Part shown: positions 1 through 64,000 of the stretch, piece by piece
How the letters are laid out: every line of letters begins with the position of its first letter
How positions within the stretch are numbered: position 1 is the stretch's first letter
Assembly (NCBI GenBank): GCA_003225295.1
Contig: QHYZ01000048.1
Coordinates: 1 to 64,000, forward strand
Length of the DNA: 64,000 bases
Reading direction: 5' to 3'
From: Acidobacteriota bacterium
GTDB taxonomy: Bacteria > Acidobacteriota > Terriglobia > Acidiferrales > UBA7541
The notes under the pieces: model-generated
The model's input: the letters and a program-made list of their open reading frames with translations, nothing else
What the model was told of the DNA's origin: nothing
Database searches by the model: none
Position numbers and translations under genes: made by a program

Positions 1-76
1 TCTGGCCTTCGCGCCAAGCCTCGCGGAGGAGGACCGCGGGCGGGGAGTTGCGGTTGGGGACGACGTCGATGTACAT
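1..76 (-). CDS. IS transposase, N-terminal fragment at window edge (IS1634/IS4-like)
   Basis: An ATG at 74-76 on the minus strand opens a frame that runs off the left edge and starts MYIDVVPNRNSPPAVLLRE. This opening resembles the N-termini of IS1634/IS4-type DDE transposases as I remember them. Only about 25 residues are visible, so no catalytic residue can be checked. The frame is open to the edge. An AT-rich stretch at about 88-130 lies just upstream and could hold its promoter. A 12-bp repeat overlaps the start codon. The family assignment rests on N-terminal similarity alone. Confidence 0.5.
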   Translation of the reverse strand, partial: MYIDVVPNRNSPPAVLLREAWREGQ

Positions 77-140
77 GGGTGCACTAGATCATAATAATTA
101 CGCTTTGTCAAGCATAAATCTGATTAACTACATGGGTGCA
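72..140. repeat. 12-bp direct repeat flanking AT-rich segment
   Basis: TACATGGGTGCA occurs at 72-83 and again at 129-140, separated by a 45-bp AT-rich segment. The first copy overlaps the start codon of the transposase fragment. It may mark the edge of the mobile element or a local duplication. The element's inverted repeats cannot be defined from one end. Confidence 0.45.
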
Positions 141-225
141 TATGGGAGGTCGCGCCACGGGACAATGCACACGTTTCCTACAGTTTATCCCCGGATTCAG
201 CCTCTGTTATTGCTGGAACTTCGGA

Positions 226-1170
226 CTAAACGGAGGCGGCGCGGGCCGTTCTTGCGCCGGCGGTGATTGGCAAGATGGCGGTTTCGGCCTCGCGGGAAAC
301 GTCCAAGGCGGGATGGAAGAGTTTGGCGAGCGCTTCGATGCCGGTGGCGAGGCGCGGGCCAGGGCGCGAAAAGTAGCTACTGGCCTCAAGCGCATAGACG
401 CGGCCGTTTCGAACAGCCGGAATGGCGTGCCACGGTTCAGGGAAGGACATGGACTTGTACTCGTCGCGAGCTTGCTCGGCGCCGTAGCCACACGGAGCGA
501 TCAGCAGAATTTCCGGCGCAGCATCGATCACATCTTCCATCATGACGCGGAAGGAAGGCGTGCCGGAGCGTCCAAAAACGTCTTCGCCCCCGGCGCGGTG
601 GATCATTTCCGGAACCCAGTGGCCGCCGACATAGAACGGTTGCAGCCATTCGAGGAAGGCCACGCGGGAGCGATCCGCCGATAGCGGCAACTTTTGCTCC
701 AACGCGCCGAGACGCACACCGATTTGTTTCAGCAGCGCTTCCGCCTGGGGACCGCGGCAGGATTCTTCCCCCACCCAAAGAATGTCGCGCCAGACGTCGC
801 CCAAATCCTGCGGGTTGAGGCAAAGAACATCGGGGCGCCGTTCGAATCGCGTCAGCGCCGTGGCAAGATCGTCGGGAGACGCGGCGCAAACATGGCACAA
901 GTCCTGAGTGACGATCAGATCCGGTGCCAAAGCCTCCAGGACCTCGGCATCGACGGCATACAAGCTTTCGCCGCGGTGCACATACTCGCCCACGAGCCGG
1001 TCAATTTCCACCGGCGAAGCATCGTGCGGCAAGCGCGAATGAATGACCACAGGCTTCGTGCGGGCGCGCGACGGGAAATCGCACTCGTGGCTTACGCCCA
1101 CAATTTCCCGATCCAGGCCGAGCGCAAAGAGAATCTCAGTAGCCGAAGGGAGCAGCGAGACGATCCTCAT
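226..1170 (-). CDS. BtuF-like cobalamin-binding (substrate-binding) protein
   Basis: This 314-residue protein begins MRIVSLLPSATEILFALGL, the typical opening of the BtuF/periplasmic-binding-protein family (class III, helical backbone). Family members bind cobalamin or iron chelates and usually feed an ABC importer. No importer permease or ATPase lies next to it. I see no signal peptide before the MRIVSLLPS core when the ATG at 1170 is used. A longer frame upstream adds about 24 residues that do not look like a signal. Such stand-alone family members are common and their role is unclear. It follows namZ on the same strand after a 34-bp gap, so the two are probably co-transcribed. Substrate is not certain. 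Confidence 0.75.
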   Translation of the reverse strand: MRIVSLLPSATEILFALGLDREIVGVSHECDFPSRARTKPVVIHSRLPHDASPVEIDRLVGEYVHRGESLYAVDAEVLEALAPDLIVTQDLCHVCAASPDDLATALTRFERRPDVLCLNPQDLGDVWRDILWVGEESCRGPQAEALLKQIGVRLGALEQKLPLSADRSRVAFLEWLQPFYVGGHWVPEMIHRAGGEDVFGRSGTPSFRVMMEDVIDAAPEILLIAPCGYGAEQARDEYKSMSFPEPWHAIPAVRNGRVYALEASSYFSRPGPRLATGIEALAKLFHPALDVSREAETAILPITAGARTARAASV

Positions 1171-1204
1171 GACGGACGCAACTTTAACACAATTCTGGTG
1201 AAGG

Positions 1205-2473
1205 TTATTTGTAGAGGAAATATTTGCGGCGGATTTGGTCAAAGGCAGTCAGATCGGCGGACCAGCTGGCGACGATCTTCTCGGCAGGCGTCCCGGACTG
1301 TAATTGCTGGATGGTGTCGGAATTTCCGATCAGCAAGAGGAGTTTTTCGGGATCGAACTGTTGCGGATAGAGTCTATGCAAAATTATGGCTGTCTCCATG
1401 CCCATGCTCATGGCGCGCACCCGGTAGCGATCCGTGATGCGCACGGCGACGCCACCGCAACGCTGGCCGCTGTAGAGACCGACGATGGGGATGAAGGGTT
1501 TGGCCGCAAAATGCAGGCCGGCAAGATGACGTTCGTTCAGTGCGGCGGCGACTTCATCGCCGTTGAGCCAGGGAGCGCCAAATTCTTCAAACGGAGTTTC
1601 GGTGCCGCGGCCGACAGAGACACCAGCGTTTTGCAGGATTTCAATTCCGGGGTAGAGAACGGAACCCTTGGTAGTGCGGAGATTTGGCGAGGGAGGAATC
1701 CACCTGGTGCCGGTGCTTTCAAAGAAATAATTGCGATGCCAGTTTTTCATGGCGATGACATGCAGGTCGGCGCCAATGTGGTTTTCGGCGTTGAAGAGTT
1801 GGGCGAGTTCGCCGATGGTTAAGCCGTAACGCACGGGCAGAGGGAAATAGCCGACGAAATTCGTTTTGTCCATGTCTAGCATCGGGCCTTCCACGATTTC
1901 ACCGCCGAGCGGATTGGGGCGATCGAGGACGAAGAACGCGATGTTGCGTTTGGCGGCTTCCTCTATGCAATAAGCCATTGTCGTCGTGTAGGTGTAGAAC
2001 CGCACGCCGGCGTCCTGAACATCGAAGACCAGCGCGTCAATGCCCTTGAGCATTTCATCGGTGGGGCGAAGCGTTTCGCCGTAGAGACTATGGACGGGAA
2101 GACCAGTGGCGGGATCTTTGGCAGAAGAGATCTTTTCATCGTTGCGGCCAGCGAGACCATGTTCCGGGCTGAATAGAGCGATCAGTTGAACGCCCGGGGC
2201 ATGGGATAAAATGTCTACGGTACTGCGCCCTTGCGAATCTAGCCCCGTATGATTGGTGATCAGACCAACGTGCTTGCCGCGAAGTGGCGCGAATTTCTGT
2301 GATTCGAGAACGTCCAGGCCGGTTTGCACTCGTGCTGCGCGACCTGACTGTTTCGATGCAGCGCCCGCACGCACGTGGCCCAATGAGAATAGTGCGACCA
2401 AGAACGTGAAATGAATGAACGTGGAGTGCCGGCGCCTGAGTCTAGTCAAAGGGTCCCCCGCTATCGCCACCAT
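1205..2473 (-). CDS. namZ: Exo-beta-N-acetylmuramidase NamZ (DUF1343 family)
   Basis: This 422-residue protein has the family landmarks: a GLITNHTGLD stretch, FSPEHGLAG, SLYGETLRPT, a long FDVQDAGVRFYTY segment, and RPNPLGG. NamZ (YbbC in Bacillus) removes single MurNAc residues from the non-reducing ends of peptidoglycan fragments. The ATG at 2473 gives an N-terminus with a hydrophobic segment (IHFTFLVALFSLG) ending near an A-x-A-like site, so it is probably exported. The frame continues far upstream, but that part overlaps the divergent nagZ gene and has no family similarity. It is divergent from the nagZ-amiE fusion, whose product acts on the same substrates, and upstream of the BtuF-like gene. 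Confidence 0.88.
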   Translation of the reverse strand: MVAIAGDPLTRLRRRHSTFIHFTFLVALFSLGHVRAGAASKQSGRAARVQTGLDVLESQKFAPLRGKHVGLITNHTGLDSQGRSTVDILSHAPGVQLIALFSPEHGLAGRNDEKISSAKDPATGLPVHSLYGETLRPTDEMLKGIDALVFDVQDAGVRFYTYTTTMAYCIEEAAKRNIAFFVLDRPNPLGGEIVEGPMLDMDKTNFVGYFPLPVRYGLTIGELAQLFNAENHIGADLHVIAMKNWHRNYFFESTGTRWIPPSPNLRTTKGSVLYPGIEILQNAGVSVGRGTETPFEEFGAPWLNGDEVAAALNERHLAGLHFAAKPFIPIVGLYSGQRCGGVAVRITDRYRVRAMSMGMETAIILHRLYPQQFDPEKLLLLIGNSDTIQQLQSGTPAEKIVASWSADLTAFDQIRRKYFLYK

Positions 2474-2509
2474 ACAATGATATTCTGGAACGCGCTGGCC
2501 GCAGCCGCG

Positions 2510-2549
2510 TTGAGAGCACCATGTGCGTGTGCTATGTATAAATACAGAC
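2510..2549 (+). promoter_or_regulatory. Candidate promoter of nagZ-amiE fusion
   Basis: TTGAGA at 2510-2515 and TATGTA at 2533-2538 are 17 bp apart. An overlapping TATAAA at 2537-2542 is a second possible -10. A G-rich stretch (GGGGGGA) lies about 10 bases before the ATG at 2579 and can serve as ribosome binding site. Assigned by eye only. Confidence 0.35.
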
Positions 2550-2578
2550 GGCCGGCGGCCGCGGGGGGATTCTAACCG

Positions 2579-5530
2579 ATGAAAGGACGCCGCGTCCGTT
2601 TTTTGCTTCTGATTCCCGTCTCCATCATTCTCCTTATGGCCTATATCGCACACAGCCAGAACCACAGCACCTCGGCAAAAAGAACCGTCGTGAAGGAGGG
2701 CGCGGTGAAGAAATTGTCGCCCACCGCGTACGCCTGGGTGGAAACCACCCTCCGCAAGATGAGCGTCGAGGAAAAGATCGGGCAGCTTCTTTTCACCACT
2801 TATCACGGAAGTTTTACGGCCACGGACATGGCGGCCTACCGGCAGATCCTGCACGACGTGACCGATCTCCACGTCGGCGGGTTCATCAACATCACACAAG
2901 GATCGCCGCTGGGAATCGTGAAGAGTCAGGCTTATCCCACGGCGGTGCTTAACAACCAGCTGCAGGCCAAGTCGAAGCTGCCGCTGCTGGTCGGCGCGGA
3001 TTTCGAGCGCGGCACGGCGATGCGGCTGGATGAGGGCACGTCTTTTCCGACGGCCATGGCAGTCGCCGCCGGCGGCAATCCAAAAGACGCGTACGCCATG
3101 GGCAAGATCACGGCGCTAGAGGCGCGCGCCGTCGGAATTCACTGGATCTATGCGCCGGACGCGGATGTGAACAATAATCCTGGAAATCCGATTATCAACA
3201 CGCGATCGTTCGGCGAAGATCCGGGGCGCGTCGCGCAATTTGTGACCGAGTTCGTTCGCGGCGTGCAGGAAAATGGCGGTGCGGCAACGGCCAAACATTT
3301 CCCGGGCCATGGCGATACGGCTGCCGATTCGCATATTGACCTACCCGTGATTCGCGCTGACCGTGCTCGACTCGATCAACTTGAACTTGTGCCCTTCCGC
3401 GCTGCCATCTCCGTGCAGGTCGACAGCATCATGACCGGGCATCTGAATGTTCCCGCTCTCGAGCCCGATCCAAACACGCCAGCGACACTTTCGCACAATA
3501 TACTCACCAATCTACTGCGCAATCAGCTCGGCTATCAGGGCCTCATCGTTACCGATGCTATGGACATGGGCGGAATCACGGTGCGTTACGCGCCAGGAGA
3601 GGCGGCGGTGCGCGCAGTCGCGGCCGGAGTGGACGCGCTGCTGATGACCCCGGTGCCGGACGCCGCCTTCGAAGCTTTACAGGAGGCGGTGAAGTCCGGG
3701 CGCATCTCCAAAGAACGATTGGATGCCTCGGTGCGGCGGATTCTCCAAGCGAAAGCACGCTTAGGGTTGAGCCAAAACCGGCTCGTGGATGTGAACGCCA
3801 TCAATCAGAAATTCGCGAGCGCTGCTTGGCAAAAAGAGGCGCAGGACATTTCAGACCGTGGCGTGACGCTGTTGCGCGACACACCACATCGCTTGCCGCT
3901 CGATGAAACGAAACCCTCGCGCGCGCTGCTGTTGGCTTTTTATGCGGATCCGGAGCCGTATCCGGGAGAAGACCTGGAACGGGAATTGCGGTCGCGATTC
4001 GACTCGGTGACGACCCTGCGTGCGGACACGAGATTTGCGAATGCCGGCATTCTGAAATTGCCGCCGCCGGAAAGTTACGACATTGCAATCTTGGCGCTGT
4101 TTGTGCGCGTGAGCGACCGCAAGGGAAATGTGGATGTGCCCGCGGAGCAAGCTGCGCTGGCGGAGCAGATTTACAAAACGGACAAGCCGGTGATCACCGT
4201 GGGATTCGGAAGTCCATACTTGATCGAGCGATTTCCGCAAGCTGAGACGTGGCTGGCGGCCTTTGGGATTAGCGATGTCGCACAGATTTCGGCGGCGCGT
4301 GCGCTGTTTGGGCAAATTCCCGTGCGCGGGCATCTGCCGGTGACCGTGCCGGGTGTGAACATGAAGGCAGGATTTGGAATCGAGCTGCCCGCAAACCCAA
4401 TGACCGTGCAATCGATGGACACGCGCGGCGAAGCGCAGCTGCAACCAGCTTACGATGTGATCGAGAAAGCGATTGCCGACAAGGCGTTTCCTGGCGCGAC
4501 GCTGGCTGTTGGTTATCGCGGGAAATTGGCGGTGCGTTCGTTTGGGAAATTGAGTTATGACGCCAAGGCGGCGGCGACTGCACCGACAACAATGTACGAC
4601 ATCGCCTCGCTGACAAAGGTGGTAGCGACTACAACCCTGGTCGCCAAGCTGGCGGAGGGGGACTTCGCTGTTCCGCTGGACCTGGACGCCAAGATCGAGC
4701 GGTATTTGCCGGAATGGGCGAGCGGGCCGAACGCGGAGTGGCGGCATCGAGTTACGGTACGGCATTTGCTGACGCACACTTCGGGGTTGCCGCCGTTCAA
4801 GGAGTATTGGAGGACCTCGAAGAATAAGCAGGACACGCTGACGAAAATATTTGCCGAACCGCTGGACTACGAGCCGGGGACAAAGGAAGTCTATTCTGAC
4901 CTGGGAATTATCTTGATGGCCGAAATTACAGAGCGCTTGACGGGAAGAAAGCTGGACGATTTGGCGAGAAATTATATTTTTTCGCCGCTGGGAATGCAGA
5001 ACACGATGTACCGTCCGCCGAAAAAATTGTGGCCGCAAATTGCGCCGACCGAAATTGACAACAATCTGCGGCACCGGCTAGTGCAGGGCGAAGTTCACGA
5101 CGAGAACGCGTTTGCGATTGGCGGCGTTTCAGGGCACGCGGGACTTTTCAGCACGGCGCCGGATTTGGCGGCGTTTTGCCAGATGCTGCTGAACGGCGGC
5201 GTTTACGCACACCAAAGAATTTTGCGACGCGCGACGATTGCGCAATTCACGACGCCTCAGCAGCTTTCTGGCGGAACGCGGACACTGGGATGGGCGGTGC
5301 CGACCGAAGGCGGATCGAGCGGGCATTATTTCTCGGCGCACAGCTTTGGGCATACCGGATTTACCGGCACTTCGATTTGGATCGATCCCGACCGGCAGCT
5401 TTTTGTGGTGCTGCTGACGAATCGCGTGCATCCGACGCGGGAGAATACGAAGATTCAGAAGGCGCGACCGGCGCTGCACGATGCGGTGATCCAGGCGCTG
5501 GGATTGGCGACAGTGGCGTCGGCGAAATAA
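2579..5530 (+). CDS. nagZ: NagZ-AmiE fusion: beta-N-acetylglucosaminidase plus MurNAc-L-Ala amidase-like domain
   Basis: A 983-residue two-enzyme protein. Residues 7-25 form a signal peptide or anchor. The N-terminal half is glycoside hydrolase family 3 of the NagZ type: KHFPGHGDTAADSH near residue 240 carries the Asp-His general acid/base pair, and TDAMDMGG near 323 holds the nucleophile Asp. A GH3 C-terminal domain follows. From about residue 625 the protein is a class C beta-lactamase-like serine hydrolase: SLTK (SxxK) near 674, YSD in the YxN position and HTG near the end. In Bacillus, separate neighbouring genes nagZ and amiE have these folds and jointly release MurNAc from muropeptides. 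The fusion here has that gene order. NagZ function is firm. The amidase role rests on domain order and the adjoining namZ; an esterase is the alternative. Confidence 0.88.
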   Translation: MKGRRVRFLLLIPVSIILLMAYIAHSQNHSTSAKRTVVKEGAVKKLSPTAYAWVETTLRKMSVEEKIGQLLFTTYHGSFTATDMAAYRQILHDVTDLHVGGFINITQGSPLGIVKSQAYPTAVLNNQLQAKSKLPLLVGADFERGTAMRLDEGTSFPTAMAVAAGGNPKDAYAMGKITALEARAVGIHWIYAPDADVNNNPGNPIINTRSFGEDPGRVAQFVTEFVRGVQENGGAATAKHFPGHGDTAADSHIDLPVIRADRARLDQLELVPFRAAISVQVDSIMTGHLNVPALEPDPNTPATLSHNILTNLLRNQLGYQGLIVTDAMDMGGITVRYAPGEAAVRAVAAGVDALLMTPVPDAAFEALQEAVKSGRISKERLDASVRRILQAKARLGLSQNRLVDVNAINQKFASAAWQKEAQDISDRGVTLLRDTPHRLPLDETKPSRALLLAFYADPEPYPGEDLERELRSRFDSVTTLRADTRFANAGILKLPPPESYDIAILALFVRVSDRKGNVDVPAEQAALAEQIYKTDKPVITVGFGSPYLIERFPQAETWLAAFGISDVAQISAARALFGQIPVRGHLPVTVPGVNMKAGFGIELPANPMTVQSMDTRGEAQLQPAYDVIEKAIADKAFPGATLAVGYRGKLAVRSFGKLSYDAKAAATAPTTMYDIASLTKVVATTTLVAKLAEGDFAVPLDLDAKIERYLPEWASGPNAEWRHRVTVRHLLTHTSGLPPFKEYWRTSKNKQDTLTKIFAEPLDYEPGTKEVYSDLGIILMAEITERLTGRKLDDLARNYIFSPLGMQNTMYRPPKKLWPQIAPTEIDNNLRHRLVQGEVHDENAFAIGGVSGHAGLFSTAPDLAAFCQMLLNGGVYAHQRILRRATIAQFTTPQQLSGGTRTLGWAVPTEGGSSGHYFSAHSFGHTGFTGTSIWIDPDRQLFVVLLTNRVHPTRENTKIQKARPALHDAVIQALGLATVASAK

Positions 5531-5544
5531 AGAGGTTCTAAGAA

Positions 5545-5855
5545 GAAGCCATTCAAAGTAAGACGATCATGAAGCAGGCCGATATGAAAAAATGCGCAGC
5601 AAATCATGAGCGAGCGGTCATAGCGAGCCACCAGCTGCCCGAAGTTGTCCAGCCATGCGAAACTGCGCTCGACTTGCCAGCGTTTGCTCGGGCTTTGCCC
5701 CCAGTTTTGAAACCGCTCAGTTTTCGGCTTTCTTGTGTGAGGAAAAACTCTTCGCAGCTGTCTGTCATCACCTCGCTCGTGCGGACGCACCCTTCTCGCC
5801 GTGCTCCGGCAAGGATCCACTCCAGTGGTGTGGAATTCGGACACGGCCGTGATTA
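5545..5855 (-). pseudogene. IS5-family transposase remnant
   Basis: A minus-strand reading contains KRWQVERSFAWLDNF, then QLVARYDRSL and AFFHIGLL. This matches the C-terminal signature of IS5-family DDE transposases (RW.VER.FAWL.NF..L..RY). The N-terminal two thirds, with the first catalytic Asp residues, is missing. Beyond about 5860 the frame is only the antisense of the DUF1697 remnant, and below about 5540 the antisense of nagZ-amiE. I found no clear terminal inverted repeats. It is a dead fragment, probably a trace of the event that disrupted this intergenic region. Confidence 0.65.
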
Positions 5856-5860
5856 TTTCC

Positions 5861-6358
5861 ATGCTGCATGGCGCTGGTGTTGGAGGCCACCACAAGATCA
5901 AGTTGGATGCGCTCCGGGCGCGGTATGAAATCGCAGAAGCTGCAGGACGCGCAGACCTAGGTGCAGAGTGATAATTTGATTTTCAGGACATCACGACTCA
6001 CCAAGCGAATCGAGGACGGGATGGGGGGGAATTCGGGTTTCGGCCCGATGTGATTTTGCGCACTACGGCGGAGATGAGAGATGTGATTGCGAGGAACCCG
6101 TTCGCGAAGCGCCGCGGCGTTGAGCCGGGCAAACTGAGTTTTTCTCGCAAGTGATGCTGAGGCAGAAGTTCGGGAGAAGGTTCGTCCGATCAAGTGTTGT
6201 CCGGAGGGTTGGGGATGGAGGGCGACAGTTGTAAACCCATTTTTCCGAACGCCATGGGACGTTCAAAACAGTCGTAGACATTGCTTGAGACGGTGCTGAA
6301 GACACCCGGAGCCGGGAGAAATCGGAACAGGGTGACGAAGTTTTACGAACCTTGGACA
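5861..6358 (+). pseudogene. DUF1697 family protein, degraded by frameshifts and stops
   Basis: Pieces of one DUF1697 protein appear in order but in changing plus-strand frames. VGGHHKIKLDALR starts near 5879. QKLQDAQT, a stop, then VQSDNLIFRT is near 5935-5990. FGFRPDVILRTT and VIARNPFAKRRGVEPGKL run to about 6128. EVREKVRPIKCCPE, then FPNAMGRSK, lie near 6150-6270. TVLKTPGAGRNRNRVTK ends near 6345. One frameshift falls in the G-run at about 6021-6028. An in-frame TAG replaces the Tyr expected in the QTYVQSGN-like motif. Several independent lesions make a sequencing error unlikely. The intact family is uncharacterised. Confidence 0.72.
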
Positions 6359-6367
6359 TGGCGCCAT

Positions 6368-7261
6368 TTATTGCCGGAGAGCTCTTTGCTTCAAATCGTG
6401 GGCGGCTTCGGCGAGGTCGGCGGGGCGGCCGAGGTCACGCCAATAGTAGTCGTCGGCACGGAAGGCGAGGATGTTTCGCCCCTGGGCAGAGAGGCGAAGA
6501 TAGGTGGGGATGATCGAGAAGGTGCCTTCTTCGGCGATCATGGGCAAGAGGCGAGGAGAAATGATGTGAATGCCGCAGAAGGCCAGGGCGTGGAGCGACC
6601 GTGAAGAATCCTGTGAGACCTCCGGGACTGATGCTGTGGAACTCGGGACGTTTTCCGCTACCGGCAGGCCAGCTTGGGAAGAAGCGGAATCGGGCGCGAT
6701 TTGAGGGTTTTCATGCTTGCTAACGAACTCCTTCTGCGTAGCGGTAATTTGGGTGGCACAGCCAGGATTGGCCATGCCACCGGCGCGGCGGCCGCGGAGT
6801 TGGAGTTGGTTGTTGAATAGGAGGAGGCGAGATGATTGGCGGGCTTGGACGGCCAGCGTGGCCAGGGCGTGACTTTCGGTATGGACTTGCAGCATGCGGT
6901 GAAAATCGATCGTGCTGATGACGTCGACGTTGTGGAGAAGGAAGGGCTCGTCGAGACGGCTGGGATCTTCGAGGAAAAACCAGGCGGCTTTCTGCAGGCC
7001 GCCGCCGGTGTCCAGTAACACATCTTCGCGGGAGACCTCGATGCGCATGCCTAAATTTTTCTTGGACTTCAGATAGTCGATGACCATGTCGGCGAAGTGA
7101 TGGACGTTGACGATCACTTCGCTGATGCCAAAGGTACGCAAGCGGGAGAGGGTGATTTCGAGGAGCGCGCGCCCACCGACTTCGACCAGAGCCTTGGGGC
7201 GATTATCGGTGAGCGGGCGAAGCCGCGTGCCGAGGCCGGCGGCGAGGACCATGGCTTTCAT
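6368..7261 (-). CDS. murU: MurU-like MurNAc-1-phosphate uridylyltransferase with internal insert
   Basis: A 297-residue sugar nucleotidyltransferase starting MKAMVLAAGLGTRLRPLTD, with PKALVEVGG completing the GxGTRxRPxTxxxPK nucleotide site. MurU converts MurNAc-1-phosphate plus UTP to UDP-MurNAc. The gene lies downstream of the AmgK-like kinase on the same strand, the pairing known for the Pseudomonas salvage pathway, which supports MurU over other sugar-1-phosphate transferases. It is about 70 residues longer than typical MurU. The extra part (about 157-222) is Ser/Ala/Pro-rich, low complexity, and contains a hairpin repeat at the DNA level. The core resumes at ALAFCGIHIISPRLL. The insert probably forms a surface loop. 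Confidence 0.78.
   Translation of the reverse strand: MKAMVLAAGLGTRLRPLTDNRPKALVEVGGRALLEITLSRLRTFGISEVIVNVHHFADMVIDYLKSKKNLGMRIEVSREDVLLDTGGGLQKAAWFFLEDPSRLDEPFLLHNVDVISTIDFHRMLQVHTESHALATLAVQARQSSRLLLFNNQLQLRGRRAGGMANPGCATQITATQKEFVSKHENPQIAPDSASSQAGLPVAENVPSSTASVPEVSQDSSRSLHALAFCGIHIISPRLLPMIAEEGTFSIIPTYLRLSAQGRNILAFRADDYYWRDLGRPADLAEAAHDLKQRALRQ
6752..6781. repeat. REP-like hairpin repeat inside murU
   Basis: GGTGGCACAGCC (6752-6763) and GGCCATGCCACC (6770-6781) are inverted arms around AGGATT. In murU mRNA they form a 12-bp stem including two G-U pairs. The 20 bases at 6761-6780 match 9153-9172 with three mismatches. The repeat encodes roughly residues 161-170 of MurU. Confidence 0.65.
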
Positions 7262-7466
7262 GCGGGGGCTTTCATTGGGCAGCCTTCCTCGAAGACCTTG
7301 AAACCAAAGAGAGAGCCTTCGCGTAAAAAACGCGCGAAGAGGAAGCGGTCCTCACACCCGCGGGCCGACCCCTTTGCGGCAGTGTCGAAATATTCGATCG
7401 CAGGGGCAAAAGGGAAAGATAAAATCGGCCTGTTCGGTTCAGAATGACCGTGGGGGTAGGCGGATC

Positions 7467-7499
7467 AAGAAGAGCGGTCTGCCTCGGAAGGCGGACTGC
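7467..7499. repeat. Hairpin repeat in amgK-murU gap
   Basis: Inverted arms 7474-7483 (GCGGTCTGCC) and 7490-7499 (GGCGGACTGC). The leading AAGAAGAGCGGTCTGC at 7467-7482 matches 12579-12594 at 15 of 16 bases. It lies 33 bp after the amgK stop in the transcript direction. A pyrimidine-rich CTCTTCTTG follows the hairpin on the minus strand, so it may weaken read-through into murU. Confidence 0.5.
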
Positions 7500-7531
7500 A
7501 AAGCACGCCATTCGAGAGATGTTGGAAGCCT

Positions 7532-8974
7532 TCATTGGAGGGCTCTCCGCTTGCCCAGTTTCTCCAGTTGGAGATGGCGGACGGCGACTTCCAGACCGTT
7601 CCTGTTGCGCAAGCGCTTGGCCAATTGCTCGGCAAGGAAAACCGAGCGATGCTGGCCGCCGGTGCAACCGAAGGAAATCATCAGATTCTTGAAGCCACGC
7701 TGCTGATAGTTGTTGATGCTCGAGTCCACCAGCGACAGGACGCTGGCAAGAAACTGATGCACGCTTTCCTGCTGATTGAGGTAGTCGATCACCGGGGCGT
7801 CTTTACCGGTTAGAGTCTTGAAGCGCTCTTCGCGTCCCGGATTCGGGAGGCTGCGGCCGTCGAAAACGAAGCCGCCGCCATTGCCGCTTTGGTCTTTTGG
7901 CAAGCCGTGATGAAAGGAAAAACTGAAGATCCGCACAATCAAGTTTTCGGCTTCGGAAGCGAGGCCCTGCAATTTCTCCGAGGCCAACATGCCTTTGAAT
8001 GCGTCCATCAGCGCCGGGAGAGGGACGGGGAGCCTGACGTGGTGGAGCAGCCAGCGGAGATTCTTCAGGGCGTAGGGAACGCTCTGGAGAAAATGAGCTT
8101 TGCGTTCGTAAAAGCCGCGAAAGCCATAAGCGCCGAGGGCTTGCAAGATGCGAATGTAAACGTAGGCGTAAAAGTGACGCAGGAATGCTTCGCGATCCAG
8201 CTTGATAAAACGTGCGAGACTGTCGAGATAGTGATCGAGAAGCTGCTGACGGAGGTCGGGCGGGAGATCGGCCTTGGCATCGTACAACAGTGAAGCGATG
8301 TCGTATTGCAGAGCGCCCTTGCGGCCGCCTTGATAGTCCACGAAAAAGGGCTGGCCGTCGCGCAACAGGATGTTGCGAGATTGGAAGTCGCGGTAGAGAA
8401 AGTAGTCGCGCGGAGCGCTCAGGAGGAATTCGGTCAGGCGGCCGAAATCGTCTTCCAGGGCTTGCTCATTGAAGGGGATACTGGCAAGGCGAAGGAAATA
8501 GTATTTGAAATAGTTCAGATCCCAGGTGATGGATTGGCGATCGAAGCTGGAGATGGGATAGCAGACCTTATAATTCAGATCGCGGCCGGCTTCGACTTGA
8601 AAGCGCGGGAGCATGGCGACAACCGTGCGATAGGCTTCGACGGCCTGGGGAGAAATGTTTTCGCCGGTGCGGTTTTTAGAAAGGAATTCGAAAAGAGTGG
8701 TGTCGCCAAGGTCTTCTTCGAGATAGGCGCCCTGGCTGAGGTCTTCGGCGTAAATTTCCGGAACGGGAAGGCCGTGGCGGCGAAAATGTTTGGAAAACTC
8801 GAGAAAGGCGACGTTTTCTTCGCGAACACCGTAGAGAATGCCAATGGCACTGAGTTTTTCCCGGGCAAGCCGGATGATCTTGCGACCGGAACCGCCAAGC
8901 TCACCCTGCAGCGGCTGGATGCGCTCGGGCGATGCGTGGAAATGTTCTTCAAAAAGCTTTTTGAGAACGTCCAT
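7532..8974 (-). CDS. amgK: AmgK-like amino-sugar kinase fused to RapZ C-terminal domain
   Basis: A 480-residue fusion. Residues 1 to about 320 are an aminoglycoside-phosphotransferase-fold kinase like AmgK, which phosphorylates MurNAc or GlcNAc at C1: the Brenner-type motif is YRDFQSRNIL (Asp196, Asn201) and the metal site is FVDYQGG (Asp213). Residues about 345-475 are the RapZ C-terminal domain: FSFHHGLP, FVFDGRSLPNPG (369-380), KTLTGKDAPV and GCTGGQHRSV (436-445). In enterobacteria that domain binds glucosamine-6-phosphate and GlmZ RNA. RapZ's own N-terminal P-loop ATPase domain is absent. The gene precedes murU after a 270-bp gap holding a hairpin. Kinase family is firm; the exact sugar follows from context; the role of the RapZ part is inference. 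Confidence 0.85.
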   Translation of the reverse strand: MDVLKKLFEEHFHASPERIQPLQGELGGSGRKIIRLAREKLSAIGILYGVREENVAFLEFSKHFRRHGLPVPEIYAEDLSQGAYLEEDLGDTTLFEFLSKNRTGENISPQAVEAYRTVVAMLPRFQVEAGRDLNYKVCYPISSFDRQSITWDLNYFKYYFLRLASIPFNEQALEDDFGRLTEFLLSAPRDYFLYRDFQSRNILLRDGQPFFVDYQGGRKGALQYDIASLLYDAKADLPPDLRQQLLDHYLDSLARFIKLDREAFLRHFYAYVYIRILQALGAYGFRGFYERKAHFLQSVPYALKNLRWLLHHVRLPVPLPALMDAFKGMLASEKLQGLASEAENLIVRIFSFSFHHGLPKDQSGNGGGFVFDGRSLPNPGREERFKTLTGKDAPVIDYLNQQESVHQFLASVLSLVDSSINNYQQRGFKNLMISFGCTGGQHRSVFLAEQLAKRLRNRNGLEVAVRHLQLEKLGKRRALQ

Positions 8975-9152
8975 GAATGCGATTTCCAGCCATTCTGTTT
9001 TGGCGAATCGGCGAAACTATCTCCTTTTTAACATAGCTGATTCCCCGGAATGTGATTTGGTTGACGGAGAGTTGCTATCCTTTGAGGTGCGCATGAAGTG
9101 TGACGATGCATCGTGCCGTTGTTCAATGCATTGCGCCTAGCTGAGGCACACG

Positions 9153-9172
9153 GCCAGGACTGGCGGTGCCAC
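9153..9172. repeat. Second copy of GCCAGGAYTGGC repeat
   Basis: The 20 bases are identical to 6761-6780 except at three positions. The copy sits about 20 bp upstream of the murQ -10 box in the divergent amgK/murQ region. It could affect promoter access or simply be a dispersed element. Confidence 0.5.
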
Positions 9173-9190
9173 AGGACATTTTGCGTGGCC

Positions 9191-9205
9191 TGTATAATCC
9201 GGGGA
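9191..9205 (+). promoter_or_regulatory. murQ promoter, predicted leaderless start
   Basis: A perfect TATAAT at 9193-9198 has its last base seven before the A of ATG at 9205. With usual sigma70 geometry transcription would begin on that A. No -35 match is obvious at 17 bp and there is no room for a ribosome binding site. Confidence 0.5.
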
Positions 9206-10152
9206 TGACTACCCAGCCTAAAAAGCGCAGACGCACGGAGCGCCCGCTCATACATCATCGGCTCATCGAACAGCGACTCACAGAACAGAGGAATGCGGCG
9301 TCAAGGAATCTGGACGGCATGACGGCAGTGGAGATTGTGCGGCTGATGAATCGCGAGGACCGCAAGGTGGCGGTCGGCGTGGGGCGGGAGATTCCGGCAA
9401 TTGCGCGCGCCGTGGATGCGATTGTCAGCGGGATGCGCAAGGGCGGTCGGCTGATTTATGTGGGGGCGGGATCAAGCGGGCGGATGGGAGTACTGGATGC
9501 AGCGGAATGTCCGCCAACGTTTGGGACTTCGCCGAAACTGGTACAGGCGCTGATTGCGGGAGGAAGGCGCGCGATTACCCGGGCGGTCGAAGGGGCGGAG
9601 GATTCGGCGCGGAACGGAGAGCGGGATTTGCGGGCGAAGAAATTGACGCGCAATGACGTGGTGGTGGGAATCGCGGCGAGCGGGACAACACCGTACGTGC
9701 TGGGGGCACTGAAGTTCGCGCAGAAGCGATGCGCCACCACCGTGGCGGTGACTTCCAACTTGCGGATGCCAGTCGGGCGGCTCGCGAAAATCGTGATTGC
9801 GCCAGAGGTGGGGCCGGAAGTGTTGACTGGGTCGACGCGACTGAAGGCGGGGACGTCGCAAAAGATGGTGCTCAACATGCTCAGTACGGCTGTGCTGGCG
9901 CGGCTCGGGCATGTATATGAGAACTTGATGATCGATATGATGCTGACGAATGAGAAGCTTTCAGAGCGCGCGCTGCGCATCCTTGCGGAGGCCAGCGGTA
10001 AGAGGGTGTCTTCGGCGGAACACGCTTTGCGGCAGGCGGGACACGATATGCGCATGGCGCTGGTGATGTTGAAGCGGGGCATTGGCGCCGCGGAGGCAGC
10101 GAAGAGACTGCAGGCCGTGAGAGGTGATTTGAGAAAAGCGTTGGAGGCCTAG
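9205..10152 (+). CDS. murQ: N-acetylmuramic acid 6-phosphate etherase MurQ
   Basis: A 315-residue SIS-domain enzyme with the MurQ signatures TEQRN, LIYVGAGSSGRMGVLDAAECPPTFG, GIAASGTTPYVLGAL and TGSTRLKAGTSQKMVLNM. It cleaves the lactyl ether of MurNAc-6-phosphate to GlcNAc-6-phosphate and D-lactate in the cytoplasm. The ATG at 9205 is used because a perfect -10 box ends six bases upstream. An ATG at 9319 would cut off the conserved TEQRN region. It is divergent from amgK-murU and 69 bp ahead of murA. Having MurQ together with AmgK/MurU gives the cell both a breakdown and a direct reuse route for MurNAc. No MurP-type transporter or MurK is seen here. Confidence 0.92.
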   Translation: MTTQPKKRRRTERPLIHHRLIEQRLTEQRNAASRNLDGMTAVEIVRLMNREDRKVAVGVGREIPAIARAVDAIVSGMRKGGRLIYVGAGSSGRMGVLDAAECPPTFGTSPKLVQALIAGGRRAITRAVEGAEDSARNGERDLRAKKLTRNDVVVGIAASGTTPYVLGALKFAQKRCATTVAVTSNLRMPVGRLAKIVIAPEVGPEVLTGSTRLKAGTSQKMVLNMLSTAVLARLGHVYENLMIDMMLTNEKLSERALRILAEASGKRVSSAEHALRQAGHDMRMALVMLKRGIGAAEAAKRLQAVRGDLRKALEA

Positions 10153-10221
10153 GAAGCGAGAAGTACGACACAGAAAGAAAATGATAACCGAGAGAAGCGC
10201 TGAAGAACCAAGTGAGAGCGA

Positions 10222-11502
10222 ATGGATAAATTCCGGATCAAGGGTGGGAAGGTGCTGCGGGGGACGGTGGCGATCAGCGGAGCGAAGAATTCGGCGCTGC
10301 CAGTAATGGCGGCGGCTTTGCTGACCGCGGAAAAGGTGACCCTACACAACATCCCGAAAGTGCGCGACCTGATTACCATGAGCAAGCTGCTGGCGTTCAT
10401 GGACGCGAAGGTTTCGGTGACGGAAATGCCGGCAAGCGATTACGTGATTGAGGCGCTGAAGTTGAACCACGTGGAGGCACCCTATGAACTGGTGAAGACG
10501 ATGCGGGCGTCGGTGCTGACGCTGGGGCCCCTGATGGCGCGGGTGGGAATGGCGCGGGTTTCGCTGCCGGGCGGATGTGCAATTGGGGCGCGGCCCGTGG
10601 ATTTGCATTTGAAAGCGCTGGAGCAGATGGGGGCGGAGATAGAGACTTCACACGGTTACATCGAGGCTCGGGTACCAAAGGGACGGCTGAAGGGCGCGCA
10701 CATCGTGTTTGAGAAAATTACCGTGACAGGGACGGAGAATATTCTGATGGCCGCGGTGCTGGCGGAGGGGGAGACCGTGCTGGAGAACGCCGCGAGGGAG
10801 CCGGAAGTGACGGATTTGGTGGAGATGCTAGGGAAGATGGGTGCGGAGATTTCTGGACATGGAACTTCGACGCTGCGGATCCGTGGCGTGGACCAGCTGC
10901 ACGGTACGGAACATTCCGTGATTCCAGATCGGATCGAAGCGGGGACATTTCTAGTGGCGGGAGCGATTACCGGCGGGGAGCTGATGATTACGCATTGCGA
11001 GCCAGAGCATTTGGGAGCGGTGATTGCGAAATTAGGTCAGGCGGGTGTGCCGATTGAGATTGTGAACAAAACAACGATGAGAGTGCAGGGCGCGAAGAGG
11101 CTGGTGGGTGCTGACGTTACGACGGAAGAGTATCCGGGATTCGCGACGGACATGCAGGCGCAATACATGGCTCTGGCGACACAGGCAGAGGGCACCTCGG
11201 TGATTTCCGAGACGATTTTTGAGAACCGCTACCTGCATGCCAGTGAGATGATACGCATGGGGGCGAACATTTCGGTTGATGGACGCAAGGGGGTGGTGCG
11301 CGGGCCGGCGCAGTTGTCAGGCACAACGGTGCAGGCGTCGGATTTGCGGGCGAGCGCAGGGCTAGTGCTGGCCGGGCTGGTGGCCAGCGGCGAGACGACG
11401 ATTGAGCGCGTGTATCATATTGATCGCGGGTATGAGGGAATTGTGGAGAAGCTGAGGGGAGTTGGGGCGGATATTGAGCGGGTGCATGGGGCGGCGTCCT
11501 AG
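10222..11502 (+). CDS. murA: UDP-N-acetylglucosamine 1-carboxyvinyltransferase MurA
   Basis: A 426-residue EPSP-synthase-fold enzyme, the usual length. It transfers enolpyruvate from PEP to UDP-GlcNAc, the first committed step of peptidoglycan synthesis. SGAKNSALP holds the conserved Lys22. [10 protein letters not shown] holds Cys119, equivalent to E. coli Cys115, so the enzyme should be attacked by fosfomycin. [10 protein letters not shown]-like and [15 protein letters not shown] segments complete the family pattern. It follows murQ by 69 bp on the same strand and is likely co-transcribed. Placing it beside salvage genes that bypass MurA is notable. Confidence 0.95.
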
Positions 11503-11662
11503 CATAGGGAGGGAGTCCATGGTGAACGAGACGTCCGATTTTGAAGTTCCCGCGACATTCAGAAATGATGATTTGGTTCGATGCGTTCCCCCGAGTTTCT
11601 TGCCGGAGAGTTTACCAAGCGTGGAATACCTCCGTTGCGAATCAGTTAAGTGCTTTGCGAGC

Positions 11663-11685
11663 GTTCAAACACCCGACGTTTGAAC
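11663..11685. promoter_or_regulatory. Perfect 8-bp inverted repeat between murA and CADD-like gene
   Basis: GTTCAAAC (11663-11670) and GTTTGAAC (11678-11685) flank a 7-bp spacer. No T-run follows, so it is less likely an intrinsic terminator than a protein-binding site. It lies about 95 bp before the next gene. A short frame (11519-11683) with a purine-rich leader overlaps this gap, but I cannot support it as a gene. Confidence 0.35.
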
Positions 11686-11778
11686 ACTGCTAAGAAAAGT
11701 TTGGTACAATTCGCGACACGATTTAGGTGAGATGGAGGCTTGCGAATAAGGCGGTGCCAGCGGCGGAGGATGGACAAA

Positions 11779-12453
11779 ATGGCGAACACGGAATTGTTGA
11801 AGAAACTGGATGCGGCGATTGCGGAGAAGAGTCTGCTGAAGCATCCGTTTTATCAGGATTGGCAGGCCGGGAAGCTGAGCAGGGAGTCGCTACAGCTTTA
11901 TGCGGCGCAGTATTACCGGCATGTAGAGGCGTTTCCGAAGCACCTGCGGGTGCTGGTGGCGCGAACAAAGGGTCCGCTGCAGGGATTGATCCGGGAGAAC
12001 CTGGCGGAGGAGGAGAATCCGGCGGGGCCGCATCCAAAGCTGTGGCGGGATTTTGCGGCGGCCGTAGGAGTGGGCGAGGATGACATTACGTGCTGCCCTG
12101 CGCTGCCCGGAACGCAAGCAGTGGTGCAAAAATTCCGAGAGATTTGCGGGGACCGGCCGGTGGAGGAGGCCGTAGCGGCACTCTACGCTTACGAGTCGCA
12201 GGTGCCGGAGATCGCTACCACGAAGGTTGCCGGGTTAAAGAAGTTTTATGGGGTGACCAAGCCAGAGGGGTTGGCGTATTTCGAAGTGCATGAGGATGCG
12301 GACAAGGCGCATCGCGCGGCCTGGCGCGAGTGGCTGGGCGAGCATGCGGATGGGAATGAGGAAGAGATCTTGGCCACCACGCACGAGGCCTTGGATGCGC
12401 TATGGGGGGCGTTGGATGCGGTACATTGCGAAAAGCAGGAAGTAAGAATGTAA
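11779..12453 (+). CDS. CADD/PqqC-family iron oxygenase, candidate self-sacrificing pABA synthase
   Basis: A 224-residue heme-oxygenase-fold protein of the TenA/PqqC superfamily, closest in motifs to Chlamydia CADD, which makes p-aminobenzoate for folate from its own tyrosine. Candidate metal ligands Glu78, His85, Glu139, His171, Asp175 and His178 keep the CADD spacing, as do Lys149 and the early tyrosines Tyr25 and Tyr41. The start at 11779 lies 9 bases after GGAGG; an ATG at 11770 is in frame but too close to it. It stands alone, converging on pnp. The residue equivalences come from remembered CADD numbering. Function is inferred. PQQ synthase is unlikely since a true pqqC is present at 56303. 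Confidence 0.78.
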   Translation: MANTELLKKLDAAIAEKSLLKHPFYQDWQAGKLSRESLQLYAAQYYRHVEAFPKHLRVLVARTKGPLQGLIRENLAEEENPAGPHPKLWRDFAAAVGVGEDDITCCPALPGTQAVVQKFREICGDRPVEEAVAALYAYESQVPEIATTKVAGLKKFYGVTKPEGLAYFEVHEDADKAHRAAWREWLGEHADGNEEEILATTHEALDALWGALDAVHCEKQEVRM

Positions 12454-12578
12454 AGAGGTAGGAACGTAAGGATAGAGTAGGACAGAGAAGGGACTAGCAC
12501 AGCGAACCCCAACACAGAGAAGAATTCAGAACAGGCCCCGATTTGGATAGCGGGCCTGGTGTTTTGTGCGTGACAAAA

Positions 12579-12629
12579 AAGAAGAGCGGACTGCTCCTTC
12601 GACTCCGCTCGGGATATCAGTCCGCCGCT
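12579..12629 (-). terminator. Hairpin repeat, likely pnp terminator
   Basis: AGCGGACTG (12585-12593) and CAGTCCGCCGCT (12618-12629) form an imperfect stem. Read on the minus strand the stem is followed by CTTCTTTTTTG, so it can terminate pnp, whose stop is at 12662. The AAGAAGAGCGG half is shared with 7467-7482. Confidence 0.5.
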
Positions 12630-12661
12630 AGACAAACCGCAACCGCTAAAGAGTCGAAAAA

Positions 12662-14875
12662 TTATTCATGGGAGCCGGAATCGCCGCCGCTGCTTTCCCC
12701 GCTCGAGGAACCGGGGTTGCCGCCGCCGGCAGCGGCTTTCTGCTGCTTTTCGCGGGCTTCGCGGATGAGGGCCTTGCGCGACAGGCGAACCTTGTTGCCC
12801 TCGATGGAAAGAACTTTAACCAGGACTTGGTCACCTAGCTTCAGCTCATCGCGAACGTCGCGAATGCGATGCTCGGAGATTTCGCTAATATGCAAGAGAC
12901 CGTCGGTGCCGGGAAAAAGCTCGACGAAAGCGCCAAATTCCGCGAGGCGAACGACTTTGCCGAGATAGGTTTTGCCGATTTCGGCGCTGGCGGTGACATC
13001 GCGAACCATCTGCAGGGCCGCGTCGCCGCCGGCTCCACTGGTGGAGAAGATGTGCACGGTGCCGTCTTCGAGGACGTCGATCTTGACGCCGGTAGCTTCG
13101 ATGATGGACTTGATCTTCTTGCCGCCCGGCCCGATGAGGTCGCGGATTTTGTCCTGCGGGATTTTCAGCTTGAAGAGGCGCGGGGCGTAGGCGGAAATTG
13201 CGGTGCGCGCCTCGCCGAGCGTCTTCTCCATGGTGTCGAGAATCTGGAGGCGGGCCTTCTTCGCTTGCGCGAGCGCTTCGCGCATCATGCCGATGGAGAT
13301 GCCCAGTACCTTGATGTCCATCTGCAGCGCGGTGATGCCCGCGCGAGTGCCGGCGACTTTGAAGTCCATGTCGCCGTAATGATCTTCGGCTCCGGCGATG
13401 TCCGTGAGGATGGAGTATTTCTTGCCGTCACCGACGACGAGGCCCATGGCGATGCCTGCGCAGGCAGCCTTCAGAGGCACACCGGCGTCCATGAGAGCGA
13501 GCGATCCTCCGCAAACGGTGGCCATGGAAGAGGAGCCATTGGATTCCAAAATGTCGGAGACGAGGCGCATGGCGTAGGGGAAATCGGTATCGGGAGGAAG
13601 CAGATTGAGGAGCGCACGCTCGGCAAGCGCACCGTGGCCGATTTCGCGGCGGCCCGGGCCGCGGAGGAACTTTACTTCGCCGACGCTGAACGGCGGGAAG
13701 TTGTAGTGCAGCATGAAGCGCTTAAACTGGTCCTGCTCGAAGAGCAGGTCGAGGCGCTGCATGTCTTCCTTGGTGCCCAGGGTCAAAGTGGCGAGCGCCT
13801 GGGTTTCGCCGCGGGTAAAGAGCGCGGAACCGTGGACACGGGGGAGCAAGCCGACTTCACAGGTGATCAGGCGAATCTGGTCGAAGGCGCGGCCATCGGG
13901 ACGGCGGCGGGCGTTGAGAACATCATCGCGAAAGATATTTTCGCGGAGGCGTTCTAGGGCGCGCTTGGTAAGGATGCGCTTTTCGTCCATCTCCTTCTTA
14001 GGCTCTTCGGGAATCGCTTTAATGATCTCTTCCTTGAGAGCATCGACGAGATGATAGCTTTCCTTCTTGGGATGCTTTTCGGTGTTCAGCGCGTCATGAA
14101 GCCGGTCGCCGTACTTCTTTTGAAGATCCTTGTAGATGGCTTCATCAAACGGGAGCGGCGCGACATCAACCTTCTTGGGCTTGAGGTGGGCGTGGAGTTC
14201 CTTGATGGCGGCGACGATTTTCTTGATTTGAGTGTGGCCGAACTCGAGGGCATCCGCAACAGCCTCTTCGGAGACTTCGAGCGCGCCCGATTCCACCATG
14301 ACGATGGCTTCATCCGTGCCCGCAATGATGATATTCATCAGACTTTTCTTCTGGTCGGCCACCGTGGGATTGATCACCAACTGCCCATCCACCAGGCCAA
14401 CGCGGACACAGGCAATGGGCCTCTCGAACGGCAGATCCGAGCAGTAAGCCGCTGCAGACGCGCTGGTTACGGCAATGACATCGGGGTCATTCTCGCTGTC
14501 TGCGGAGAGCACCATGGAGACGATCTGAGTTTCATTGCGCCAGGAATCAGGGAAGAGCGGACGCATGGGGCGGTCAATCAAGCGGGAGGTGAGCACTTCC
14601 TTTTCGGAGGGGCGGCCTTCGCGCTTGAAGAAACCACCGGGGATTTTTCCAGCGGAGTATGTGTTCTCGCGGTAGTCGACAGTGAGGGGCAAGAAGTCGC
14701 GGTCATTGATGGCCGAGGCCATGCAGGCGGTGGTGAGCACGACGGTGTCGCCGTAGCGCGCAACAATAGCGCCATTGGCCTGTTTCGCAATTTTCCCAGT
14801 TTCGAGAGTCAGAGTGCGCCCACCGACTTCGACGGTAACGCGATGTGGTGCGGGAGTGTGCGTATTTTCAGACAT
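12662..14875 (-). CDS. pnp: Polyribonucleotide nucleotidyltransferase (PNPase)
   Basis: A 737-residue protein with the standard domain order: a first RNase PH domain, a helical linker, a second RNase PH domain ([27 protein letters not shown] to about residue 540), a KH domain ([16 protein letters not shown] near 565-580) and an S1 domain with a Gly/Ser-rich tail. It degrades RNA 3' to 5' using phosphate and is a core degradosome exonuclease. The start [10 protein letters not shown] at 14875 fits the family. It lies downstream of rpsO on the same strand, the widely conserved rpsO-pnp order, separated by 274 bp full of hairpins. Confidence 0.96.
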
Positions 14876-14889
14876 GAATCATTTCCTTT

Positions 14890-15140
14890 GGCTCCGCATC
14901 CGAGCGGAGCATCTTCAGGCACGTTCGCAGAGGAACGGGCCTTGAGGTTTGCGTTGGCCGCAGCGCGGCCATCCATGAGGAAGAGCAAGAGGTGAGAATT
15001 GTCGTGAGGCTAACGAAACGCGACGGATCACACCACGAGAATTCCGGCACTAACTCAGCCGGAAGCCTGACGACAGACTCCGTGTGGAATGTGTCACTTC
15101 GTGAGAACGCAGTGTATATCGCCCTGTTTCTGACGAAACA
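14890..15140 (-). promoter_or_regulatory. rpsO-pnp intercistronic region with four hairpins
   Basis: The gap contains CTGTTTC-TGAC-GAAACAG (about 15123-15140, just after the rpsO stop), TTCCGGC/GCCGGAA (about 15043-15065), GGCCGC-AGC-GCGGCC (about 14957-14971) and GCTCCGC/GCGGAGC (about 14891-14910, just before the pnp start). In E. coli a stem in this interval is cut by RNase III and lets PNPase control its own mRNA. A similar role here is inference. Confidence 0.5.
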
Positions 15141-15149
15141 GCAGTACGA

Positions 15150-15410
15150 TTACTTGCGCAGGCTAAGACGTTCAACAATCTCGCGGTACCGATCCGGGTC
15201 GCGGCGGTTGAGATAGTCCAGCAAACGACGGCGCTTATTGACCATCATGATCAATCCGCGGCGCGATGCATGGTCTTTCACGTGGGACTTGAGATGCGAG
15301 GTCAGATAGTTGATCCGCTCGCTAAGAAGCGCGATTTGCACTTCTGGCGAGCCCGTGTCCTTAACGTGGGTCCGGAATTGTTCGATCAACGCTGATTTCG
15401 GTGCGCTCAA
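15150..15410 (-). CDS. rpsO: 30S ribosomal protein S15 (TTG start)
   Basis: An 86-residue S15: [39 protein letters not shown] and [17 protein letters not shown] are diagnostic. S15 binds 16S rRNA and starts assembly of the 30S platform. No ATG lies at the right place. The family N-terminus fits a TTG at 15410, with GGAGAGGGG three bases upstream. The longer frame with an ATG adds unrelated residues. It is the first gene of rpsO-pnp. Confidence 0.93.
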
Positions 15411-15591
15411 GTGCCCCTCTCCGTCGTCCCCTGAATTTTTTCCTCTTCTCTTCGACCTATTCAGGCTAACACAAACTCGACAAACGTGTAAAGGAATGTG
15501 CAAGGACGACGATGACCGAACCTATCGAACAACGGTAGGCATTTGGGCGCAATGGTAAATAGTGCCTGACGGTCAGCCCTTGGCGAGGACC

Positions 15592-15957
15592 TTAAATCTG
15601 CTTGGCGAGCTTTTCGATTTGCTGGGTTTTTTTTCGCGACGGACAAGGGAATGAGTGGAAGCTGAGTTGGGTTTCTCGACCTGCTCCTTGAGCTCGGAGA
15701 CCATTTCATGGAGTCTCGAAACGTCGGACCTAAGTTCTTTCTGATTCTCGCAATCAATGGCCTTTGTATCCGCACCTTTGGCTAGCTGGCCGTCCAGGCC
15801 GGGGGGAAAATTGGGATGGGGAGCGTTCGGCGAGGGACGCGGTTGTGGCGCTCCGGCGCACGCCCGTTGCTTGCCAGGCGGCAAGAAGAGGTCTAACTGC
15901 TATGATTCCAACAGTGCCAACGAAGGTCATCAATAGACGACGGCGTGACTCTGGCAT
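15592..15957 (-). pseudogene. Small Tat-signal/coiled-coil protein, two frameshifts
   Basis: The N-terminus MPESRRRLLMTFVGTVGIIA starts at 15957 behind a good GGAGGTG site and looks like a Tat or Sec signal with an RRR motif. After about residue 40 the family-like sequence (PSPNAPHPNFPPGLDG, then ENQKELRSDVSRLHEMVSELKEQVEK) continues in a second frame. After a run of eight A at about 15634 the expected end, KKTQQIEKLAKQI, is in a third frame and stops at 15592. I recall related short acidobacterial proteins ending in EKLAKQIK. Either this is a pseudogene or slippage at the A8 run restores part of it. Confidence 0.6.
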
Positions 15958-16164
15958 AGGCACCTCCCGAGACGGATCCCTGCTGGCTTGCCCGGCCCAC
16001 ACAATTCTTAGGTGTAGCTCCTTTCTTGTAGTTTCGCGAAAGCAGAGATAAAAAGCTGAAGCCGAGTTTGCGTTTCAACCGTCTGTTAGAGTTGGACGAA
16101 TTCGATGTTGCGCGGGGCGGGAAAATCCGGTTCAATGTTTGGGCACCGATGGAGGGGGAGAAGA

Positions 16165-16707
16165 ATGAGAAAAGAATTTGCAGTTTTGGCAGTGGGATGT
16201 CTGACTCTGGGCCTCATGGCGGCGCTGGGGTCAGCGCAGGGCGATAAAGCTTCGAGACCGAGTCCGCCGGCGCAGGCCACGTTTGACTTGGGGGGCGGCA
16301 AGACGATTACTGTGGACTATTCGAGCCCTCGAGTACGGGGGCGCAAGATTTTTGGCGAGCACGAGCCTTATGGGAAGGTTTGGCGCGCCGGAGCGAATGA
16401 GGCGACGACCTTTGTCACCACAACGGACTTAATGGTAGGCGGGGCGCACGTTCCGGGCGGCAGCTACACCATTTTCGCGATTCCAAACCCGGATAAGTGG
16501 ACTCTGATCATCAGCAAGAAAACCGGTGAGTGGGGCACGGATTACCCTGGGCCAGAGAATGATCTGGCACGTGTGGATATGAAGGCTTCGAAGTTGCCTT
16601 CGCTAGTCGAGAATTTCACTATCGCCTTTGACAAGACGGCTACCGGCTGCACGCTGCGGATGGACTGGGAGACGACCCGGGCATCCGTGGAAATCACCAA
16701 GATGTGA
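16165..16707 (+). CDS. DUF2911 secreted protein
   Basis: A 180-residue protein with a signal peptide (FAVLAVGCLTLGLMAALGSAQG) and the DUF2911 core: VDYSSPRVRGRKIFG, YGKVWRAGANEATTF, VPGGSYTIFAIP and WTLIISKKTGEWG. The family is frequent in Acidobacteria and Bacteroidetes and has no assigned function. The start at 16165 follows GGGGGAGAAG. A terminator lies shortly after the stop. Confidence 0.85.
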   Translation: MRKEFAVLAVGCLTLGLMAALGSAQGDKASRPSPPAQATFDLGGGKTITVDYSSPRVRGRKIFGEHEPYGKVWRAGANEATTFVTTTDLMVGGAHVPGGSYTIFAIPNPDKWTLIISKKTGEWGTDYPGPENDLARVDMKASKLPSLVENFTIAFDKTATGCTLRMDWETTRASVEITKM

Positions 16708-16734
16708 CCGCCAGCAATCTCCCGAGACGAAAGA

Positions 16735-16772
16735 AGGCGCGTCCGGCAGTTCGGGGGCGCGCCTGATTTTTT
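16735..16772 (+). terminator. Intrinsic terminator after DUF2911 gene
   Basis: AGGCGCG (16735-16741) pairs with CGCGCCT (16758-16764), followed by GATTTTTT. Its arms and T-run favour the plus-strand gene; the EamA gene converges from the other side. Confidence 0.75.
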
Positions 16773-16824
16773 GTCGCCAGCTGGGTTAGCACGACCCGAC
16801 CGTCAGTGCCGTGAGGAATCGAAG

Positions 16825-17787
16825 CTAGGAGGCTTGCTGAAGGCGGGCCATGCCGCGATCGACGAGCATGACGGCGACGATGACCATGGCGGTGGAGAAA
16901 AGCACGTTTAACGTGACGGCCTCGCCGGCGAAGAGCCAGCCGAGCAGGACGGCGACAATAGGATTGACGTAAGCGTGGGTGGCAACGAGCGTGGGAGAGT
17001 AGTGCTCGAGGAGCCAGTTGTAGGCCGTGAAGGCCACGAGCGAGCCGAACAGGATGAGATAGCCGAGCGCCAGCCATGAACGCATGGAGACGGAGGCGAA
17101 CGAAAATCCGCGGTACTCCCCAACAGCCGTTCCGGCCAGGAGCAGTTGCACGGAACCCGCCAATAATGAAAGTGCCGACAACAGAAGTGGATGTCCGGAG
17201 AGATGCGACCGCCTGGAGTAGACAATTCCCACGGACCAGGAAAGTGCGCCCAACACGACCGCCAGCGAACCGACAAACACGCCGGGGCCAGAATTCAAAG
17301 CGCTGCGGCCCATCAGCAGGCCGACGCCTCCGAATCCCAGAAAGATTCCAGCCAGAAGCGAAGCATTCCAGCGCCACTGCCGGGCAGCGATAGCGGTGAG
17401 CAAGAAAACCCAGATGGGTTCGCTGGCAATGAGCAGAGAGGCAAGGCCAGACGGTACTTTTTGTTCCGCCCAATGAAGCGTGCCGTGGCCGATCAAAAAG
17501 AAGAATGCGCCGATAATGATGCTGGCGCGAACCTGCGCCCAGGTGGGCGAAAGATGTTTTGCCAGGCACCAGATGAGCAGAATCGTGCCGGCGATCAAGT
17601 GGCGGAAGCCGGCGGTGTAGAGTGGGGGAATCGTTTCCACGGCATAACGAATCGCCAGGTATGTGGAGCCCCAGATGAGGTAGATGGAAAGAAAGGAAAA
17701 GACGACGAGGGCGCGATTCAATCGCGGCCGCGTAGGGGTTATGACGCCCGGGACTTCTTGAATGACTACGGCGGATTTCATGGACAT
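16825..17787 (-). CDS. EamA/DMT-family transporter (YedA-like)
   Basis: A 320-residue integral membrane protein with about ten transmembrane segments in two EamA repeats. The first repeat opens IWGSTYLAIRYAVETIPPLYTAGFRHLIAG and includes GTLHWAEQKVPSGLASLL; the second includes HAYVNPIVAVLLGWLFAGE. Members export amino acids, metabolites or drugs; the substrate here is unknown. The start at 17787 (an ATG at 17781 is also possible) omits about 28 upstream residues that are not family-like. It is divergent from the CGNR regulator, which may control it. Confidence 0.85.
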   Translation of the reverse strand: MSMKSAVVIQEVPGVITPTRPRLNRALVVFSFLSIYLIWGSTYLAIRYAVETIPPLYTAGFRHLIAGTILLIWCLAKHLSPTWAQVRASIIIGAFFFLIGHGTLHWAEQKVPSGLASLLIASEPIWVFLLTAIAARQWRWNASLLAGIFLGFGGVGLLMGRSALNSGPGVFVGSLAVVLGALSWSVGIVYSRRSHLSGHPLLLSALSLLAGSVQLLLAGTAVGEYRGFSFASVSMRSWLALGYLILFGSLVAFTAYNWLLEHYSPTLVATHAYVNPIVAVLLGWLFAGEAVTLNVLFSTAMVIVAVMLVDRGMARLQQAS

Positions 17788-17839
17788 CGGTTCACCAATC
17801 GGCGGTAACGAAAGCCGCGTACGGCTCTTCCCGCCTGTG

Positions 17840-17868
17840 TTGCTGTAACGCCCTATCGCTGCTATACT
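17840..17868 (+). promoter_or_regulatory. Sigma70-type promoter of CGNR gene
   Basis: TTGCTG at 17840-17845 and TATACT at 17863-17868 are separated by 17 bp. The same AT-rich block reads GTATAGC on the other strand and could be the -10 of the divergent transporter gene. Confidence 0.5.
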
Positions 17869-17925
17869 CATTACTAAAGCATAGGCGGTTTCTTGTAACG
17901 AGTCAAACTCATTTAAGCCATTACG

Positions 17926-18537
17926 ATGAAAGCATCACGCAACAACTTCCACGCGGCGGGATTCGGCAAGGTCGCCCCCTGGGTTGATCTCGCCAACAGC
18001 GAGGAATGGAACGGCTTTGGGAAACTCACCGATCACCTTGCAAACGCGCCTTGGCTCGCCACCTTCCTCAAGCATTGGAACCTTCATCCCCTTGCTTCGA
18101 AAGACGTTCCGCACCGCAAACTGGTGCAATTGCGCGTTCTGCTGCGCCGTGCCGCAGAAAAGCTAGCCGCGGGAGGCTCCCTAAATGCCAGAGAGCTTTC
18201 TAGTCTGAATCAGGCATTGAACGTACCGGGGCGGCAGAAGCTAGTACAGGGCCAAAATGGGTTCCGCGCCGAAATGGTTCCGCTGCACAATGATTGGAGT
18301 TGGGTCATTCGACGGATAGCGGCATCCTTTGCAGAGATGCTGGCGAGCCGCGAGGTGGAGCGCATCAAAGTCTGCGCCAATTCCGGTTGCCGCTGGGTAT
18401 TTCACGATCCGACCAAAGCCAGGACCAAGCGCTGGTGCAACGACCGCACCTGTGGCAACCGCGCCCGCGTGCGCCGTGCCCGAGCGGCACAAAACAAACC
18501 TGACGAAGAAATTCCTCCAGTCCCCAGGCGCACATGA
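17926..18537 (+). CDS. CGNR zinc-finger (ABATE-domain) regulator
   Basis: A 203-residue protein. The N-terminal part (about 15-140) is the ABATE-type stress-induced domain. The C-terminus is a CGNR zinc finger with Cys150, Cys155, Cys171 and Cys176 followed by GNR, then a basic tail (RARVRRARA). Such proteins are presumed DNA-binding regulators. It is transcribed away from the EamA transporter from a shared 138-bp region, so it is a likely regulator of that gene. The ligand is unknown. Confidence 0.83.
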   Translation: MKASRNNFHAAGFGKVAPWVDLANSEEWNGFGKLTDHLANAPWLATFLKHWNLHPLASKDVPHRKLVQLRVLLRRAAEKLAAGGSLNARELSSLNQALNVPGRQKLVQGQNGFRAEMVPLHNDWSWVIRRIAASFAEMLASREVERIKVCANSGCRWVFHDPTKARTKRWCNDRTCGNRARVRRARAAQNKPDEEIPPVPRRT

Positions 18538-18553
18538 ATCTGCTGATCTAAAG

Positions 18554-19165
18554 TTAGGAATTCTTCCGGCGCACGAGCGCGAGAAACTCGTCGCGGGTCT
18601 GCTTATTGTGACGGAAAGCGCCGAGCATGGCGCTAGTGACGGCCTGCCCATGCTGCTTTTCGACTCCGCGCATTTGCATGCAGAGATGGCGAGCTTCGAT
18701 AATCACGCCGACACCCTGAGGAGCGATTTTTTCCTCGATGGACTTGGCGATCTGGCTGGTCAGGCGCTCCTGAATCTGCAGGCGGCGCGCGAACATGTTG
18801 ACCACGCGGGCGATCTTGCTGAGCCCTAGCACCCGCTTGTCCGGCAGATAGGCCACATGGGCCTTGCCAAAGAACGGTAGCAGATGGTGCTCGCAGAGGC
18901 TGAAGAACTCGATATCCTTCACGATGACCATCTCGTCATAGGCCACGCTGAACGTCGCACCATTCAATACATGATCCAGGTTCAGGTGGTAACCGCTGGT
19001 CAAATACTTGAGCGCTTTCTCGAAACGCTCCGGCGTTTTGCGCAGCCCTTCGCGATTGGGGTCCTCTCCAATGATCTTGATGATCTCGCGAATGTGGAAG
19101 GCAATCCTGCGCGCGTCGAGTTCCTTATTGTCATTCAACAGAATTTCTTCGGTTGGTTTGGTCAC
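18554..19165 (-). CDS. folE: GTP cyclohydrolase I (GTG start, coupled)
   Basis: A 203-residue type I GTP cyclohydrolase: [37 protein letters not shown] with the Cys/His zinc ligands, and [11 protein letters not shown] with the third ligand. It converts GTP to dihydroneopterin triphosphate, feeding folate, queuosine or tetrahydrobiopterin routes. The GTG at 19165 overlaps the stop of the upstream PTPS gene as GTGA, so translation is coupled. A longer in-frame reading overlaps that gene and is not family-like. It is the last gene of a four-gene operon. Confidence 0.94.
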
Positions 19166-19620
19166 CGCTGCTTCCCTTCTACGTTGTCCCCCGCGTACTC
19201 GAAGCTGTTGTTTGCGGTTTCTTGGACGCGGATGCGTTCGAGCTTCGCTTTGGGGAAGGATTTGAGGCGCTGAAAGATCTCCATGCACAAATTCTCCGTG
19301 GTGGGCACTTTTTCGCGAAAGGCGGAGACATCTTCGTTGAGCGACTTGTGATCGAATTCCTCGAGCACCTGGCGTTCGACGAAGGCGTCCAGATCGGCCA
19401 GATTCGCGATCATGCCCGTGGCCGGGTCAACGTCTCCCGACATGCTGACTTCCAACACGTAATTATGGCCGTGGCCAAAGGGATTGTTGCATTTCCCAAA
19501 GACACGGCAATTTTCCTCTGCGCTTAGATGCGGGCTATGCAGCCGGTGTGACGCCGAGAATCGATACCGGCGGCCCAGTTCAATTTTGAGCGCGTTGCTC
19601 ATGGCCTGCCTGCTGCTCAT
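19162..19620 (-). CDS. 6-pyruvoyl-tetrahydropterin synthase-type enzyme, copy 2
   Basis: A 152-residue PTPS/QueD-family protein. [17 protein letters not shown], then [14 protein letters not shown], supply the zinc-binding histidines and catalytic cysteine. [13 protein letters not shown] and DHKSLN follow. The CNNPxGHGHNY form and overall wording match mammalian PTPS (tetrahydrobiopterin synthesis) better than bacterial QueD. The start overlaps the stop of copy 1 by four bases. Product could be 6-pyruvoyl-tetrahydropterin or 6-carboxy-tetrahydropterin; no queC or queE lies nearby. Confidence 0.85.
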
Positions 19621-20048
19621 GCTTTACCTGCTGCGCTGGCGCCGTTACGGTAGCAATCGGCGAAGAGGTCGGGCGACTCGTATAGGCGCACGTGATGCAA
19701 CCGGCCTTGCGTGATTTTCGGTTCCAGCAACTGCCAGATGATCCGGGCGATGTTCTCACAGGTCGGAATCTGTCCGGCCAGTTCAGCCACCTCGTAATTG
19801 AGATGACGATGATCCATGCGCTGCATGATTTCGCGTTCGAGAATCTCTTTTAGTTCTTTCAGGTCCAGGACCATGCCGGTCACCGGATCGGGCTGGCCCT
19901 CTACGGTTACTTCCAGCGTGTAATTGTGCCCGTGGCCATGAGGGTTATTGCATTTTCCAAAGATTCGCCGGTTCTCCTCAGGCGAAAGATTCGGGTTGTG
20001 ATATACGTGCGAGGCAGCAAACTCGATCTTTCGCGTAAGAAGAATCAT
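19617..20048 (-). CDS. 6-pyruvoyl-tetrahydropterin synthase-type enzyme, copy 1
   Basis: A 143-residue paralogue of the next gene. It has FAASHVYHNPNLSPEEN, FGKCNNPHGHGHNY (cysteine and zinc histidines), DPVTGMVLDLKEL and DHRHLNYEV. The two copies are clearly diverged, so they are not a recent duplication and may form a heteromer or act at different steps. The ATG at 20048 overlaps the upstream glycosyltransferase stop by four bases. A longer reading upstream lies inside that gene and is rejected. Confidence 0.85.
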   Translation of the reverse strand: MILLTRKIEFAASHVYHNPNLSPEENRRIFGKCNNPHGHGHNYTLEVTVEGQPDPVTGMVLDLKELKEILEREIMQRMDHRHLNYEVAELAGQIPTCENIARIIWQLLEPKITQGRLHHVRLYESPDLFADCYRNGASAAGKA

Positions 20049-21133
20049 GAGGGTTCGCTTATCTCGTCGATTCCGGCGGCGCCAACGGAGTACTCTCGAC
20101 CTTTCCATTGGATTCTTCCATTAACATGGCTCCGGTAGGACGCCCACAGCACCGCTACATACAACGCCACGGCAGGCACATAACAAAAGATGAAGGAGAA
20201 GGGGAAATGGTTACGAGCCAAATCAAGGCCGTAGCTAGTTTGGCGAGCAATGAGCAGCAAAAATCCCAGGAAAAGCAGAAAAGGATACTTCAATCCCATG
20301 CCGATCAGCAGCAACGGAATCCAAGGGAGACTTGACTCCGTCTCGCGGACAACCGCCCACGGGGTGCCGCCCATCAAGCGATATAGGTTCTTTTTCCAGC
20401 CCTGCCACATCCCTTGGAACGAGCGGTACATTCTTACTCGAACAATGCCGTTGCCGGACCCGAACCAGATGCGCTGGCCCGCGGCCTTCACTCTCCTGGC
20501 GAGGGCCACGTCTTCCAGGACCTCCCCGGCGACGCCGGTGTGGCCGCCGATGGCGTCGTACACATCGCGGCGCATCATCAGAAACTGGCCGTTTGCGGCA
20601 GCAACAGGTGAGTTTGGGTCATTCACTTGTTCGTACGAAAAACGCTTCGCCAGCCTCAGGTAGACATAAGGAATCAGGGATTTCTCGTACCACGTACCGG
20701 TGATCTGCTCGGGAGAAAATGAAACCAGAGCAGCGGTGTGTTCCTGCGCAATTCGGAGCGCCCCAGACACGGAATCCCGCTGATGTTCGGCGTCGGCATC
20801 GGTGAAAAGGAGCCAGGCACACTTGGCCTGCTGTACTCCGACCGAGAGCGCATGGTTCTTCCCAAGCCAGCCGTCGGGCAATCCGCCGGCTTCGAGCAGG
20901 CGCAAGTTTGAGATTTTCCCCATGAGGTTGGTCACGACGCTGGCGGTCCCATCGGTGGACTGATCATTCACCACCAGGATCTCTCCGATTTCCGGCTGGC
21001 TCGCCAAGGACGCAATGCACGCCGCTATGACCGCCTCCTCATTCCGGGCCGGAACGATAGCCGTGACGGAGCCCGAGGCGGCTGCCGCGACGGCTGGGCC
21101 GATGGGGGGTAGATGATGGGCGTTGTTATGCAT
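20045..21133 (-). CDS. Membrane glycosyltransferase, family 2
   Basis: A 362-residue GT2 enzyme: VTAIVPARNEEAVI, VVNDQSTDGTASVV, GWLGKNHALS, a DADAE metal motif, and VLEDVALARRVKAAG for the acceptor side. Three or so hydrophobic segments follow (about 270-340). The pattern resembles HpnB/CrtQ-type enzymes that act on hopanoid or carotenoid precursors. It leads the operon with two PTPS genes and folE, all joined by four-base overlaps, which raises a pterin-related acceptor as an alternative. Start taken at the ATG at 21133, without a clear ribosome site. Donor and acceptor are unknown. Confidence 0.8.
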   Translation of the reverse strand: MHNNAHHLPPIGPAVAAAASGSVTAIVPARNEEAVIAACIASLASQPEIGEILVVNDQSTDGTASVVTNLMGKISNLRLLEAGGLPDGWLGKNHALSVGVQQAKCAWLLFTDADAEHQRDSVSGALRIAQEHTAALVSFSPEQITGTWYEKSLIPYVYLRLAKRFSYEQVNDPNSPVAAANGQFLMMRRDVYDAIGGHTGVAGEVLEDVALARRVKAAGQRIWFGSGNGIVRVRMYRSFQGMWQGWKKNLYRLMGGTPWAVVRETESSLPWIPLLLIGMGLKYPFLLFLGFLLLIARQTSYGLDLARNHFPFSFIFCYVPAVALYVAVLWASYRSHVNGRIQWKGREYSVGAAGIDEISEPS

Positions 21134-21195
21134 TGCGTATTGGATGCCGAAGGATCATTTCCCGATTTGGGGCGATTGCGTTAGTATAGCATTTG

Positions 21196-21723
21196 ATGAG
21201 AATGGTTCGAAAAATCAGGGCCTGGGCGGCAGTTGGTATCGCCACGCTGGTTTTGGTGCTCTTCGCCATGCCCTCGTACCGGCAAGGCGAAGCCTCGATA
21301 GCGGGCAAGACCGCACAAGACTTTCCCCTGGAAATTTGGGGGAAACCAGGGCACCTCACCGATCTGAAAGGCAAAGTGGTCATACTGAATTTCTGGGCCA
21401 CCTGGTGTCCGCCCTGCATCGAGGAAACGCCGTCCCTCAACCGGCTTCAAAAGTACGTTGAATCGCGGAATGCGTTTATTCTGGGTGTGAGTGTCGACGA
21501 GGACCCCGTGGCTTACGAAAAATTTCTGAAGGAGCAAGGCATCGTTTTTCCAACGTTCCGCGAGCCCACGGGAAAACTGGCGCTCGACTATGGCACCCCC
21601 AAGTATCCGGACACCTATGTTATCGGCCGGCACGGAAAAATCTTGCGAAAGTTCTTGGGGCCCCAGCAGTGGGATTCACCGGACATGCTCGCCTACTTCG
21701 ATTCCATCCTGGGCAGCTCCTGA
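21196..21723 (+). CDS. TlpA/ResA-family thiol-disulfide oxidoreductase
   Basis: A 175-residue protein with an N-terminal membrane anchor or signal (about 10-27) and a thioredoxin-like domain of the AhpC/TSA-redoxin type. The active site is NFWATWCPPCIEETPSL, and the cis-Pro region is KYPDTYVIGRHG. It should act outside the inner membrane in cytochrome c or cofactor maturation. It is divergent from the GT2 operon. A TATAGC at 21185-21190 ends five bases before the ATG. Confidence 0.9.
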   Translation: MRMVRKIRAWAAVGIATLVLVLFAMPSYRQGEASIAGKTAQDFPLEIWGKPGHLTDLKGKVVILNFWATWCPPCIEETPSLNRLQKYVESRNAFILGVSVDEDPVAYEKFLKEQGIVFPTFREPTGKLALDYGTPKYPDTYVIGRHGKILRKFLGPQQWDSPDMLAYFDSILGSS

Positions 21724-21898
21724 AGCAGCCTAGAAGCGGCTGTTATCGAAACACAACAACAAGAGGAGAGTTTGAAAACAAGAGAAGCGGCTATGGCGCG
21801 TTTCTCGTCTGCGGCGTTTGCCTGTGCCCTGATCCAAACGAATCTTGGGCGGGCGGACGTCGACGGGAATGGCGGTTGATGATGTCCTGGTTCTCGAT

Positions 21899-23152
21899 TT
21901 ACTCGTAGCGCAGGGCCTCGACAGGGTCGAGCTTGGCGGCTTGCATGGCCGGGAGCCAGCCGCTGATCACGCCGACGATAACCAGAATGGCCGTAGACAG
22001 CATCATGGTTACGAACGAGAGCGTGAGCTTGATGTCCACTTTGCCGGAGTCGTCTTCGTAGGCGGGCCCGAGGAACGGCAGCGTGCCGATCGCTGCAGTG
22101 ATGGCCGCCGAGAGCATCATGCCAATCACGCCGGCGGCCAGCGTCATGACCAGTGCTTCCAGCAGGAACTGCCAGCGAATGTGAGATTTTCTTGCACCCA
22201 GCGCGCGGCGCAGACCAATTTCGCGGACGCGCTCTTCGACAGAGACGAGCATGATGTTCATCACCCCCACGCCACCGATGCCCAGCGTGAGTGCGCCAAC
22301 AAAAAAGAGCAGCGTTTCGATGCCTAAGGTGATTCCTTCATAGATAGGCTTGAACTCTTCGCGGCCGAACATGGTTATGGCGCGCTTGTCGTTTGGCGAG
22401 AAGTGCTGGCGGTTGGCGATGGCAGCGCGGAACTGCTGCATGGCGGCCGGTTCAAAATTCGGAGCAATCGGCTCAAAGAGCATCACACTGGCGTAGCGCG
22501 CGTCCCATAGGTCGCCTGCCGTGGTGTATGGAATGAACACCGACTCATCATCACTGGTGAAATAGTTGCTGTCGGAGAATTTTGTGTCCATGGAGCCGAC
22601 CACAGTGAATTTCACGCCGTCGACGCGCACCGTTTCGCCGATGGCGGGGGTGCCACTGAAGAGTTTCCTGCGCAGTATGGCGCCGAGGAATGCCACGCGG
22701 CGGCGTTCGGCGATATCCTCGGGAGAGATCCAGCGGCCTTCCATGGGAATTTCATTGCGCATTTCGCCATATTCAGGATAGACGCCGCGGATGGCGGTGT
22801 CCGAGAGCCTTTCATCGTGTGTAATGCCCTTCCACCGCACGGTCTCGCGCGTCACGCGCTTGACGAGTGGGGACTGGGCCTTCACCCAATCCGCATCCTC
22901 TTGTTCGAAACGCACCGTCTTGCCAGCGCGTTCCCCTCCGGCCTGCTCGCTGGTGGTTCCTGGCCAGCAGACCACGGCGCCCTTGCCAAAGACTTCGAAT
23001 GTGTACATGAGAACACCGCGGAAGCCCGAGCCGTAGCTGAGCAGGAGTGTTACCGCCACAATGCCCCACGCAATGCCGGTCATCGTGAGTAAGCTGCGGA
23101 CCGGATTGCGGCCAAGTGCGGCCCATGCTTCCCTGAAGATTTCGAGAAGCAT
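21899..23152 (-). CDS. MacB-type ABC transporter permease, copy 2
   Basis: A 417-residue permease with an N-terminal transmembrane segment (SLLTMTGIAWGIVAVTLLLSYG), a MacB periplasmic core domain (about 45-250) and a C-terminal FtsX domain with three segments, including VEERVREIGLRRALGARKSHI. It lacks the N-terminal ATPase domain of true MacB. Its start codon abuts the stop of the preceding permease at 23153, so they are co-translated and probably pair as a heterodimer. Substrate unknown; the family exports lipoproteins, peptides or drugs. Confidence 0.87.
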   Translation of the reverse strand: MLLEIFREAWAALGRNPVRSLLTMTGIAWGIVAVTLLLSYGSGFRGVLMYTFEVFGKGAVVCWPGTTSEQAGGERAGKTVRFEQEDADWVKAQSPLVKRVTRETVRWKGITHDERLSDTAIRGVYPEYGEMRNEIPMEGRWISPEDIAERRRVAFLGAILRRKLFSGTPAIGETVRVDGVKFTVVGSMDTKFSDSNYFTSDDESVFIPYTTAGDLWDARYASVMLFEPIAPNFEPAAMQQFRAAIANRQHFSPNDKRAITMFGREEFKPIYEGITLGIETLLFFVGALTLGIGGVGVMNIMLVSVEERVREIGLRRALGARKSHIRWQFLLEALVMTLAAGVIGMMLSAAITAAIGTLPFLGPAYEDDSGKVDIKLTLSFVTMMLSTAILVIVGVISGWLPAMQAAKLDPVEALRYE

Positions 23153-24409
23153 CTAGCCTCCCGCCTCAAACCGCAGCGCTTCGATAGGGTCGACGGAAGC
23201 GGCGCGATTTGCCGGATACAGAGCGGACAGGACGGCAATCAAACCGAGTAAAAAGATGGAGAGAACGCCAAGCTTCCAGCTTGTGAGCAAACCCGCAAAA
23301 AACAGGGGCATAGGCAGCAGATTCACCAGCGCGCAAAAGCCATAGGAGAGGAGCAACCCCGTGCCGCCACTCAAACCCACCACGATGATGGTTTCCAGGA
23401 AGAATTGGCGGAGGATGGATTCGCGAGTTGCGCCGAGGGCCTTGCGGACGCCGATTTCGCGGGTGCGCTCGCGGACCGAGACGAGCATCACGTTCATCAC
23501 CCCCAGGCCTCCCAGGAAAAGGGTGGCCACGCCGACCGCGCCCATGAAAACTTCCATTCCCACAATGATCATTCGATTGGCTTCAGCGTTCTTGACCGTG
23601 TCCCAAATACTGGCGGCCTCTTTGTCGCGCGGATCAAAGTTATGCAGGCGGCCAAGCGAGCGGCGAACCTGCTTCACACAGTCAGGATGCGTCTCCAGCG
23701 ACCAGGGCGCCACGAGCAAGCGGTCCACGCTGTGCTCGACCGCCGGCGGCTTGTTAGGAAAATCGCGGCGCATGGAATTGAAGGGGATGAAAATCTTGCG
23801 GACATCGGCGCCGTCGTAGCTGGAATTCTGTTCCTTCGGCTTCATCACTCCAATGACGGTATAGGGAGTGCCGTTCAACGAGATCGTCTGGCCAAGGGCT
23901 TCACGGTCGGCAAAGAGCTGCTTTTTCGCATCGCTGCCGAGAAAAGCCACGTTGCGTGCTTCAGCGTTGTCCTCCTCGTTGTAGAAGCGGCCGTGGGCCA
24001 CGGTGATGCTGCGAATTTCGGTGAACGGAGGCAGTGCCCCAACAGTCTGAAGATCTCCGCTGTTGAACAGGCTGTGCACCTGCACGTTGTTGCCGAGCTC
24101 CGGCATGACGTATTTGCAGGCCGGCGCTTCCTTGGCGACCTGGACATAGTCTTCCTCGTTCCAACGGATCAGACGGCCGGAGCGCGTACCTCCAGCTTGC
24201 ATGCTGGTGCGTCCCGCAAAAACGATCATCACGTCTTTGCCAAACGTTTCCTGGTTATTCTGAATCCCCTTGCCAAGACCCTCGCCGGCCGCGACCATCA
24301 CGGTAATGGAGATGATGCCCCAAGCGATGCCGAACATCGTCAGCATGGTTCGGCGCTTATGGGCCCAGAGCGTTGCCAGCGTGTCTCGCAGTAAGTCCTG
24401 GAATGACAT
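23153..24409 (-). CDS. MacB-type ABC transporter permease, copy 1
   Basis: A 418-residue permease of the same layout: first segment RTMLTMFGIAWGIISITVMV, MacB periplasmic core, then a C-terminal FtsX domain with VRERTREIGVRKALGATRESI. It lies 22 bp after the efflux adaptor gene and directly before the second permease. No ATP-binding subunit is encoded in the group, so an ATPase must be supplied from elsewhere. Confidence 0.87.
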   Translation of the reverse strand: MSFQDLLRDTLATLWAHKRRTMLTMFGIAWGIISITVMVAAGEGLGKGIQNNQETFGKDVMIVFAGRTSMQAGGTRSGRLIRWNEEDYVQVAKEAPACKYVMPELGNNVQVHSLFNSGDLQTVGALPPFTEIRSITVAHGRFYNEEDNAEARNVAFLGSDAKKQLFADREALGQTISLNGTPYTVIGVMKPKEQNSSYDGADVRKIFIPFNSMRRDFPNKPPAVEHSVDRLLVAPWSLETHPDCVKQVRRSLGRLHNFDPRDKEAASIWDTVKNAEANRMIIVGMEVFMGAVGVATLFLGGLGVMNVMLVSVRERTREIGVRKALGATRESILRQFFLETIIVVGLSGGTGLLLSYGFCALVNLLPMPLFFAGLLTSWKLGVLSIFLLGLIAVLSALYPANRAASVDPIEALRFEAGG

Positions 24410-24431
24410 GGCGCTCCGCCGGTAGATTGCA

Positions 24432-25670
24432 CTATTGCAGAATGACTTGTTGCTTCTCGCCGATACCCTCGAGGATCTCCGTCTTCACACCGTTCGAGAT
24501 GCCCAGCTTTACGCTGAGTTTTTTCTTGCCATTGTCGGCCTTGGCCTCGGGGATCTCGACGGAGGCTTTTCGCTCTTTGTCGTAAATCAGCGCCGCTTCA
24601 GGGATCATCAAAACATTTTTCTTTTCTTCGAGCATGATTTCAGCATTCGCGCTCATGTTGGCTTTCAGCTCGCCCCCGGGATTCGAAATCGAGACGCGCA
24701 CCTCAAAGGTGGTGACGTTATCCTTCTCCTTGCCGAGTGGGGAGATCTTGGTGACCTTGCCGGTGAATTTCTTATCTTTGAAAGACTCTACAACGATACG
24801 TGCCGGCTGACTGAGAAAGACTTTGCCGATGTCTGCTTCGTCGACTTTACCCTGCACGTAAACTTCGCTGACGTCGCCGAGCGTCATGATCAAGGTGGCC
24901 TGAGAGCCCAGCACCAGGATGGAACTGACCGCGTCGCCGACATTTACGTCGCGAGAGAGGACCAGGCCTTCAATCGGGCTGATGATCGTCGAGTTGCGCA
25001 GATCTTCTTGCGCGTTTTCCAGCGAAGCCCGGGCCTGAGCCACCTGCGCTTCGCACTTGGCAATCTCCGCGCGGGATACCGCGAGGTTGCGCTGCGCACT
25101 GACCTGCTTGTTCAGCGCGAGCTGATAGTTTTTTTCCGCGTCCTCCACGAGGCTCTTGGACATCACGCCGTCTTTGTACATCTGTTCGGCGCGTTCCATA
25201 CTGAGCTTCAGGAACGGCACGTCAGGGCCTTCCGCATCAACCTTGTTGCGCTCCAGAGTGGCTTTGGACGAATCCAGCGCCGCTTCGGCGGCTTGCAGGT
25301 TGGCACGCGAGGCGCGTTCGGCAGCTTCGAGCTGCACCTTGTCGAGCTCCGCGAGCAACTGGCCCTGCTTCACGCGTTCACCGTAATCCACGTAAAGCTT
25401 TTTCACGATGCCGCTGGCCTTGGATTTGATCTCCACTTTGGAAAGTGGCTGAATCTTGCCGGTCGCCACGACCACGCGCGCCAAGTCGCCGCGCTCCACG
25501 GAAGCAATCTTGGCTGGGTCAATGGTGCGGTTTGGGCTGAGCGCCGCCTTGACGCCATAACCACCGCCTCCCAGCACCACTATGGCGATCGCGCCCCACA
25601 TGATACGACGCTGCTTCTTACCGCTCTTGCCGTTTCTCCCGTTTCCTAAACCATTGCCATTACTGGACAT
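24432..25670 (-). CDS. HlyD/MacA-type efflux periplasmic adaptor
   Basis: A 412-residue adaptor with one N-terminal membrane segment (about 24-45: IMWGAIAIVVLGGGGYGVKAA), a split biotinyl-lipoyl domain (KIQPLSKVEIKSKASGIV), a long helical hairpin (about 100-215, rich in Ala, Glu, Lys) and a beta-barrel region ending in MIPEAAL. It would bridge the inner-membrane permeases to an outer-membrane channel. It is the first gene of the adaptor-permease-permease operon. Confidence 0.9.
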   Translation of the reverse strand: MSSNGNGLGNGRNGKSGKKQRRIMWGAIAIVVLGGGGYGVKAALSPNRTIDPAKIASVERGDLARVVVATGKIQPLSKVEIKSKASGIVKKLYVDYGERVKQGQLLAELDKVQLEAAERASRANLQAAEAALDSSKATLERNKVDAEGPDVPFLKLSMERAEQMYKDGVMSKSLVEDAEKNYQLALNKQVSAQRNLAVSRAEIAKCEAQVAQARASLENAQEDLRNSTIISPIEGLVLSRDVNVGDAVSSILVLGSQATLIMTLGDVSEVYVQGKVDEADIGKVFLSQPARIVVESFKDKKFTGKVTKISPLGKEKDNVTTFEVRVSISNPGGELKANMSANAEIMLEEKKNVLMIPEAALIYDKERKASVEIPEAKADNGKKKLSVKLGISNGVKTEILEGIGEKQQVILQ

Positions 25671-25810
25671 ACGCGACCCCCGCTGTCCTCGCCTCGGTGC
25701 TACAAGTAAGTACGCAACGGTGCGGGAAAAGTTCCCTTGTCCTGCTCGTTAGACGACGCGGAGAGACGTTTGGTCAGGTCGCAGCGCCAGCCACTGCTCT
25801 GTTCTCACGT

Positions 25811-28219
25811 CTACAGCGCCTGCTGGCGAAGGCGCAAGGCGTTGGCGATGACCGAGACGGAGCTGAAGCTCATCGCGGCGCTGGCTAGCATAGGGCTCAG
25901 CAGCCAGCCGAAGAGGGGGTAGAAAACGCCCGCCGCGACGGGAATTCCGATCACATTATAGAGAAATGCGAAGGCCAGGTTTTGTTTGATGTTACGGACC
26001 GTAGCACGGCTCAGATTGCGCGCCCGCAGGATGCCCCGCAAATCACCTTTGAGGATGGTGATGCCGGCGTTTTCGATGGCCACATCCGTGCCGGTGCCCA
26101 TCGCGATGCCCACATCGGCCGCAGCCAACGCCGGAGCATCATTGATGCCGTCTCCTGCCATCGCGACGATCCTGCCCTGTTTTTGCAGAAGCCGGACGAT
26201 TTCCGCCTTTCGCTCCGGGAGAATTTCCGCTTCAGTCTGATCAAGTGCGAGGGTTCGAGCAATGTGCAGGGCCACATCGCGGCGGTCGCCCGTGGCCATC
26301 ACGATGCGTATTCCGTCACGCCGCAAACTGTCTATGGCCTCCGGTGCCGAGTTCTTGATGCTATCGGAGAAAATAAGGGCGCCCACCCTCTCTCCGTCAA
26401 TGGCAACCAGCACGTACGACAAAGCATCGGCCGTGGCCGGCCGCAACTCGGGCCCATCGTTGGGACTAGCGATTCCTGACTGATGCAAGAAGTCAGTGGT
26501 GCCCACAAAGACCTGCTTGCCTTCGACCGTTCCGCGAACGCCTTTCCCAGCCACAGATCGGAAGTCGCTGGCGGGCAAGAGTGAAAGCTTTTTTTCCTCG
26601 GCAGCTTTCACGATCGCGCGCCCGATTGGATGCTCGCTCAGTTTCTCGATACTAGCGGCTAGCCGCAGTAGCTCCCTGTCGGAATACTCATCCGGCCGCT
26701 CGACCTCGACCGACGTCACTCTAGGCTTCCCTTCCGTCAGCGTGCCGGTCTTGTCGATGACCAGAGTGTCGACTTTGGCCAATGTTTCGAGAGCTTCGGC
26801 ATTTCGGATCAGGACTCCAGCGTGAGCGCCGCGGCCCACGGCGACCATGATGGACATGGGTGTTGCGAGACCCAGGGCACAGGGGCAAGCAATGATCAAT
26901 ACGGCTACTGCCGCAACCAAACCATGCGCAAAGCGAGGTTCGGGGCCGAAGAAGGACCAGCCCAAGAAGGAGAGGATGGCCGCCGCCACTACTGCCGGAA
27001 CGAAATAGACGGAAACCTCGTCCGCCAGGCGCTGCAGCGGCGCTCGGCTGCGCTGCGCCTCGCTGACCAGCTTCACAATCTGTGCCAGCATAGTGTCTGG
27101 GCCTACTCGTTCCGCTTCCATGACCAAGCTGCCGCTGGTGTTCAGCGTTCCACCTGTGACCTGGTCGCCCGCGGTCTTTTCGACCGGCATGGGTTCGCCC
27201 GTCACCATCGATTCATCGACGGCGCTTGCGCCTTCCCGTATCGTCCCGTCGACCGGTACGCGCTCACCTGGACGGACGCGGAGTCGGTCTCCGCGCTGCA
27301 CCTGCCCGAGCGCCACGTCTTTTTCCGATCCATCGGAGCCGAGCAAATGGGCCAGCTGCGGCGCGAGATTGAGCAGCGCGCGAATTGCGCCGCTTGTACG
27401 TTGCCTGGCGCGCAATTCCAGCACCTGGCCCAGGAGAACCAGAGTAGTGATCACCGCGGCCGCTTCGAAATAAACGGGCGCAGCGCCAGGCATACCGCGA
27501 AAAGAAGCCGGGAAGATCTGCGGGAAAAAAGTGGCCGCGACGCTGTCGACATACGCGGCGCCCGTGCCGAGTCCAATCAGCGTGAACATGTTCGGAGTGC
27601 GGTTCACTAGCGATGACCAGAAACGGTTGAAAAAGGGCCAGCCGCCCCAGAGCACCACCGGCGTAGCAAGAAGGAATTCGACAGCGTTTCGAATGTTGGG
27701 CAAGAGATGCACGTCGAACGACTCACCAATCATGGAAAACACCAGAACCGGAAGCGATAACCCCGCACTGACCCAAAAGCGCAGGAGCATGGCGTGGTAC
27801 TCGGGATCGGCTTCGACCTCCGCGAAAATATCCATCGGTTCGAGTGCCATCCCGCAAATCGAGCAGATGCCGGGACCAACCTGAACAACCTGCGGATGCA
27901 TGGGGCAGGTGTAGCGAACCTCTTTTTGGTCTGGCGCCGCGCGCGATGCCGCCGCGGCGGTGTCTTCGATCGCTCCCGGTCCTGCAGGTGCGGGACGATG
28001 TTCCATTCCCCCGGTGCGGGAAGTCGCCAGAAATTTCCCCGGGTCTTGGGAAAACCGTTCGGCACAGCTCTTCGAACAAAAGTAGTATGTCTTTCCCGCA
28101 CGTTCAATTTTGCCGGCCGCTTTTTCCGGAACAACCATCATTCCGCAAACGGGGTCCTCGTGCTTGGCTGGTAGCTGCAAAATTGGAAGCGGCATTCCGC
28201 CGGCATCCTGCGAATTCAT
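25811..28219 (-). CDS. copA: Copper-transporting P1B-type ATPase with YHS and heavy-metal-binding domains
   Basis: An 802-residue P-type ATPase. Residues 20-65 are a YHS metal-binding domain (DPVCGM), and 103-128 are a heavy-metal-binding domain (YTCPMHPQV, then CSICGM). The core has TGEP (340-343), the CPC ion path (445-447, ACPCALG), the phosphorylated Asp489 in DKTGTLTEG, and a [20 protein letters not shown] hinge. It exports Cu(I), or possibly silver, across the inner membrane. No classical N-terminal CxxC HMA domain is present, the YHS and HMBD replacing it. It lies 28 bp downstream of the csoR gene on the same strand. Confidence 0.93.
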
Positions 28220-28247
28220 CGGGTGATCTCCTCTGGCCTCGGCAGCG

Positions 28248-28631
28248 CTATCGCAGATGCGCGTAGATTAGTTCTAACAGCTCGTTGTACATGGCTGCGG
28301 ATTCTTCTTTCTTGCGGCTCTTCAGCGCTTTGGCCGCACAGTGATGCAGATGGTTCTTCATTAAATTGCGAGCGACGCCTCGCAGCGCCTCTTGAACAGA
28401 AGCAACCTGGGTAATGATGTCGGCGCAATAGCGGTCCTGCTCGACCATTTTTTGCAGGCCGCGCACCTGGCCCTCGATGCGGCGGAGGCGGTTTTGATTG
28501 GCCTCCTTCAGACCGGGATCGACTCCGATGGCTTTGCGCCCTCCGGCGTCCGATGCGCAAGCACAGTTTGCCATGCTCGGGCGATCGAGCTCTCTTGGGC
28601 CGCGGATCGATTTCGCCGTCCTTGACGGCAT
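28248..28631 (-). CDS. csoR: CsoR-family copper-sensing repressor
   Basis: A 127-residue DUF156 protein. The copper ligands Cys69, His94 and Cys98 keep exactly the 25- and 29-residue spacing of CsoR Cys36/His61/Cys65. [22 protein letters not shown] and [17 protein letters not shown] are diagnostic. A 44-residue N-terminal extension contains an extra CAC. The ATG at 28631 follows GGAGGG, a good ribosome site. It should release the promoter on binding Cu(I) and derepress copA, which follows directly. Confidence 0.92.
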
Positions 28632-28632
28632 A

Positions 28633-28673
28633 ATACCCTCCGCCCCTATATATACCCCTCCCCTCTATCCCGT
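28633..28673 (-). promoter_or_regulatory. csoR-copA promoter region with repeated ATACCC half-sites
   Basis: On the plus strand ATACCC occurs twice, in ATACCCTCCGCCCC and in ATACCCCTCCCC, around TATAT. CsoR operators are GC-rich with ATACCC-like edges, so these are candidate repressor sites, though here they are in direct rather than inverted orientation. Confidence 0.35.
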
Positions 28674-28717
28674 GTCAAGCAGCCACGGACCTGCCAGCCG
28701 TTTCGCTTGCGCGGGGT

Positions 28718-28733
28718 TGCTATAATGCATTTA
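28718..28733 (+). promoter_or_regulatory. Extended -10 promoter, predicted leaderless start
   Basis: TGC followed by TATAAT (28718-28726) is an extended -10. Its last base is seven before the A of the ATG at 28733, so transcription should start on the initiation codon. Confidence 0.55.
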
Positions 28734-28954
28734 TGACCCTCCTGGAGATTACTTACGAATTGCAGTCTCCGCTGACGGAAGAGCAATTGCGCCAACTCGG
28801 CCAATTCGCAAACACCTATGGCCTGCGCAGTTTCCACGTCAATGAATCGAAGAACCAGTTGTCGTTCGAATACGACGCTTCACGCCTGCGTGAGACGCAG
28901 GTCGCGCATGTGCTGGCCCAGGCGCGCATCGCCATTACACGCCAAGTGCGTTGA
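28733..28954 (+). CDS. Small uncharacterised 73-residue protein
   Basis: A 73-residue protein starting MTLLEITYELQSPLTEEQL. The alternating strand/helix pattern (strand 3-9, helix 16-30, strands 32-38 and 42-49, helix 57-67, strand at the end) suggests a ferredoxin-like or HMA-type fold, but there is no CxxC, so metal binding is not supported. A strong extended -10 box directly before the ATG supports it as a real gene. It is divergent from csoR-copA. No function assigned. Confidence 0.6.
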   Translation: MTLLEITYELQSPLTEEQLRQLGQFANTYGLRSFHVNESKNQLSFEYDASRLRETQVAHVLAQARIAITRQVR

Positions 28955-29387
28955 GCCGATGCTGGGCGGCCTAGTTCGACTCGTGCCAGAGGGCCACGGC
29001 GAGCTCGAGGCCGGGCCGGTTTTAGGATGAACCAAAACGCAGCGGAATTCCGCGTCCCTCCTCGGGAAACAAGGAGCGTTTCCACGGTGGGCGTCGGCTG
29101 GCCACTAGAGAACGGGAACCGTCTCGTGCACGGCTCCCGCCCAGAATAAGCGTCCGAGAGTCAAATAAAGTGCTTATTATGTTATGGTTAGCTTTCACGA
29201 TCCATATTCACTCGCGCGATATTTGTATTTCTGGCTCCCTGCGCAACGATCGGTAGTCCCGAATCGGGAACGATCTCTCTGCCTGGCGTTCCGGCGCACC
29301 CTAGCCGACTGGTTCCAGGACTTTGGTAACAAGATTTTGAACGCCCGGGCTATCGGTTTTCCCTCACAATTTCCCCAAAATATATCC

Positions 29388-29681
29388 ATGCGCCAGCGCT
29401 ATAGACTATACCTCCTCGGAATCATCCTTCTGGGCTGCTCGTTCACACTCCTGGCGGACACACCCGCACTGCTTCGTAGTGTTCCCGCAGGCGGGTGCTA
29501 CTGCCATTGTGCTGAATCGCGCCTGCGAGGCGGCTGCGTGAAAATGTGCGATTCGAAGCGCTACGTCTCGCGCTGGTGGGCAACAACATGCGCGAAACCT
29601 CACATGCAGACGCCAACCGATAATTCGCACGCCGGCCCGAGATTCCCGCATCCCGGCCGCGCCGAGCATGCCCGTCTCTAG
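29388..29681 (+). CDS. Small secreted Cys-rich protein
   Basis: A 97-residue protein beginning MRQRYRLYLLGIILLGCSF. The signal peptide ends at LLAD or, with Cys17, may be a lipobox-like LLGC. The mature part has GGCYCHCAESRLRGGC and KMCDSKRYVSRWWATTCAKPH, six cysteines in a short span, which suggests disulfides or metal binding. The tail is His/Pro-rich and polar. The frame runs 68 residues upstream, but the signal peptide fixes the start at 29388. It looks like a lineage-specific family I cannot name. The gene converges on the GT28 gene with a 13-bp gap. Confidence 0.6.
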   Translation: MRQRYRLYLLGIILLGCSFTLLADTPALLRSVPAGGCYCHCAESRLRGGCVKMCDSKRYVSRWWATTCAKPHMQTPTDNSHAGPRFPHPGRAEHARL

Positions 29682-29694
29682 CTCGACTTTCTTT

Positions 29695-30888
29695 CTATGA
29701 CGACTCCCGGACTCTTGCAACGGGAACGAATTCCTTGGGTTTCGCGCTTTGCGGCAATTCACCGAGGAGTTTTGCAAGGATCTCCGGAATCTCGAAAACG
29801 GCGTGGTTCTCTTCTGCGGCTACGTTCCTTCGAAACGCGGCGAGCGCCGCAGGATCGAGCATCCGCCTCACTCCTTCCGCCACATCTTCAAAGCTCTTCA
29901 ATACGATGCCTACGCCCTTCTCCTTCACCCACTTCGCGTTGTAGCGCTCCTGCGGGAGCGTCCAGGCGTTGCATTCGATCAGCACGGGGAGCTTTCGGAC
30001 CATGGCTTCTGCAACACTGCCAGGGCCGGGCTTGCCGATCAGAAAATCAGCTGCACGCATCAGCCGATGCACTTCTTTCGTGAAGCCCACGACGTGAACT
30101 GGCATCTGCCACTGGTGGGCACGCAGCCTGGCTGCCAATTCTTCGTTTCGACCACAGATCAAAATGAGTTGCAGCGGCAAGCCCGCGGCGTTCAACCGCT
30201 CGGTGATGCTGTACATCACTTTCGAACCGTGCCCTCCGAACAGAACAATGGCCGTTGGCAAGTCCGGGCGCAAAGCCATTCCTCGCCGCAGTTCCGCTGG
30301 ATCGGAACTATCTTCTAAATAAAAATCCGGGCGCAAGATCATTCCCGAGGTCAGGAAAATGTGAGCGTCATCGTGGTCCATGGCGCGCGCTTGTGCGGCG
30401 GCCTTTTCCGTTCCGGCAATGACGTATTGATCTCGAATCGGTTCAATCCAGAACCGCGGCGGAAAATCAGCCAGGTCCGTGATGATGGTGACAAACGGGC
30501 GGCCGGGATAAACCTTGGTCCAGCTTTCGCAAATTTGCCTGTTGAAATGGGGAATTACGGAGATGAGCAGGTCCGCAGGCTTTTCACGCCAAAATCTTTC
30601 GAGCAGATTCACTAACGGCCCATGAAATATGCGGATGGTGGCCTGCAGCAAGCGGAGGAGATAGGTACTGCCCAGCGTCCAACCGCTTTGGAGCAGGATG
30701 TTGTATTGCTGCTGGATGCGGATGCCGGTGAGCTTGCGCAGTACGTCCAGCCGGTCTGTAAGGTCCTGAAACTGGATCAGTTCGATCTGCCAGTCGCGCT
30801 GTTGCTGGGAAATCACCGTCTGTAAGGCCACGGCAGCGTTGCGATGTCCCCCACCGCCATCATGGAAGACGACATGAACTTTTTTCAT
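29695..30888 (-). CDS. GT28-family glycosyltransferase (MGDG synthase/UgtP-like)
   Basis: A 397-residue GT-B enzyme. The N-terminal domain starts KKVHVVFHDGGGGHRNAA, the acceptor-side motif of the MGDG-synthase/UgtP group. The C-terminal nucleotide-sugar site includes FGGHGSKVM and LIGKPGPGSVAEAM, then LIECNAWTLPQERYN. Family members glycosylate diacylglycerol or related lipids at the membrane face. The start at 30888 omits 36 upstream residues that are not family-like. It is divergent from the PHP gene. The lipid acceptor is not proven. Confidence 0.85.
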   Translation of the reverse strand: MKKVHVVFHDGGGGHRNAAVALQTVISQQQRDWQIELIQFQDLTDRLDVLRKLTGIRIQQQYNILLQSGWTLGSTYLLRLLQATIRIFHGPLVNLLERFWREKPADLLISVIPHFNRQICESWTKVYPGRPFVTIITDLADFPPRFWIEPIRDQYVIAGTEKAAAQARAMDHDDAHIFLTSGMILRPDFYLEDSSDPAELRRGMALRPDLPTAIVLFGGHGSKVMYSITERLNAAGLPLQLILICGRNEELAARLRAHQWQMPVHVVGFTKEVHRLMRAADFLIGKPGPGSVAEAMVRKLPVLIECNAWTLPQERYNAKWVKEKGVGIVLKSFEDVAEGVRRMLDPAALAAFRRNVAAEENHAVFEIPEILAKLLGELPQSAKPKEFVPVARVRESS

Positions 30889-31052
30889 TGCGCCGATTGT
30901 GCCACACGCCGCTGCCAACCCACTAGAGCACACTGCATGCCATGTGGATAAGTCAATAACCTGTTCGTGTTCAATGAGTTTCATGGGCACATTCACGCAG
31001 ATTTGGCCACCTCTTTACAGGCTGTTCATATCGACAACAGACAATTTGCACC

Positions 31053-31937
31053 ATGCGCTGTGACCTTCACGTTCATTCGATCGCCTCTGGAATGTTCACC
31101 GTCCCCGGGCTGAATCGGATTTGCCGGGAGTCCTACAACGACCCCAGTGAAGTCTATGACCGGCTGAAGCAGATGAGCATGTCCGTCGTCACCATAACCG
31201 ATCATGACTCCATCGACGCCGCAGAGATCCTGCGCTGCCACCCGGACTTCTTCCTCAGCGAGGAGGTCACCGTTCAGATGCCCAGCGGCACCGAGATGCA
31301 CATGGGTGTTTATGGGATCACGGAAAGCGAGCACCTTGAGATTCAGCGCCGCAGAAACGATTTCATTGCGCTGCTGATGTACCTCACCGAGCGCAAGCTT
31401 TTTTTCAGTGCCAATCACGTTTTCTCTGGACTAACGGGCCGCCGCGAAGCGAAAGATTTCCAGTGGCTGGAATCCTATGTCCCGGCCTTTGAAACGCGCA
31501 ACGGGCAGATGTGGGCGGGGGCCAATGAGAGTGCCGCACGGCTGGCGGCGCGGCTGGGAAAAATCGCCATTGCTGGCAGCGACTCACACGCGATCGCCGG
31601 CCTCGGACATACTTATACGGAAGTGCCCGGGGCGCGAACGGTGGATGAATTTTTCGCCGAGCTGCGCACCGGTTGCGGACGAATCCACGGCACGCACGGG
31701 AGCTGTCGGAAACTCACCGCGGACGTTTTCAGCATCGTCCGATCACTTTTCTGGGACAAACCGTGGACGCTGGCGCTGTCGCCGTTTGCGTTGCTGGTCC
31801 CCGCTTTCACCGCCGGACACTGGATGAACGAAATTCGTTTTTGCCGGAAATGGACCGCGGCTATCGAGCGCGGTGAGCAGCGCAAGCGGATGCTGTGGGA
31901 CTTGGATTCGAACTTCGGGGCCAACTGGGCAAATTGA
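31053..31937 (+). CDS. PHP-domain metal-dependent phosphoesterase
   Basis: A 294-residue PHP protein with DLHVHS at residues 4-9, ITDHDSID near 49-56, HVFSG near 127 and GSDSHA near 175-180, the usual metal ligands. Family members hydrolyse phosphoesters, including nucleotide and sugar phosphates. The C-terminal 80 residues carry a hydrophobic stretch (TLALSPFALLVPAFTAGHW) and basic residues, so it may sit at the membrane. It leads a plus-strand run with PAP2, UbiA and CutC genes. Substrate unknown. Confidence 0.85.
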   Translation: MRCDLHVHSIASGMFTVPGLNRICRESYNDPSEVYDRLKQMSMSVVTITDHDSIDAAEILRCHPDFFLSEEVTVQMPSGTEMHMGVYGITESEHLEIQRRRNDFIALLMYLTERKLFFSANHVFSGLTGRREAKDFQWLESYVPAFETRNGQMWAGANESAARLAARLGKIAIAGSDSHAIAGLGHTYTEVPGARTVDEFFAELRTGCGRIHGTHGSCRKLTADVFSIVRSLFWDKPWTLALSPFALLVPAFTAGHWMNEIRFCRKWTAAIERGEQRKRMLWDLDSNFGANWAN

Positions 31938-32075
31938 GGTGCACGGTGGGCAAGTCCTCCGATTCGTCGCTATGAGCAGGAGAAGGAAATTGCATGCGGG
32001 AAATCTTTCTGGCCTATTTGTCCATCTTTGCGGTTGAAAACGCAGGTTTCCGGCCGTCTCCGGTGAGGTGAAGCG

Positions 32076-32627
32076 ATGGCAGTCGCACGCAACCTCTGGG
32101 GATATATCGATCGGCGCGATCACCGACTAATGCGCCGGCTGAATCGTTGGCGCGCTCCGCGCTGGATTCGCATCTGGATGCTCGCCGCCACGCGCATGGG
32201 CGATGGCTGGATCTGGTACGGTCTGGGACTGATGTTGCTCGCCTATGGAGGCCCGCGGCGTTTTTCGGCTGTCGGGGCCGCCGGGGCTGCTGCAGTTCTC
32301 GGTATTTTTGTATTCAAAGCGCTGAAGAGACTGAGTCAGCGGCCGAGACCTTGCCAGATCGAGCCTCATTGCTGGTCGAAGGTGCTGCCTCCGGATCAGT
32401 TTTCGTTTCCATCGGGTCACACGATGACGGCGTCTTCCATCGCGCTTGTCGTCAGTTACTTTTATCCTTCGTTCGAAGGCGTGCTTTTTTTCTTGGCACT
32501 AAGCATTGCGGTATCCCGCATCGTGCTGGGCATGCACTTTCTGAGTGATGTCCTGGCGGGTGTGGTCATGGGCGTTGCCCTAGGCTGTGCTTCGATCACG
32601 GCGTTCGCGTCGTTCGGCCTCATCTAG
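32076..32627 (+). CDS. PAP2-family membrane phosphatase
   Basis: A 183-residue integral membrane phosphatase. The three PAP2 motifs are present: KALKRLSQRPRP (KxxxxxxRP), PSGHTM and SRIVLGMHFLSDV (SRxxxxxHxxxD). It would dephosphorylate lipid phosphates such as phosphatidic acid, or undecaprenyl pyrophosphate, at the outer face of the inner membrane. Four to five hydrophobic segments. GGTGAGG before the ATG is a fair ribosome site. Its position before a UbiA prenyltransferase suggests isoprenoid or lipid phosphate turnover. Confidence 0.9.
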   Translation: MAVARNLWGYIDRRDHRLMRRLNRWRAPRWIRIWMLAATRMGDGWIWYGLGLMLLAYGGPRRFSAVGAAGAAAVLGIFVFKALKRLSQRPRPCQIEPHCWSKVLPPDQFSFPSGHTMTASSIALVVSYFYPSFEGVLFFLALSIAVSRIVLGMHFLSDVLAGVVMGVALGCASITAFASFGLI

Positions 32628-32750
32628 CGTCCGCGTGTTTCCTCTTCATGATCGGGTTCTGCGAAGGATTTGAAACGCGCCAAACGATTCATCACCAAGG
32701 GTTGGTTTGCAGACCCTCACCCGGTCCGAATCGCGATATATTGAGCCAAC

Positions 32751-33686
32751 ATGGCCGAAGCCGCCCAAGCCTCTCCAAGTGTTGTCAGTCGTCAACATTC
32801 CCATTCCTATCCGGTCTTTTTGCTCCAGGTTTCACGGCCCGGACTGTGGAGCACGACGACACTGTTTTACCTCATGCCCCTCGGGCACGCAGCTATCTTC
32901 CATTCCGGCAAACTATGGCTGGGGTTGTTTTACGTGCTCTTCCCGCTGGGGTTTCTGCTCTACGGCGTTAACGACATCGTGGACGCCGGGGCCGATTCGC
33001 TGAACCCGCGCAAAGGCACTTTCATGTTTGGTTCACGTGGGGCGCGTGAACAGCTCGCAGCTTTGAAATGGCAGATCGCGGTGGTGCACATCCCCTTCGT
33101 GGTGGTGTTCTATTTCCTCGTCGGGCCGGGCATTCTGTGGTGGTACGGCCTGCTTCTCCTGGCCGTCGGCCTCTACAATGCGCCCGGCACGGGATGGAAA
33201 GGGCGCCCCCCGTTTGACGTCCTGATTCAGGCAAGTTACCTTCTCGTTTTCGTGTTGAGCAGTTGGCTGAACAACGCCGCGCAACTCCCCTGGCAGACTT
33301 TCTTATTTGGCGCGTTGTTTGCCATGCACTCGCATATCTTCGGCGAGGTGATGGACATCGAGCCTGACCAACTGAGCGGACGGCGAACCACGGCAACCTT
33401 GATCGGGAGAGTCCTTGCCAAATTCTTGATTGCAGCATTTTTGTGTATTGAAACCACCCTGGTGCGAATTTATTTTCGAGACTGGATCATCACGGGCTTC
33501 CTGGCCTTCGGTGCGCTCTGGTTCTTGATCGACGCGACTTTACTATGGAAAAACCGGGCTTACACCCCAAGACAAATGCGTCTCTTCTTGTGGGGTTGGA
33601 ACGTCGCCGCTCTGCTGGGGATGTTCTGGAATTGGACCCACAGCACGCTTACGCATGTCGTCCCCACCGCTGGACTTCGGACATGA
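32751..33686 (+). CDS. UbiA-family prenyltransferase
   Basis: A 311-residue polytopic protein with the two aspartate-rich motifs of UbiA enzymes: GVNDIVDAGAD and EVMDIEPDQLSGRRTTATLIG. About eight hydrophobic segments follow the pattern. It transfers a prenyl group to an aromatic or polar acceptor. Ubiquinone, menaquinone, heme O or carotenoid-type acceptors cannot be told apart from the sequence. The stop overlaps the cutC start by four bases. TATATT at 32737-32742 lies eight bases before the ATG, giving a very short predicted leader. Confidence 0.87.
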   Translation: MAEAAQASPSVVSRQHSHSYPVFLLQVSRPGLWSTTTLFYLMPLGHAAIFHSGKLWLGLFYVLFPLGFLLYGVNDIVDAGADSLNPRKGTFMFGSRGAREQLAALKWQIAVVHIPFVVVFYFLVGPGILWWYGLLLLAVGLYNAPGTGWKGRPPFDVLIQASYLLVFVLSSWLNNAAQLPWQTFLFGALFAMHSHIFGEVMDIEPDQLSGRRTTATLIGRVLAKFLIAAFLCIETTLVRIYFRDWIITGFLAFGALWFLIDATLLWKNRAYTPRQMRLFLWGWNVAALLGMFWNWTHSTLTHVVPTAGLRT

Positions 33687-34405
33687 ACCGGAAATGTATC
33701 CTCGAAATCAGCGTTGAGACGGTTGAAGCGGCCCTGGCGGCAGAGCGCGGCGGCGCGGACCGCATCGAACTCTGCAGTGATTTGTCTCGCGGCGGCGTCA
33801 CACCCGGCGCTGGCCTCGTTAGCACGGTGCAGAAACAGATTCTTATCCCCATTGTTGTGATGATCCGTCCGCGCGGGGGGGACTTCGTCTATTCGACCGC
33901 TGAGTTCGCGGAAATGAAGCGAGCTATTTCCGCAGTGAAAGAGTGCGGTCTGGACGGGGTGGTACTGGGTATTCTGCGGAAAGACCGGCAGGTTGACATC
34001 CAGCGAACGCGGGAGCTCGTTGAGCTTGCCAGGCCGTTGCCGGTGACCTATCACCGCGCCTTCGATAAGGCCCCCGATCAGCGCCGTGCCCTCGAAGAGG
34101 TGATAGAAACCAGTGCGAGCAGGATCCTGACGTCCGGCGGCGCGAACAGCGCTCTGGAGGGCGGTGCCATTCTCGCTGAATTGGTGGCTGCCGCGGGGGA
34201 CCGCGTGGTAATTGTCCCAGGTGCGGGAATCAATGCTTCCAACGTCTTACAGATTGCGCAGCAAACGGGGGCGCATGAATTTCATTCCGGGTTGAGCACT
34301 GCGCTTCCCTACGGAAGCCGCGATTACAAGAAATTCGAAACAGAAGTTGGGAATTTAGCGGAACGACTCGCCAGCCTCTATTCGCCAAACGCTCATCCAA
34401 ATTAA
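33683..34405 (+). CDS. cutC: CutC family protein
   Basis: A 240-residue TIM-barrel protein: LEISVETVEAALAAERGGADRIELC, RGGVTPGAG, MIRPRGGDFVYS, TYHRAFD and ILTSGG are CutC hallmarks. It was first linked to copper tolerance, but the biochemical role is unsettled. The ATG at 33683 overlaps the UbiA stop (ATGA), so the two are translationally coupled. A longer frame upstream is inside the UbiA gene. A terminator oriented for the opposite strand follows. Confidence 0.9.
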   Translation: MNRKCILEISVETVEAALAAERGGADRIELCSDLSRGGVTPGAGLVSTVQKQILIPIVVMIRPRGGDFVYSTAEFAEMKRAISAVKECGLDGVVLGILRKDRQVDIQRTRELVELARPLPVTYHRAFDKAPDQRRALEEVIETSASRILTSGGANSALEGGAILAELVAAAGDRVVIVPGAGINASNVLQIAQQTGAHEFHSGLSTALPYGSRDYKKFETEVGNLAERLASLYSPNAHPN

Positions 34406-34451
34406 AAAAAGGCCCGTCCATCCTTCGCTCCCGCTCAGGATGGAGCCGGCC
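34404..34451 (-). terminator. Intrinsic terminator of the dcw cluster after ftsZ
   Basis: On the minus strand a stem formed by TCCATCCT and AGGATGGA, extended by GGCC arms, is followed directly by seven T residues (plus-strand A-run 34404-34410). It lies about 30 bp after the ftsZ stop and touches the end of cutC. Confidence 0.8.
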
Positions 34452-34481
34452 CCCTGCGAATGATGAGGTTTCCTCGGTTTG

Positions 34482-35663
34482 CTAGGCTTTTTGCGCCTGA
34501 CGGCGCAGGAATGTCGGTACGTCCAGATCGTCAGCCGGAACATCCTGGCCGACTTCGCGGACGTTTTGCTGAACCTGGTGGACCACGTTTGGCAGCGTCT
34601 GCTGCATGGGCGGCTCGGCGATCTCGCGGCCTGCCTTCCAGGTCTTTGGCAACAACGATTGCTTTTGATGGATGTTTTTCTTATTGGCGTCCTTGAAGCC
34701 CGCGGCGATGACGGTGATCTTCACGGAGTCCTTCATGTTGTCGTCCTGCACGGCGCCGAAGATGATGTTGGCATTCTCGTGAGCAGCCTTCTGAATGACG
34801 CTCGAGGCTTCGTGGACTTCATGCAGCGTGAGGCTCGAACTGCCGGAAATGTTGATCAGAATTCCCTGCGCACCCTGGATGGAATTGTCTTCGAGAAGCG
34901 GGCTGGCGATGGCGCGGTTCGCGGCATCCACGGCGCGATTCGTGCCGGTCGCCACAGCCGTGCCCATCACCGCATAGCCCTGGCCATGCATGATGGCTTT
35001 CACGTCGGCAAAGTCGCGATTGATGATGCCGGGCACGGTGATGATGTCCGAGATGCCCTGCACCGCCTGGCGAAGGATGTCGTCCGCAATGCGGAAGGCA
35101 TCGAAGAAGCTCGTCCCACGCTCGACGGTGTCCATCAAGCGCTCGTTGGGGATCACGATGACGGTATCGACAGCGCCGATGAGTTCTTGAAGGGCTTGTT
35201 CGGCTTGCATCATGCGGCGCTTGCCTTCAAAGGCGAAGGGCTTCGTTACCACGGCGACGCTCAAGGCGCCGAGTTCACTGGCGAGCGAAGCTACCACTGG
35301 GGCAGCGCCGCTACCGGTGCCTCCGCCAAGGCCGGCGGTAATAAAAATCATGTCCGAGCCTTCCAGTGCTTCGATGATTTTCTCCGTGTCTTCAAGCGCC
35401 GCCTTCCGGCCGACCTCGGGATTGGCGCCCGCGCCGAGTCCCTTAGTGAGTTTTGCTCCGAGCTGCAGCTTGACCGGAGCCTGCGACAGCTTCAGCGCCT
35501 GCAGGTCGGTATTAGCAGTGATGAATTCCACGCCTTCGAGCTTGGCGCGAATCATGCGGTTCACCGCGTTGCACCCGCCCCCGCCGACGCCGATGACTTT
35601 GATCTTCGCCGGCTGCAGCTCCTCGCTGAAGCTCATCCGGATTCCTGCTTCTCTTGTGGTCAT
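34482..35663 (-). CDS. ftsZ: Cell division protein FtsZ
   Basis: A 393-residue tubulin-like GTPase that forms the division ring. [13 protein letters not shown], the GTP signature [12 protein letters not shown], and the T7 synergy loop [12 protein letters not shown] are all intact. The C-terminus ends [15 protein letters not shown], the conserved peptide that binds FtsA. Start chosen at the ATG at 35663 behind GGGGAAG; an ATG at 35636 and a TTG at 35684 are also possible. It is the last gene of the dcw cluster and is followed by a strong terminator. Confidence 0.95.
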
Positions 35664-35709
35664 GTCTTCCCCAACCTTCTCCAATATCGCTTGCAGCTCT
35701 CGGGCCGGG

Positions 35710-36924
35710 TCACGAGGCGCTGGCGAACATGGCCTTCAATTTTGACACCAGATTTCCCGTGCGCTGGGGTGCGGAACGCCGCGCCTTCGCGCCACACAAT
35801 ACCAGTCCCACCACGGTTGCATATTCCGGCTGCGCCACCTGTTCTGGCAGGTCAGCCAAGCCTTTCGGTTCCGCGACTCGCACTGGCAGATGGAAAGACT
35901 GCTCGGCAAGTTCGTCCAATCCATGGAGCCGCGCGCCACCGCCCGCCAGCACAAATCCGGCAGCGATTTGGCGGTCAAGGCCAGCGCGCTGCAAATCGTC
36001 GTGAATCAGCGAAAGCAATTCGACGGCGCGCGGCTCGATGATATCCGTCAGCATGTGCGCAAACATGGTTCGCGGCGGACGGTCGCCCACGCTGGCAATT
36101 TCGATCGCACCGTTTTCCGTCATAAATGAAGACGCAGCACAGCCGTGGCGGCGCTTGATTCTTTCCGCTTCGGGAATCGGCGTGCGCAAACCGACGGCCA
36201 GATCATTCGTGAAGTGATCGCCGCCAATCGCCACCGCGCTGGTATGACGCACCACGCCGCCGCCGAAAACAATCAATTCCGTGGTGCCGCCGCCGATGTC
36301 CAGCAGGCAGCAACCGAGATCGCGCTCGTCCTGCGTCAGGCAAGATTCCGCAGAGGCGAGCGGTTCAAGAATCGTATCGCTGATCAAGATGCCGGCCTTG
36401 TTCGCGGCGGTGACCAGATTCTGTGTGGCGGCAACGGAGGACGTCACGAGATGGACGTTGACCTCCAGCCGCTGGCCGAACATGCCGACGGCATCGCGTA
36501 TGCCATTCTGTGTGTCTACCATGAATTCATGGGGCAGCACGTGCAGGACCTCGCGGTCTTCCGGAAGCGAGATATTGCGGGCCGCATCCACGGCACGGCG
36601 CACGTCTTCACGCTCAATGTCTCGCGCATGCTGTCCCAGGGTGATGCCGCCGCAGCTGTTTACCCCGCGCACGTGGCCACCGGCCACTCCGATCAGCGCC
36701 TCTTCCACCGGCACATTCGCCACGCTTTCGGCCTCTTCGACCGCACGGCGGATGGAACTCACCGTGGAATCAAGATTGACGATCAGGCCCTTGCGCAGTC
36801 CCTTGGACTCCGCCGCGCCAAGCGCCAGAAACTTCACCAGTTCGCCTTCGACTTCCGCGATCAGCACGCAGGTCTTTGTGCTGCCGATGTCCAGCCCAAC
36901 CAGGTATTTGTCTTTTTTTCCCAA
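35710..36924 (-). CDS. ftsA: Cell division protein FtsA (TTG start)
   Basis: A 404-residue actin-like protein that anchors FtsZ to the membrane. Phosphate-1 motif [19 protein letters not shown]2-type insertion (about 85-165), [12 protein letters not shown] for phosphate-2, and [14 protein letters not shown] for the adenosine motif are present. The C-terminus ends [10 protein letters not shown], a short amphipathic helix. The start is TTG at 36924, with AGGAG six bases upstream and no ATG near. It lies between ftsQ and ftsZ. Confidence 0.95.
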
Positions 36925-36944
36925 TCGCCGCTCCTGCGGTAAAC

Positions 36945-37880
36945 CTATTTAGTTCTTGCGGCGGTCGTGCCTGCACTGACGTCGGGGTTCACGACCACTT
37001 GCCGCGAATACTGCAAATCGATGGACTGCACGCGACCGGCATTTGCCTGCCACTGCGAAAAATTGTCGACCAGCATTTTGTACTTGCCGGTGAACTCACC
37101 CGAACCGAAGTGAATGGTTACGGCCTGCGCGTCGGTGGCGCTCGCCAGCCCGGTCATCACCACGAGCAGATCTTTCGGGTTTGAGAGGTCAATCTCACTG
37201 ACGTGGTCGGACGAGCCGCCGCGCACAAGATCGACATCCTTCATGAATTCCTCGTATGTCTGCATGCGCTTTTCCCGCTGGTCTCGCGCCAGGTCCTCGG
37301 AAACGCCAGTGACGATCGGGAAATGCAGATGTTCGCCCCGCGGGCGGTCGAGGATGACGCCATGGGCGTCAATCAGCGCCAGTTCGTTGCCGTTCCGAGC
37401 AAAAGCGACCGGAGTGCGCTCCGTCAGCTCGATGCGAAGCCGATTCGGCAGGATACGCTGGACGCTGGCAGATTCGACCCAGGGAATCTGTTCCAGTTGA
37501 CTCCGCCGCGCTTCCAAGGGAACGCGCAAGATACTCCGGTTCCGGTCGTGGACAAATTGCTGCAGTACCGCGTCGCGGCTGACGACGCGATTGCCGTTCA
37601 ATTCAATCTGATCCGGTCTCAGCAGCAGCATGCTGGGCGAATACAAAAGAAACCGCGTCCCGTAAACGGCGGCGGCCAGACCCGCAACACTGGCAAGAGC
37701 CAGAACCAGAACCCGCCGATAGAATGGCCAGCCTCGCCCGCTGAATTTCTTGCGACGGATTTCGACCGGCTTCTGGCGGCGCAAGTAACGCGGTTCATCG
37801 TCGGCAATCAGCTCGGGCCGGTAGGAATCGGCCTCCGCCCTGGCAGACGCGTTTCGCTGGATGGCCTTTACGCGTTCCAA
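36945..37880 (-). CDS. ftsQ: Cell division protein FtsQ (TTG start)
   Basis: A 311-residue bitopic protein. A basic cytoplasmic part (about 1-52) precedes one transmembrane segment (53-77), then a POTRA domain (LLRPDQIELNGNRVVSRDAVLQQF) and the FtsQ beta domain (ESASVQRILPNRLRIELTERTPVAFA). It links cytoplasmic and periplasmic parts of the divisome. Translation from TTG at 37880 starts within the end of murB (13-base overlap), with GAGGTGG just before it. Confidence 0.92.
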   Translation of the reverse strand: MERVKAIQRNASARAEADSYRPELIADDEPRYLRRQKPVEIRRKKFSGRGWPFYRRVLVLALASVAGLAAAVYGTRFLLYSPSMLLLRPDQIELNGNRVVSRDAVLQQFVHDRNRSILRVPLEARRSQLEQIPWVESASVQRILPNRLRIELTERTPVAFARNGNELALIDAHGVILDRPRGEHLHFPIVTGVSEDLARDQREKRMQTYEEFMKDVDLVRGGSSDHVSEIDLSNPKDLLVVMTGLASATDAQAVTIHFGSGEFTGKYKMLVDNFSQWQANAGRVQSIDLQYSRQVVVNPDVSAGTTAARTK

Positions 37881-38776
37881 ACGACCACCTCGTTCTCAAG
37901 ACATACACCGTAAGTTTTCAGCACGCGCTCGCGCACATCCGCGATCAGCGTCAGCATATCTTTGGCTGAGGCATGCCCGGCGTTCACGAAGAAATTGGCA
38001 TGACGATCACTGACGCGGGCGTCGCCTACGGACACGCCCTTGAGTCCCAATTCATCGATCATGCGGCCCGCGGATGCGCCGGGAGGGTTTTTGAAAATGC
38101 AGCCGGCGCTTTTCTGGCCGAGCGGCTGGCTCGAGCGCCGTTTTTCGTTGCAGATACGAATCCCGTGAAGAATTTCTTTGAACGGTATGGAGGGTAGTTC
38201 CAGAATCACCGCGAGCATCATATCATCCGGCGCAAAGGAAGTGTGCCGGTATTCGAAAGAAATTTGGTCGCCCCGCAGGGTTTCGATCTTCCGGCCGGCC
38301 GCCCGGTAGAGCTTCACTTCCCGGACATAGCTGCCGATTTGCATGCCGTAAGCCCCGGCATTCATGCGCAGGGCACCGCCGACCGTGCCGGGAACACCGA
38401 TGAGTCCCTCCATCCCGCCGAGGTCGTTCTTGGCACAAAAGGTGATCATGCGGCCAAGGTCTGCCGCGGCGTCGACGTGGGCAAAGTTGCCATCGAGCAC
38501 CACATCGGGCTCCGGACGGACGAGTTGCAGGACCACCCATGGCAGCTCCCCATCACCGACAAGCAGGTTCGACCCTCCACCGAGGAACTTGTGCGGGATG
38601 TGGTTCGCGTCAAGCAGATTCAGAAGGTCCGGAAGGCATTCGTGCTTTTTGATGCGCAGCATGTCGGTCACCCCGCCGATGCCCAGCGAAGTAAGGTCGG
38701 CAAGCGCGGTCCCGGGCTGCAGCTCGACCTGCATGCCCATGAATTTGGCAACCATCCTGGGATCAGGAATGCGCAT
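37868..38776 (-). CDS. murB: UDP-N-acetylenolpyruvoylglucosamine reductase MurB
   Basis: A 302-residue FAD enzyme that reduces the enolpyruvyl group to give UDP-MurNAc. [33 protein letters not shown] and [21 protein letters not shown] form the FAD site. [26 protein letters not shown] holds catalytic residues of a type II MurB. The ATG at 38776 overlaps the murC stop by 14 bases; the ATG at 38755 is a possible alternative. Located between murC and ftsQ with no ddl gene. Confidence 0.94.
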
Positions 38777-40172
38777 GAGGGGTGGGATGCTCCGTTCCCA
38801 GCAGAACCATGAATTCACTGCTCGCCCGGCCGATGTTGCCCGCGCCGATGGTAAGAACAGCGTCCCCGGATCGCGCTTGCTTCAGCAGGTACTCGATGCC
38901 TTCCTGCATGGAGCGAAAATAGTGGACGTTCTTGTGGCCCGCCTCGCGAATGGCGCTCGCCAGAGTTTCACTCGTGACGCCCGGGATGGGCGCCTCGCTG
39001 GCCGCATAGATATCGATCAGCACCAGAATATCCGCCTGATTGAACGCACGGGAGAATTCGCCCCAAAGGTACTGAGTGCGCGTGTAGCGATGAGGCTGAA
39101 AGAGCACCAGCAGGCGATTGAATTTGCAGCCGCGAGCGGCTTCGAGCGTGGCGCGAATTTCAACCGGGTGATGACCGTAGTCATCGACCACGGTAATGTC
39201 ATTCACTACGCCCTTGATGTCAAAGCGGCGGCCCACACCGGCAAATTTGACCAGCCCTTCACGAATCAGATCAGCCGGAACATTCAAGTAAAGCGCGACT
39301 GCCGCCGCCGCTGCCGCGTTGCGGACATTGTGAATGCCCGGCGGATGCGTCAGCTGGAATAAACCGAGATCTTCGCCTCGGTAGGTCAGCCGGAACTCGC
39401 TGCCTAAACCTTCCAGCGTCACATCGCTGATTACCAGATCGGCCTGGCTCGACGTTCCATAGGTAATGATGGGACGCTTCACGCTCGGAACGATGGCCTG
39501 CACGTTGGGCTCATCGATACAGAGAATCGCCGCACCGTAAAATGGCACGCGATTCACAAACTGGAGGAAGGCGCTCTGAATGTCTTCGAGCGAGGCGTAT
39601 TGATCGAGGTGTTCGCGATCAATCGTAGTCACCACGGCGACCACTGGCGCGAGCAGCAGGAAGCTGCGGTCGCTCTCGTCCGCCTCCACTACAAAATATT
39701 CGCCTTTGCCCAGCCGCGCCGTGGTGCCCGCCTGGTTGACCTTCCCGCCGATCACAAACGTGGGGTCAAGATGCGCCGCCGCCAGCACCGAAGCGACAAT
39801 CGAAGTTGTAGTCGTCTTGCCGTGCGCGCCGGCTACGGCGATTCCGTACTTCAAGCGCATCAATTCGGCGAGCATCTCCGCACGTGGAATCACTGGAATT
39901 TTCATCTTGTGCGCTTCGATGACTTCGGGGTTATCTGCCTTCACTGCGGAGGAAGTCACGACAACCTGCGCGCCATCGGCATTGGAAGCCTTGTGACCTT
40001 CATAGATCGTTGCGCCGAGATTCTGGAGGCGCTCAGTGATCGTGGACGGCTTGGTGTCTGAGCCGGACACGGAATAGCCAAGCGTCAGGAGCACCTCGGC
40101 GATGCCACTCATGCCGATGCCGCCAATACCCACCAAGTGGATTCGTTGAAAATTGCGGAAAGAGACCATCAT
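38763..40172 (-). CDS. murC: UDP-N-acetylmuramate--L-alanine ligase MurC
   Basis: A 469-residue Mur ligase that adds L-Ala to UDP-MurNAc. It has the N-terminal Rossmann motif [17 protein letters not shown], the ATP loop GAHGKTTTT (115-123), [10 protein letters not shown] and [10 protein letters not shown], all typical of MurC. The ATG at 40172 overlaps the murG stop by four bases. Confidence 0.96.
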
Positions 40173-41266
40173 GCGCTGGCCCTCTGCAGATTTCCTTGTA
40201 TTTTCGTGGCCTCTTCGATGAGGTTCACGATGTCACGCGCGGCACAAGGGCGGGCAAGTCTGCGCGCAGCGGTTGATAATTTTTCGATCTCCTGGGGTTG
40301 GTCGAGGAGAAGGAAGATTTCGCCGGTCAGTCGCTCGGCCGTGAGTTCTACTTCAGAAATCAGACGGCCCGCGCCCGCGCGCGTCATTTCCTGCGCGTTG
40401 CGCAATTGGTGGCTATCGGTCGCCCTTCCGAAAGGAATGAAGATGGCGGCTCTACCCGCAGCAGCGATTTCCGCTGCGGTGATGGCTCCTGCCCGACAAA
40501 CAATCACATCTGCCCAGGCAAAGCGTCCCGCCATGTCCGTGAGGAAAGGGACAACCTCCGCGTTGATTTCGTGCCGCGCATAGGCGGTGCGTACGGCATT
40601 ATAATCGCGTTCGCCGGTCTGATGCACGATGGCCAGTTCGCTTTTCCGTACGGCCAGACGGTCCATGGCGTCGACCAACGCCCGGTTCATCGGCAACGCC
40701 CCCTGGCTACCGCCGGTGACCAGCAGCCGAAACGGCTTTCCCGGCCGCCGCGGTGTAATGGTGAAAAACTCCGGGCGCACCGGGCAACCCGTAACGATGG
40801 CCTTTCTCCCCCACGCGCGTGCAGAAACTTCATAGCCAGTGGCAATTCGTGTAGAAATTCTCGCCAGCACCCTGTTCGTGAAACCCGGTTCGGCGTTTGG
40901 TTCGAAGATGACATTGGGCACGCGCCCCAACCAGGTGGCCAGCAACATGGGTCCGGCTGCATATCCTCCGACACCAAACGCAGCGACGGGTTGGTGCCTG
41001 CGCAACACGCGCCGCGCATCGAGCATCGCCGGCAGAAGCATGGCCAAATTCCTGAGCAGCGTCGCTCCGCCCTTGCCCTTCAAACCAGCCACGCGCAGCG
41101 TTTCCAGCGGCAGCCCGGCTTGCGGCACCAGCTTCATCTCAATCCCCCGTTCTGTTCCGACCAGCACGACTTCCCTCTCGCTTCCTCTGGAAAGCCATTC
41201 CTGCGCAATCGCCAGCGCCGGAAAGACATGTCCGCCCGTGCCGCCGCCTGCAATCAGCAATTTCAC
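40169..41266 (-). CDS. murG: UDP-GlcNAc:lipid I GlcNAc transferase MurG (GTG start)
   Basis: A 365-residue GT28 enzyme that makes lipid II at the inner face of the membrane. [17 protein letters not shown] and GVGGYAAGP are the glycine-rich acceptor-side loops. [19 protein letters not shown] and [35 protein letters not shown] form the UDP-GlcNAc site. The start is GTG at 41266. It sits between ftsW and murC. Confidence 0.95.
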
Positions 41267-41282
41267 TTGGTTGGCCCACTGC

Positions 41283-42401
41283 TCATGCTTCCGCTGCCCG
41301 TTGCGAAATATTCAGCAGCACGCCGGTGGCGAGCAGCATGACCAGCAAACTCGATCCCCCATAGCTGATGAACGGCAGCGGGATTCCTTTCGTCGGCACC
41401 ATCCCGAGCACGACTGCGAAATTAATCAGCGCTTGGCACAAAACCATCGCGGTTATTCCCAAAGCCAGCAGCCGCCCGAATCCGTCCGGGGCGCCCAACG
41501 CGGCACGCATTCCTCGCCAGCCGTAGATGACAAAGAGCGCCATCACCATCATCGCCCCGATAAAACCCAGTTCCTCGCAGATCACCGCAAAGATAAAATC
41601 CGTATGTGCCTCCGGCAGATAGAAGAGCTTTTGTTTGCTCTCCATCAGGCCTACGCCCGTGAAGCCGCCGGAGCCGACGGCGATGAGCGATTGAAGCAAC
41701 TGAAATCCTGCGCCTTGCGGATCGGAATCCGGGTGCAGGAAAGCGGTCAACCGGGCTTGCCGGTACGCCACCTGCGTGATCAGCAGATACACCACGGGAA
41801 TCGCTCCGGCCAACCCCACCGCCAGCCACTTCCATGAGAGACCCGCGACGAACAGCATGGCGGTAGCCACAACGAGAATATCGATAGAGGTCCCCAGGTC
41901 AGGTTGTAGCAAGATCAGCGCGACACAGACAAGAATGGGACCAGCTGCTGGAAAAATGGTCCGCCAGAAATCTCCTTTGCGGAATTCCATGCTGGCCTTG
42001 TCGCATCTATTCTGATCGAGAAACCACGCCAGATAAAGAATCGTGGCGAGTTTTGCAAGTTCCGACGGTTGGATGCCCACCGGCCCGACCTTGATCCAGC
42101 GATGCGTAGCATGGGACTTGTCGAGGAAGAACGTACCGACAAGTAACAGCAGGACGACGCAGACGACGGGATAGACGACCGCGGGCTCGCGCAGACGTCG
42201 ATAGTCCGTCTTCATCAGAGCAAACATGCCCAAGAGCCCAATGAAGAGCCATGCGGCCTGGCGGACGAGAAATAGGTACGAGTAGCCGTACTGCTGTTCC
42301 GCCGTGACTGCCGAGGCGCTGAAAATCATGACGGCGCCAAGCAGGCACAACGCCAGCGTCGCTCCAAAGAGCCAGCGGTCATTTTCCAGTCGTCTCGGCA
42401 C
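41283..42401 (-). CDS. ftsW: Lipid II polymerase FtsW (SEDS family, GTG start)
   Basis: A 372-residue SEDS glycosyltransferase with about ten membrane segments that polymerises septal glycan with FtsI. HRWIKVGPVGIQPSELAKLATILYLAW, LLQPDLGTSIDI, LPEAHTDFIFAVICEELGF and GIPLPFISYGGSSLL are family motifs; LLQPDLG holds the essential Asp. GTG at 42401 follows GAAGGGG and starts five bases after the murD stop. A longer frame overlaps murD and is not used. Confidence 0.94.
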   Translation of the reverse strand: MPRRLENDRWLFGATLALCLLGAVMIFSASAVTAEQQYGYSYLFLVRQAAWLFIGLLGMFALMKTDYRRLREPAVVYPVVCVVLLLLVGTFFLDKSHATHRWIKVGPVGIQPSELAKLATILYLAWFLDQNRCDKASMEFRKGDFWRTIFPAAGPILVCVALILLQPDLGTSIDILVVATAMLFVAGLSWKWLAVGLAGAIPVVYLLITQVAYRQARLTAFLHPDSDPQGAGFQLLQSLIAVGSGGFTGVGLMESKQKLFYLPEAHTDFIFAVICEELGFIGAMMVMALFVIYGWRGMRAALGAPDGFGRLLALGITAMVLCQALINFAVVLGMVPTKGIPLPFISYGGSSLLVMLLATGVLLNISQRAAEA

Positions 42402-42406
42402 CTTTG

Positions 42407-43798
42407 CTATCCCCTTCCAGAAGTTGTACTCGCCACCTGCCGCTCCAATTGATGCACTAGTTCTTTGAAGACGCCGCCGCGGTGTTCGTAGTTCTGAAAT
42501 TGATCGAAGCTGGCACACGCCGGGGCAAGAAGCACCACGTCCCCGGGCCGCGCAGCATGCCAGGCAATTTCCACGGCACGCTCGATCACCCCGGCGCGCT
42601 CGATCGCCACGCTGCCGGAGATTTCTTTCTCGATTTTCTCCGCTGCCGCGCCGATCAGAAGCGCAAGAATGGCCTTCTCACGCAGCGGCTTCTGCAGCGC
42701 GGTGTAATCGCTGCCTTTGTCTTTCCCGCCCAGAACGATCAGGATTCTCCCGGCAAAAGCATCCAGGGCCTTCAGCGTGGCATCCACGTTGGTCGCCTTC
42801 GAGTCGTTGAAATAGCGCACACCCCTAATTTCCGCGACAAACTCGAGGCGATGCTCGACCCCCGCGAAGGAGCGCACTCCTTTGGCGATAGCCGAGGGTC
42901 CGGCCCCGGCGAGACGCGTCGCGGCCACGGCCGCAAGGACGTTTTCGACGTTGTGTGCACCCACCAGCGGAATTTCTTGCAGATTCAGTACCAGCTCTTC
43001 TTCGCCGTTATGGCGCAAGACGATTTCGTTTTCCCGCACGAACGCGCCTTGCGCCACGCGCTGCTTCCGGCTGAACCAGTAGACGTGCGGCTTCGCGGGC
43101 GCCAGGGGGGTGGTCGCCGGATCATCCGCGTTCAACACCGCGCTGTCCGCTTCCGTCTGATTCTCGAAGATTCGCGCTTTGGCGCGGCCATACGCCTCAA
43201 GCGTGTAATGCCGGTCCAAATGGTCGGGTGTGAGATTCAAGAACACCGCGATGTTGGGGCGAAATGTTTCAATCAGCTCCAGCTGAAAACTGCTTAATTC
43301 CACCACCGTGATGGTGCTGTCATTGGTTCGCTCCACGCACGAAATCAAGGGAGTGCCGATATTCCCGGCCAGAATCGTGGAGAAACCAGCGTTTTTCAAA
43401 ATGTGTTCGATCAAGGAAGTCGTGGTGGTCTTCCCGTTCGAGCCGGTGATCCCGATCAGGCATCCGTTCAGGAAACGGTCTGCCAGCTCCACCTCACTCC
43501 AGATGGTCACGCCCTTGGCGCGCGCCGCCTGCAGCAGAGGAGCATCGGCGGGCACGCCCGGGCTAGGAACAATCAGGTCCTGATCGAGAAATGTATTTTC
43601 CCGGTGGCCCCCCAGCTCCAGGCTTACGCCCGCAGTCCGCAGTGGCGCAATCGCTTCGCCGATTTCGGTTTCTGTGCGCGTATCCGTGGTCGTCACGTTT
43701 GCGCCCCTCGCGGCGCAAAACAGGGCGGTGGCCACACCCGTCCTGGCCAGTCCCACCACCAGCACTCGCTTGCCGCGCAACTCAAACGGACTCGGCAT
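42407..43798 (-). CDS. murD: UDP-MurNAc-L-Ala--D-Glu ligase MurD
   Basis: A 463-residue Mur ligase that adds D-Glu. RVLVVGLARTGVA is the nucleotide-sugar domain, GITGSNGKTTTT (116-127) the ATP loop, NLTPDHLDRH and GVEHRLEFVAEIRGVRYFNDSKATN further signatures, and LLAPACASFDQFQNYEHRG the C-terminal motif. It lies between mraY and ftsW. Confidence 0.96.
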   Translation of the reverse strand: MPSPFELRGKRVLVVGLARTGVATALFCAARGANVTTTDTRTETEIGEAIAPLRTAGVSLELGGHRENTFLDQDLIVPSPGVPADAPLLQAARAKGVTIWSEVELADRFLNGCLIGITGSNGKTTTTSLIEHILKNAGFSTILAGNIGTPLISCVERTNDSTITVVELSSFQLELIETFRPNIAVFLNLTPDHLDRHYTLEAYGRAKARIFENQTEADSAVLNADDPATTPLAPAKPHVYWFSRKQRVAQGAFVRENEIVLRHNGEEELVLNLQEIPLVGAHNVENVLAAVAATRLAGAGPSAIAKGVRSFAGVEHRLEFVAEIRGVRYFNDSKATNVDATLKALDAFAGRILIVLGGKDKGSDYTALQKPLREKAILALLIGAAAEKIEKEISGSVAIERAGVIERAVEIAWHAARPGDVVLLAPACASFDQFQNYEHRGGVFKELVHQLERQVASTTSGRG

Positions 43799-43834
43799 CT
43801 TTAATCTGTAAGACCCTTTGAACGCAAGGCTTCG

Positions 43835-44980
43835 CTACCTCAACTTCAATGTCGTAAGCGCAAACAGCGCAAAAACCAGCGCGGCGATCCAAAACCGCAC
43901 GATCACTTTCGATTCGCTCCAACCAAGCAGTTCGAAATGGTGATGGATGGGCGCCATGCGGAAGATGCGCTTGCCGCGCAGTTTAAAAGAGCCCACCTGC
44001 AGAATCACGGAAAGTGCTTCGATGACGAAAACGCCACCGACGAAAAAGAGCAGGATTTCCTGCTTGATGATGACCGCGATGGTGCCCAGTGTTCCGCCCA
44101 GCGACAACGAGCCAACGTCGCCCATGAAGATTTCTGCGGGATGCGCGTTGTACCAGAGAAAACCGAGCGAAGCTCCGACCAGCGCGCCGCAGAAAACGGT
44201 GAGCTCGCCGACACGCGGAATGTACTGAATTTCTAGATAGGTGGCCCAGCGATAGTTGCTGCTCACGTAGGTCAAAACCGTAAGCGCCCCTGCCGCGATG
44301 ACCGTGCAGCCGATGGCCAGGCCATCAAGCCCATCCGTCAGGTTCACCGCGTTGGAGGAACCCACAATGACGATGGCCGTGGCCACAAGAAATGGCACAA
44401 ACGCTAGCGGCCAGAGGTGCCCGGAAAAATGAGACTGATTGAGCAACGAGTGGATCACCAGGTCCGGACGGAATCGCTTCAAGAAAGGAAAGACGAACTG
44501 CGTCGAGTAAGCGCTGTAGGTGGCCAGGACAAGAAGCGCGATACCCACGATCAGGCTGACGAAAACTTGGAAATAAACCTTCTTCTTCGCAGTGAGACCC
44601 AGATTGCGCTGCTTCGAGACTTTCGCGTAATCATCAATAAAACCAATGGCGGCAAAACCGAAAAGCGCGAACAGCGAGAGCAGGATAAATGGATTGGTCA
44701 GATCCGCCCAAAGGAGAACCGGCACAGCCGTGGAAAGAACGATGAGCACCCCACCCATGGTTGGCGTGCCCGCTTTCTTTTTGTGCTCCTCGGGGCCCTC
44801 CTCACGGATGAATTGGCCGATCTGCAATTCGCGCAGACGGCGGATGAGCCAGGGACCAAAGACCAGCGCCAGAAACATGGCCGTAAGGCTCGCGTACACG
44901 GTACGCACAGTGATGTAGCGAAAAACATTCAGGGGGCTGAAATAGTGTTGCAGCGTGTGGTAAAGGAGGTAGTAAAGCAT
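43835..44980 (-). CDS. mraY: Phospho-N-acetylmuramoyl-pentapeptide transferase MraY
   Basis: A 381-residue polytopic enzyme that makes lipid I from UDP-MurNAc-pentapeptide and undecaprenyl phosphate. KKAGTPTMGGVLI, FGFAAIGFIDDYAKV (the Asp pair), NAVNLTDGLDGLAIG and FRMAPIHHHFELLGWSE (histidine motif) are intact. The ATG at 44980 lies one base after the murF stop codon. Confidence 0.96.
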   Translation of the reverse strand: MLYYLLYHTLQHYFSPLNVFRYITVRTVYASLTAMFLALVFGPWLIRRLRELQIGQFIREEGPEEHKKKAGTPTMGGVLIVLSTAVPVLLWADLTNPFILLSLFALFGFAAIGFIDDYAKVSKQRNLGLTAKKKVYFQVFVSLIVGIALLVLATYSAYSTQFVFPFLKRFRPDLVIHSLLNQSHFSGHLWPLAFVPFLVATAIVIVGSSNAVNLTDGLDGLAIGCTVIAAGALTVLTYVSSNYRWATYLEIQYIPRVGELTVFCGALVGASLGFLWYNAHPAEIFMGDVGSLSLGGTLGTIAVIIKQEILLFFVGGVFVIEALSVILQVGSFKLRGKRIFRMAPIHHHFELLGWSESKVIVRFWIAALVFALFALTTLKLR

Positions 44981-44981
44981 C

Positions 44982-46421
44982 TTAGTGCCGTACCTCCTGA
45001 CCCGTGATTTCACCGGCCGCCGTATGCCGCGCGATCAGCGATTCCACAATCTGCTCCATCTTCACACCCCGCGAGCCCTTCACCAGAAGCAGATCCCCGG
45101 ACACGATAAAGCCCGCCAGAAATTCGGCGGCCTCCAGCGGCGTGGCGAAAAATTTAGCGCGGGCTCCCGGGAGCCCTGCGGCCACTGCGCCTTCCACGAT
45201 CTGCGCCGCATCACCGCTCACGCCGATGATCCAATCGATCTTCCCGGTCTTCGCGGCGAACCGCCCTGCTTCACGGTGCAGGTCGGGCGAAGCCGTGCCG
45301 AGTTCGCGCATCTCGCCGGCCGCGAGGATGCGCCGGCGAAAATTCGGCGTGGCCGCCAGCAATTCGGTCATGGCCTCGAGCGCCGCGGGGCTCGAGTTGT
45401 AACTGTCATTGATGAGCGCTGCTCCATTCGAAAATCGCAACAGTTCTCCGCGCATCGCCGGTGCGCGCAAGGAGAGAAACACGCTCTGTGCTTCCGCCGC
45501 GCCGATGTCCCATACGCTCGCGGCCGCCAGTGCCGCCAGCGCGTTGGCAATCGCGTGACGCCCGGGAACATTCAGCTCCAGCCGCACGTGGCCTTCCGGA
45601 CTTACATAATCAAACGCCGATCCCAGCGCTCCGCGGTCCTCGATCTCCTGGGCCGTGAAAAAGGCCGGTTTTTCAATGCCATAGGTCAATACGCGCCCGG
45701 GCGCGAATGCGCCAAACGCGGCGACGCGCGGATCGTCCGCGTTGACCACCGCAGTCGACTCGCGTCCATTCAATCCTTCGATCAGCTCGCGCTTGGCCAG
45801 CGCTATCTCATCCACGGAGGAAAAAAATTCCAGATGCGCTGGCGAAACACGCGTCACAACTCCCACGTCCGGCCGGGCAATCGCCGCCAGGCGTCGAAGC
45901 TCGCCACGGCGCGACATCCCCATTTCGAGTACCGCTGCCTGGTCCGTTTCCTCCAGGCGGAAAAGCGTCAACGGCAGCCCGTACTCGTTATTTAAGTTTC
46001 CTTCCGACTTCAGGACCCGCAGCTTCGCGCCCAACAGTGCCGCCAAGATCTCCTTCGTGGTGGTCTTGCCGACAGAACCTGTGATCCCGGCAACTTTCCC
46101 ACCCCAGGATTGGCGCACTGCGCGCGCGAGTTGCTTGAGCGCATCAAAGGTGTCGGCCACCGCCATGCAGCGCTCCCTGACGGGACCCGCATATCGCGGA
46201 AGTTGTGCCGCCGCCACCACTCCCGCCATGGCCCCGCGTTCCAGGGCGCTCGCCACATGGTCGTGTCCATCATGACGCGGTCCGTGGATGGCGATGAACA
46301 GTTCTCCGGCACGAATCGCGCGAGAATCAATCGACACGCCGGCCAACCGGGCCAGGGGGTTGAGTCCCGTGCCCGGCCGAGTACCCAGAGCGTCAGCCAC
46401 CTGTGCAATCGTCCACCGCAT
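44982..46421 (-). CDS. murF: UDP-MurNAc-tripeptide--D-Ala-D-Ala ligase MurF
   Basis: A 479-residue Mur ligase that adds D-Ala-D-Ala. It has SIDSRAIRAGELFIAI, the ATP loop GITGSVGKTTTKE (112-124), LEMGMSRRGELRRLA, and INDSYNSSPAALEAM for the MurF C-terminal half. The D-Ala-D-Ala ligase gene itself is not in the window. A 153-bp gap without features separates it from murE. Confidence 0.95.
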   Translation of the reverse strand: MRWTIAQVADALGTRPGTGLNPLARLAGVSIDSRAIRAGELFIAIHGPRHDGHDHVASALERGAMAGVVAAAQLPRYAGPVRERCMAVADTFDALKQLARAVRQSWGGKVAGITGSVGKTTTKEILAALLGAKLRVLKSEGNLNNEYGLPLTLFRLEETDQAAVLEMGMSRRGELRRLAAIARPDVGVVTRVSPAHLEFFSSVDEIALAKRELIEGLNGRESTAVVNADDPRVAAFGAFAPGRVLTYGIEKPAFFTAQEIEDRGALGSAFDYVSPEGHVRLELNVPGRHAIANALAALAAASVWDIGAAEAQSVFLSLRAPAMRGELLRFSNGAALINDSYNSSPAALEAMTELLAATPNFRRRILAAGEMRELGTASPDLHREAGRFAAKTGKIDWIIGVSGDAAQIVEGAVAAGLPGARAKFFATPLEAAEFLAGFIVSGDLLLVKGSRGVKMEQIVESLIARHTAAGEITGQEVRH

Positions 46422-46574
46422 AAGTTCCTCAAGGGATTCGTCTTACTCCAGTACCAAACGGCCCGTTGTGTTCTCAACGTTTGAGGGTTCCTCCTTTCCG
46501 AGAGCCAACCATTGGCTCGCCGGAGAGACCTGCCGGGACCGCCGCACACTGGTTGCACCTACGAACCAAGCGCG

Positions 46575-48200
46575 CTAGATGCCAAACTCCGGGCCGCCAT
46601 TTACATGCTTGTTTCGCGGCCCTTCAAAACCACGTTCGCCTAAGGCGCGCCGCGCCATTTCGCGGTCGTCAAATTCGAGCGTGTGGTCCGAAAGAATCTG
46701 ATAATTCTCGTGACCCTTTCCGGCCAGTAGCACGATGTCTCCGCGGCGGGCTTCCTCCATGGCCATGCCAATGGCCTTTTCTCGGTCAGGCTCGATCAGA
46801 TATTTGCCGGCGGTTTTCTGCAGTCCCACGATGATGTCGCTGATGATTTTCAGCGGGTCTTCGCTGCGCGGATTGTCGCTCGAGAGAATCGTCAGGTCGC
46901 TTAACCGGCCGGCGACTTCCCCCATCACCGGCCGCTTGGTCCGGTCCTTTTCGCCACCGCAGCCGAACAGCGTGATGATCCGGGCCTTGGGATTCAGCTC
47001 CCGCGCCGTTCGAATCAGGTTTTCCAGTGCATCGTCGGTGTGCGCATAATCCACGATCACCAGGAAGGGCTGTCCAAGATCGATACGCTGGAAACGTCCC
47101 GAAACACTCTGCAGATTGCAGATGCCGGTTTCAATTACTTCGTTTGAAAGACCCAGCGCCTGCGCCGCTCCGACCGCGGCGAGCAGGTTGTAGACGTTGA
47201 TCCGACCAACCAGCCGCGAAACCACGCGCACTTTTCCGTTGGGCGTCTGCGCGGTGAAGTTCAAGCCGTCGAAAGTCAGCTGAAATTTTTTTGAGGTGAT
47301 GTCTTCGTCACCTTCCAGCCCATAGGTGACCGTTTTCTTTGCCAGGCCCGCCAAGCGCTTGCCGAATTCGTCCTGTGCATTCAGCACCGCCACTTCGGGT
47401 GCTCCCGCCCCCGTGCCCTCGAAGAGCCTCCTTTTTGCGGCGAAATAATCTTCGAACGTTTTGTGAAAATCCATGTGTTCGCGCGTCAGGTTGGTGAATA
47501 CCGCGACTTGAAAATGGCATCCCCAGAGCCGGTCCATCGCCAGCGAATGCGAGCTGGCCTCGAGCACCGCGTACTTTCCACCCGCGTCGCGGATCTCCGC
47601 GAAAAATCCCTGCAGGTCCACCGATTCCGGCGTCGTATTTGGCGCTGGATAGTCGCCGAGCGGTGTGTGATAGGCGATTGTTCCGAACAGGCCGGTTTTC
47701 GCCCCGGAGGCCTTCACCATGGCATCCACGACCGCAGTGGTGGTGGTCTTTCCGTTCGTGCCGGTTACCGCAACGAGTTGCAGAGCGTTGGCGGGATGTC
47801 CTAGGAAATTCGCGGCACTGATCGCCAGCGCTTTGCGCGCATCTTGAATCTGGATCCATTCGACGCCCCCCGGGATCCTGCTGGGAGCCGGCTCTTCGCT
47901 CGCGATGGCCACCGCGCCCCGCTTTAGAGCGTCCTGAATGAACTTGTTTCCGTCTGCCTTGGCCCCGTGCAAGGCAAGAAAAAGCGCGCCCGGCCGCACC
48001 TTCCGCGAATCACAAGCCACCTGGCGAATTTCCAGGCTTTTTGCGGCCGCGGGCAGAGCCGTCTCCACGCCTTGGAGCACTTCGCTCAGCTTTCTTCCGC
48101 GATGCGCTGCGCTGTCGCGGGCAGATTGCTTTCCTTGGTTGTCAACTTGATTCGTGGCGTTGTCCTGTATCCCTTCTTCTAAGCTCAATCCAATTTTCAT
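46575..48200 (-). CDS. murE: UDP-MurNAc-L-Ala-D-Glu--meso-DAP ligase MurE
   Basis: A 541-residue Mur ligase adding the third stem residue. It has ACDSRKVRPGALFLAL, the ATP loop GTNGKTTTT (147-155), an APNTTPES substrate motif and VDYAHTDDALENLI. DNPR at 442-445 is the motif for meso-diaminopimelate rather than lysine, so the wall is mDAP type. A polar N-terminal extension of about 35 residues precedes the domain. The start follows the ftsI stop by one base. Confidence 0.95.
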   Translation of the reverse strand: MKIGLSLEEGIQDNATNQVDNQGKQSARDSAAHRGRKLSEVLQGVETALPAAAKSLEIRQVACDSRKVRPGALFLALHGAKADGNKFIQDALKRGAVAIASEEPAPSRIPGGVEWIQIQDARKALAISAANFLGHPANALQLVAVTGTNGKTTTTAVVDAMVKASGAKTGLFGTIAYHTPLGDYPAPNTTPESVDLQGFFAEIRDAGGKYAVLEASSHSLAMDRLWGCHFQVAVFTNLTREHMDFHKTFEDYFAAKRRLFEGTGAGAPEVAVLNAQDEFGKRLAGLAKKTVTYGLEGDEDITSKKFQLTFDGLNFTAQTPNGKVRVVSRLVGRINVYNLLAAVGAAQALGLSNEVIETGICNLQSVSGRFQRIDLGQPFLVIVDYAHTDDALENLIRTARELNPKARIITLFGCGGEKDRTKRPVMGEVAGRLSDLTILSSDNPRSEDPLKIISDIIVGLQKTAGKYLIEPDREKAIGMAMEEARRGDIVLLAGKGHENYQILSDHTLEFDDREMARRALGERGFEGPRNKHVNGGPEFGI

Positions 48201-48201
48201 C

Positions 48202-50370
48202 CTAATGCCTTACCCGGTGGTGCAGGTGTGCGATCTTCGGTGCCGGTGTTCCGAACTGCACGGTGATCTTTGCGCCTCGCCGCACCCTGGCTCCCGCGGC
48301 TGGTGTCTGATTCGTAGCCAGGCTGCTGCCAACTAGAACGGGGTCGAGCCCTAATCGAAGGCAAGTCTCCGTTACGTCGCGCATCGTCTTTCCGGAGAAG
48401 TCCGGCACTTGAATGTCGCCCCCTTCATCCACCGCTACTGTCGCGGAAGGCCGGTGGCTTTTGCCCCCTTTCCTATTGGGTGCACTGGCCTCCATAGGCG
48501 GTTGGTCGGGTAGCCCCGAAAAGTCCGCCGGTGTGTAATCTCCGAGCGTAGCACTGTCGGAAGCCTGGCGATTGTGGTACGCCGCCTGGACCAGCCGCGG
48601 GCCAATCGGCACATCGCGTGGCACGTCCAGGTGCGGCAATACCTGCTCGGCGATCCGCTTGAAGACCGGCGCGGCCACCTGCCCGCCCTCGCGCTGCCCC
48701 ACCGGCGAATCCAGCAACACCAGAATCGTCACGGCCGGGTTATTGATCGGAGCGAAGCCGGTGAAGGAAGCAATCAGCTGCCTCGCCGAATATCGGCCCG
48801 TCGCCGGATCGATTTTCTGCGCCGACCCGGTTTTTCCGGCAGCGGTCCAGCCATCAAGCCGAGCTAGCGGCCCGGTCCCATTTAATATGACGCCTTCCAT
48901 AAGCCGACGAAGTGTCGCGGCCGTTTCCGGCCGGATCACTCTCCTGGGCTCGGAGGGTGCCAGCGAGCCTTCCGCGGGCAATACCTGATCCCCGCGTCTC
49001 AGCTGCGCAATGACATGTGGCTTGTAAAGCATTCCTCCGTTGGCAATGGCGGACACGGCGCTGATGAGTTGAATGGGCGTGACCCCCACCTCTTGCCCCA
49101 TGGAGATCGATCCGATGGAGATCGCCGACCAGTTTTCCAGTCGCCGCAGGAGACCCTTACTCTCCCCTGGCATATCCACGCCGGTCTGCTGCCCGAAACC
49201 AAATGCGCGGATATAGTCGTAGAATTTCGGCGCTCCCAGCCGCAGCGCAATCTTGATCGCTCCGACGTCGCTCGACTGCGCCAGAATGTCAGCGACTCTC
49301 AGCAGCCCAAACGGTTTGTGGTCACGGATGCGGTGCCCGGCTACATATACCGCTCCGTTCTCACAATCGAAAATTTCCTCCGGCCGCGTAACCCCCTGAT
49401 CGAACGCCGCTGCCAGGGTGATGAGCTTAAAAGTCGATCCGGGCTCGTACAGTGCCGCGACCGCACGGTTCATCCGCGCTTCTGCTGGTGAATCGTTCGC
49501 CGCGTTGGGATTGAACTTTGGCCAGTTCGCCAGCGCAAGGATTTCACCGGTATTGGGATTCATGACCAGCACCGTGCCGGCCATGGCATGCGTCTTGGCA
49601 ATCGCTGCCGCCAGTTCGCGCTCGGCAATGTACTGGATTTTTTCGTCGAGCGTGAGCACCACGTTCAGGCCGCGTTCGCGTTGCGCTTCTCCACCATCGA
49701 ACCAGCGCTGGCGTGCGTCGGCCATCACGATGATCTTTTCGCTCTTGCCCCGGATCTTGCCGTCCAATTCGTATTCGATCCCACCCAACCCCTTTTCATC
49801 GAGATCGACGAAGCCCAGTACATGCGATGCGAGGTCGCGCTTCGGATAGATGCGTTGATTTTCTTTTTGGAAGTAGACGCCTCTCAGATTCAGCGCCTCC
49901 ACCGCTTCCTTTTTGTCTGGCGGCAGCTTGCGCGCAATCCACACAAACGAGTGCGAGGATGCCAGCCGCGCTTCAAGCACTTCGCGTGGAGTTCCCAGAA
50001 CACCGGAGAGCAGCTGCGCCGCCAGTTGTTGGTCGCCAAGCTCGGAAGGCACCGCGAATGCCGAATCCACCGGGATGCTCATTGCCAGCGGGTGCATATT
50101 GCGATCGTAGATCGCTCCGCGCTTGGGCGTGATTTCGATCACGCGCTGCTGCTGTCTTTGCGCCCGGGCCAGGTATTCGCGGTGAAGAAAAAGCTGCAGG
50201 TATCCGAGCCGGCCGAAAACGGCGGTCATCCACAAGAGTGCCAGGCCGGCAACGATCAGCAGTCGGCCGACCGCTTTGCGGCCGCCATTTGAATCGACCG
50301 TCTTGCGTTTACGCCCGGAATCTACCGCTATGCGGCCACCTGTGGCCGCGTGAACACGGCTTTCTGGCAT
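48202..50370 (-). CDS. ftsI: Septal penicillin-binding protein FtsI (PBP3) with C-terminal PASTA domain
   Basis: A 722-residue class B PBP that cross-links septal peptidoglycan. One membrane segment at about 35-58, a dimerisation domain with RGAIYDRN, then the transpeptidase: SxxK is STFK (Ser312, Lys315), the SxN position reads SSD (366-368), and KTG is 513-515. A PASTA domain (about 650-710, VPDFSGKTMRDVTETCLRLGL) ends the protein, as in Gram-positive PBP2x and Acidobacteria, not E. coli. The change of Asn to Asp in the SxN motif is unusual. Located between ftsL and murE. Confidence 0.93.
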   Translation of the reverse strand: MPESRVHAATGGRIAVDSGRKRKTVDSNGGRKAVGRLLIVAGLALLWMTAVFGRLGYLQLFLHREYLARAQRQQQRVIEITPKRGAIYDRNMHPLAMSIPVDSAFAVPSELGDQQLAAQLLSGVLGTPREVLEARLASSHSFVWIARKLPPDKKEAVEALNLRGVYFQKENQRIYPKRDLASHVLGFVDLDEKGLGGIEYELDGKIRGKSEKIIVMADARQRWFDGGEAQRERGLNVVLTLDEKIQYIAERELAAAIAKTHAMAGTVLVMNPNTGEILALANWPKFNPNAANDSPAEARMNRAVAALYEPGSTFKLITLAAAFDQGVTRPEEIFDCENGAVYVAGHRIRDHKPFGLLRVADILAQSSDVGAIKIALRLGAPKFYDYIRAFGFGQQTGVDMPGESKGLLRRLENWSAISIGSISMGQEVGVTPIQLISAVSAIANGGMLYKPHVIAQLRRGDQVLPAEGSLAPSEPRRVIRPETAATLRRLMEGVILNGTGPLARLDGWTAAGKTGSAQKIDPATGRYSARQLIASFTGFAPINNPAVTILVLLDSPVGQREGGQVAAPVFKRIAEQVLPHLDVPRDVPIGPRLVQAAYHNRQASDSATLGDYTPADFSGLPDQPPMEASAPNRKGGKSHRPSATVAVDEGGDIQVPDFSGKTMRDVTETCLRLGLDPVLVGSSLATNQTPAAGARVRRGAKITVQFGTPAPKIAHLHHRVRH

Positions 50371-50454
50371 GGCGAGATCACATCGATCAGGGCTCCGCCT
50401 GGAAGTTCATTTGCTTGACGGCAAACTTGTTGTCGAATCCTGCGCATCTAGAAA

Positions 50455-50871
50455 CTACGGCGCACGATTCGGCCGAACGGACCGCACCGCGGCCAGTTCT
50501 GCGCCGTCTGGAGCTTCGTATTCCTGCACTTGCGTCGGCAGTGGCTCAGTCAAACCCAGTTGGCGGCGCGCAATTATGTCAATGCGCATCGGATTGCGCA
50601 GCCCGGCAATTTCCAATTTTAAGGACGAGTTCAGCGAAGCCGCCTCGGCTTGCCTACCCTTCACGTCCTCGAGCTGAAAACTCAAGTCGATGCAGCGGAA
50701 ATGTTGGTAGATGTACAGCATGAAAAAAGCCGCGATTACCCCGCCCAGCGCGACCATGCGGTACAGTTTGCGCATCTTCACCGGCTCGACGTGACGCACG
50801 ATACGCGAATTGTCGATCCGCTTGACGGTATGAAACTCAGTCATTGCCGGTAGTTTTTTCTTGCGCGCCAT
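50455..50871 (-). CDS. ftsL: Cell division protein FtsL
   Basis: A 138-residue bitopic protein. A basic N-terminus is followed by one membrane segment (about 41-58, MVALGGVIAAFFMLYIYQHF) and a coiled-coil (FQLEDVKGRQAEAASLNSSL), then MRIDIIARRQLGLTEP, a common FtsL end. It joins FtsB and FtsQ in the divisome. Assignment rests on shape and position between rsmH and ftsI. The ATG at 50871 is two bases from the rsmH stop; a much longer frame inside rsmH is rejected. Confidence 0.88.
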   Translation of the reverse strand: MARKKKLPAMTEFHTVKRIDNSRIVRHVEPVKMRKLYRMVALGGVIAAFFMLYIYQHFRCIDLSFQLEDVKGRQAEAASLNSSLKLEIAGLRNPMRIDIIARRQLGLTEPLPTQVQEYEAPDGAELAAVRSVRPNRAP

Positions 50872-50873
50872 AC

Positions 50874-51752
50874 CTATACTCTTTCCGCACACCGTAGTTT
50901 CGCACTTCGCGAACGCGGGTTGCCGGTCATCTCCTGCTCCCGGGGCCGGATGACGTGTTTCGTCAGCACGTGGAGCGCTCCTGCTCGCTCGCCCTCTTGA
51001 AACGCGCGCTTCACCAGGCGGTCTTCCCGCGAGTGGTAACTCAACACCACCCAGCGACTTCCTGAATTCATTGTGGCGGGGGTCCGAGAAAGAAACTGCC
51101 CGAGTTCCTCCATCTCTCGATTCACCGCTATCCGCAGCGCCAGAAACGTTTTTGTTGCGGGATGCAGTCTCTGCCTTCCCCATTGCCTTCGGGCCCCTGC
51201 CACAGTCGTTGCCAAGTGCGCGGTATCCCGGATCGGTCGCGCTCTTACGATGGCCTTGGCGATCCTTCTGGAATCGTGCTCATCCGCTTCCCGGTAGAGC
51301 ATGTCGGCGATTTCCCTCTCCGACCACCGATTCACAATCTCGTCGGCCGTTAGTTGGCCGTTGACCGCATCCATCCGCATGTCCAGTGGAGCAGCCTCGC
51401 GAAACGAAAATCCCCGCGCTGCCTGATCAAGCTGCATGCTCGAAACCCCCAAGTCGGCCAAGACCCCGTCCACCGGCGGAATCCCCAACTCTTGCGCGAC
51501 CTCCGCAATCCTCGAGAACGGCGACTGCACCAGCCTCACCGTCTCGCCGAAACTCTTCAGCCGCTCCCGCGCCAGTTCCAACGCCTGTACGTCCCGGTCC
51601 AGGCTGATCAACCTGCCTGACGTCAATCTTTCCGCGATGGCCGCCGAGTGCCCGCCGGCCCCCAGCGTGGCGTCGATGTACGTTCCGTCCGGCCTTATGC
51701 GCAGCCATTCGAGCACCTCTTCCAACAGCACCGGCGTGTGCGGCACAGCCAA
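50874..51752 (-). CDS. rsmH: 16S rRNA m4C1402 methyltransferase RsmH
   Basis: A 292-residue SAM-dependent enzyme (MraW). HTPVLLEEVLEWL, DATLGAGGHSAAIAERL (SAM loop), DGVLADLGVSSMQLDQAARGFSF and LSYHSREDRLVKRAF are all diagnostic. It methylates N4 of C1402 in the ribosomal P site. Second gene of the dcw cluster, 12 bp after mraZ. Confidence 0.96.
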   Translation of the reverse strand: MAVPHTPVLLEEVLEWLRIRPDGTYIDATLGAGGHSAAIAERLTSGRLISLDRDVQALELARERLKSFGETVRLVQSPFSRIAEVAQELGIPPVDGVLADLGVSSMQLDQAARGFSFREAAPLDMRMDAVNGQLTADEIVNRWSEREIADMLYREADEHDSRRIAKAIVRARPIRDTAHLATTVAGARRQWGRQRLHPATKTFLALRIAVNREMEELGQFLSRTPATMNSGSRWVVLSYHSREDRLVKRAFQEGERAGALHVLTKHVIRPREQEMTGNPRSRSAKLRCAERV

Positions 51753-51764
51753 GCTTCGAAAACC

Positions 51765-52205
51765 CTATATTCCCAGGTCTTCCAAAGCCTTGTCGTCTTC
51801 TTCCGTGTACGGCGAATTCTTCAAGTCATCCAACACGCGGGTATGGTTCATGACCTCGAGGTAATCGAGGTTGCCGAACACGTCCACTTCGCCCTTCATC
51901 TGCGCCGATTCGCGCAGCACTGCGGGCACCAGCACTCTTCCCTGCCCATCCAACTCCACCGTCTGCCCGTAATAGCTCGTTCTCATTAAAAATTTTCTCT
52001 TCGCCCGGTTCTGGCTCGATACGCCGGCCAGCTTGTCCTCAATGCCCGACCAAACTTTCATCGGATAAATGCGCGCCGATTCGCCCGTAGCGCTGGTGAT
52101 GTAAAACTGGTTGCCGTATTCTTTCAGGGCCTCCAGAAACACGGCGGGTATCTTCAGCCGCCCCTTCTCGTCCACCTTCGCCGGACAGTTGCCCCGCAGC
52201 TTCAT
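51765..52205 (-). CDS. mraZ: Transcriptional regulator MraZ
   Basis: A 146-residue AbrB-fold protein with two MraZ repeats: RGNCPAKVDEKGRLKIPAVF near the start and TVELDGQGRVLVPAVLRE in the second half. MraZ binds repeated boxes upstream of its own gene and controls the dcw operon. Three GTGG boxes at 10-bp spacing lie about 150 bp upstream. First gene of the cluster. Confidence 0.95.
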   Translation of the reverse strand: MKLRGNCPAKVDEKGRLKIPAVFLEALKEYGNQFYITSATGESARIYPMKVWSGIEDKLAGVSSQNRAKRKFLMRTSYYGQTVELDGQGRVLVPAVLRESAQMKGEVDVFGNLDYLEVMNHTRVLDDLKNSPYTEEDDKALEDLGI

Positions 52206-52277
52206 GCGCCCCGCTCAACGCGACCCCGGTTTTTCCTGGATCGCACAGAAAAGTGTGGTCTTGAATGGCCAAAATGC

Positions 52278-52370
52278 CCACTTTCACCACAGATCTGGGA
52301 ATCTGTTTGATTTGCCCCAGTGCCCGCTACTGGCTTCTACTGCCATCCACTTCTTACCACTTTTAACCAC
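52278..52370 (-). promoter_or_regulatory. MraZ-box array upstream of mraZ
   Basis: On the minus strand GTGG occurs three times at exact 10-bp steps (plus-strand CCAC at 52347-52350, 52357-52360 and 52367-52370). A further GTGG pair 9 bp apart lies at 52278-52290. MraZ proteins bind short G-rich direct repeats spaced by one helical turn, so these are candidate operators. The rest of the 352-bp gap up to 52557 shows only an inverted repeat. Confidence 0.6.
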
Positions 52371-52470
52371 ATGATAGGCTGCTTTCCACGCATGTCAAGA
52401 AGAATCATGGTTTTCTGAAAAATAGTTCTCAGAATCAGGCGAAGAGGAACTACACCCTTCCTGCCGCGAC

Positions 52471-52501
52471 TTGTTGTGGTTTTGGTCTCCCGCCACAACA
52501 A
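52471..52501. repeat. Perfect 9-bp inverted repeat
   Basis: TTGTTGTGG (52471-52479) and CCACAACAA (52493-52501) flank a 13-base loop. It lies between the frameshifted gene and the mraZ boxes. There is no T-run. It contains GTGG, so it could be another regulatory site. Confidence 0.4.
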
Positions 52502-52557
52502 CGCTTGGTGGTGGGGTTCTAGCTCCCTCGGATGGGAACTTTTCAGATCCTTGCCTA

Positions 52558-52975
52558 TCACTTCGGAGGAGATCTCTTGCTGGCGCTCGGGGAGCCCGGC
52601 TCAATGGTTCGCACGGTAATGATGTCTGTCTTCGGGTCCAGAGTCCCCAGGATTTTTACCTTAAGCCCTGACCACTGTTCCGCCAGAACCTGCGCATCCA
52701 GCTTGTAAACCTTGTCCGGGGGTTTGCAAGACGAATCTTCCGCCTCGCTCTTTTACGCAGTATCTGGCGCAGTCGGCATTCGTCTTGACGTCATGTTTCA
52801 TTTCGATCATTTCTTTGTGCGATTGGCTGAGCGAATGAACATTCAGCGCACACTGTGCATCCGCAATTTCACCTCTGAATGTCTTTTCGTTACCGCCGCG
52901 AGCCGAAGGATAGCCCGCCATGACCCCAGCCAAGGCCGCGGCAGTCAGGATCGATCGCGCTGTTTTTGTTCCCAT
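52558..52975 (-). pseudogene. Secreted small protein with one frameshift
   Basis: The reading starts at 52975 with MGTKTARSILTAAALAGVMA, a signal peptide, then KTFRGEIADAQCALN and NADCARYCVKERGGRFVL. At a run of five C (plus-strand G 52718-52722) the family-like sequence continues in another frame, DKVYKLDAQVLAEQWSG, LKVKILGTLDPKTDIITV, and ends at 52558. Without the shift the protein would be about 138 residues with four cysteines. The intact form resembles short secreted acidobacterial proteins I recall. One lesion could be a sequencing error or a recent mutation. It closes the operon with the cupredoxin, cytochrome c and porin-like genes. Confidence 0.62.
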
Positions 52976-53023
52976 TGGTCCGTCCACTTCTGCATGCATT
53001 TGCGAATTGAATTTGTCTTCAAA

Positions 53024-53473
53024 TCAGGGCAATACGACGAATCTCATGCTCATTCCTTCGTGATCCTGGCTGCAGATTACGGTGCGGACGACGAGGTAGT
53101 CTCCAGGCTCGCTCGGCGCAGCCGCAGTGAACTCCTGGATCCCCGGCTTGAGCAGGAAGTCCCAGTCCGGCACTGGTTTCCGGTCCTTCGCCCGGAGCAG
53201 AGTGAATCCATGGACCGAGCCGTCTCTGTTCAGGTTCTTAGCTTTCTTCGCCGTTATCCGCAAGGTGATCCGCTCGCCAGCCCTCACCGTTACAACGGGT
53301 TGTTTTTGACCCACAATCTTGTATCGGCTGTCATGATCCGCCAGGATTTCAATCGCCCGCGCCGTGGGCTGCTTGTTTTGGGCCCAACTGCAGGAAACCG
53401 TCAGTATCGTCATCGCTGCCAGCAATTGCAGGTTCAGCCCTCCTTCCAGGAACGACGACTCTTTCACGTTCAT
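53024..53473 (-). CDS. Cupredoxin-like secreted protein
   Basis: A 149-residue protein with a signal or lipoprotein-type N-terminus (QLLAAMTILTVSCSW, Cys28) and a cupredoxin fold. Candidate copper ligands are His88 (SVHGFTLL), Cys134 (VICSQDHEGMSM), His138 and Met141 or Met143. This is a type 1 or related site as in the periplasmic domain of oxidases. It would carry electrons or copper in the periplasm. Its start overlaps the stop of the cytochrome c gene by four bases. Confidence 0.75.
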   Translation of the reverse strand: MNVKESSFLEGGLNLQLLAAMTILTVSCSWAQNKQPTARAIEILADHDSRYKIVGQKQPVVTVRAGERITLRITAKKAKNLNRDGSVHGFTLLRAKDRKPVPDWDFLLKPGIQEFTAAAPSEPGDYLVVRTVICSQDHEGMSMRFVVLP

Positions 53474-53850
53474 CGCGTCATGTAATGCAGGATGAGCCGC
53501 ATATCTTCATCCGTGATCATGGCGCGAACCCTCATATGCCGGATGGCGGTGGCCATCACTCTGGGCGGGAACTTATGAGGAGCCATGTGGCAGCGCCCAC
53601 AATTGGTACGGAATCTTTTTTCGCCTTCCACCCGCAGTGCACGTTCTACGGCAGCGGCATCCTCGGCCGTAGCGGCAGAGGATGGGGAAGCAGGCTTCGC
53701 CGCGGGCGTGGCGCCCGCGACTCGAGTTGGTGCCGGTGTGGCCGCATTTGACGAGGTTGCTGAGTTGGTGCGCTCCTGCGCAATCGCGGAAAAGGTCAAA
53801 CCCGCCATCACGCCAAGAAAGCAGAGCAAAATGTAGCGCCGTCCCATCAC
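53470..53850 (-). CDS. Small periplasmic c-type cytochrome
   Basis: A 126-residue protein with a signal peptide (ILLCFLGVMAGLTFSAIAQ), a Ser/Ala/Pro-rich linker (about 27-65), and a heme site CGRCH (Cys84, Cys87, His88). A methionine in the MRVRAMITDEDM segment may be the distal ligand. It would shuttle electrons in the periplasm. Start overlaps the upstream porin-like gene by four bases. Confidence 0.85.
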   Translation of the reverse strand: MMGRRYILLCFLGVMAGLTFSAIAQERTNSATSSNAATPAPTRVAGATPAAKPASPSSAATAEDAAAVERALRVEGEKRFRTNCGRCHMAPHKFPPRVMATAIRHMRVRAMITDEDMRLILHYMTR

Positions 53851-54923
53851 TCGCTCCCAGCGTGCCCCAAGGGGAGCACGAATCTATACGTAAGACCTAG
53901 CGTCCATACGTTCTTATTGCCGTCCGCGCTGAATTGCCGCCCGTAACTACCGATGCCCTTCAATCCATCGATGAAATAGTAGTTCAACCCAAACTCGAAC
54001 TTTTTCGTATTCACCGCTGGCAGCGAATCGCTTGCCAAGATCCCGGCGATGAACCGTTGCATGCGCGCCACTAGCTGCACTCGTCGCATCTCGTTGTGGA
54101 AAAACGCAAGCTGACTGAGACGATAGGCCGACTCAACCCAGTAGCCGCTTCCTCTCTGCGAATGGGCATATTCGGCGCGAATGTCGAGTGGCCATGCAGG
54201 TGGTTGCCAGATGGCATGAAACCCAAAAGAGTTCGAACGCTCTTGCTGGAGCAGATGTTGGAACGATCCGCCGATCTCCAGGCGCACGTGCGGAACGAAA
54301 ATCCCGGCGCGCCCTCCGGCCAACCGGTCAGAGTCCGCGGGACTCGCGGTCGAGAGCGCCGAAAAGTAGACGGCATAGTTGATGTCGAATTGCGGGTGCG
54401 CCTTAAAGCCGCCCCGAAGCATCGCTCCCGTACTCGCATTGCTGGGGCCAATTCCGATGGGCAGGATTAATGGATCGGTCTGCAGGTTTCGGATCCACAC
54501 CGGGTAGAGCCTTTCATTAAAGATGCCAAAGGGAGTCAGAAATCTCCCCACCGTCACCGTCAAATAGGGATTTGCTACAAAGTCCAACTGGGCATAGTCA
54601 ACCGCCTTGGCGACTTTTCCGTGGAATCCGCTGAGGCCAGGTTCTTGAACCATGTCCGACTCAAATGTGGCCCGGGTCTCAAGCAACCAGCGCTTGTTCA
54701 GGGGTATCAGCAAAACAGGGGACGCGATGGGGCCCAGGTGGGCCTCCCCTCCATCAAAAGAGGTTACGAAGCCGGCGCTGCCCGTGAACAACGGAACAGG
54801 CTTCACGTCCTCGCTCTGCGGGGATTGGGCGTCCGATCGGAAGGCCAAGAAGGTCGATAACGTGAGGGCCAGGACCATACTGCAGGCGTAGTGCCGTCGA
54901 GTGCCGTTCGTGAAGCGGCGCAA
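53847..54923 (-). CDS. Outer-membrane beta-barrel protein (porin-like)
   Basis: A 358-residue protein with a signal peptide (MVLALTLSTFLAFRSDAQS) and repeated alternating strands, e.g. LDIRAEYAHSQRGSGYWVESAYRL and KFEFGLNYYF, ending in GLTYRFVLPLG. This is the pattern of a trimeric or monomeric outer-membrane barrel. GRFLTPFGIFNERLYPVWIRN is a conserved feature of porin-like barrels of unknown substrate. It heads an operon with a cytochrome c, a cupredoxin and a frameshifted secreted protein, suggesting an exterior redox or copper role. Confidence 0.72.
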   Translation of the reverse strand: MRRFTNGTRRHYACSMVLALTLSTFLAFRSDAQSPQSEDVKPVPLFTGSAGFVTSFDGGEAHLGPIASPVLLIPLNKRWLLETRATFESDMVQEPGLSGFHGKVAKAVDYAQLDFVANPYLTVTVGRFLTPFGIFNERLYPVWIRNLQTDPLILPIGIGPSNASTGAMLRGGFKAHPQFDINYAVYFSALSTASPADSDRLAGGRAGIFVPHVRLEIGGSFQHLLQQERSNSFGFHAIWQPPAWPLDIRAEYAHSQRGSGYWVESAYRLSQLAFFHNEMRRVQLVARMQRFIAGILASDSLPAVNTKKFEFGLNYYFIDGLKGIGSYGRQFSADGNKNVWTLGLTYRFVLPLGHAGSE

Positions 54924-55250
54924 ATGGCTTCCCCCATGCCGAGATGGGCTTCGCCGAAGCGTAAGCTCCTACCTCAGTTCAACATTGGGTGGCCTCCCCG
55001 TTGCTGTCAACGCACGTGCATGAAGTTGTGCCGCGATGGATATTTCCTGTTTGGCGCCCCCACGGTTCAGGACTAGGCAACGTCTTCCCAAAAGAAGGTC
55101 ACCATTCCCATCCTCTTGCAACCTGCAATTTGTTCCGGTTTGCGCTCGCCACGCCCACGCATGTCAACGCATGTCCCCTTTCCCTTCAACTGAATTCCAT
55201 GTTATGCTTTTTGAGTTCGTAAGCGTTTGACTCTAAAAGGAGCGTCGACC
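54924..55250 (+). promoter_or_regulatory. pqqA upstream region with tandem ACGCATGT
   Basis: This 327-bp gap has no gene. ACGCATGT is repeated at 55157-55164 and 55167-55174, one helical turn apart. The motif TGTCAACGCA occurs at 55005-55014 and 55162-55171, and again at 59966-59975. A weak -10, TATGCT, is at 55203-55208. An activator could bind the tandem sites upstream of a poor -35. Confidence 0.4.
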
Positions 55251-55328
55251 ATGGAATGGGTTACCCCGCAACACGAAGAAATCGACCTCAATTGCGAAGT
55301 CAGCTCGTACGCCAACGCCGAGCTCTAG
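55251..55328 (+). CDS. pqqA: PQQ precursor peptide PqqA
   Basis: A 25-residue peptide, MEWVTPQHEEIDLNCEVSSY then ANAEL. The Glu and Tyr of the E-V-S-S-Y motif are the residues joined to make pyrroloquinoline quinone. AAAGGAG lies just before the ATG. It is the first gene of pqqABCDE and 45 bp ahead of pqqB. The N-terminus is more acidic than typical PqqA, and a cysteine precedes the Glu. Confidence 0.9.
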   Translation: MEWVTPQHEEIDLNCEVSSYANAEL

Positions 55329-55373
55329 TCTCCAGAGACGACCCCGAGTGGGTCGGCGTCGCCGGAATGCCGA

Positions 55374-56306
55374 ATGCGCATTAAAGTCCTCGGCTCCGCA
55401 GCCGGAGGCGGCTTTCCCCAATGGAATTGTGCTTGCCCAAACTGTAGCGCGGTGCGCAACGGCAGCATAAAGGCTCGTCCGCGCACACAGGCGCAGGTGG
55501 CAGTCTCCTCTCATCCGCCACATTGGTTTCTTCTGAACGCCTCTCCAGATCTCCGCCAGCAAATCCTGGCGACCTCCGAGTTGTCGGTCACCTCTTCGAC
55601 CCTCGGTTCGCCCATCTCCACCATCCTGCTCACCAGTGCCGACGTGGATTGTGTGATGGGCTTGCTTCACCTTCGCGAGTTTCAACCGCTACACATCTAT
55701 TCGACTCAATCGGTGCGACGTATTCTCACCGAAGAAAACAGCTTGTTCCGCGTCCTGATGCGCGCGAACCCGCCCGTGCGGTGGGACACGCTGCCGCTCG
55801 ATCGCCTCATTCCTCTCGTTCCGCCCTCTTCCGGCAGCCTAAAAGACGGCTTCTTTTGCAAAGCCGTGCCTCTTCTCGGTGGTTTCCCGGACTACGTGAG
55901 CGATGCGCTAAAAGGAAGCTTTCCTCCGGAAGAAGCGGTCATCGGCCTCCAACTCCTCCACAAAGAAAAGAGATTTTTCTACGCTCCGAGCGTTTCCGGC
56001 CTTGGAGAGGATTGGCAGCGGTCCGTGGACGAAAGCGACCTCGCTCTGCTCGATGGCACGTTCTGGAAAGATGATGAGCTCATCCAGACCAAGCGCAGCC
56101 GCAGAACTGCACGCGATATGGGACATCTTCCGCTCTGGGGCGAACGTGGCCTGCTAAAGCGGCCCTTTCGTTTCGGAAAGGCTAAGCGGGTCATCATCCA
56201 CATCAACAATACCAACCCGGTGTTGAATGAAGAGAGCGCGGAGTATCGCGCTGTGCGTGAAGCCGGGTGGGAAATCGCCTATGATGGGATGGAGTTCGAC
56301 CTGTGA
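55374..56306 (+). CDS. pqqB: PQQ biosynthesis protein PqqB
   Basis: A 310-residue metallo-beta-lactamase-fold protein: MRIKVLGSAAGGGFPQWNC, CPNC, LLTSADVDCVMGLLHLREFQ, and HINNTNPVLNEESAEYRAV near the end. PqqB oxidises the tyrosine part of the cross-linked precursor (hydroxylase). It retains the CxC(P)NC metal site near the N-terminus. The stop overlaps the GTG start of pqqC. Confidence 0.95.
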   Translation: MRIKVLGSAAGGGFPQWNCACPNCSAVRNGSIKARPRTQAQVAVSSHPPHWFLLNASPDLRQQILATSELSVTSSTLGSPISTILLTSADVDCVMGLLHLREFQPLHIYSTQSVRRILTEENSLFRVLMRANPPVRWDTLPLDRLIPLVPPSSGSLKDGFFCKAVPLLGGFPDYVSDALKGSFPPEEAVIGLQLLHKEKRFFYAPSVSGLGEDWQRSVDESDLALLDGTFWKDDELIQTKRSRRTARDMGHLPLWGERGLLKRPFRFGKAKRVIIHINNTNPVLNEESAEYRAVREAGWEIAYDGMEFDL

Positions 56307-57064
56307 CCCCATTCGCGAACCACGACGTCGAAAAGCCGCTGTTCTCCGAAGCCGAGTTTGTCGCTGGATTTCATGCCATTGGAGAAGAGCGCTACCATCA
56401 CAAGCACCCATTTCACTTGCTCATGCACGACGGCAGGCTCACGCGCGGCCAGCTTCAAGCGTGGGCTCTCAACCGTTATTACTATCAAAGCCGTATCCCC
56501 ATCAAAGATGCGGCCATCCTCGCGCGCAGCGAAGATCCCGCCTTCCGCCGCGCTTGGCGCAAGCGCATCGTCGATCACGACGGCGACGGCACCAAGCCCG
56601 GCGGGATCGAAAAATGGCTGCGCCTGGTTGAAGCCACCGGCCTTTCGCGTGACCTAGCTTTGCGTAGCGCCGGCATCCTGCCAGCAACTCGTTACGCCGT
56701 TCAAGCCTACGTCGAATTTGTCTCCACGGGCTCTCATCTCGAAGCCGTCGCTTCGTCCCTCACCGAGCTCTTCTCGAAGAGGCTGATTACCCTGCGCATG
56801 GACCGCCTTCGCCAGCACTATCCCTGGCTCTCCGGCGGTCTCGACTATTTCACTGGCCGTCTCACACAAGCCACGGAGGACTGCGAATTCGCCCTGTCCT
56901 GGGTGGTGAAACACGCGCCCACGCGCCGAGAACAGGATTTGGCCCACGCCGCGTTGCGTGCCAAATGCGACATTCTGTGGGCCCAGCTCGACGCGCTCTA
57001 TTTTGCTTATGTCAATCCTGGTTGGCCACCCCCGGGCGCCTTCCAGCCCGCAAGGGAATCTTGA
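56303..57064 (+). CDS. pqqC: Pyrroloquinoline-quinone synthase PqqC (GTG start)
   Basis: A 253-residue helical oxidase that closes the ring and carries out the final oxidation of PQQ. ERYHHKHPFHLLMHDGRLTRGQLQAWALNRYYYQSRIPIKD is the diagnostic N-terminal block, and RIVDHDGDGTKPGGIEKWLRL follows. Translation starts with GTG overlapping the pqqB stop (GTGA). An ATG start is not available at that point. Confidence 0.95.
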   Translation: MTPFANHDVEKPLFSEAEFVAGFHAIGEERYHHKHPFHLLMHDGRLTRGQLQAWALNRYYYQSRIPIKDAAILARSEDPAFRRAWRKRIVDHDGDGTKPGGIEKWLRLVEATGLSRDLALRSAGILPATRYAVQAYVEFVSTGSHLEAVASSLTELFSKRLITLRMDRLRQHYPWLSGGLDYFTGRLTQATEDCEFALSWVVKHAPTRREQDLAHAALRAKCDILWAQLDALYFAYVNPGWPPPGAFQPARES

Positions 57065-57074
57065 AGAACTTACC

Positions 57075-57353
57075 ATGCCGCCTGAACTGCACAGCCGCCC
57101 GCGCCTAGCTCCCGGATGCCGCCTTGGGGAAAACAGCCAGCAGCGCGTCCTCCTCATGCCGGAACGCGCTTTGCGCTTGAATGGCCCGAGTCTCGAAATT
57201 GTCGAGCGCTGCGACGGCCAACACACCGTCGAACAGATCGTTAGGGAATTGCAGAAAATCTATTCCCAAGCCGCGCCGCAAAAGGTCGAGCAGGACATCC
57301 TCGGCTATCTAGCGCTTTTAGAAGAGAGACGCGCTCTGGACTTCGAGTTGTAA
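57075..57353 (+). CDS. pqqD: PQQ peptide chaperone PqqD
   Basis: A 92-residue RRE-type peptide-binding protein: RPRLAPGCRLGEN, VLLMPERALRLNGPSLEIVERCDGQHTVEQIV and LALLEERRALDF. It presents PqqA to PqqE. The ATG at 57075 is ten bases after the pqqC stop; a longer reading overlaps pqqC. Confidence 0.94.
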   Translation: MPPELHSRPRLAPGCRLGENSQQRVLLMPERALRLNGPSLEIVERCDGQHTVEQIVRELQKIYSQAAPQKVEQDILGYLALLEERRALDFEL

Positions 57354-57426
57354 CCCGGCATTTTTTGCCGGTGTCTTTTCGTTTTGTGGCGGGCCCGATC
57401 GGATGGGGAGCCCATTTCTTCTGACC

Positions 57427-58533
57427 ATGACATCTACGATTCCCAATCCGCTCGCGCTCATCGCAGAACTCACCCACCGCTGCCCGCTCCATTGTGTCTA
57501 CTGTTCGAACCCACTCGAGTTACAGTCTCGCGCTGGCGAACTCCCCACAGAAATCTGGTGCCGGGTCTTCAAAGACGCTGCCGAAACCGGTGTCCTCCAA
57601 ATTGATTTCACCGGAGGGGAACCGCTCGCCCGCCCCGACATCGTCGATCTCGTCCGCGCGGCGCGCTCCGCCGGCCTGTACGTCAATCTCATCACCTCCG
57701 GCCTGCCCCTGGATGAAACGAGGCTCGCGGCACTGGTGGAAGCCGGGCTCGACCACATGCAACTGAGTTTCCAGGGCGCGCGTGAAGAAACCGCCAATGA
57801 AATTTCCGGCGCAAAGTCGCATACCCAAAAGCTCCGCGTTCTTGATTGGCTCAGGCATCGCCGCCTGGCCGTTACTCTCAACTTCGTCATCCACCGCCGC
57901 AACATCGATCAACTTGAAGAAATGCTGGCCCTGGCGGAGTCTTCCAGCGCGACGCGCATCGAATTCGCCAATGTCCAGTACTACGGATGGGCCTTTGCCA
58001 ATCGTGAAAACCTGCTGCCAACGCGTGAACAGTTAGATCATTCGGTCGAATTTTTGAAACGCGAACAGCAGAGATTGCAGGGCAAAATCCGCATCGAATT
58101 TGTCGTCCCGGATTATTACGCCACGTATCCCAAGCCCTGCATGGGCGGGTGGGGACGCAAACTGATGCTGATCACGCCGACCGGCGATGTGCTCCCGTGC
58201 CATGCCGCGCAAGTCATTCCTGGGCTCTCCTTTGAAAACGTCAAAGACCACGGTCTGCGTGACATCTGGGAGCAATCCGCCGCGTTTCAGAGATTCCGCG
58301 GCGAGGACTGGATGCAGCAACCTTGCAAGACCTGCGACCGGCGCGAGCAGGACTTCGGTGGCTGCCGCTGCCAGGCATTGCTGCTCGCAGGAAATGCCGC
58401 TGCTACCGATCCAGTCTGCTCGCTCGCGCCGCTGCGCTCCAAAGTCGATGCCCTCCTGGCAGCAATAAACACCCCGACATCCGTGCAGAATCTCACCCAG
58501 CCCTCCTGGCTTTATCGCTCCAACCCTGCCTAG
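57427..58533 (+). CDS. pqqE: PqqA peptide cyclase PqqE (radical SAM)
   Basis: A 368-residue radical SAM enzyme that joins the Glu and Tyr of PqqA. The CxxxCxxC cluster site is Cys19, Cys23 and Cys26 (RCPLHCVYCSNP). FTGGEPLARPD follows, and the SPASM region has CKTCDRREQDFGGCRCQA for auxiliary Fe-S clusters. An ATG at 57403 would add eight residues. Last gene of the pqq operon; no pqqF is seen nearby. Confidence 0.94.
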   Translation: MTSTIPNPLALIAELTHRCPLHCVYCSNPLELQSRAGELPTEIWCRVFKDAAETGVLQIDFTGGEPLARPDIVDLVRAARSAGLYVNLITSGLPLDETRLAALVEAGLDHMQLSFQGAREETANEISGAKSHTQKLRVLDWLRHRRLAVTLNFVIHRRNIDQLEEMLALAESSSATRIEFANVQYYGWAFANRENLLPTREQLDHSVEFLKREQQRLQGKIRIEFVVPDYYATYPKPCMGGWGRKLMLITPTGDVLPCHAAQVIPGLSFENVKDHGLRDIWEQSAAFQRFRGEDWMQQPCKTCDRREQDFGGCRCQALLLAGNAAATDPVCSLAPLRSKVDALLAAINTPTSVQNLTQPSWLYRSNPA

Positions 58534-58621
58534 CCCGGACTACCACCGGCCTTGTAGAGGCGCGGCCTTATCCTGAGCGGGCAAGGAGGTGGGCCATCTA
58601 GCACCCGAATCTGCAAGCGTT

Positions 58622-59896
58622 TCAGTCGTTGGCAGGCGCGGCAGTAGTTTCTCCCGATGTCCGTGGGAGCCTCATGACCACACGAAACAAAAAGAATAGA
58701 CTCCCCACTAGCACCAGCGATCCAAACACCGCCAGCGTATAAGGCCCGCCAATTCGCTTCGCCACTCCGCCGGCGAGCAGTGAGCCAATCGGCTGCACCC
58801 CCATGAACATCGTTGCGTAAACCGCCATCACTCGGCTGCGCAGTTCATCCGGCACGCGGTTCTGAATGAGCGTGTTGGTCGCCGCCATCTGCGAAGTAGC
58901 CGCGAACCCCACTACGAAGAGCAACGCAGTACACAGCCAGAAAACCCTTGCCTGCGAAAAGATAATTAGAGCTACCGCGCACGTCGTAGAAGTCGCCGCA
59001 ATCCAACGAGCCAGACCCCGGTAGTGCGTACGCGCCGCAAATTGCAGCGCGCCTAGTACGGCGCCCACCCCGGCCGCACTCATCAGCAATCCCAGCGTGC
59101 GCGCGCCTCCCTTCAGGATGTCATTCGCGTAGATCGGCAGGAACACCGAATACTGCAAACCAAAGAGACTCAACACGCTGAGCAGCAAGAGAGCCGATCG
59201 CACCGGCAGATCGCTCATCGCAAACCGAAAACCCTGCACAAAACTTCTCAGCGGCGAATCCTTGCTCGGTTTCATTACCGTTCGCTCGATCCTCATCATC
59301 AGCAGCGCCACGATCACGGCCACAAAGCTCAGACCATTCAGAAAGAAACACCAGCCTTCTCCGACCCAGGCAATGGCAAATCCCGCAATCGCCGGACCTA
59401 CAACTCGCGCGCCATTGAAAATCGAGGAATTCAGTGCAATCGCGTTTGGAAGATCTTCCTTTCCCACCATCTGTATAAAAAACGCCTGCCGGATCGGCAC
59501 GTCAAACGCGTTCACGATGCCTACAAGAAACGCGATGACGATGACTTCCCATTCGTGAATCACATTCGTCAGTGTCAACGCTGCCAGCGCGAACGCGAGA
59601 ATCATGGAGCACGTCTGCGTGGCAATCACGCTGCGTTGCCGGTCGTAGTGATCCCCGACGTAGCCGCCAATCGAGGAAAGAAACAGCATGGGCACCTGGC
59701 TCGCGAATCCGAAGACCCCGAGCAGCGCCGCAGAACCGGTCAGCTTGTAGACCAGCCAAAGCTGCGCGGTCGTCTGCATCCACGTGCCAATCAGCGATAT
59801 GAGTTGTCCCGCGATGAATAACTGAAAGTTGCGGTGCTGCATGGCGCGAAAGCGCGTGGACCCGGCCGGGTTGACCGCGGTGCGGTCACTTTTCAA
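58622..59896 (-). CDS. MFS transporter (EntS-like, TTG start)
   Basis: A 424-residue major facilitator with twelve membrane segments: QLISLIGTWMQTTAQLWLVYKLTGS, GGYVGDHYDRQRSVIATQ (the GDxxDR loop), SSIFNGARVVGPAIAGFAIA and VPDELRSRVMAVYATMFMG. The pattern resembles enterobactin or macrolide exporters. Substrate unknown. The best start is TTG at 59896 with GGAGGGAG upstream; ATG at 59842 is an alternative. It converges on pqqE. Confidence 0.85.
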   Translation of the reverse strand: MKSDRTAVNPAGSTRFRAMQHRNFQLFIAGQLISLIGTWMQTTAQLWLVYKLTGSAALLGVFGFASQVPMLFLSSIGGYVGDHYDRQRSVIATQTCSMILAFALAALTLTNVIHEWEVIVIAFLVGIVNAFDVPIRQAFFIQMVGKEDLPNAIALNSSIFNGARVVGPAIAGFAIAWVGEGWCFFLNGLSFVAVIVALLMMRIERTVMKPSKDSPLRSFVQGFRFAMSDLPVRSALLLLSVLSLFGLQYSVFLPIYANDILKGGARTLGLLMSAAGVGAVLGALQFAARTHYRGLARWIAATSTTCAVALIIFSQARVFWLCTALLFVVGFAATSQMAATNTLIQNRVPDELRSRVMAVYATMFMGVQPIGSLLAGGVAKRIGGPYTLAVFGSLVLVGSLFFLFRVVMRLPRTSGETTAAPAND

Positions 59897-60177
59897 AATA
59901 TTCTCCCTCCACTGGTTGGATGCCGACGGCTTGAACTAGTCACCATGCCGTGAGAAGCCGCGTGTTGTCAACGCAGAGCGGGAAAAACGGAGAGTCGATT
60001 TGGCGGAGACTGGTCCTCGTAAGTGCGTCCGCCGCAAGCGGGCGCCCGGTTTGCAAGCGGTGTTGTGGGGTCTTCGGCGGGCTCGATGGGGAATAAAATA
60101 AGCGTAGCCCGTCACTGTCTGTCCTGTTTCAGGTCGCTGTGAATTGAAATGAAAACTGAGAACTAACGACTACCGCC

Positions 60178-60870
60178 TTATTCGCTCGGTGGCTCCGGCG
60201 CTCCGCCAACGTGCAGATGGCTCAGGTCACGAAGCGTGGCCCTATCTTCCTCGCTCATGCCCCGAGTGAAATTTGGGTCACTTAGGTGCTGATTGCGTGC
60301 CGACTCCGGCATGTTTTTCAGCACGCCCAATCGTTGTTGGATCGCACGCTTGCGGTCCGGCGGCAACTGCTGCCACTTTGGCAGCACATCATTGCGGATG
60401 TGCTGGCGCTGTTCTGGCGTTAGTTTACCCCACACTTGCGCGCGCTCCTGCAATTCCTGTCGCTGCGCGGGCGGCAGGCTTTGCAGCCGCCGATTGTTCT
60501 CCAGGACCCGCTGCTTCTCCCGTGGACTCAGGTTATTGAATTCCTTATTCGGCGAGTACGCCGATGGAGGCCGGTTCGGATTGACATTTTGCCGCGGCGC
60601 CGTCTCCGCCCGATTTGCGTTCGAGTTGGGCGGACGGTTCGCGCCAGAGTTTTGCCGCCGGTTTTGCGCTCCCCGTGCTTCCTGCTGCTGTTGCCGGCGC
60701 TCCTGTCTTTGTGCTTGTCTGGGCTTTTGCTTTTCCTGCTTGGCCGGCTTATTGTCCTGCCGATTCTGCGCCCAATTCGCGCGCGGTCCGTCTGCCAAGC
60801 ACGGCACCGCCAGCGCCGCGCCCATACCCAGCCCCATCAACCATTCCGCGAATTTGAGTTTCCATTTCAT
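60178..60870 (-). CDS. DUF3106 family secreted protein
   Basis: A 230-residue protein with a signal peptide (about 1-27), a low-complexity Gln/Arg/Asn-rich linker (about 30-105) and a C-terminal DUF3106 domain with repeated LSPREKQRVLEN and LTPEQRQHIRN-type units. The family is common in Acidobacteria and often lies beside ECF sigma factors. It may act as a periplasmic chaperone or stress partner like CpxP/Spy, inferred from similar repeats. Co-directional with the anti-sigma and sigma genes. Confidence 0.8.
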   Translation of the reverse strand: MKWKLKFAEWLMGLGMGAALAVPCLADGPRANWAQNRQDNKPAKQEKQKPRQAQRQERRQQQQEARGAQNRRQNSGANRPPNSNANRAETAPRQNVNPNRPPSAYSPNKEFNNLSPREKQRVLENNRRLQSLPPAQRQELQERAQVWGKLTPEQRQHIRNDVLPKWQQLPPDRKRAIQQRLGVLKNMPESARNQHLSDPNFTRGMSEEDRATLRDLSHLHVGGAPEPPSE

Positions 60871-60876
60871 TTGTGG

Positions 60877-61359
60877 TTACATCTGTTGATTCGGCTTGGT
60901 GTCACTCGTGTCATCAGCCTGCACCGGCTGCGGCAAGTCGCTCAACGGTGCAAAATCTGAAATTACATCGTAGTTTTCCAACACCGACATATTCTGATTG
61001 ATCTTATCGATGTCTCCGGCATTCAACGGTGTGTCCGCCGTTTGCGACCCCACCCACACCATCGCCGCTACCAGCATCGACGCCGCAAACGCCACCCTCG
61101 GCGAGGACGCGAACCACGCCCACCAGTTTTGCTTCGCCGGCTCCGCTGCCACGCGCGCCTGCATGCGAACATCAAACGCCGCCGACGGCTCGATCATCGG
61201 CAACTCGTCCAGCAACACGTGCACCGCGCGAAATTCGTTCACGCGCAACTGGCACACCGCGCACGTCGAAAGATGCTTCTCCATCTCCAGCCGTTCGCCT
61301 TCCTTCAGGCGCCCGTCCATATATCCCAAGATCTTGCTTTCCATCCGGCCACAACTCAT
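60877..61359 (-). CDS. Zinc-finger (zf-HC2) anti-sigma factor
   Basis: A 160-residue bitopic protein. The N-terminal HxxxCxxC zinc-finger-like motif (EKHLSTCAVCQL) typifies ZAS anti-sigma domains. A membrane segment (about 88-105, VAFAASMLVAAMVWVGS) leads to a short periplasmic tail. It should bind and restrain the ECF sigma factor encoded just upstream. The ATG at 61359 follows GGAAGGA; a TTG at 61383 is the other option. Confidence 0.88.
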   Translation of the reverse strand: MSCGRMESKILGYMDGRLKEGERLEMEKHLSTCAVCQLRVNEFRAVHVLLDELPMIEPSAAFDVRMQARVAAEPAKQNWWAWFASSPRVAFAASMLVAAMVWVGSQTADTPLNAGDIDKINQNMSVLENYDVISDFAPLSDLPQPVQADDTSDTKPNQQM

Positions 61360-61386
61360 GACGTCCTTCCCTTCCTGGCCCAACCT

Positions 61387-61995
61387 CTATCGCACCGCCC
61401 GTTGCGCCACGAGGGGGGCTAGTTCCACTCGCAGCGTTTCATACGCACGGAAGAGCAACGATTTCAGAGCGCTCTCCGAGCATTCCAGGATCTTCGAAAT
61501 CTCTCCGTAGTCCAGCTCCTGATACTTGTGCAGCAACACCGCCGCGCGCTGCTTCTCCGGAAGCTTTTCAATGGCCCGCCGGATCATTTTCCGCCGGGTC
61601 TCCTCGATCAGGTGCTGCTCGATGTTCGGGTGCATCTCGGCCACATCCAGCTTCTTCTCCTCGCCGTCCTCGGCATCCGCCGTCAGCGGTGCATCCAGTG
61701 AGATTTCCATCCGCTGGTAGCGGTTGTCCCGCACCGAATTTAACGCCAGATTTGTCGCGATCCGGAAAAGCCAGGTAGTGAACTTCGCGCTCGGCACGTA
61801 GTCTTCCCGCGCGCGGTACACTCGCAAAAAAACTTCCTGTGCCAGATCTTCCGCCTGTTCTCGGTTCCGCACCATCCGATACAGGAAATTAACCAGTGGA
61901 GTCCTGTAGCGATGGAGCAGCAGCGCGAACGACTGTTCGTCACCCGCCTGCACGTCCAGCATCAGTTGGACGTCCGACCTGGCCATAGCCGCCAC
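61387..61995 (-). CDS. ECF sigma factor (RpoE-like)
   Basis: A 202-residue group 4 sigma factor. Region 2 has FLYRMVRNREQAEDLAQEVFLRVYRA and FTTWLFRIATNLALN; region 4 has AIEKLPEKQRAAVLLHKYQELDYGEISKILECSESALKSLLFRA. A 30-residue acidic linker lies between. It directs RNA polymerase to stress genes, controlled by the next gene's anti-sigma factor. ATG at 61986 is an alternative start. Confidence 0.93.
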   Translation of the reverse strand: MAAMARSDVQLMLDVQAGDEQSFALLLHRYRTPLVNFLYRMVRNREQAEDLAQEVFLRVYRAREDYVPSAKFTTWLFRIATNLALNSVRDNRYQRMEISLDAPLTADAEDGEEKKLDVAEMHPNIEQHLIEETRRKMIRRAIEKLPEKQRAAVLLHKYQELDYGEISKILECSESALKSLLFRAYETLRVELAPLVAQRAVR

Positions 61996-62067
61996 ACTGT
62001 ATCAAACCCATGTAGTCTCAGAAAGTTGCAATTGGTAGGAGTACTTGGGGGCGAAGATACAGCGAAC

Positions 62068-62811
62068 CTAAACGTGGAATAAATACCTCATTATCAACAA
62101 ACTGACAACCCCAGCAAATACCAGGAGCGCCATTCGCCAATGGGGCTCCCGGTTCACTTCCGGCAATAAGTCCGTGGCCGCCACGTACAACGTGACCCCT
62201 CCTGAAAGCGGCAACGCGTATTTCAATTGCCCCTCGAGGGAGCTCGTTAGCACCACGCCAGCCACCGTCGCCACTCCCAATAACCCGGCCGCCAGAATGG
62301 CGTTGCGCTTTCCCTGCCCGCTTGCCAACACCACCGAAGCCACCGTAAATCCCTCCGGCAGCTTATGCAGAAACACCGCGAAGAAGATCACCGCTCCCAG
62401 CCACGTGGACACCAGAAATCCCGCCGCAATGGCCACGCCGTCAAAAAACGTATGAATCGTCATCCCCACCAGCACGCTCGTCCGCGCGTGATAGTGGCTC
62501 ACCTCTTCGCAGTGGGTCTCTTCTCCAAAATGAAAATGCGGCGCCAGCGTATGTTCAAACAGGTGCACAAGGAAGTAGCCAATCAAGACATACAGCAGCG
62601 CGCTCTCGCCCGACAGCCGCACGGACTCCGGAATCACTTCGACGAATGCCACCGCCAGCATGTATCCCGCGCCCAGCGCCAGAAAATATTGCAGAAATTT
62701 CCTCGGCCAATCCTTGTGAACAACAAAATATCCACCGATCAAATTCCCCGCCGCGGCCACGAGCCCCAGCCCCGCCGCCAGCGCCGTCCGAAATCCCAGA
62801 TCATGTCCCAT
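62068..62811 (-). CDS. ZIP-family divalent metal transporter
   Basis: A 247-residue transporter with eight predicted membrane segments. TIHTFFDGVAIAAG (HxxxDG) and FLHKLPEGFTV (HKxPEG) on segments IV and V form the metal site. A His/Glu-rich loop (EHTLAPHFHFGEETHCEEVSHYH) lies between segments III and IV. It imports zinc or related metals. GTG at 62823 is an alternative start. Located 28 bp after ychF on the same strand. Confidence 0.9.
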   Translation of the reverse strand: MGHDLGFRTALAAGLGLVAAAGNLIGGYFVVHKDWPRKFLQYFLALGAGYMLAVAFVEVIPESVRLSGESALLYVLIGYFLVHLFEHTLAPHFHFGEETHCEEVSHYHARTSVLVGMTIHTFFDGVAIAAGFLVSTWLGAVIFFAVFLHKLPEGFTVASVVLASGQGKRNAILAAGLLGVATVAGVVLTSSLEGQLKYALPLSGGVTLYVAATDLLPEVNREPHWRMALLVFAGVVSLLIMRYLFHV

Positions 62812-62839
62812 CGCCAGTAGCACCGGCTTCAGCCCGTGT

Positions 62840-63910
62840 TCACCCAGAATGCCTGAACAAGATCACATCCCCTTCTTCGACAACGTACTCTTTCCCCTCT
62901 AGCCGCACTTGCGCTTTCTCCCGCGCCGCCGCCAGGCTCCCCGCCGCCAGCAGATCATTCCAACGCACCACTTCCGCCCGTATGAAACCCTTTTCGATGT
63001 CGCTATGAATCGCCCCCGCCGCCTTCACCGCTGTTGCGCCCTTTCGAATCGTCCACGCCCGCACTTCCGGCTCCCCAGCCGTGAAGAACTGGATCAGGCC
63101 CAACAAGTCATACGTCGCGCGAATCAACCGGTTCAGCCCCGGTTCCTTCAATCCGTACGATGCCAGCAGCTCCGCGGCCTCTTTCTCATCCATCTCCGAG
63201 AGTTCTGCCTCCAGCCGCCCGCAAATCACCACCACGGCCGCATTCGTCCGCCCTTCTAACGAATTCAATTTGTGCCGCTCCACTGCCGTGTCCAGCTTAT
63301 CCGCTTCGTCGTCCCCCAGGTTCAACACGTACAACACCGGCCGTGCCGACAAAAACAAAAATCCCCCAATCGACTTTCTCTCCTCCGGGGTCAACTCCAG
63401 CTCCCGCAACGCTTTCTCCGCCTCCAGATGCACCTTACATTTCTCCAGCGCCGTCTTCTCAATCTCCAGAATCGGATCCCGCTTCTTCTTCAAATCTTTA
63501 TCCACGCGCTCCAACCGACGCGTAATCTGATCGTGATCCGAGAGCATCAGCTCCAGATCCAGATTCGTCGCGTCGCGCAAAGGATCAATGCTCCCCTCGG
63601 AATGCGGCACCGAAGGATCGTCAAAAACGCGAATCACATGCGCAATCACATCCACCTCGCGCAACTGTGCCAGCGCATCGCGCATGCGCTCCTTCTGCAT
63701 CCCCCCCAAGTCCACGTAATTCACGGTGGCATACGTGATCTTCTTGGGGTTATACAGCTTGGCTAACTCCACCAGCCGCGGTTCCGGCACCCTCGCCACA
63801 CCCACATGCGTCGCCGACGCCCCACCCTTCCCCTCAACATGCGCTTTCGTCAGGATCCGAAACAGCGTGGTCTTCCCAACCTGCGGTAGTCCAATAATTC
63901 CCGTCTGCAC
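62840..63910 (-). CDS. ychF: Redox-regulated ATPase YchF (Obg family)
   Basis: A 356-residue P-loop protein: GLPQVGKTTLFRILTKA (G1), VDLGGMQ (G3 region), NLGDDEAD in place of the GTPase NKxD (YchF prefers ATP), and a TGS-like C-terminal domain with FFTAGEPEVRAWTIRKG, IHSDIEKGFIRAEV and EEGDVILFRHSG. It binds ribosomes and affects stress responses. Standard length. The 90 bp to the right edge contain no other gene. Confidence 0.95.
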   Translation of the reverse strand: MQTGIIGLPQVGKTTLFRILTKAHVEGKGGASATHVGVARVPEPRLVELAKLYNPKKITYATVNYVDLGGMQKERMRDALAQLREVDVIAHVIRVFDDPSVPHSEGSIDPLRDATNLDLELMLSDHDQITRRLERVDKDLKKKRDPILEIEKTALEKCKVHLEAEKALRELELTPEERKSIGGFLFLSARPVLYVLNLGDDEADKLDTAVERHKLNSLEGRTNAAVVVICGRLEAELSEMDEKEAAELLASYGLKEPGLNRLIRATYDLLGLIQFFTAGEPEVRAWTIRKGATAVKAAGAIHSDIEKGFIRAEVVRWNDLLAAGSLAAAREKAQVRLEGKEYVVEEGDVILFRHSG

Positions 63911-64000
63911 GCGAGCCCTTTCAACACGCTAATTTCCGCCTGCACAAACCCATCATCCTAGCACACCCCTCGCACCACCCATTGGCCTGGTGCGGCCATG

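Follow-up and report, generated by a model that had tools for sequence, protein, structure and literature searches.

A RapZ C-terminal domain fused to an AmgK-like kinase in an acidobacterial peptidoglycan-salvage cluster: kept anion pocket, altered sugar side

Why would a kinase of cell-wall salvage carry the C-terminal domain of RapZ? The question is raised by a single open frame of 480 aa on the minus strand (positions 7532-8974) of the window, the 64,000-nucleotide stretch of an Acidobacteriota contig that was analyzed here. A sequence-only reading had described its product as an AmgK-type kinase joined to a RapZ C-terminal domain (CTD), without the N-terminal ATPase domain of RapZ, and had suggested that the salvage kinase senses amino-sugar phosphates such as GlcN6P directly, perhaps as a feedback switch. 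A domain search and a structure prediction of the C-terminal region had been set beforehand as the check.

Domains, fold and gene setting of the fused protein

Pfam assigns residues 53-253 to the APH kinases (E 7.4e-11, 42.7 bits, cut-off 23.2) and residues 346-470 to the RapZ C-terminal domain PF22740 (E 3.9e-36, 124.3 bits, cut-off 27). A sequence search of the PDB returned the APH-type protein 3csv for the N-terminal part (E 9.7e-18) and RapZ-CTD 5o5s for the C-terminal part (E 7.9e-21). AlphaFold2 modeled the whole protein with a pLDDT of 92.4 and a pTM of 0.71, a value at which the relative placing of the kinase and the RapZ domain is uncertain, and the RapZ-type domain alone with a pLDDT of 93.1. 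The domain model matches 5o5s with Z 20.0 and an rmsd of 1.4 Å over 123 residues (40% identity). The best non-RapZ row in this structural comparison is a phosphofructokinase (Z 6.6), in agreement with the resemblance to PFK reported for RapZ (PMC5737377). Foldseek on the models likewise returned APH kinases and RapZ, the kinase part being 3csv-like. The P-loop ATPase domain of RapZ was not found by Pfam in the 480-aa protein, which has the APH kinase in its place. The domain architecture of the sequence-only reading thus holds, including the absence of the ATPase domain.

Models for the full-length families fit less well. The NCBIfam RapZ model scores 117 bits of the 244 needed and covers residues 340-468 only, and two AmgK equivalog models score 62 and 49 bits against cut-offs of 500 and 550; three Bacteroidota kinases that lack the RapZ-type domain also stay below the AmgK cut-off (107-115 vs 550 bits). 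We call the kinase AmgK-like by its gene context, from which we infer a MurNAc/GlcNAc 1-kinase activity. Its motifs RDFQSRN (195-201) and DYQ (213-215), which we take to occupy the places of the APH catalytic motifs, are nearly invariant in the alignment of fused proteins. The RapZ-type domain carries DxxGxGGG (361-368), FDxR (371-374), NPGR (378-381), GCTGGQHRS (436-444) and H467; in the AlphaFold2 model GCTGGQHRS sits between a strand (430-437) and a helix (443-456). Both parts contain invariant columns in an alignment of 56 fused proteins (that of the window and 55 relatives) from at least six phyla by record title, so the fusion is not an assembly artefact, and we consider it confirmed as genuine.

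Table 1. Features of the salvage cluster in the window
Feature	Position	Strand	Basis
NamZ exo-beta-N-acetylmuramidase	1205..2899	-	PF07075 + PF20732, residues 211-563
GH3 (NagZ-type) joined to beta-lactamase/PBP4B-like domain, 983 aa	2579..5530	+	Pfam, NCBIfam
MurU-like nucleotidyltransferase, 297 aa, insert relative to L006 relative	6368..7261	-	Pfam, NCBIfam, alignment
AmgK-like kinase fused to RapZ C-terminal domain, 480 aa	7532..8974	-	Pfam, PDB, NCBIfam, AlphaFold2
RapZ C-terminal domain, residues 346-480 + stop	7532..7939	-	Pfam, alignment, model
Kinase part, residues 1-344	7943..8974	-	APH match 53-253; 3csv alignment
MurQ, MurNAc-6-phosphate etherase	9166..10152	+	363.7 bits, cut-off 302
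MurA, UDP-GlcNAc 1-carboxyvinyltransferase	10222..11502	+	Pfam, NCBIfam

The fused gene belongs to a peptidoglycan-salvage cluster (Table 1), which bears out the salvage-pathway context of the sequence-only reading. MurU lies downstream of it on the same strand, murQ and murA are divergent, and the GH3/beta-lactamase-like protein and NamZ are located beyond MurU. The true start of NamZ is probably downstream of the listed TTG, since the listed frame overlaps that of the GH3 protein. With NamZ the window has a likely source of MurNAc; MurQ on the one hand and the fused kinase plus MurU on the other represent the two MurNAc routes described in other bacteria (MurQ and AmgK-MurU), and MurA is encoded as well. 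NamZ stands beside a NagZ-type protein, and the cluster may free MurNAc itself, feeding AmgK without a 6-phosphate step. Relative to that of locus L006, the MurU of the window has a long insert, and among near relatives its conservation (about 50-60%) is below that of the kinase (71-83%). A frameshift in this gene was ruled out, as the alignment to the L006 MurU can be followed in a single frame, insert included. No tRNA was found in the window. Elsewhere in the same genome, AnmK (C63) and a full-length RapZ (C329) are encoded.

Spread of the fusion, separate domain genes and kinases alone

A scan of the collection gave at least 580 stretches encoding relatives, of which the best 80 loci, most of them from metagenome-assembled genomes (MAGs), were kept. 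Their record titles include Acidobacteria, Elusimicrobia, Calditrichaeota, KSB1, Neomarinimicrobiota, Ignavibacteriales, Bacteroidetes and Opitutia. Among these best 80 of at least 580 plus the window copy, MurU follows directly downstream in 63 of 81 loci, and in another 8 its start was called long, so that the MurU frame runs into the end of the fused gene. Four loci are cut, which leaves MurU present in 71 of the 77 with room downstream; the six without it are all Bacteroidota by title, and the nine frames downstream of these six gave no match to a nucleotidyltransferase family.

Named records with the fused protein are Bacteroides finegoldii, Parabacteroides distasonis, Phocaeicola massiliensis and a Prevotella, all four with the motif. 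The same fused protein is spread over several bacterial phyla, gut Bacteroides included. NCBI labels the B. finegoldii and P. distasonis copies ‘RNase adapter RapZ’ (WP_237923178.1 and WP_005858754.1; L180:5986-7416, L181:5986-7416), the other two records being unannotated there. Both labeled copies share about 43% identity over 97% of the query and the same motif, and adjoin a ‘nucleotidyltransferase family protein’. The label covers the C-terminal domain only, not the kinase, and our assignment corrects a misleading name in gut bacteria. In two Bacteroidota genomes the first few bases of the fused gene are shared with a GNAT acetyltransferase gene (L157:4883-5419, minus strand; L159:3146-3679, plus strand).

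PF22740 itself is common in Acidobacteriota (216/247 genomes), where most frames among the matches listed are RapZ-sized (about 290-400 aa); the fused protein is matched in 38 of 141 Terriglobia genomes. A panel of 33 fusion genomes (32 from the kept loci plus G000, many of them MAGs) has PF22740 throughout, and in 19 the fused copy is its only match. The RapZ metabolite domain is thereby placed in cell-wall salvage, including in these 19 of 33 genomes, many of them MAGs, in which no other RapZ domain was found. In the open-licence literature we found no title on a kinase-RapZ fusion and no paper naming RapZ together with AmgK, or RapZ with phosphatase and CX5R; PMC10216114, which covers RapZ and MurNAc, contains neither ‘AmgK’ nor ‘fused’.

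Kinase and domain can also be apart. Matches were found in 67 of 198 Bacteroidota genomes: kinase and domain stand together or side by side in 23 and apart in one (G570), and 43 (G400 and 42 others) have the kinase only. Three genomes (G421, G485 and G403) encode amgK, a RapZ-type gene of 133-135 aa and murU in a row; in the tree the three kinases branch at two separate points among the fused proteins, with unsettled bootstrap. A separate domain gene in three genomes implies that control within one polypeptide is not required. In G570 the domain is a 133-aa gene remote from the kinase, which is very divergent (branch length 4). This AmgK-like kinase (L149:3214-4188) has no adjacent MurU, and the RapZ-type domain persists elsewhere as its own gene (L150:2438-2836). 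All four separate RapZ-type proteins retain the CTGGxHRS pocket motif.

Among the kinases without the domain, that of G400 groups with the fused proteins, its exact place being unsettled, and that of G255, one of the 38 matching Terriglobia genomes, stands alone before MurU with no domain within an 8-kb stretch. The 42 domain-less Bacteroidota kinases include some weak matches, down to 66 bits. MurU adjoins or overlaps the kinase gene in all 10 that were inspected, and these 10 form one clade (100/100), so they represent one event, and the domain may never have been present there.

A kept anion pocket and a distribution that follows MurNAc-6-phosphate enzymes

The pocket was compared in 78 fused domains and 25 RapZ domains (E. 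coli, Acidobacteriota and panel genomes), a RapZ set that is narrow in phyla. Fused frames had to be longer than 400 aa, which excluded L035 (372 aa) and left 80, among them the window copy L002; two of these were dropped, L036 because it is cut and L040 because a different frame occurs at its end. In E. coli RapZ the pocket consists of H190, T248, G249, H252 and R253 with C247 near it, and H190A, G249W, R253A, C247A and C247S are each reported to abolish activity (GlmZ cleavage, glmS repression) (PMC9841335). Apart from the H190 position, these five pocket residues are kept in 78/78 fused domains. The anion motif CTGGxHRS is invariant in 78/78 fused and 25/25 RapZ domains, and so are C247, T248, G249, G250, H252, R253, S254, D182, R184, N188 and P189 (E. 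coli numbers).

The sugar side differs. The H190 position is Gly in 78/78 fused domains (H in 15, Y in 5 and N in 5 of the 25 RapZ), the W191 position is Arg or Lys in 78/78, and a five-residue Gly-rich insert (GxGGG) is present in 78/78 fused and 0/25 RapZ domains. The whole motif pattern fits 92 of 101 proteins, with loop-less short frames skipped. It misses L036 and L040, six proteins without an exact GxGGG (L145, L147 and L171-L174) and one without NPG[RK] (L141); the six suggest a looser constraint on the Gly loop in some Bacteroidota.

The CTD of E. coli RapZ alone binds GlcN6P (PMC7073468), and H190 is required for the RNA function of that protein, its contact with GlcN6P being a proposal (PMC9841335). 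As the H190 position is Gly, its neighbor Arg or Lys and a Gly-rich loop inserted, GlcN6P as the ligand is unsupported by homology alone; the loss of H190 by itself does not exclude it, because position 190 varies among H, Y and N in RapZ itself. For the proposed direct sensing of GlcN6P, the phosphate site is kept and the sugar side is not. By analogy with the RapZ homologue YvcJ, which is reported to bind UDP-GlcNAc (PMC9841335), UDP-GlcNAc is a further candidate ligand.

The genomes point in a related direction. AnmK or MurQ is encoded in 83 of 92 genomes that have an AmgK-type kinase with the domain (union of three sets, G388 belonging to two of them, the mixed panel and the Bacteroidota) and in 0 of 44 that have the kinase without it (42 Bacteroidota, G400 and G255). 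Many of these genomes are MAGs, whose incompleteness can fake gene absences, and MurQ was called at >200 bits, the curated cut-off being passed in 17/39 genomes of a first set and 19/80 of a second.

By set, the Terriglobia with the domain have AnmK in 31 of 37 genomes and AnmK or MurQ in 36, five of the other six having MurQ (one a fragment); the remaining genome, G323, lacks AnmK and was outside the MurQ test, and the matches of G290, G297 and G323 are cut or broken. In the mixed panel 30 of 32 genomes have either enzyme, AnmK passing its cut-off in all 30, and the Opitutia G372 and G384 have neither. Bacteroidota with the domain have AnmK in 17, MurQ in 11 and either in 18 of 24, and 13 scanned Bacteroidota without AmgK have AnmK in 12, MurQ in 13 and PF22740 in none. 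Within the 67 Bacteroidota, Fisher's exact test of AnmK presence against domain presence gave 1e-10, on related rows that include no more than three independent lineages without the domain. AnmK is found in nearly all Terriglobia (132/141) and is commoner without the fused gene (101/103) than with it (31/38), so that only G255 is informative there.

A strict tie of the domain to AnmK was rejected: 7 of 38 Terriglobia matching the fused protein (six with the domain) and 7 of 24 domain-bearing Bacteroidota lack AnmK. A tie to AnmK or MurQ fits better, with eight clear exceptions (six Bacteroidota and two Opitutia) besides G323. The domain thus tends to follow the enzymes of MurNAc-6-phosphate, which points to MurNAc-6P or the products of MurQ, in few independent events.

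Candidate roles of the domain and known systems

The strong constraint on the pocket, the separability of the domain and its co-distribution with AnmK and MurQ together suggest a ligand or substrate among the amino-sugar 6-phosphates, with a sugar side changed relative to RapZ. We tentatively favor, at somewhat less than even confidence, an amino-sugar-6-phosphate module that sits on the kinase of the AmgK-MurU branch and tunes it by its occupancy, most likely with MurNAc-6P or a MurQ product. The kinase would convert MurNAc, and perhaps GlcNAc, to the 1-phosphate and MurU would form the UDP-sugar. The RapZ-type module may grip the phosphate of its ligand in the Cys-Thr-Gly-Gly-x-His-Arg-Ser loop, and the remodeled sugar side (Gly at the H190 position, Arg or Lys for the aromatic residue, the Gly-rich loop) would suit something other than GlcN6P itself, MurNAc-6P or a MurQ product being the likeliest ligand. 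Occupancy of the module could then match UDP-MurNAc salvage to the parallel 6-phosphate branch of AnmK and MurQ. Feedback within the salvage kinase itself is not a requirement, as three genomes have the domain as a separate gene, and the AnmK/MurQ-linked distribution allows for an enzyme instead of a sensor.

Such an enzyme would be a cysteine-dependent phosphatase acting on MurNAc-6P, and the fused protein would move the phosphate from C6 to C1, like MupP plus AmgK in Pseudomonas; we regard this as unlikely, if a serious contender. A C-x-x-G-x-x-R-S or C-x5-R-S/T loop is the signature of cysteine phosphatases, and GCTGGxHRS has the first of these spacings, a strand-helix position and full invariance. 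C247A and C247S abolish the activity of E. coli RapZ, for whose SH group a possible ‘specialised catalytic function’ was proposed, and the crystal of RapZ-CTD with GlcN6P was described as containing ‘likely a chemically transformed product’ (PMC9841335). AnmK and MurQ were both searched for in 61 domain-bearing genomes; 16 of these have AnmK without MurQ (including G360 with an AnmK fragment), where MurNAc-6P would be a dead end unless a phosphatase is present; MurQ offers another sink in 37. The three genomes with a free-standing domain gene between amgK and murU, and the 0 of 44 domain-less genomes with AnmK or MurQ, would also fit, whereas the eight domain-bearing genomes with neither enzyme would not, and the NamZ of the window could yield MurNAc that needs no dephosphorylation. 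With the MupP model NF009696, none of the 33 fusion genomes gave a match over the cut-off, and 20 of the 33 had no match at 1e-15. As proof of absence this carries little weight: Caulobacter, for which MupP is reported (PMC13046382, PMC11980594), falls below the cut-off too, E. coli Gph scores 109 bits and the best match in a fusion genome 107 bits, and other HAD enzymes could serve. No general acid was identified, and the structural comparison singles out no phosphatase, the tyrosine phosphatase 3s4o reaching only Z 5.7, level with unrelated folds. The case for a phosphatase is thus one of motif, literature hints and distribution. Still somewhat more doubtful is the wider proposal that the RapZ C-terminal domain is an amino-sugar 6-phosphate cysteine phosphatase, serving in salvage as MurNAc-6P phosphatase outside proteobacteria, whether fused to AmgK or encoded on its own between amgK and murU, and that E. 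coli RapZ may hydrolyze or modify the GlcN6P it senses.

A mainly structural role, in which the domain dimerizes the kinase or docks MurU and the anion site is a relic, appears improbable. RapZ-CTD is reported to dimerize through strand 179-182 (PMC5737377), of which D182 is invariant here, and murU adjoins in most loci; however, the pocket is among the invariant features, whereas a relic would drift, and separate domain genes keep CTGGxHRS, even the one remote from its kinase in G570. Least credible, and by a wide measure, is an RNA adaptor that controls glmS or salvage genes via a small RNA. The homologous CTD of E. coli binds GlmY/GlmZ (PMC7073468, PMC9841335), but several of its basic RNA contacts are lost in the fused domains (R238 is Phe in 78/78, K251 Gln in 68/78 and K170 His in 39/78; R184 is kept), and most RapZ outside enterobacteria are also described as lacking that binding region (PMC7073468). 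The N-terminal domain, reported to be needed for the RNA-presenting tetramer (PMC9841335), is absent, the window gave no Rfam match to a regulatory RNA at gathering thresholds, and the same genome has a full-length RapZ.

Between binding and turnover, we hold sensing to be somewhat likelier than catalysis, since RapZ is established as a binder and not as an enzyme; the invariant cysteine, the hints in the literature and the genomes with AnmK and no MurQ would find an explanation in catalysis. On the favored reading, the module is probably a sensor on the AmgK-MurU branch. The fused protein offers a simpler system, free of RNA partners, for testing the ligand and the puzzling essential cysteine of RapZ, and it is a candidate MurNAc-6P phosphatase outside proteobacteria.

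Compared with E. coli RapZ, the fold of the CTD and the anion pocket CTGGxHRS with its Cys, His and Arg are the same. The fused protein differs in its attachment to a kinase in a murU operon in place of the ATPase domain, in the altered H190 and W191 positions and GxGGG loop, and in the loss of several RNA-contact residues. With AmgK of Pseudomonas and Caulobacter it shares an APH-type kinase of 3csv-like fold and an adjoining murU, and is set apart by the extra RapZ domain and by scores below the NCBIfam AmgK cut-offs. AnmK, MupP, AmgK and MurU are described as the salvage steps, MupP being a HAD enzyme (PMC5371407). The MurNAc-6-phosphate phosphatase step of MupP is proposed for the RapZ-type domain in the rival reading only, and no fusion genome of the panel matches the MupP model over its cut-off. 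Proteobacteria are reported to have either MurQ or AmgK-MurU (PMC5371407), whereas both routes occur in 37/61 domain-bearing genomes (MurQ at >200 bits, not all over the curated cut-off). A known AmgK could itself already be fused, that of Tannerella forsythia, since Parabacteroides, presumably of the same family Tannerellaceae, has the fusion. AmgK/MurU of T. forsythia were expressed in E. coli for MurNAc labeling (PMC13041923).
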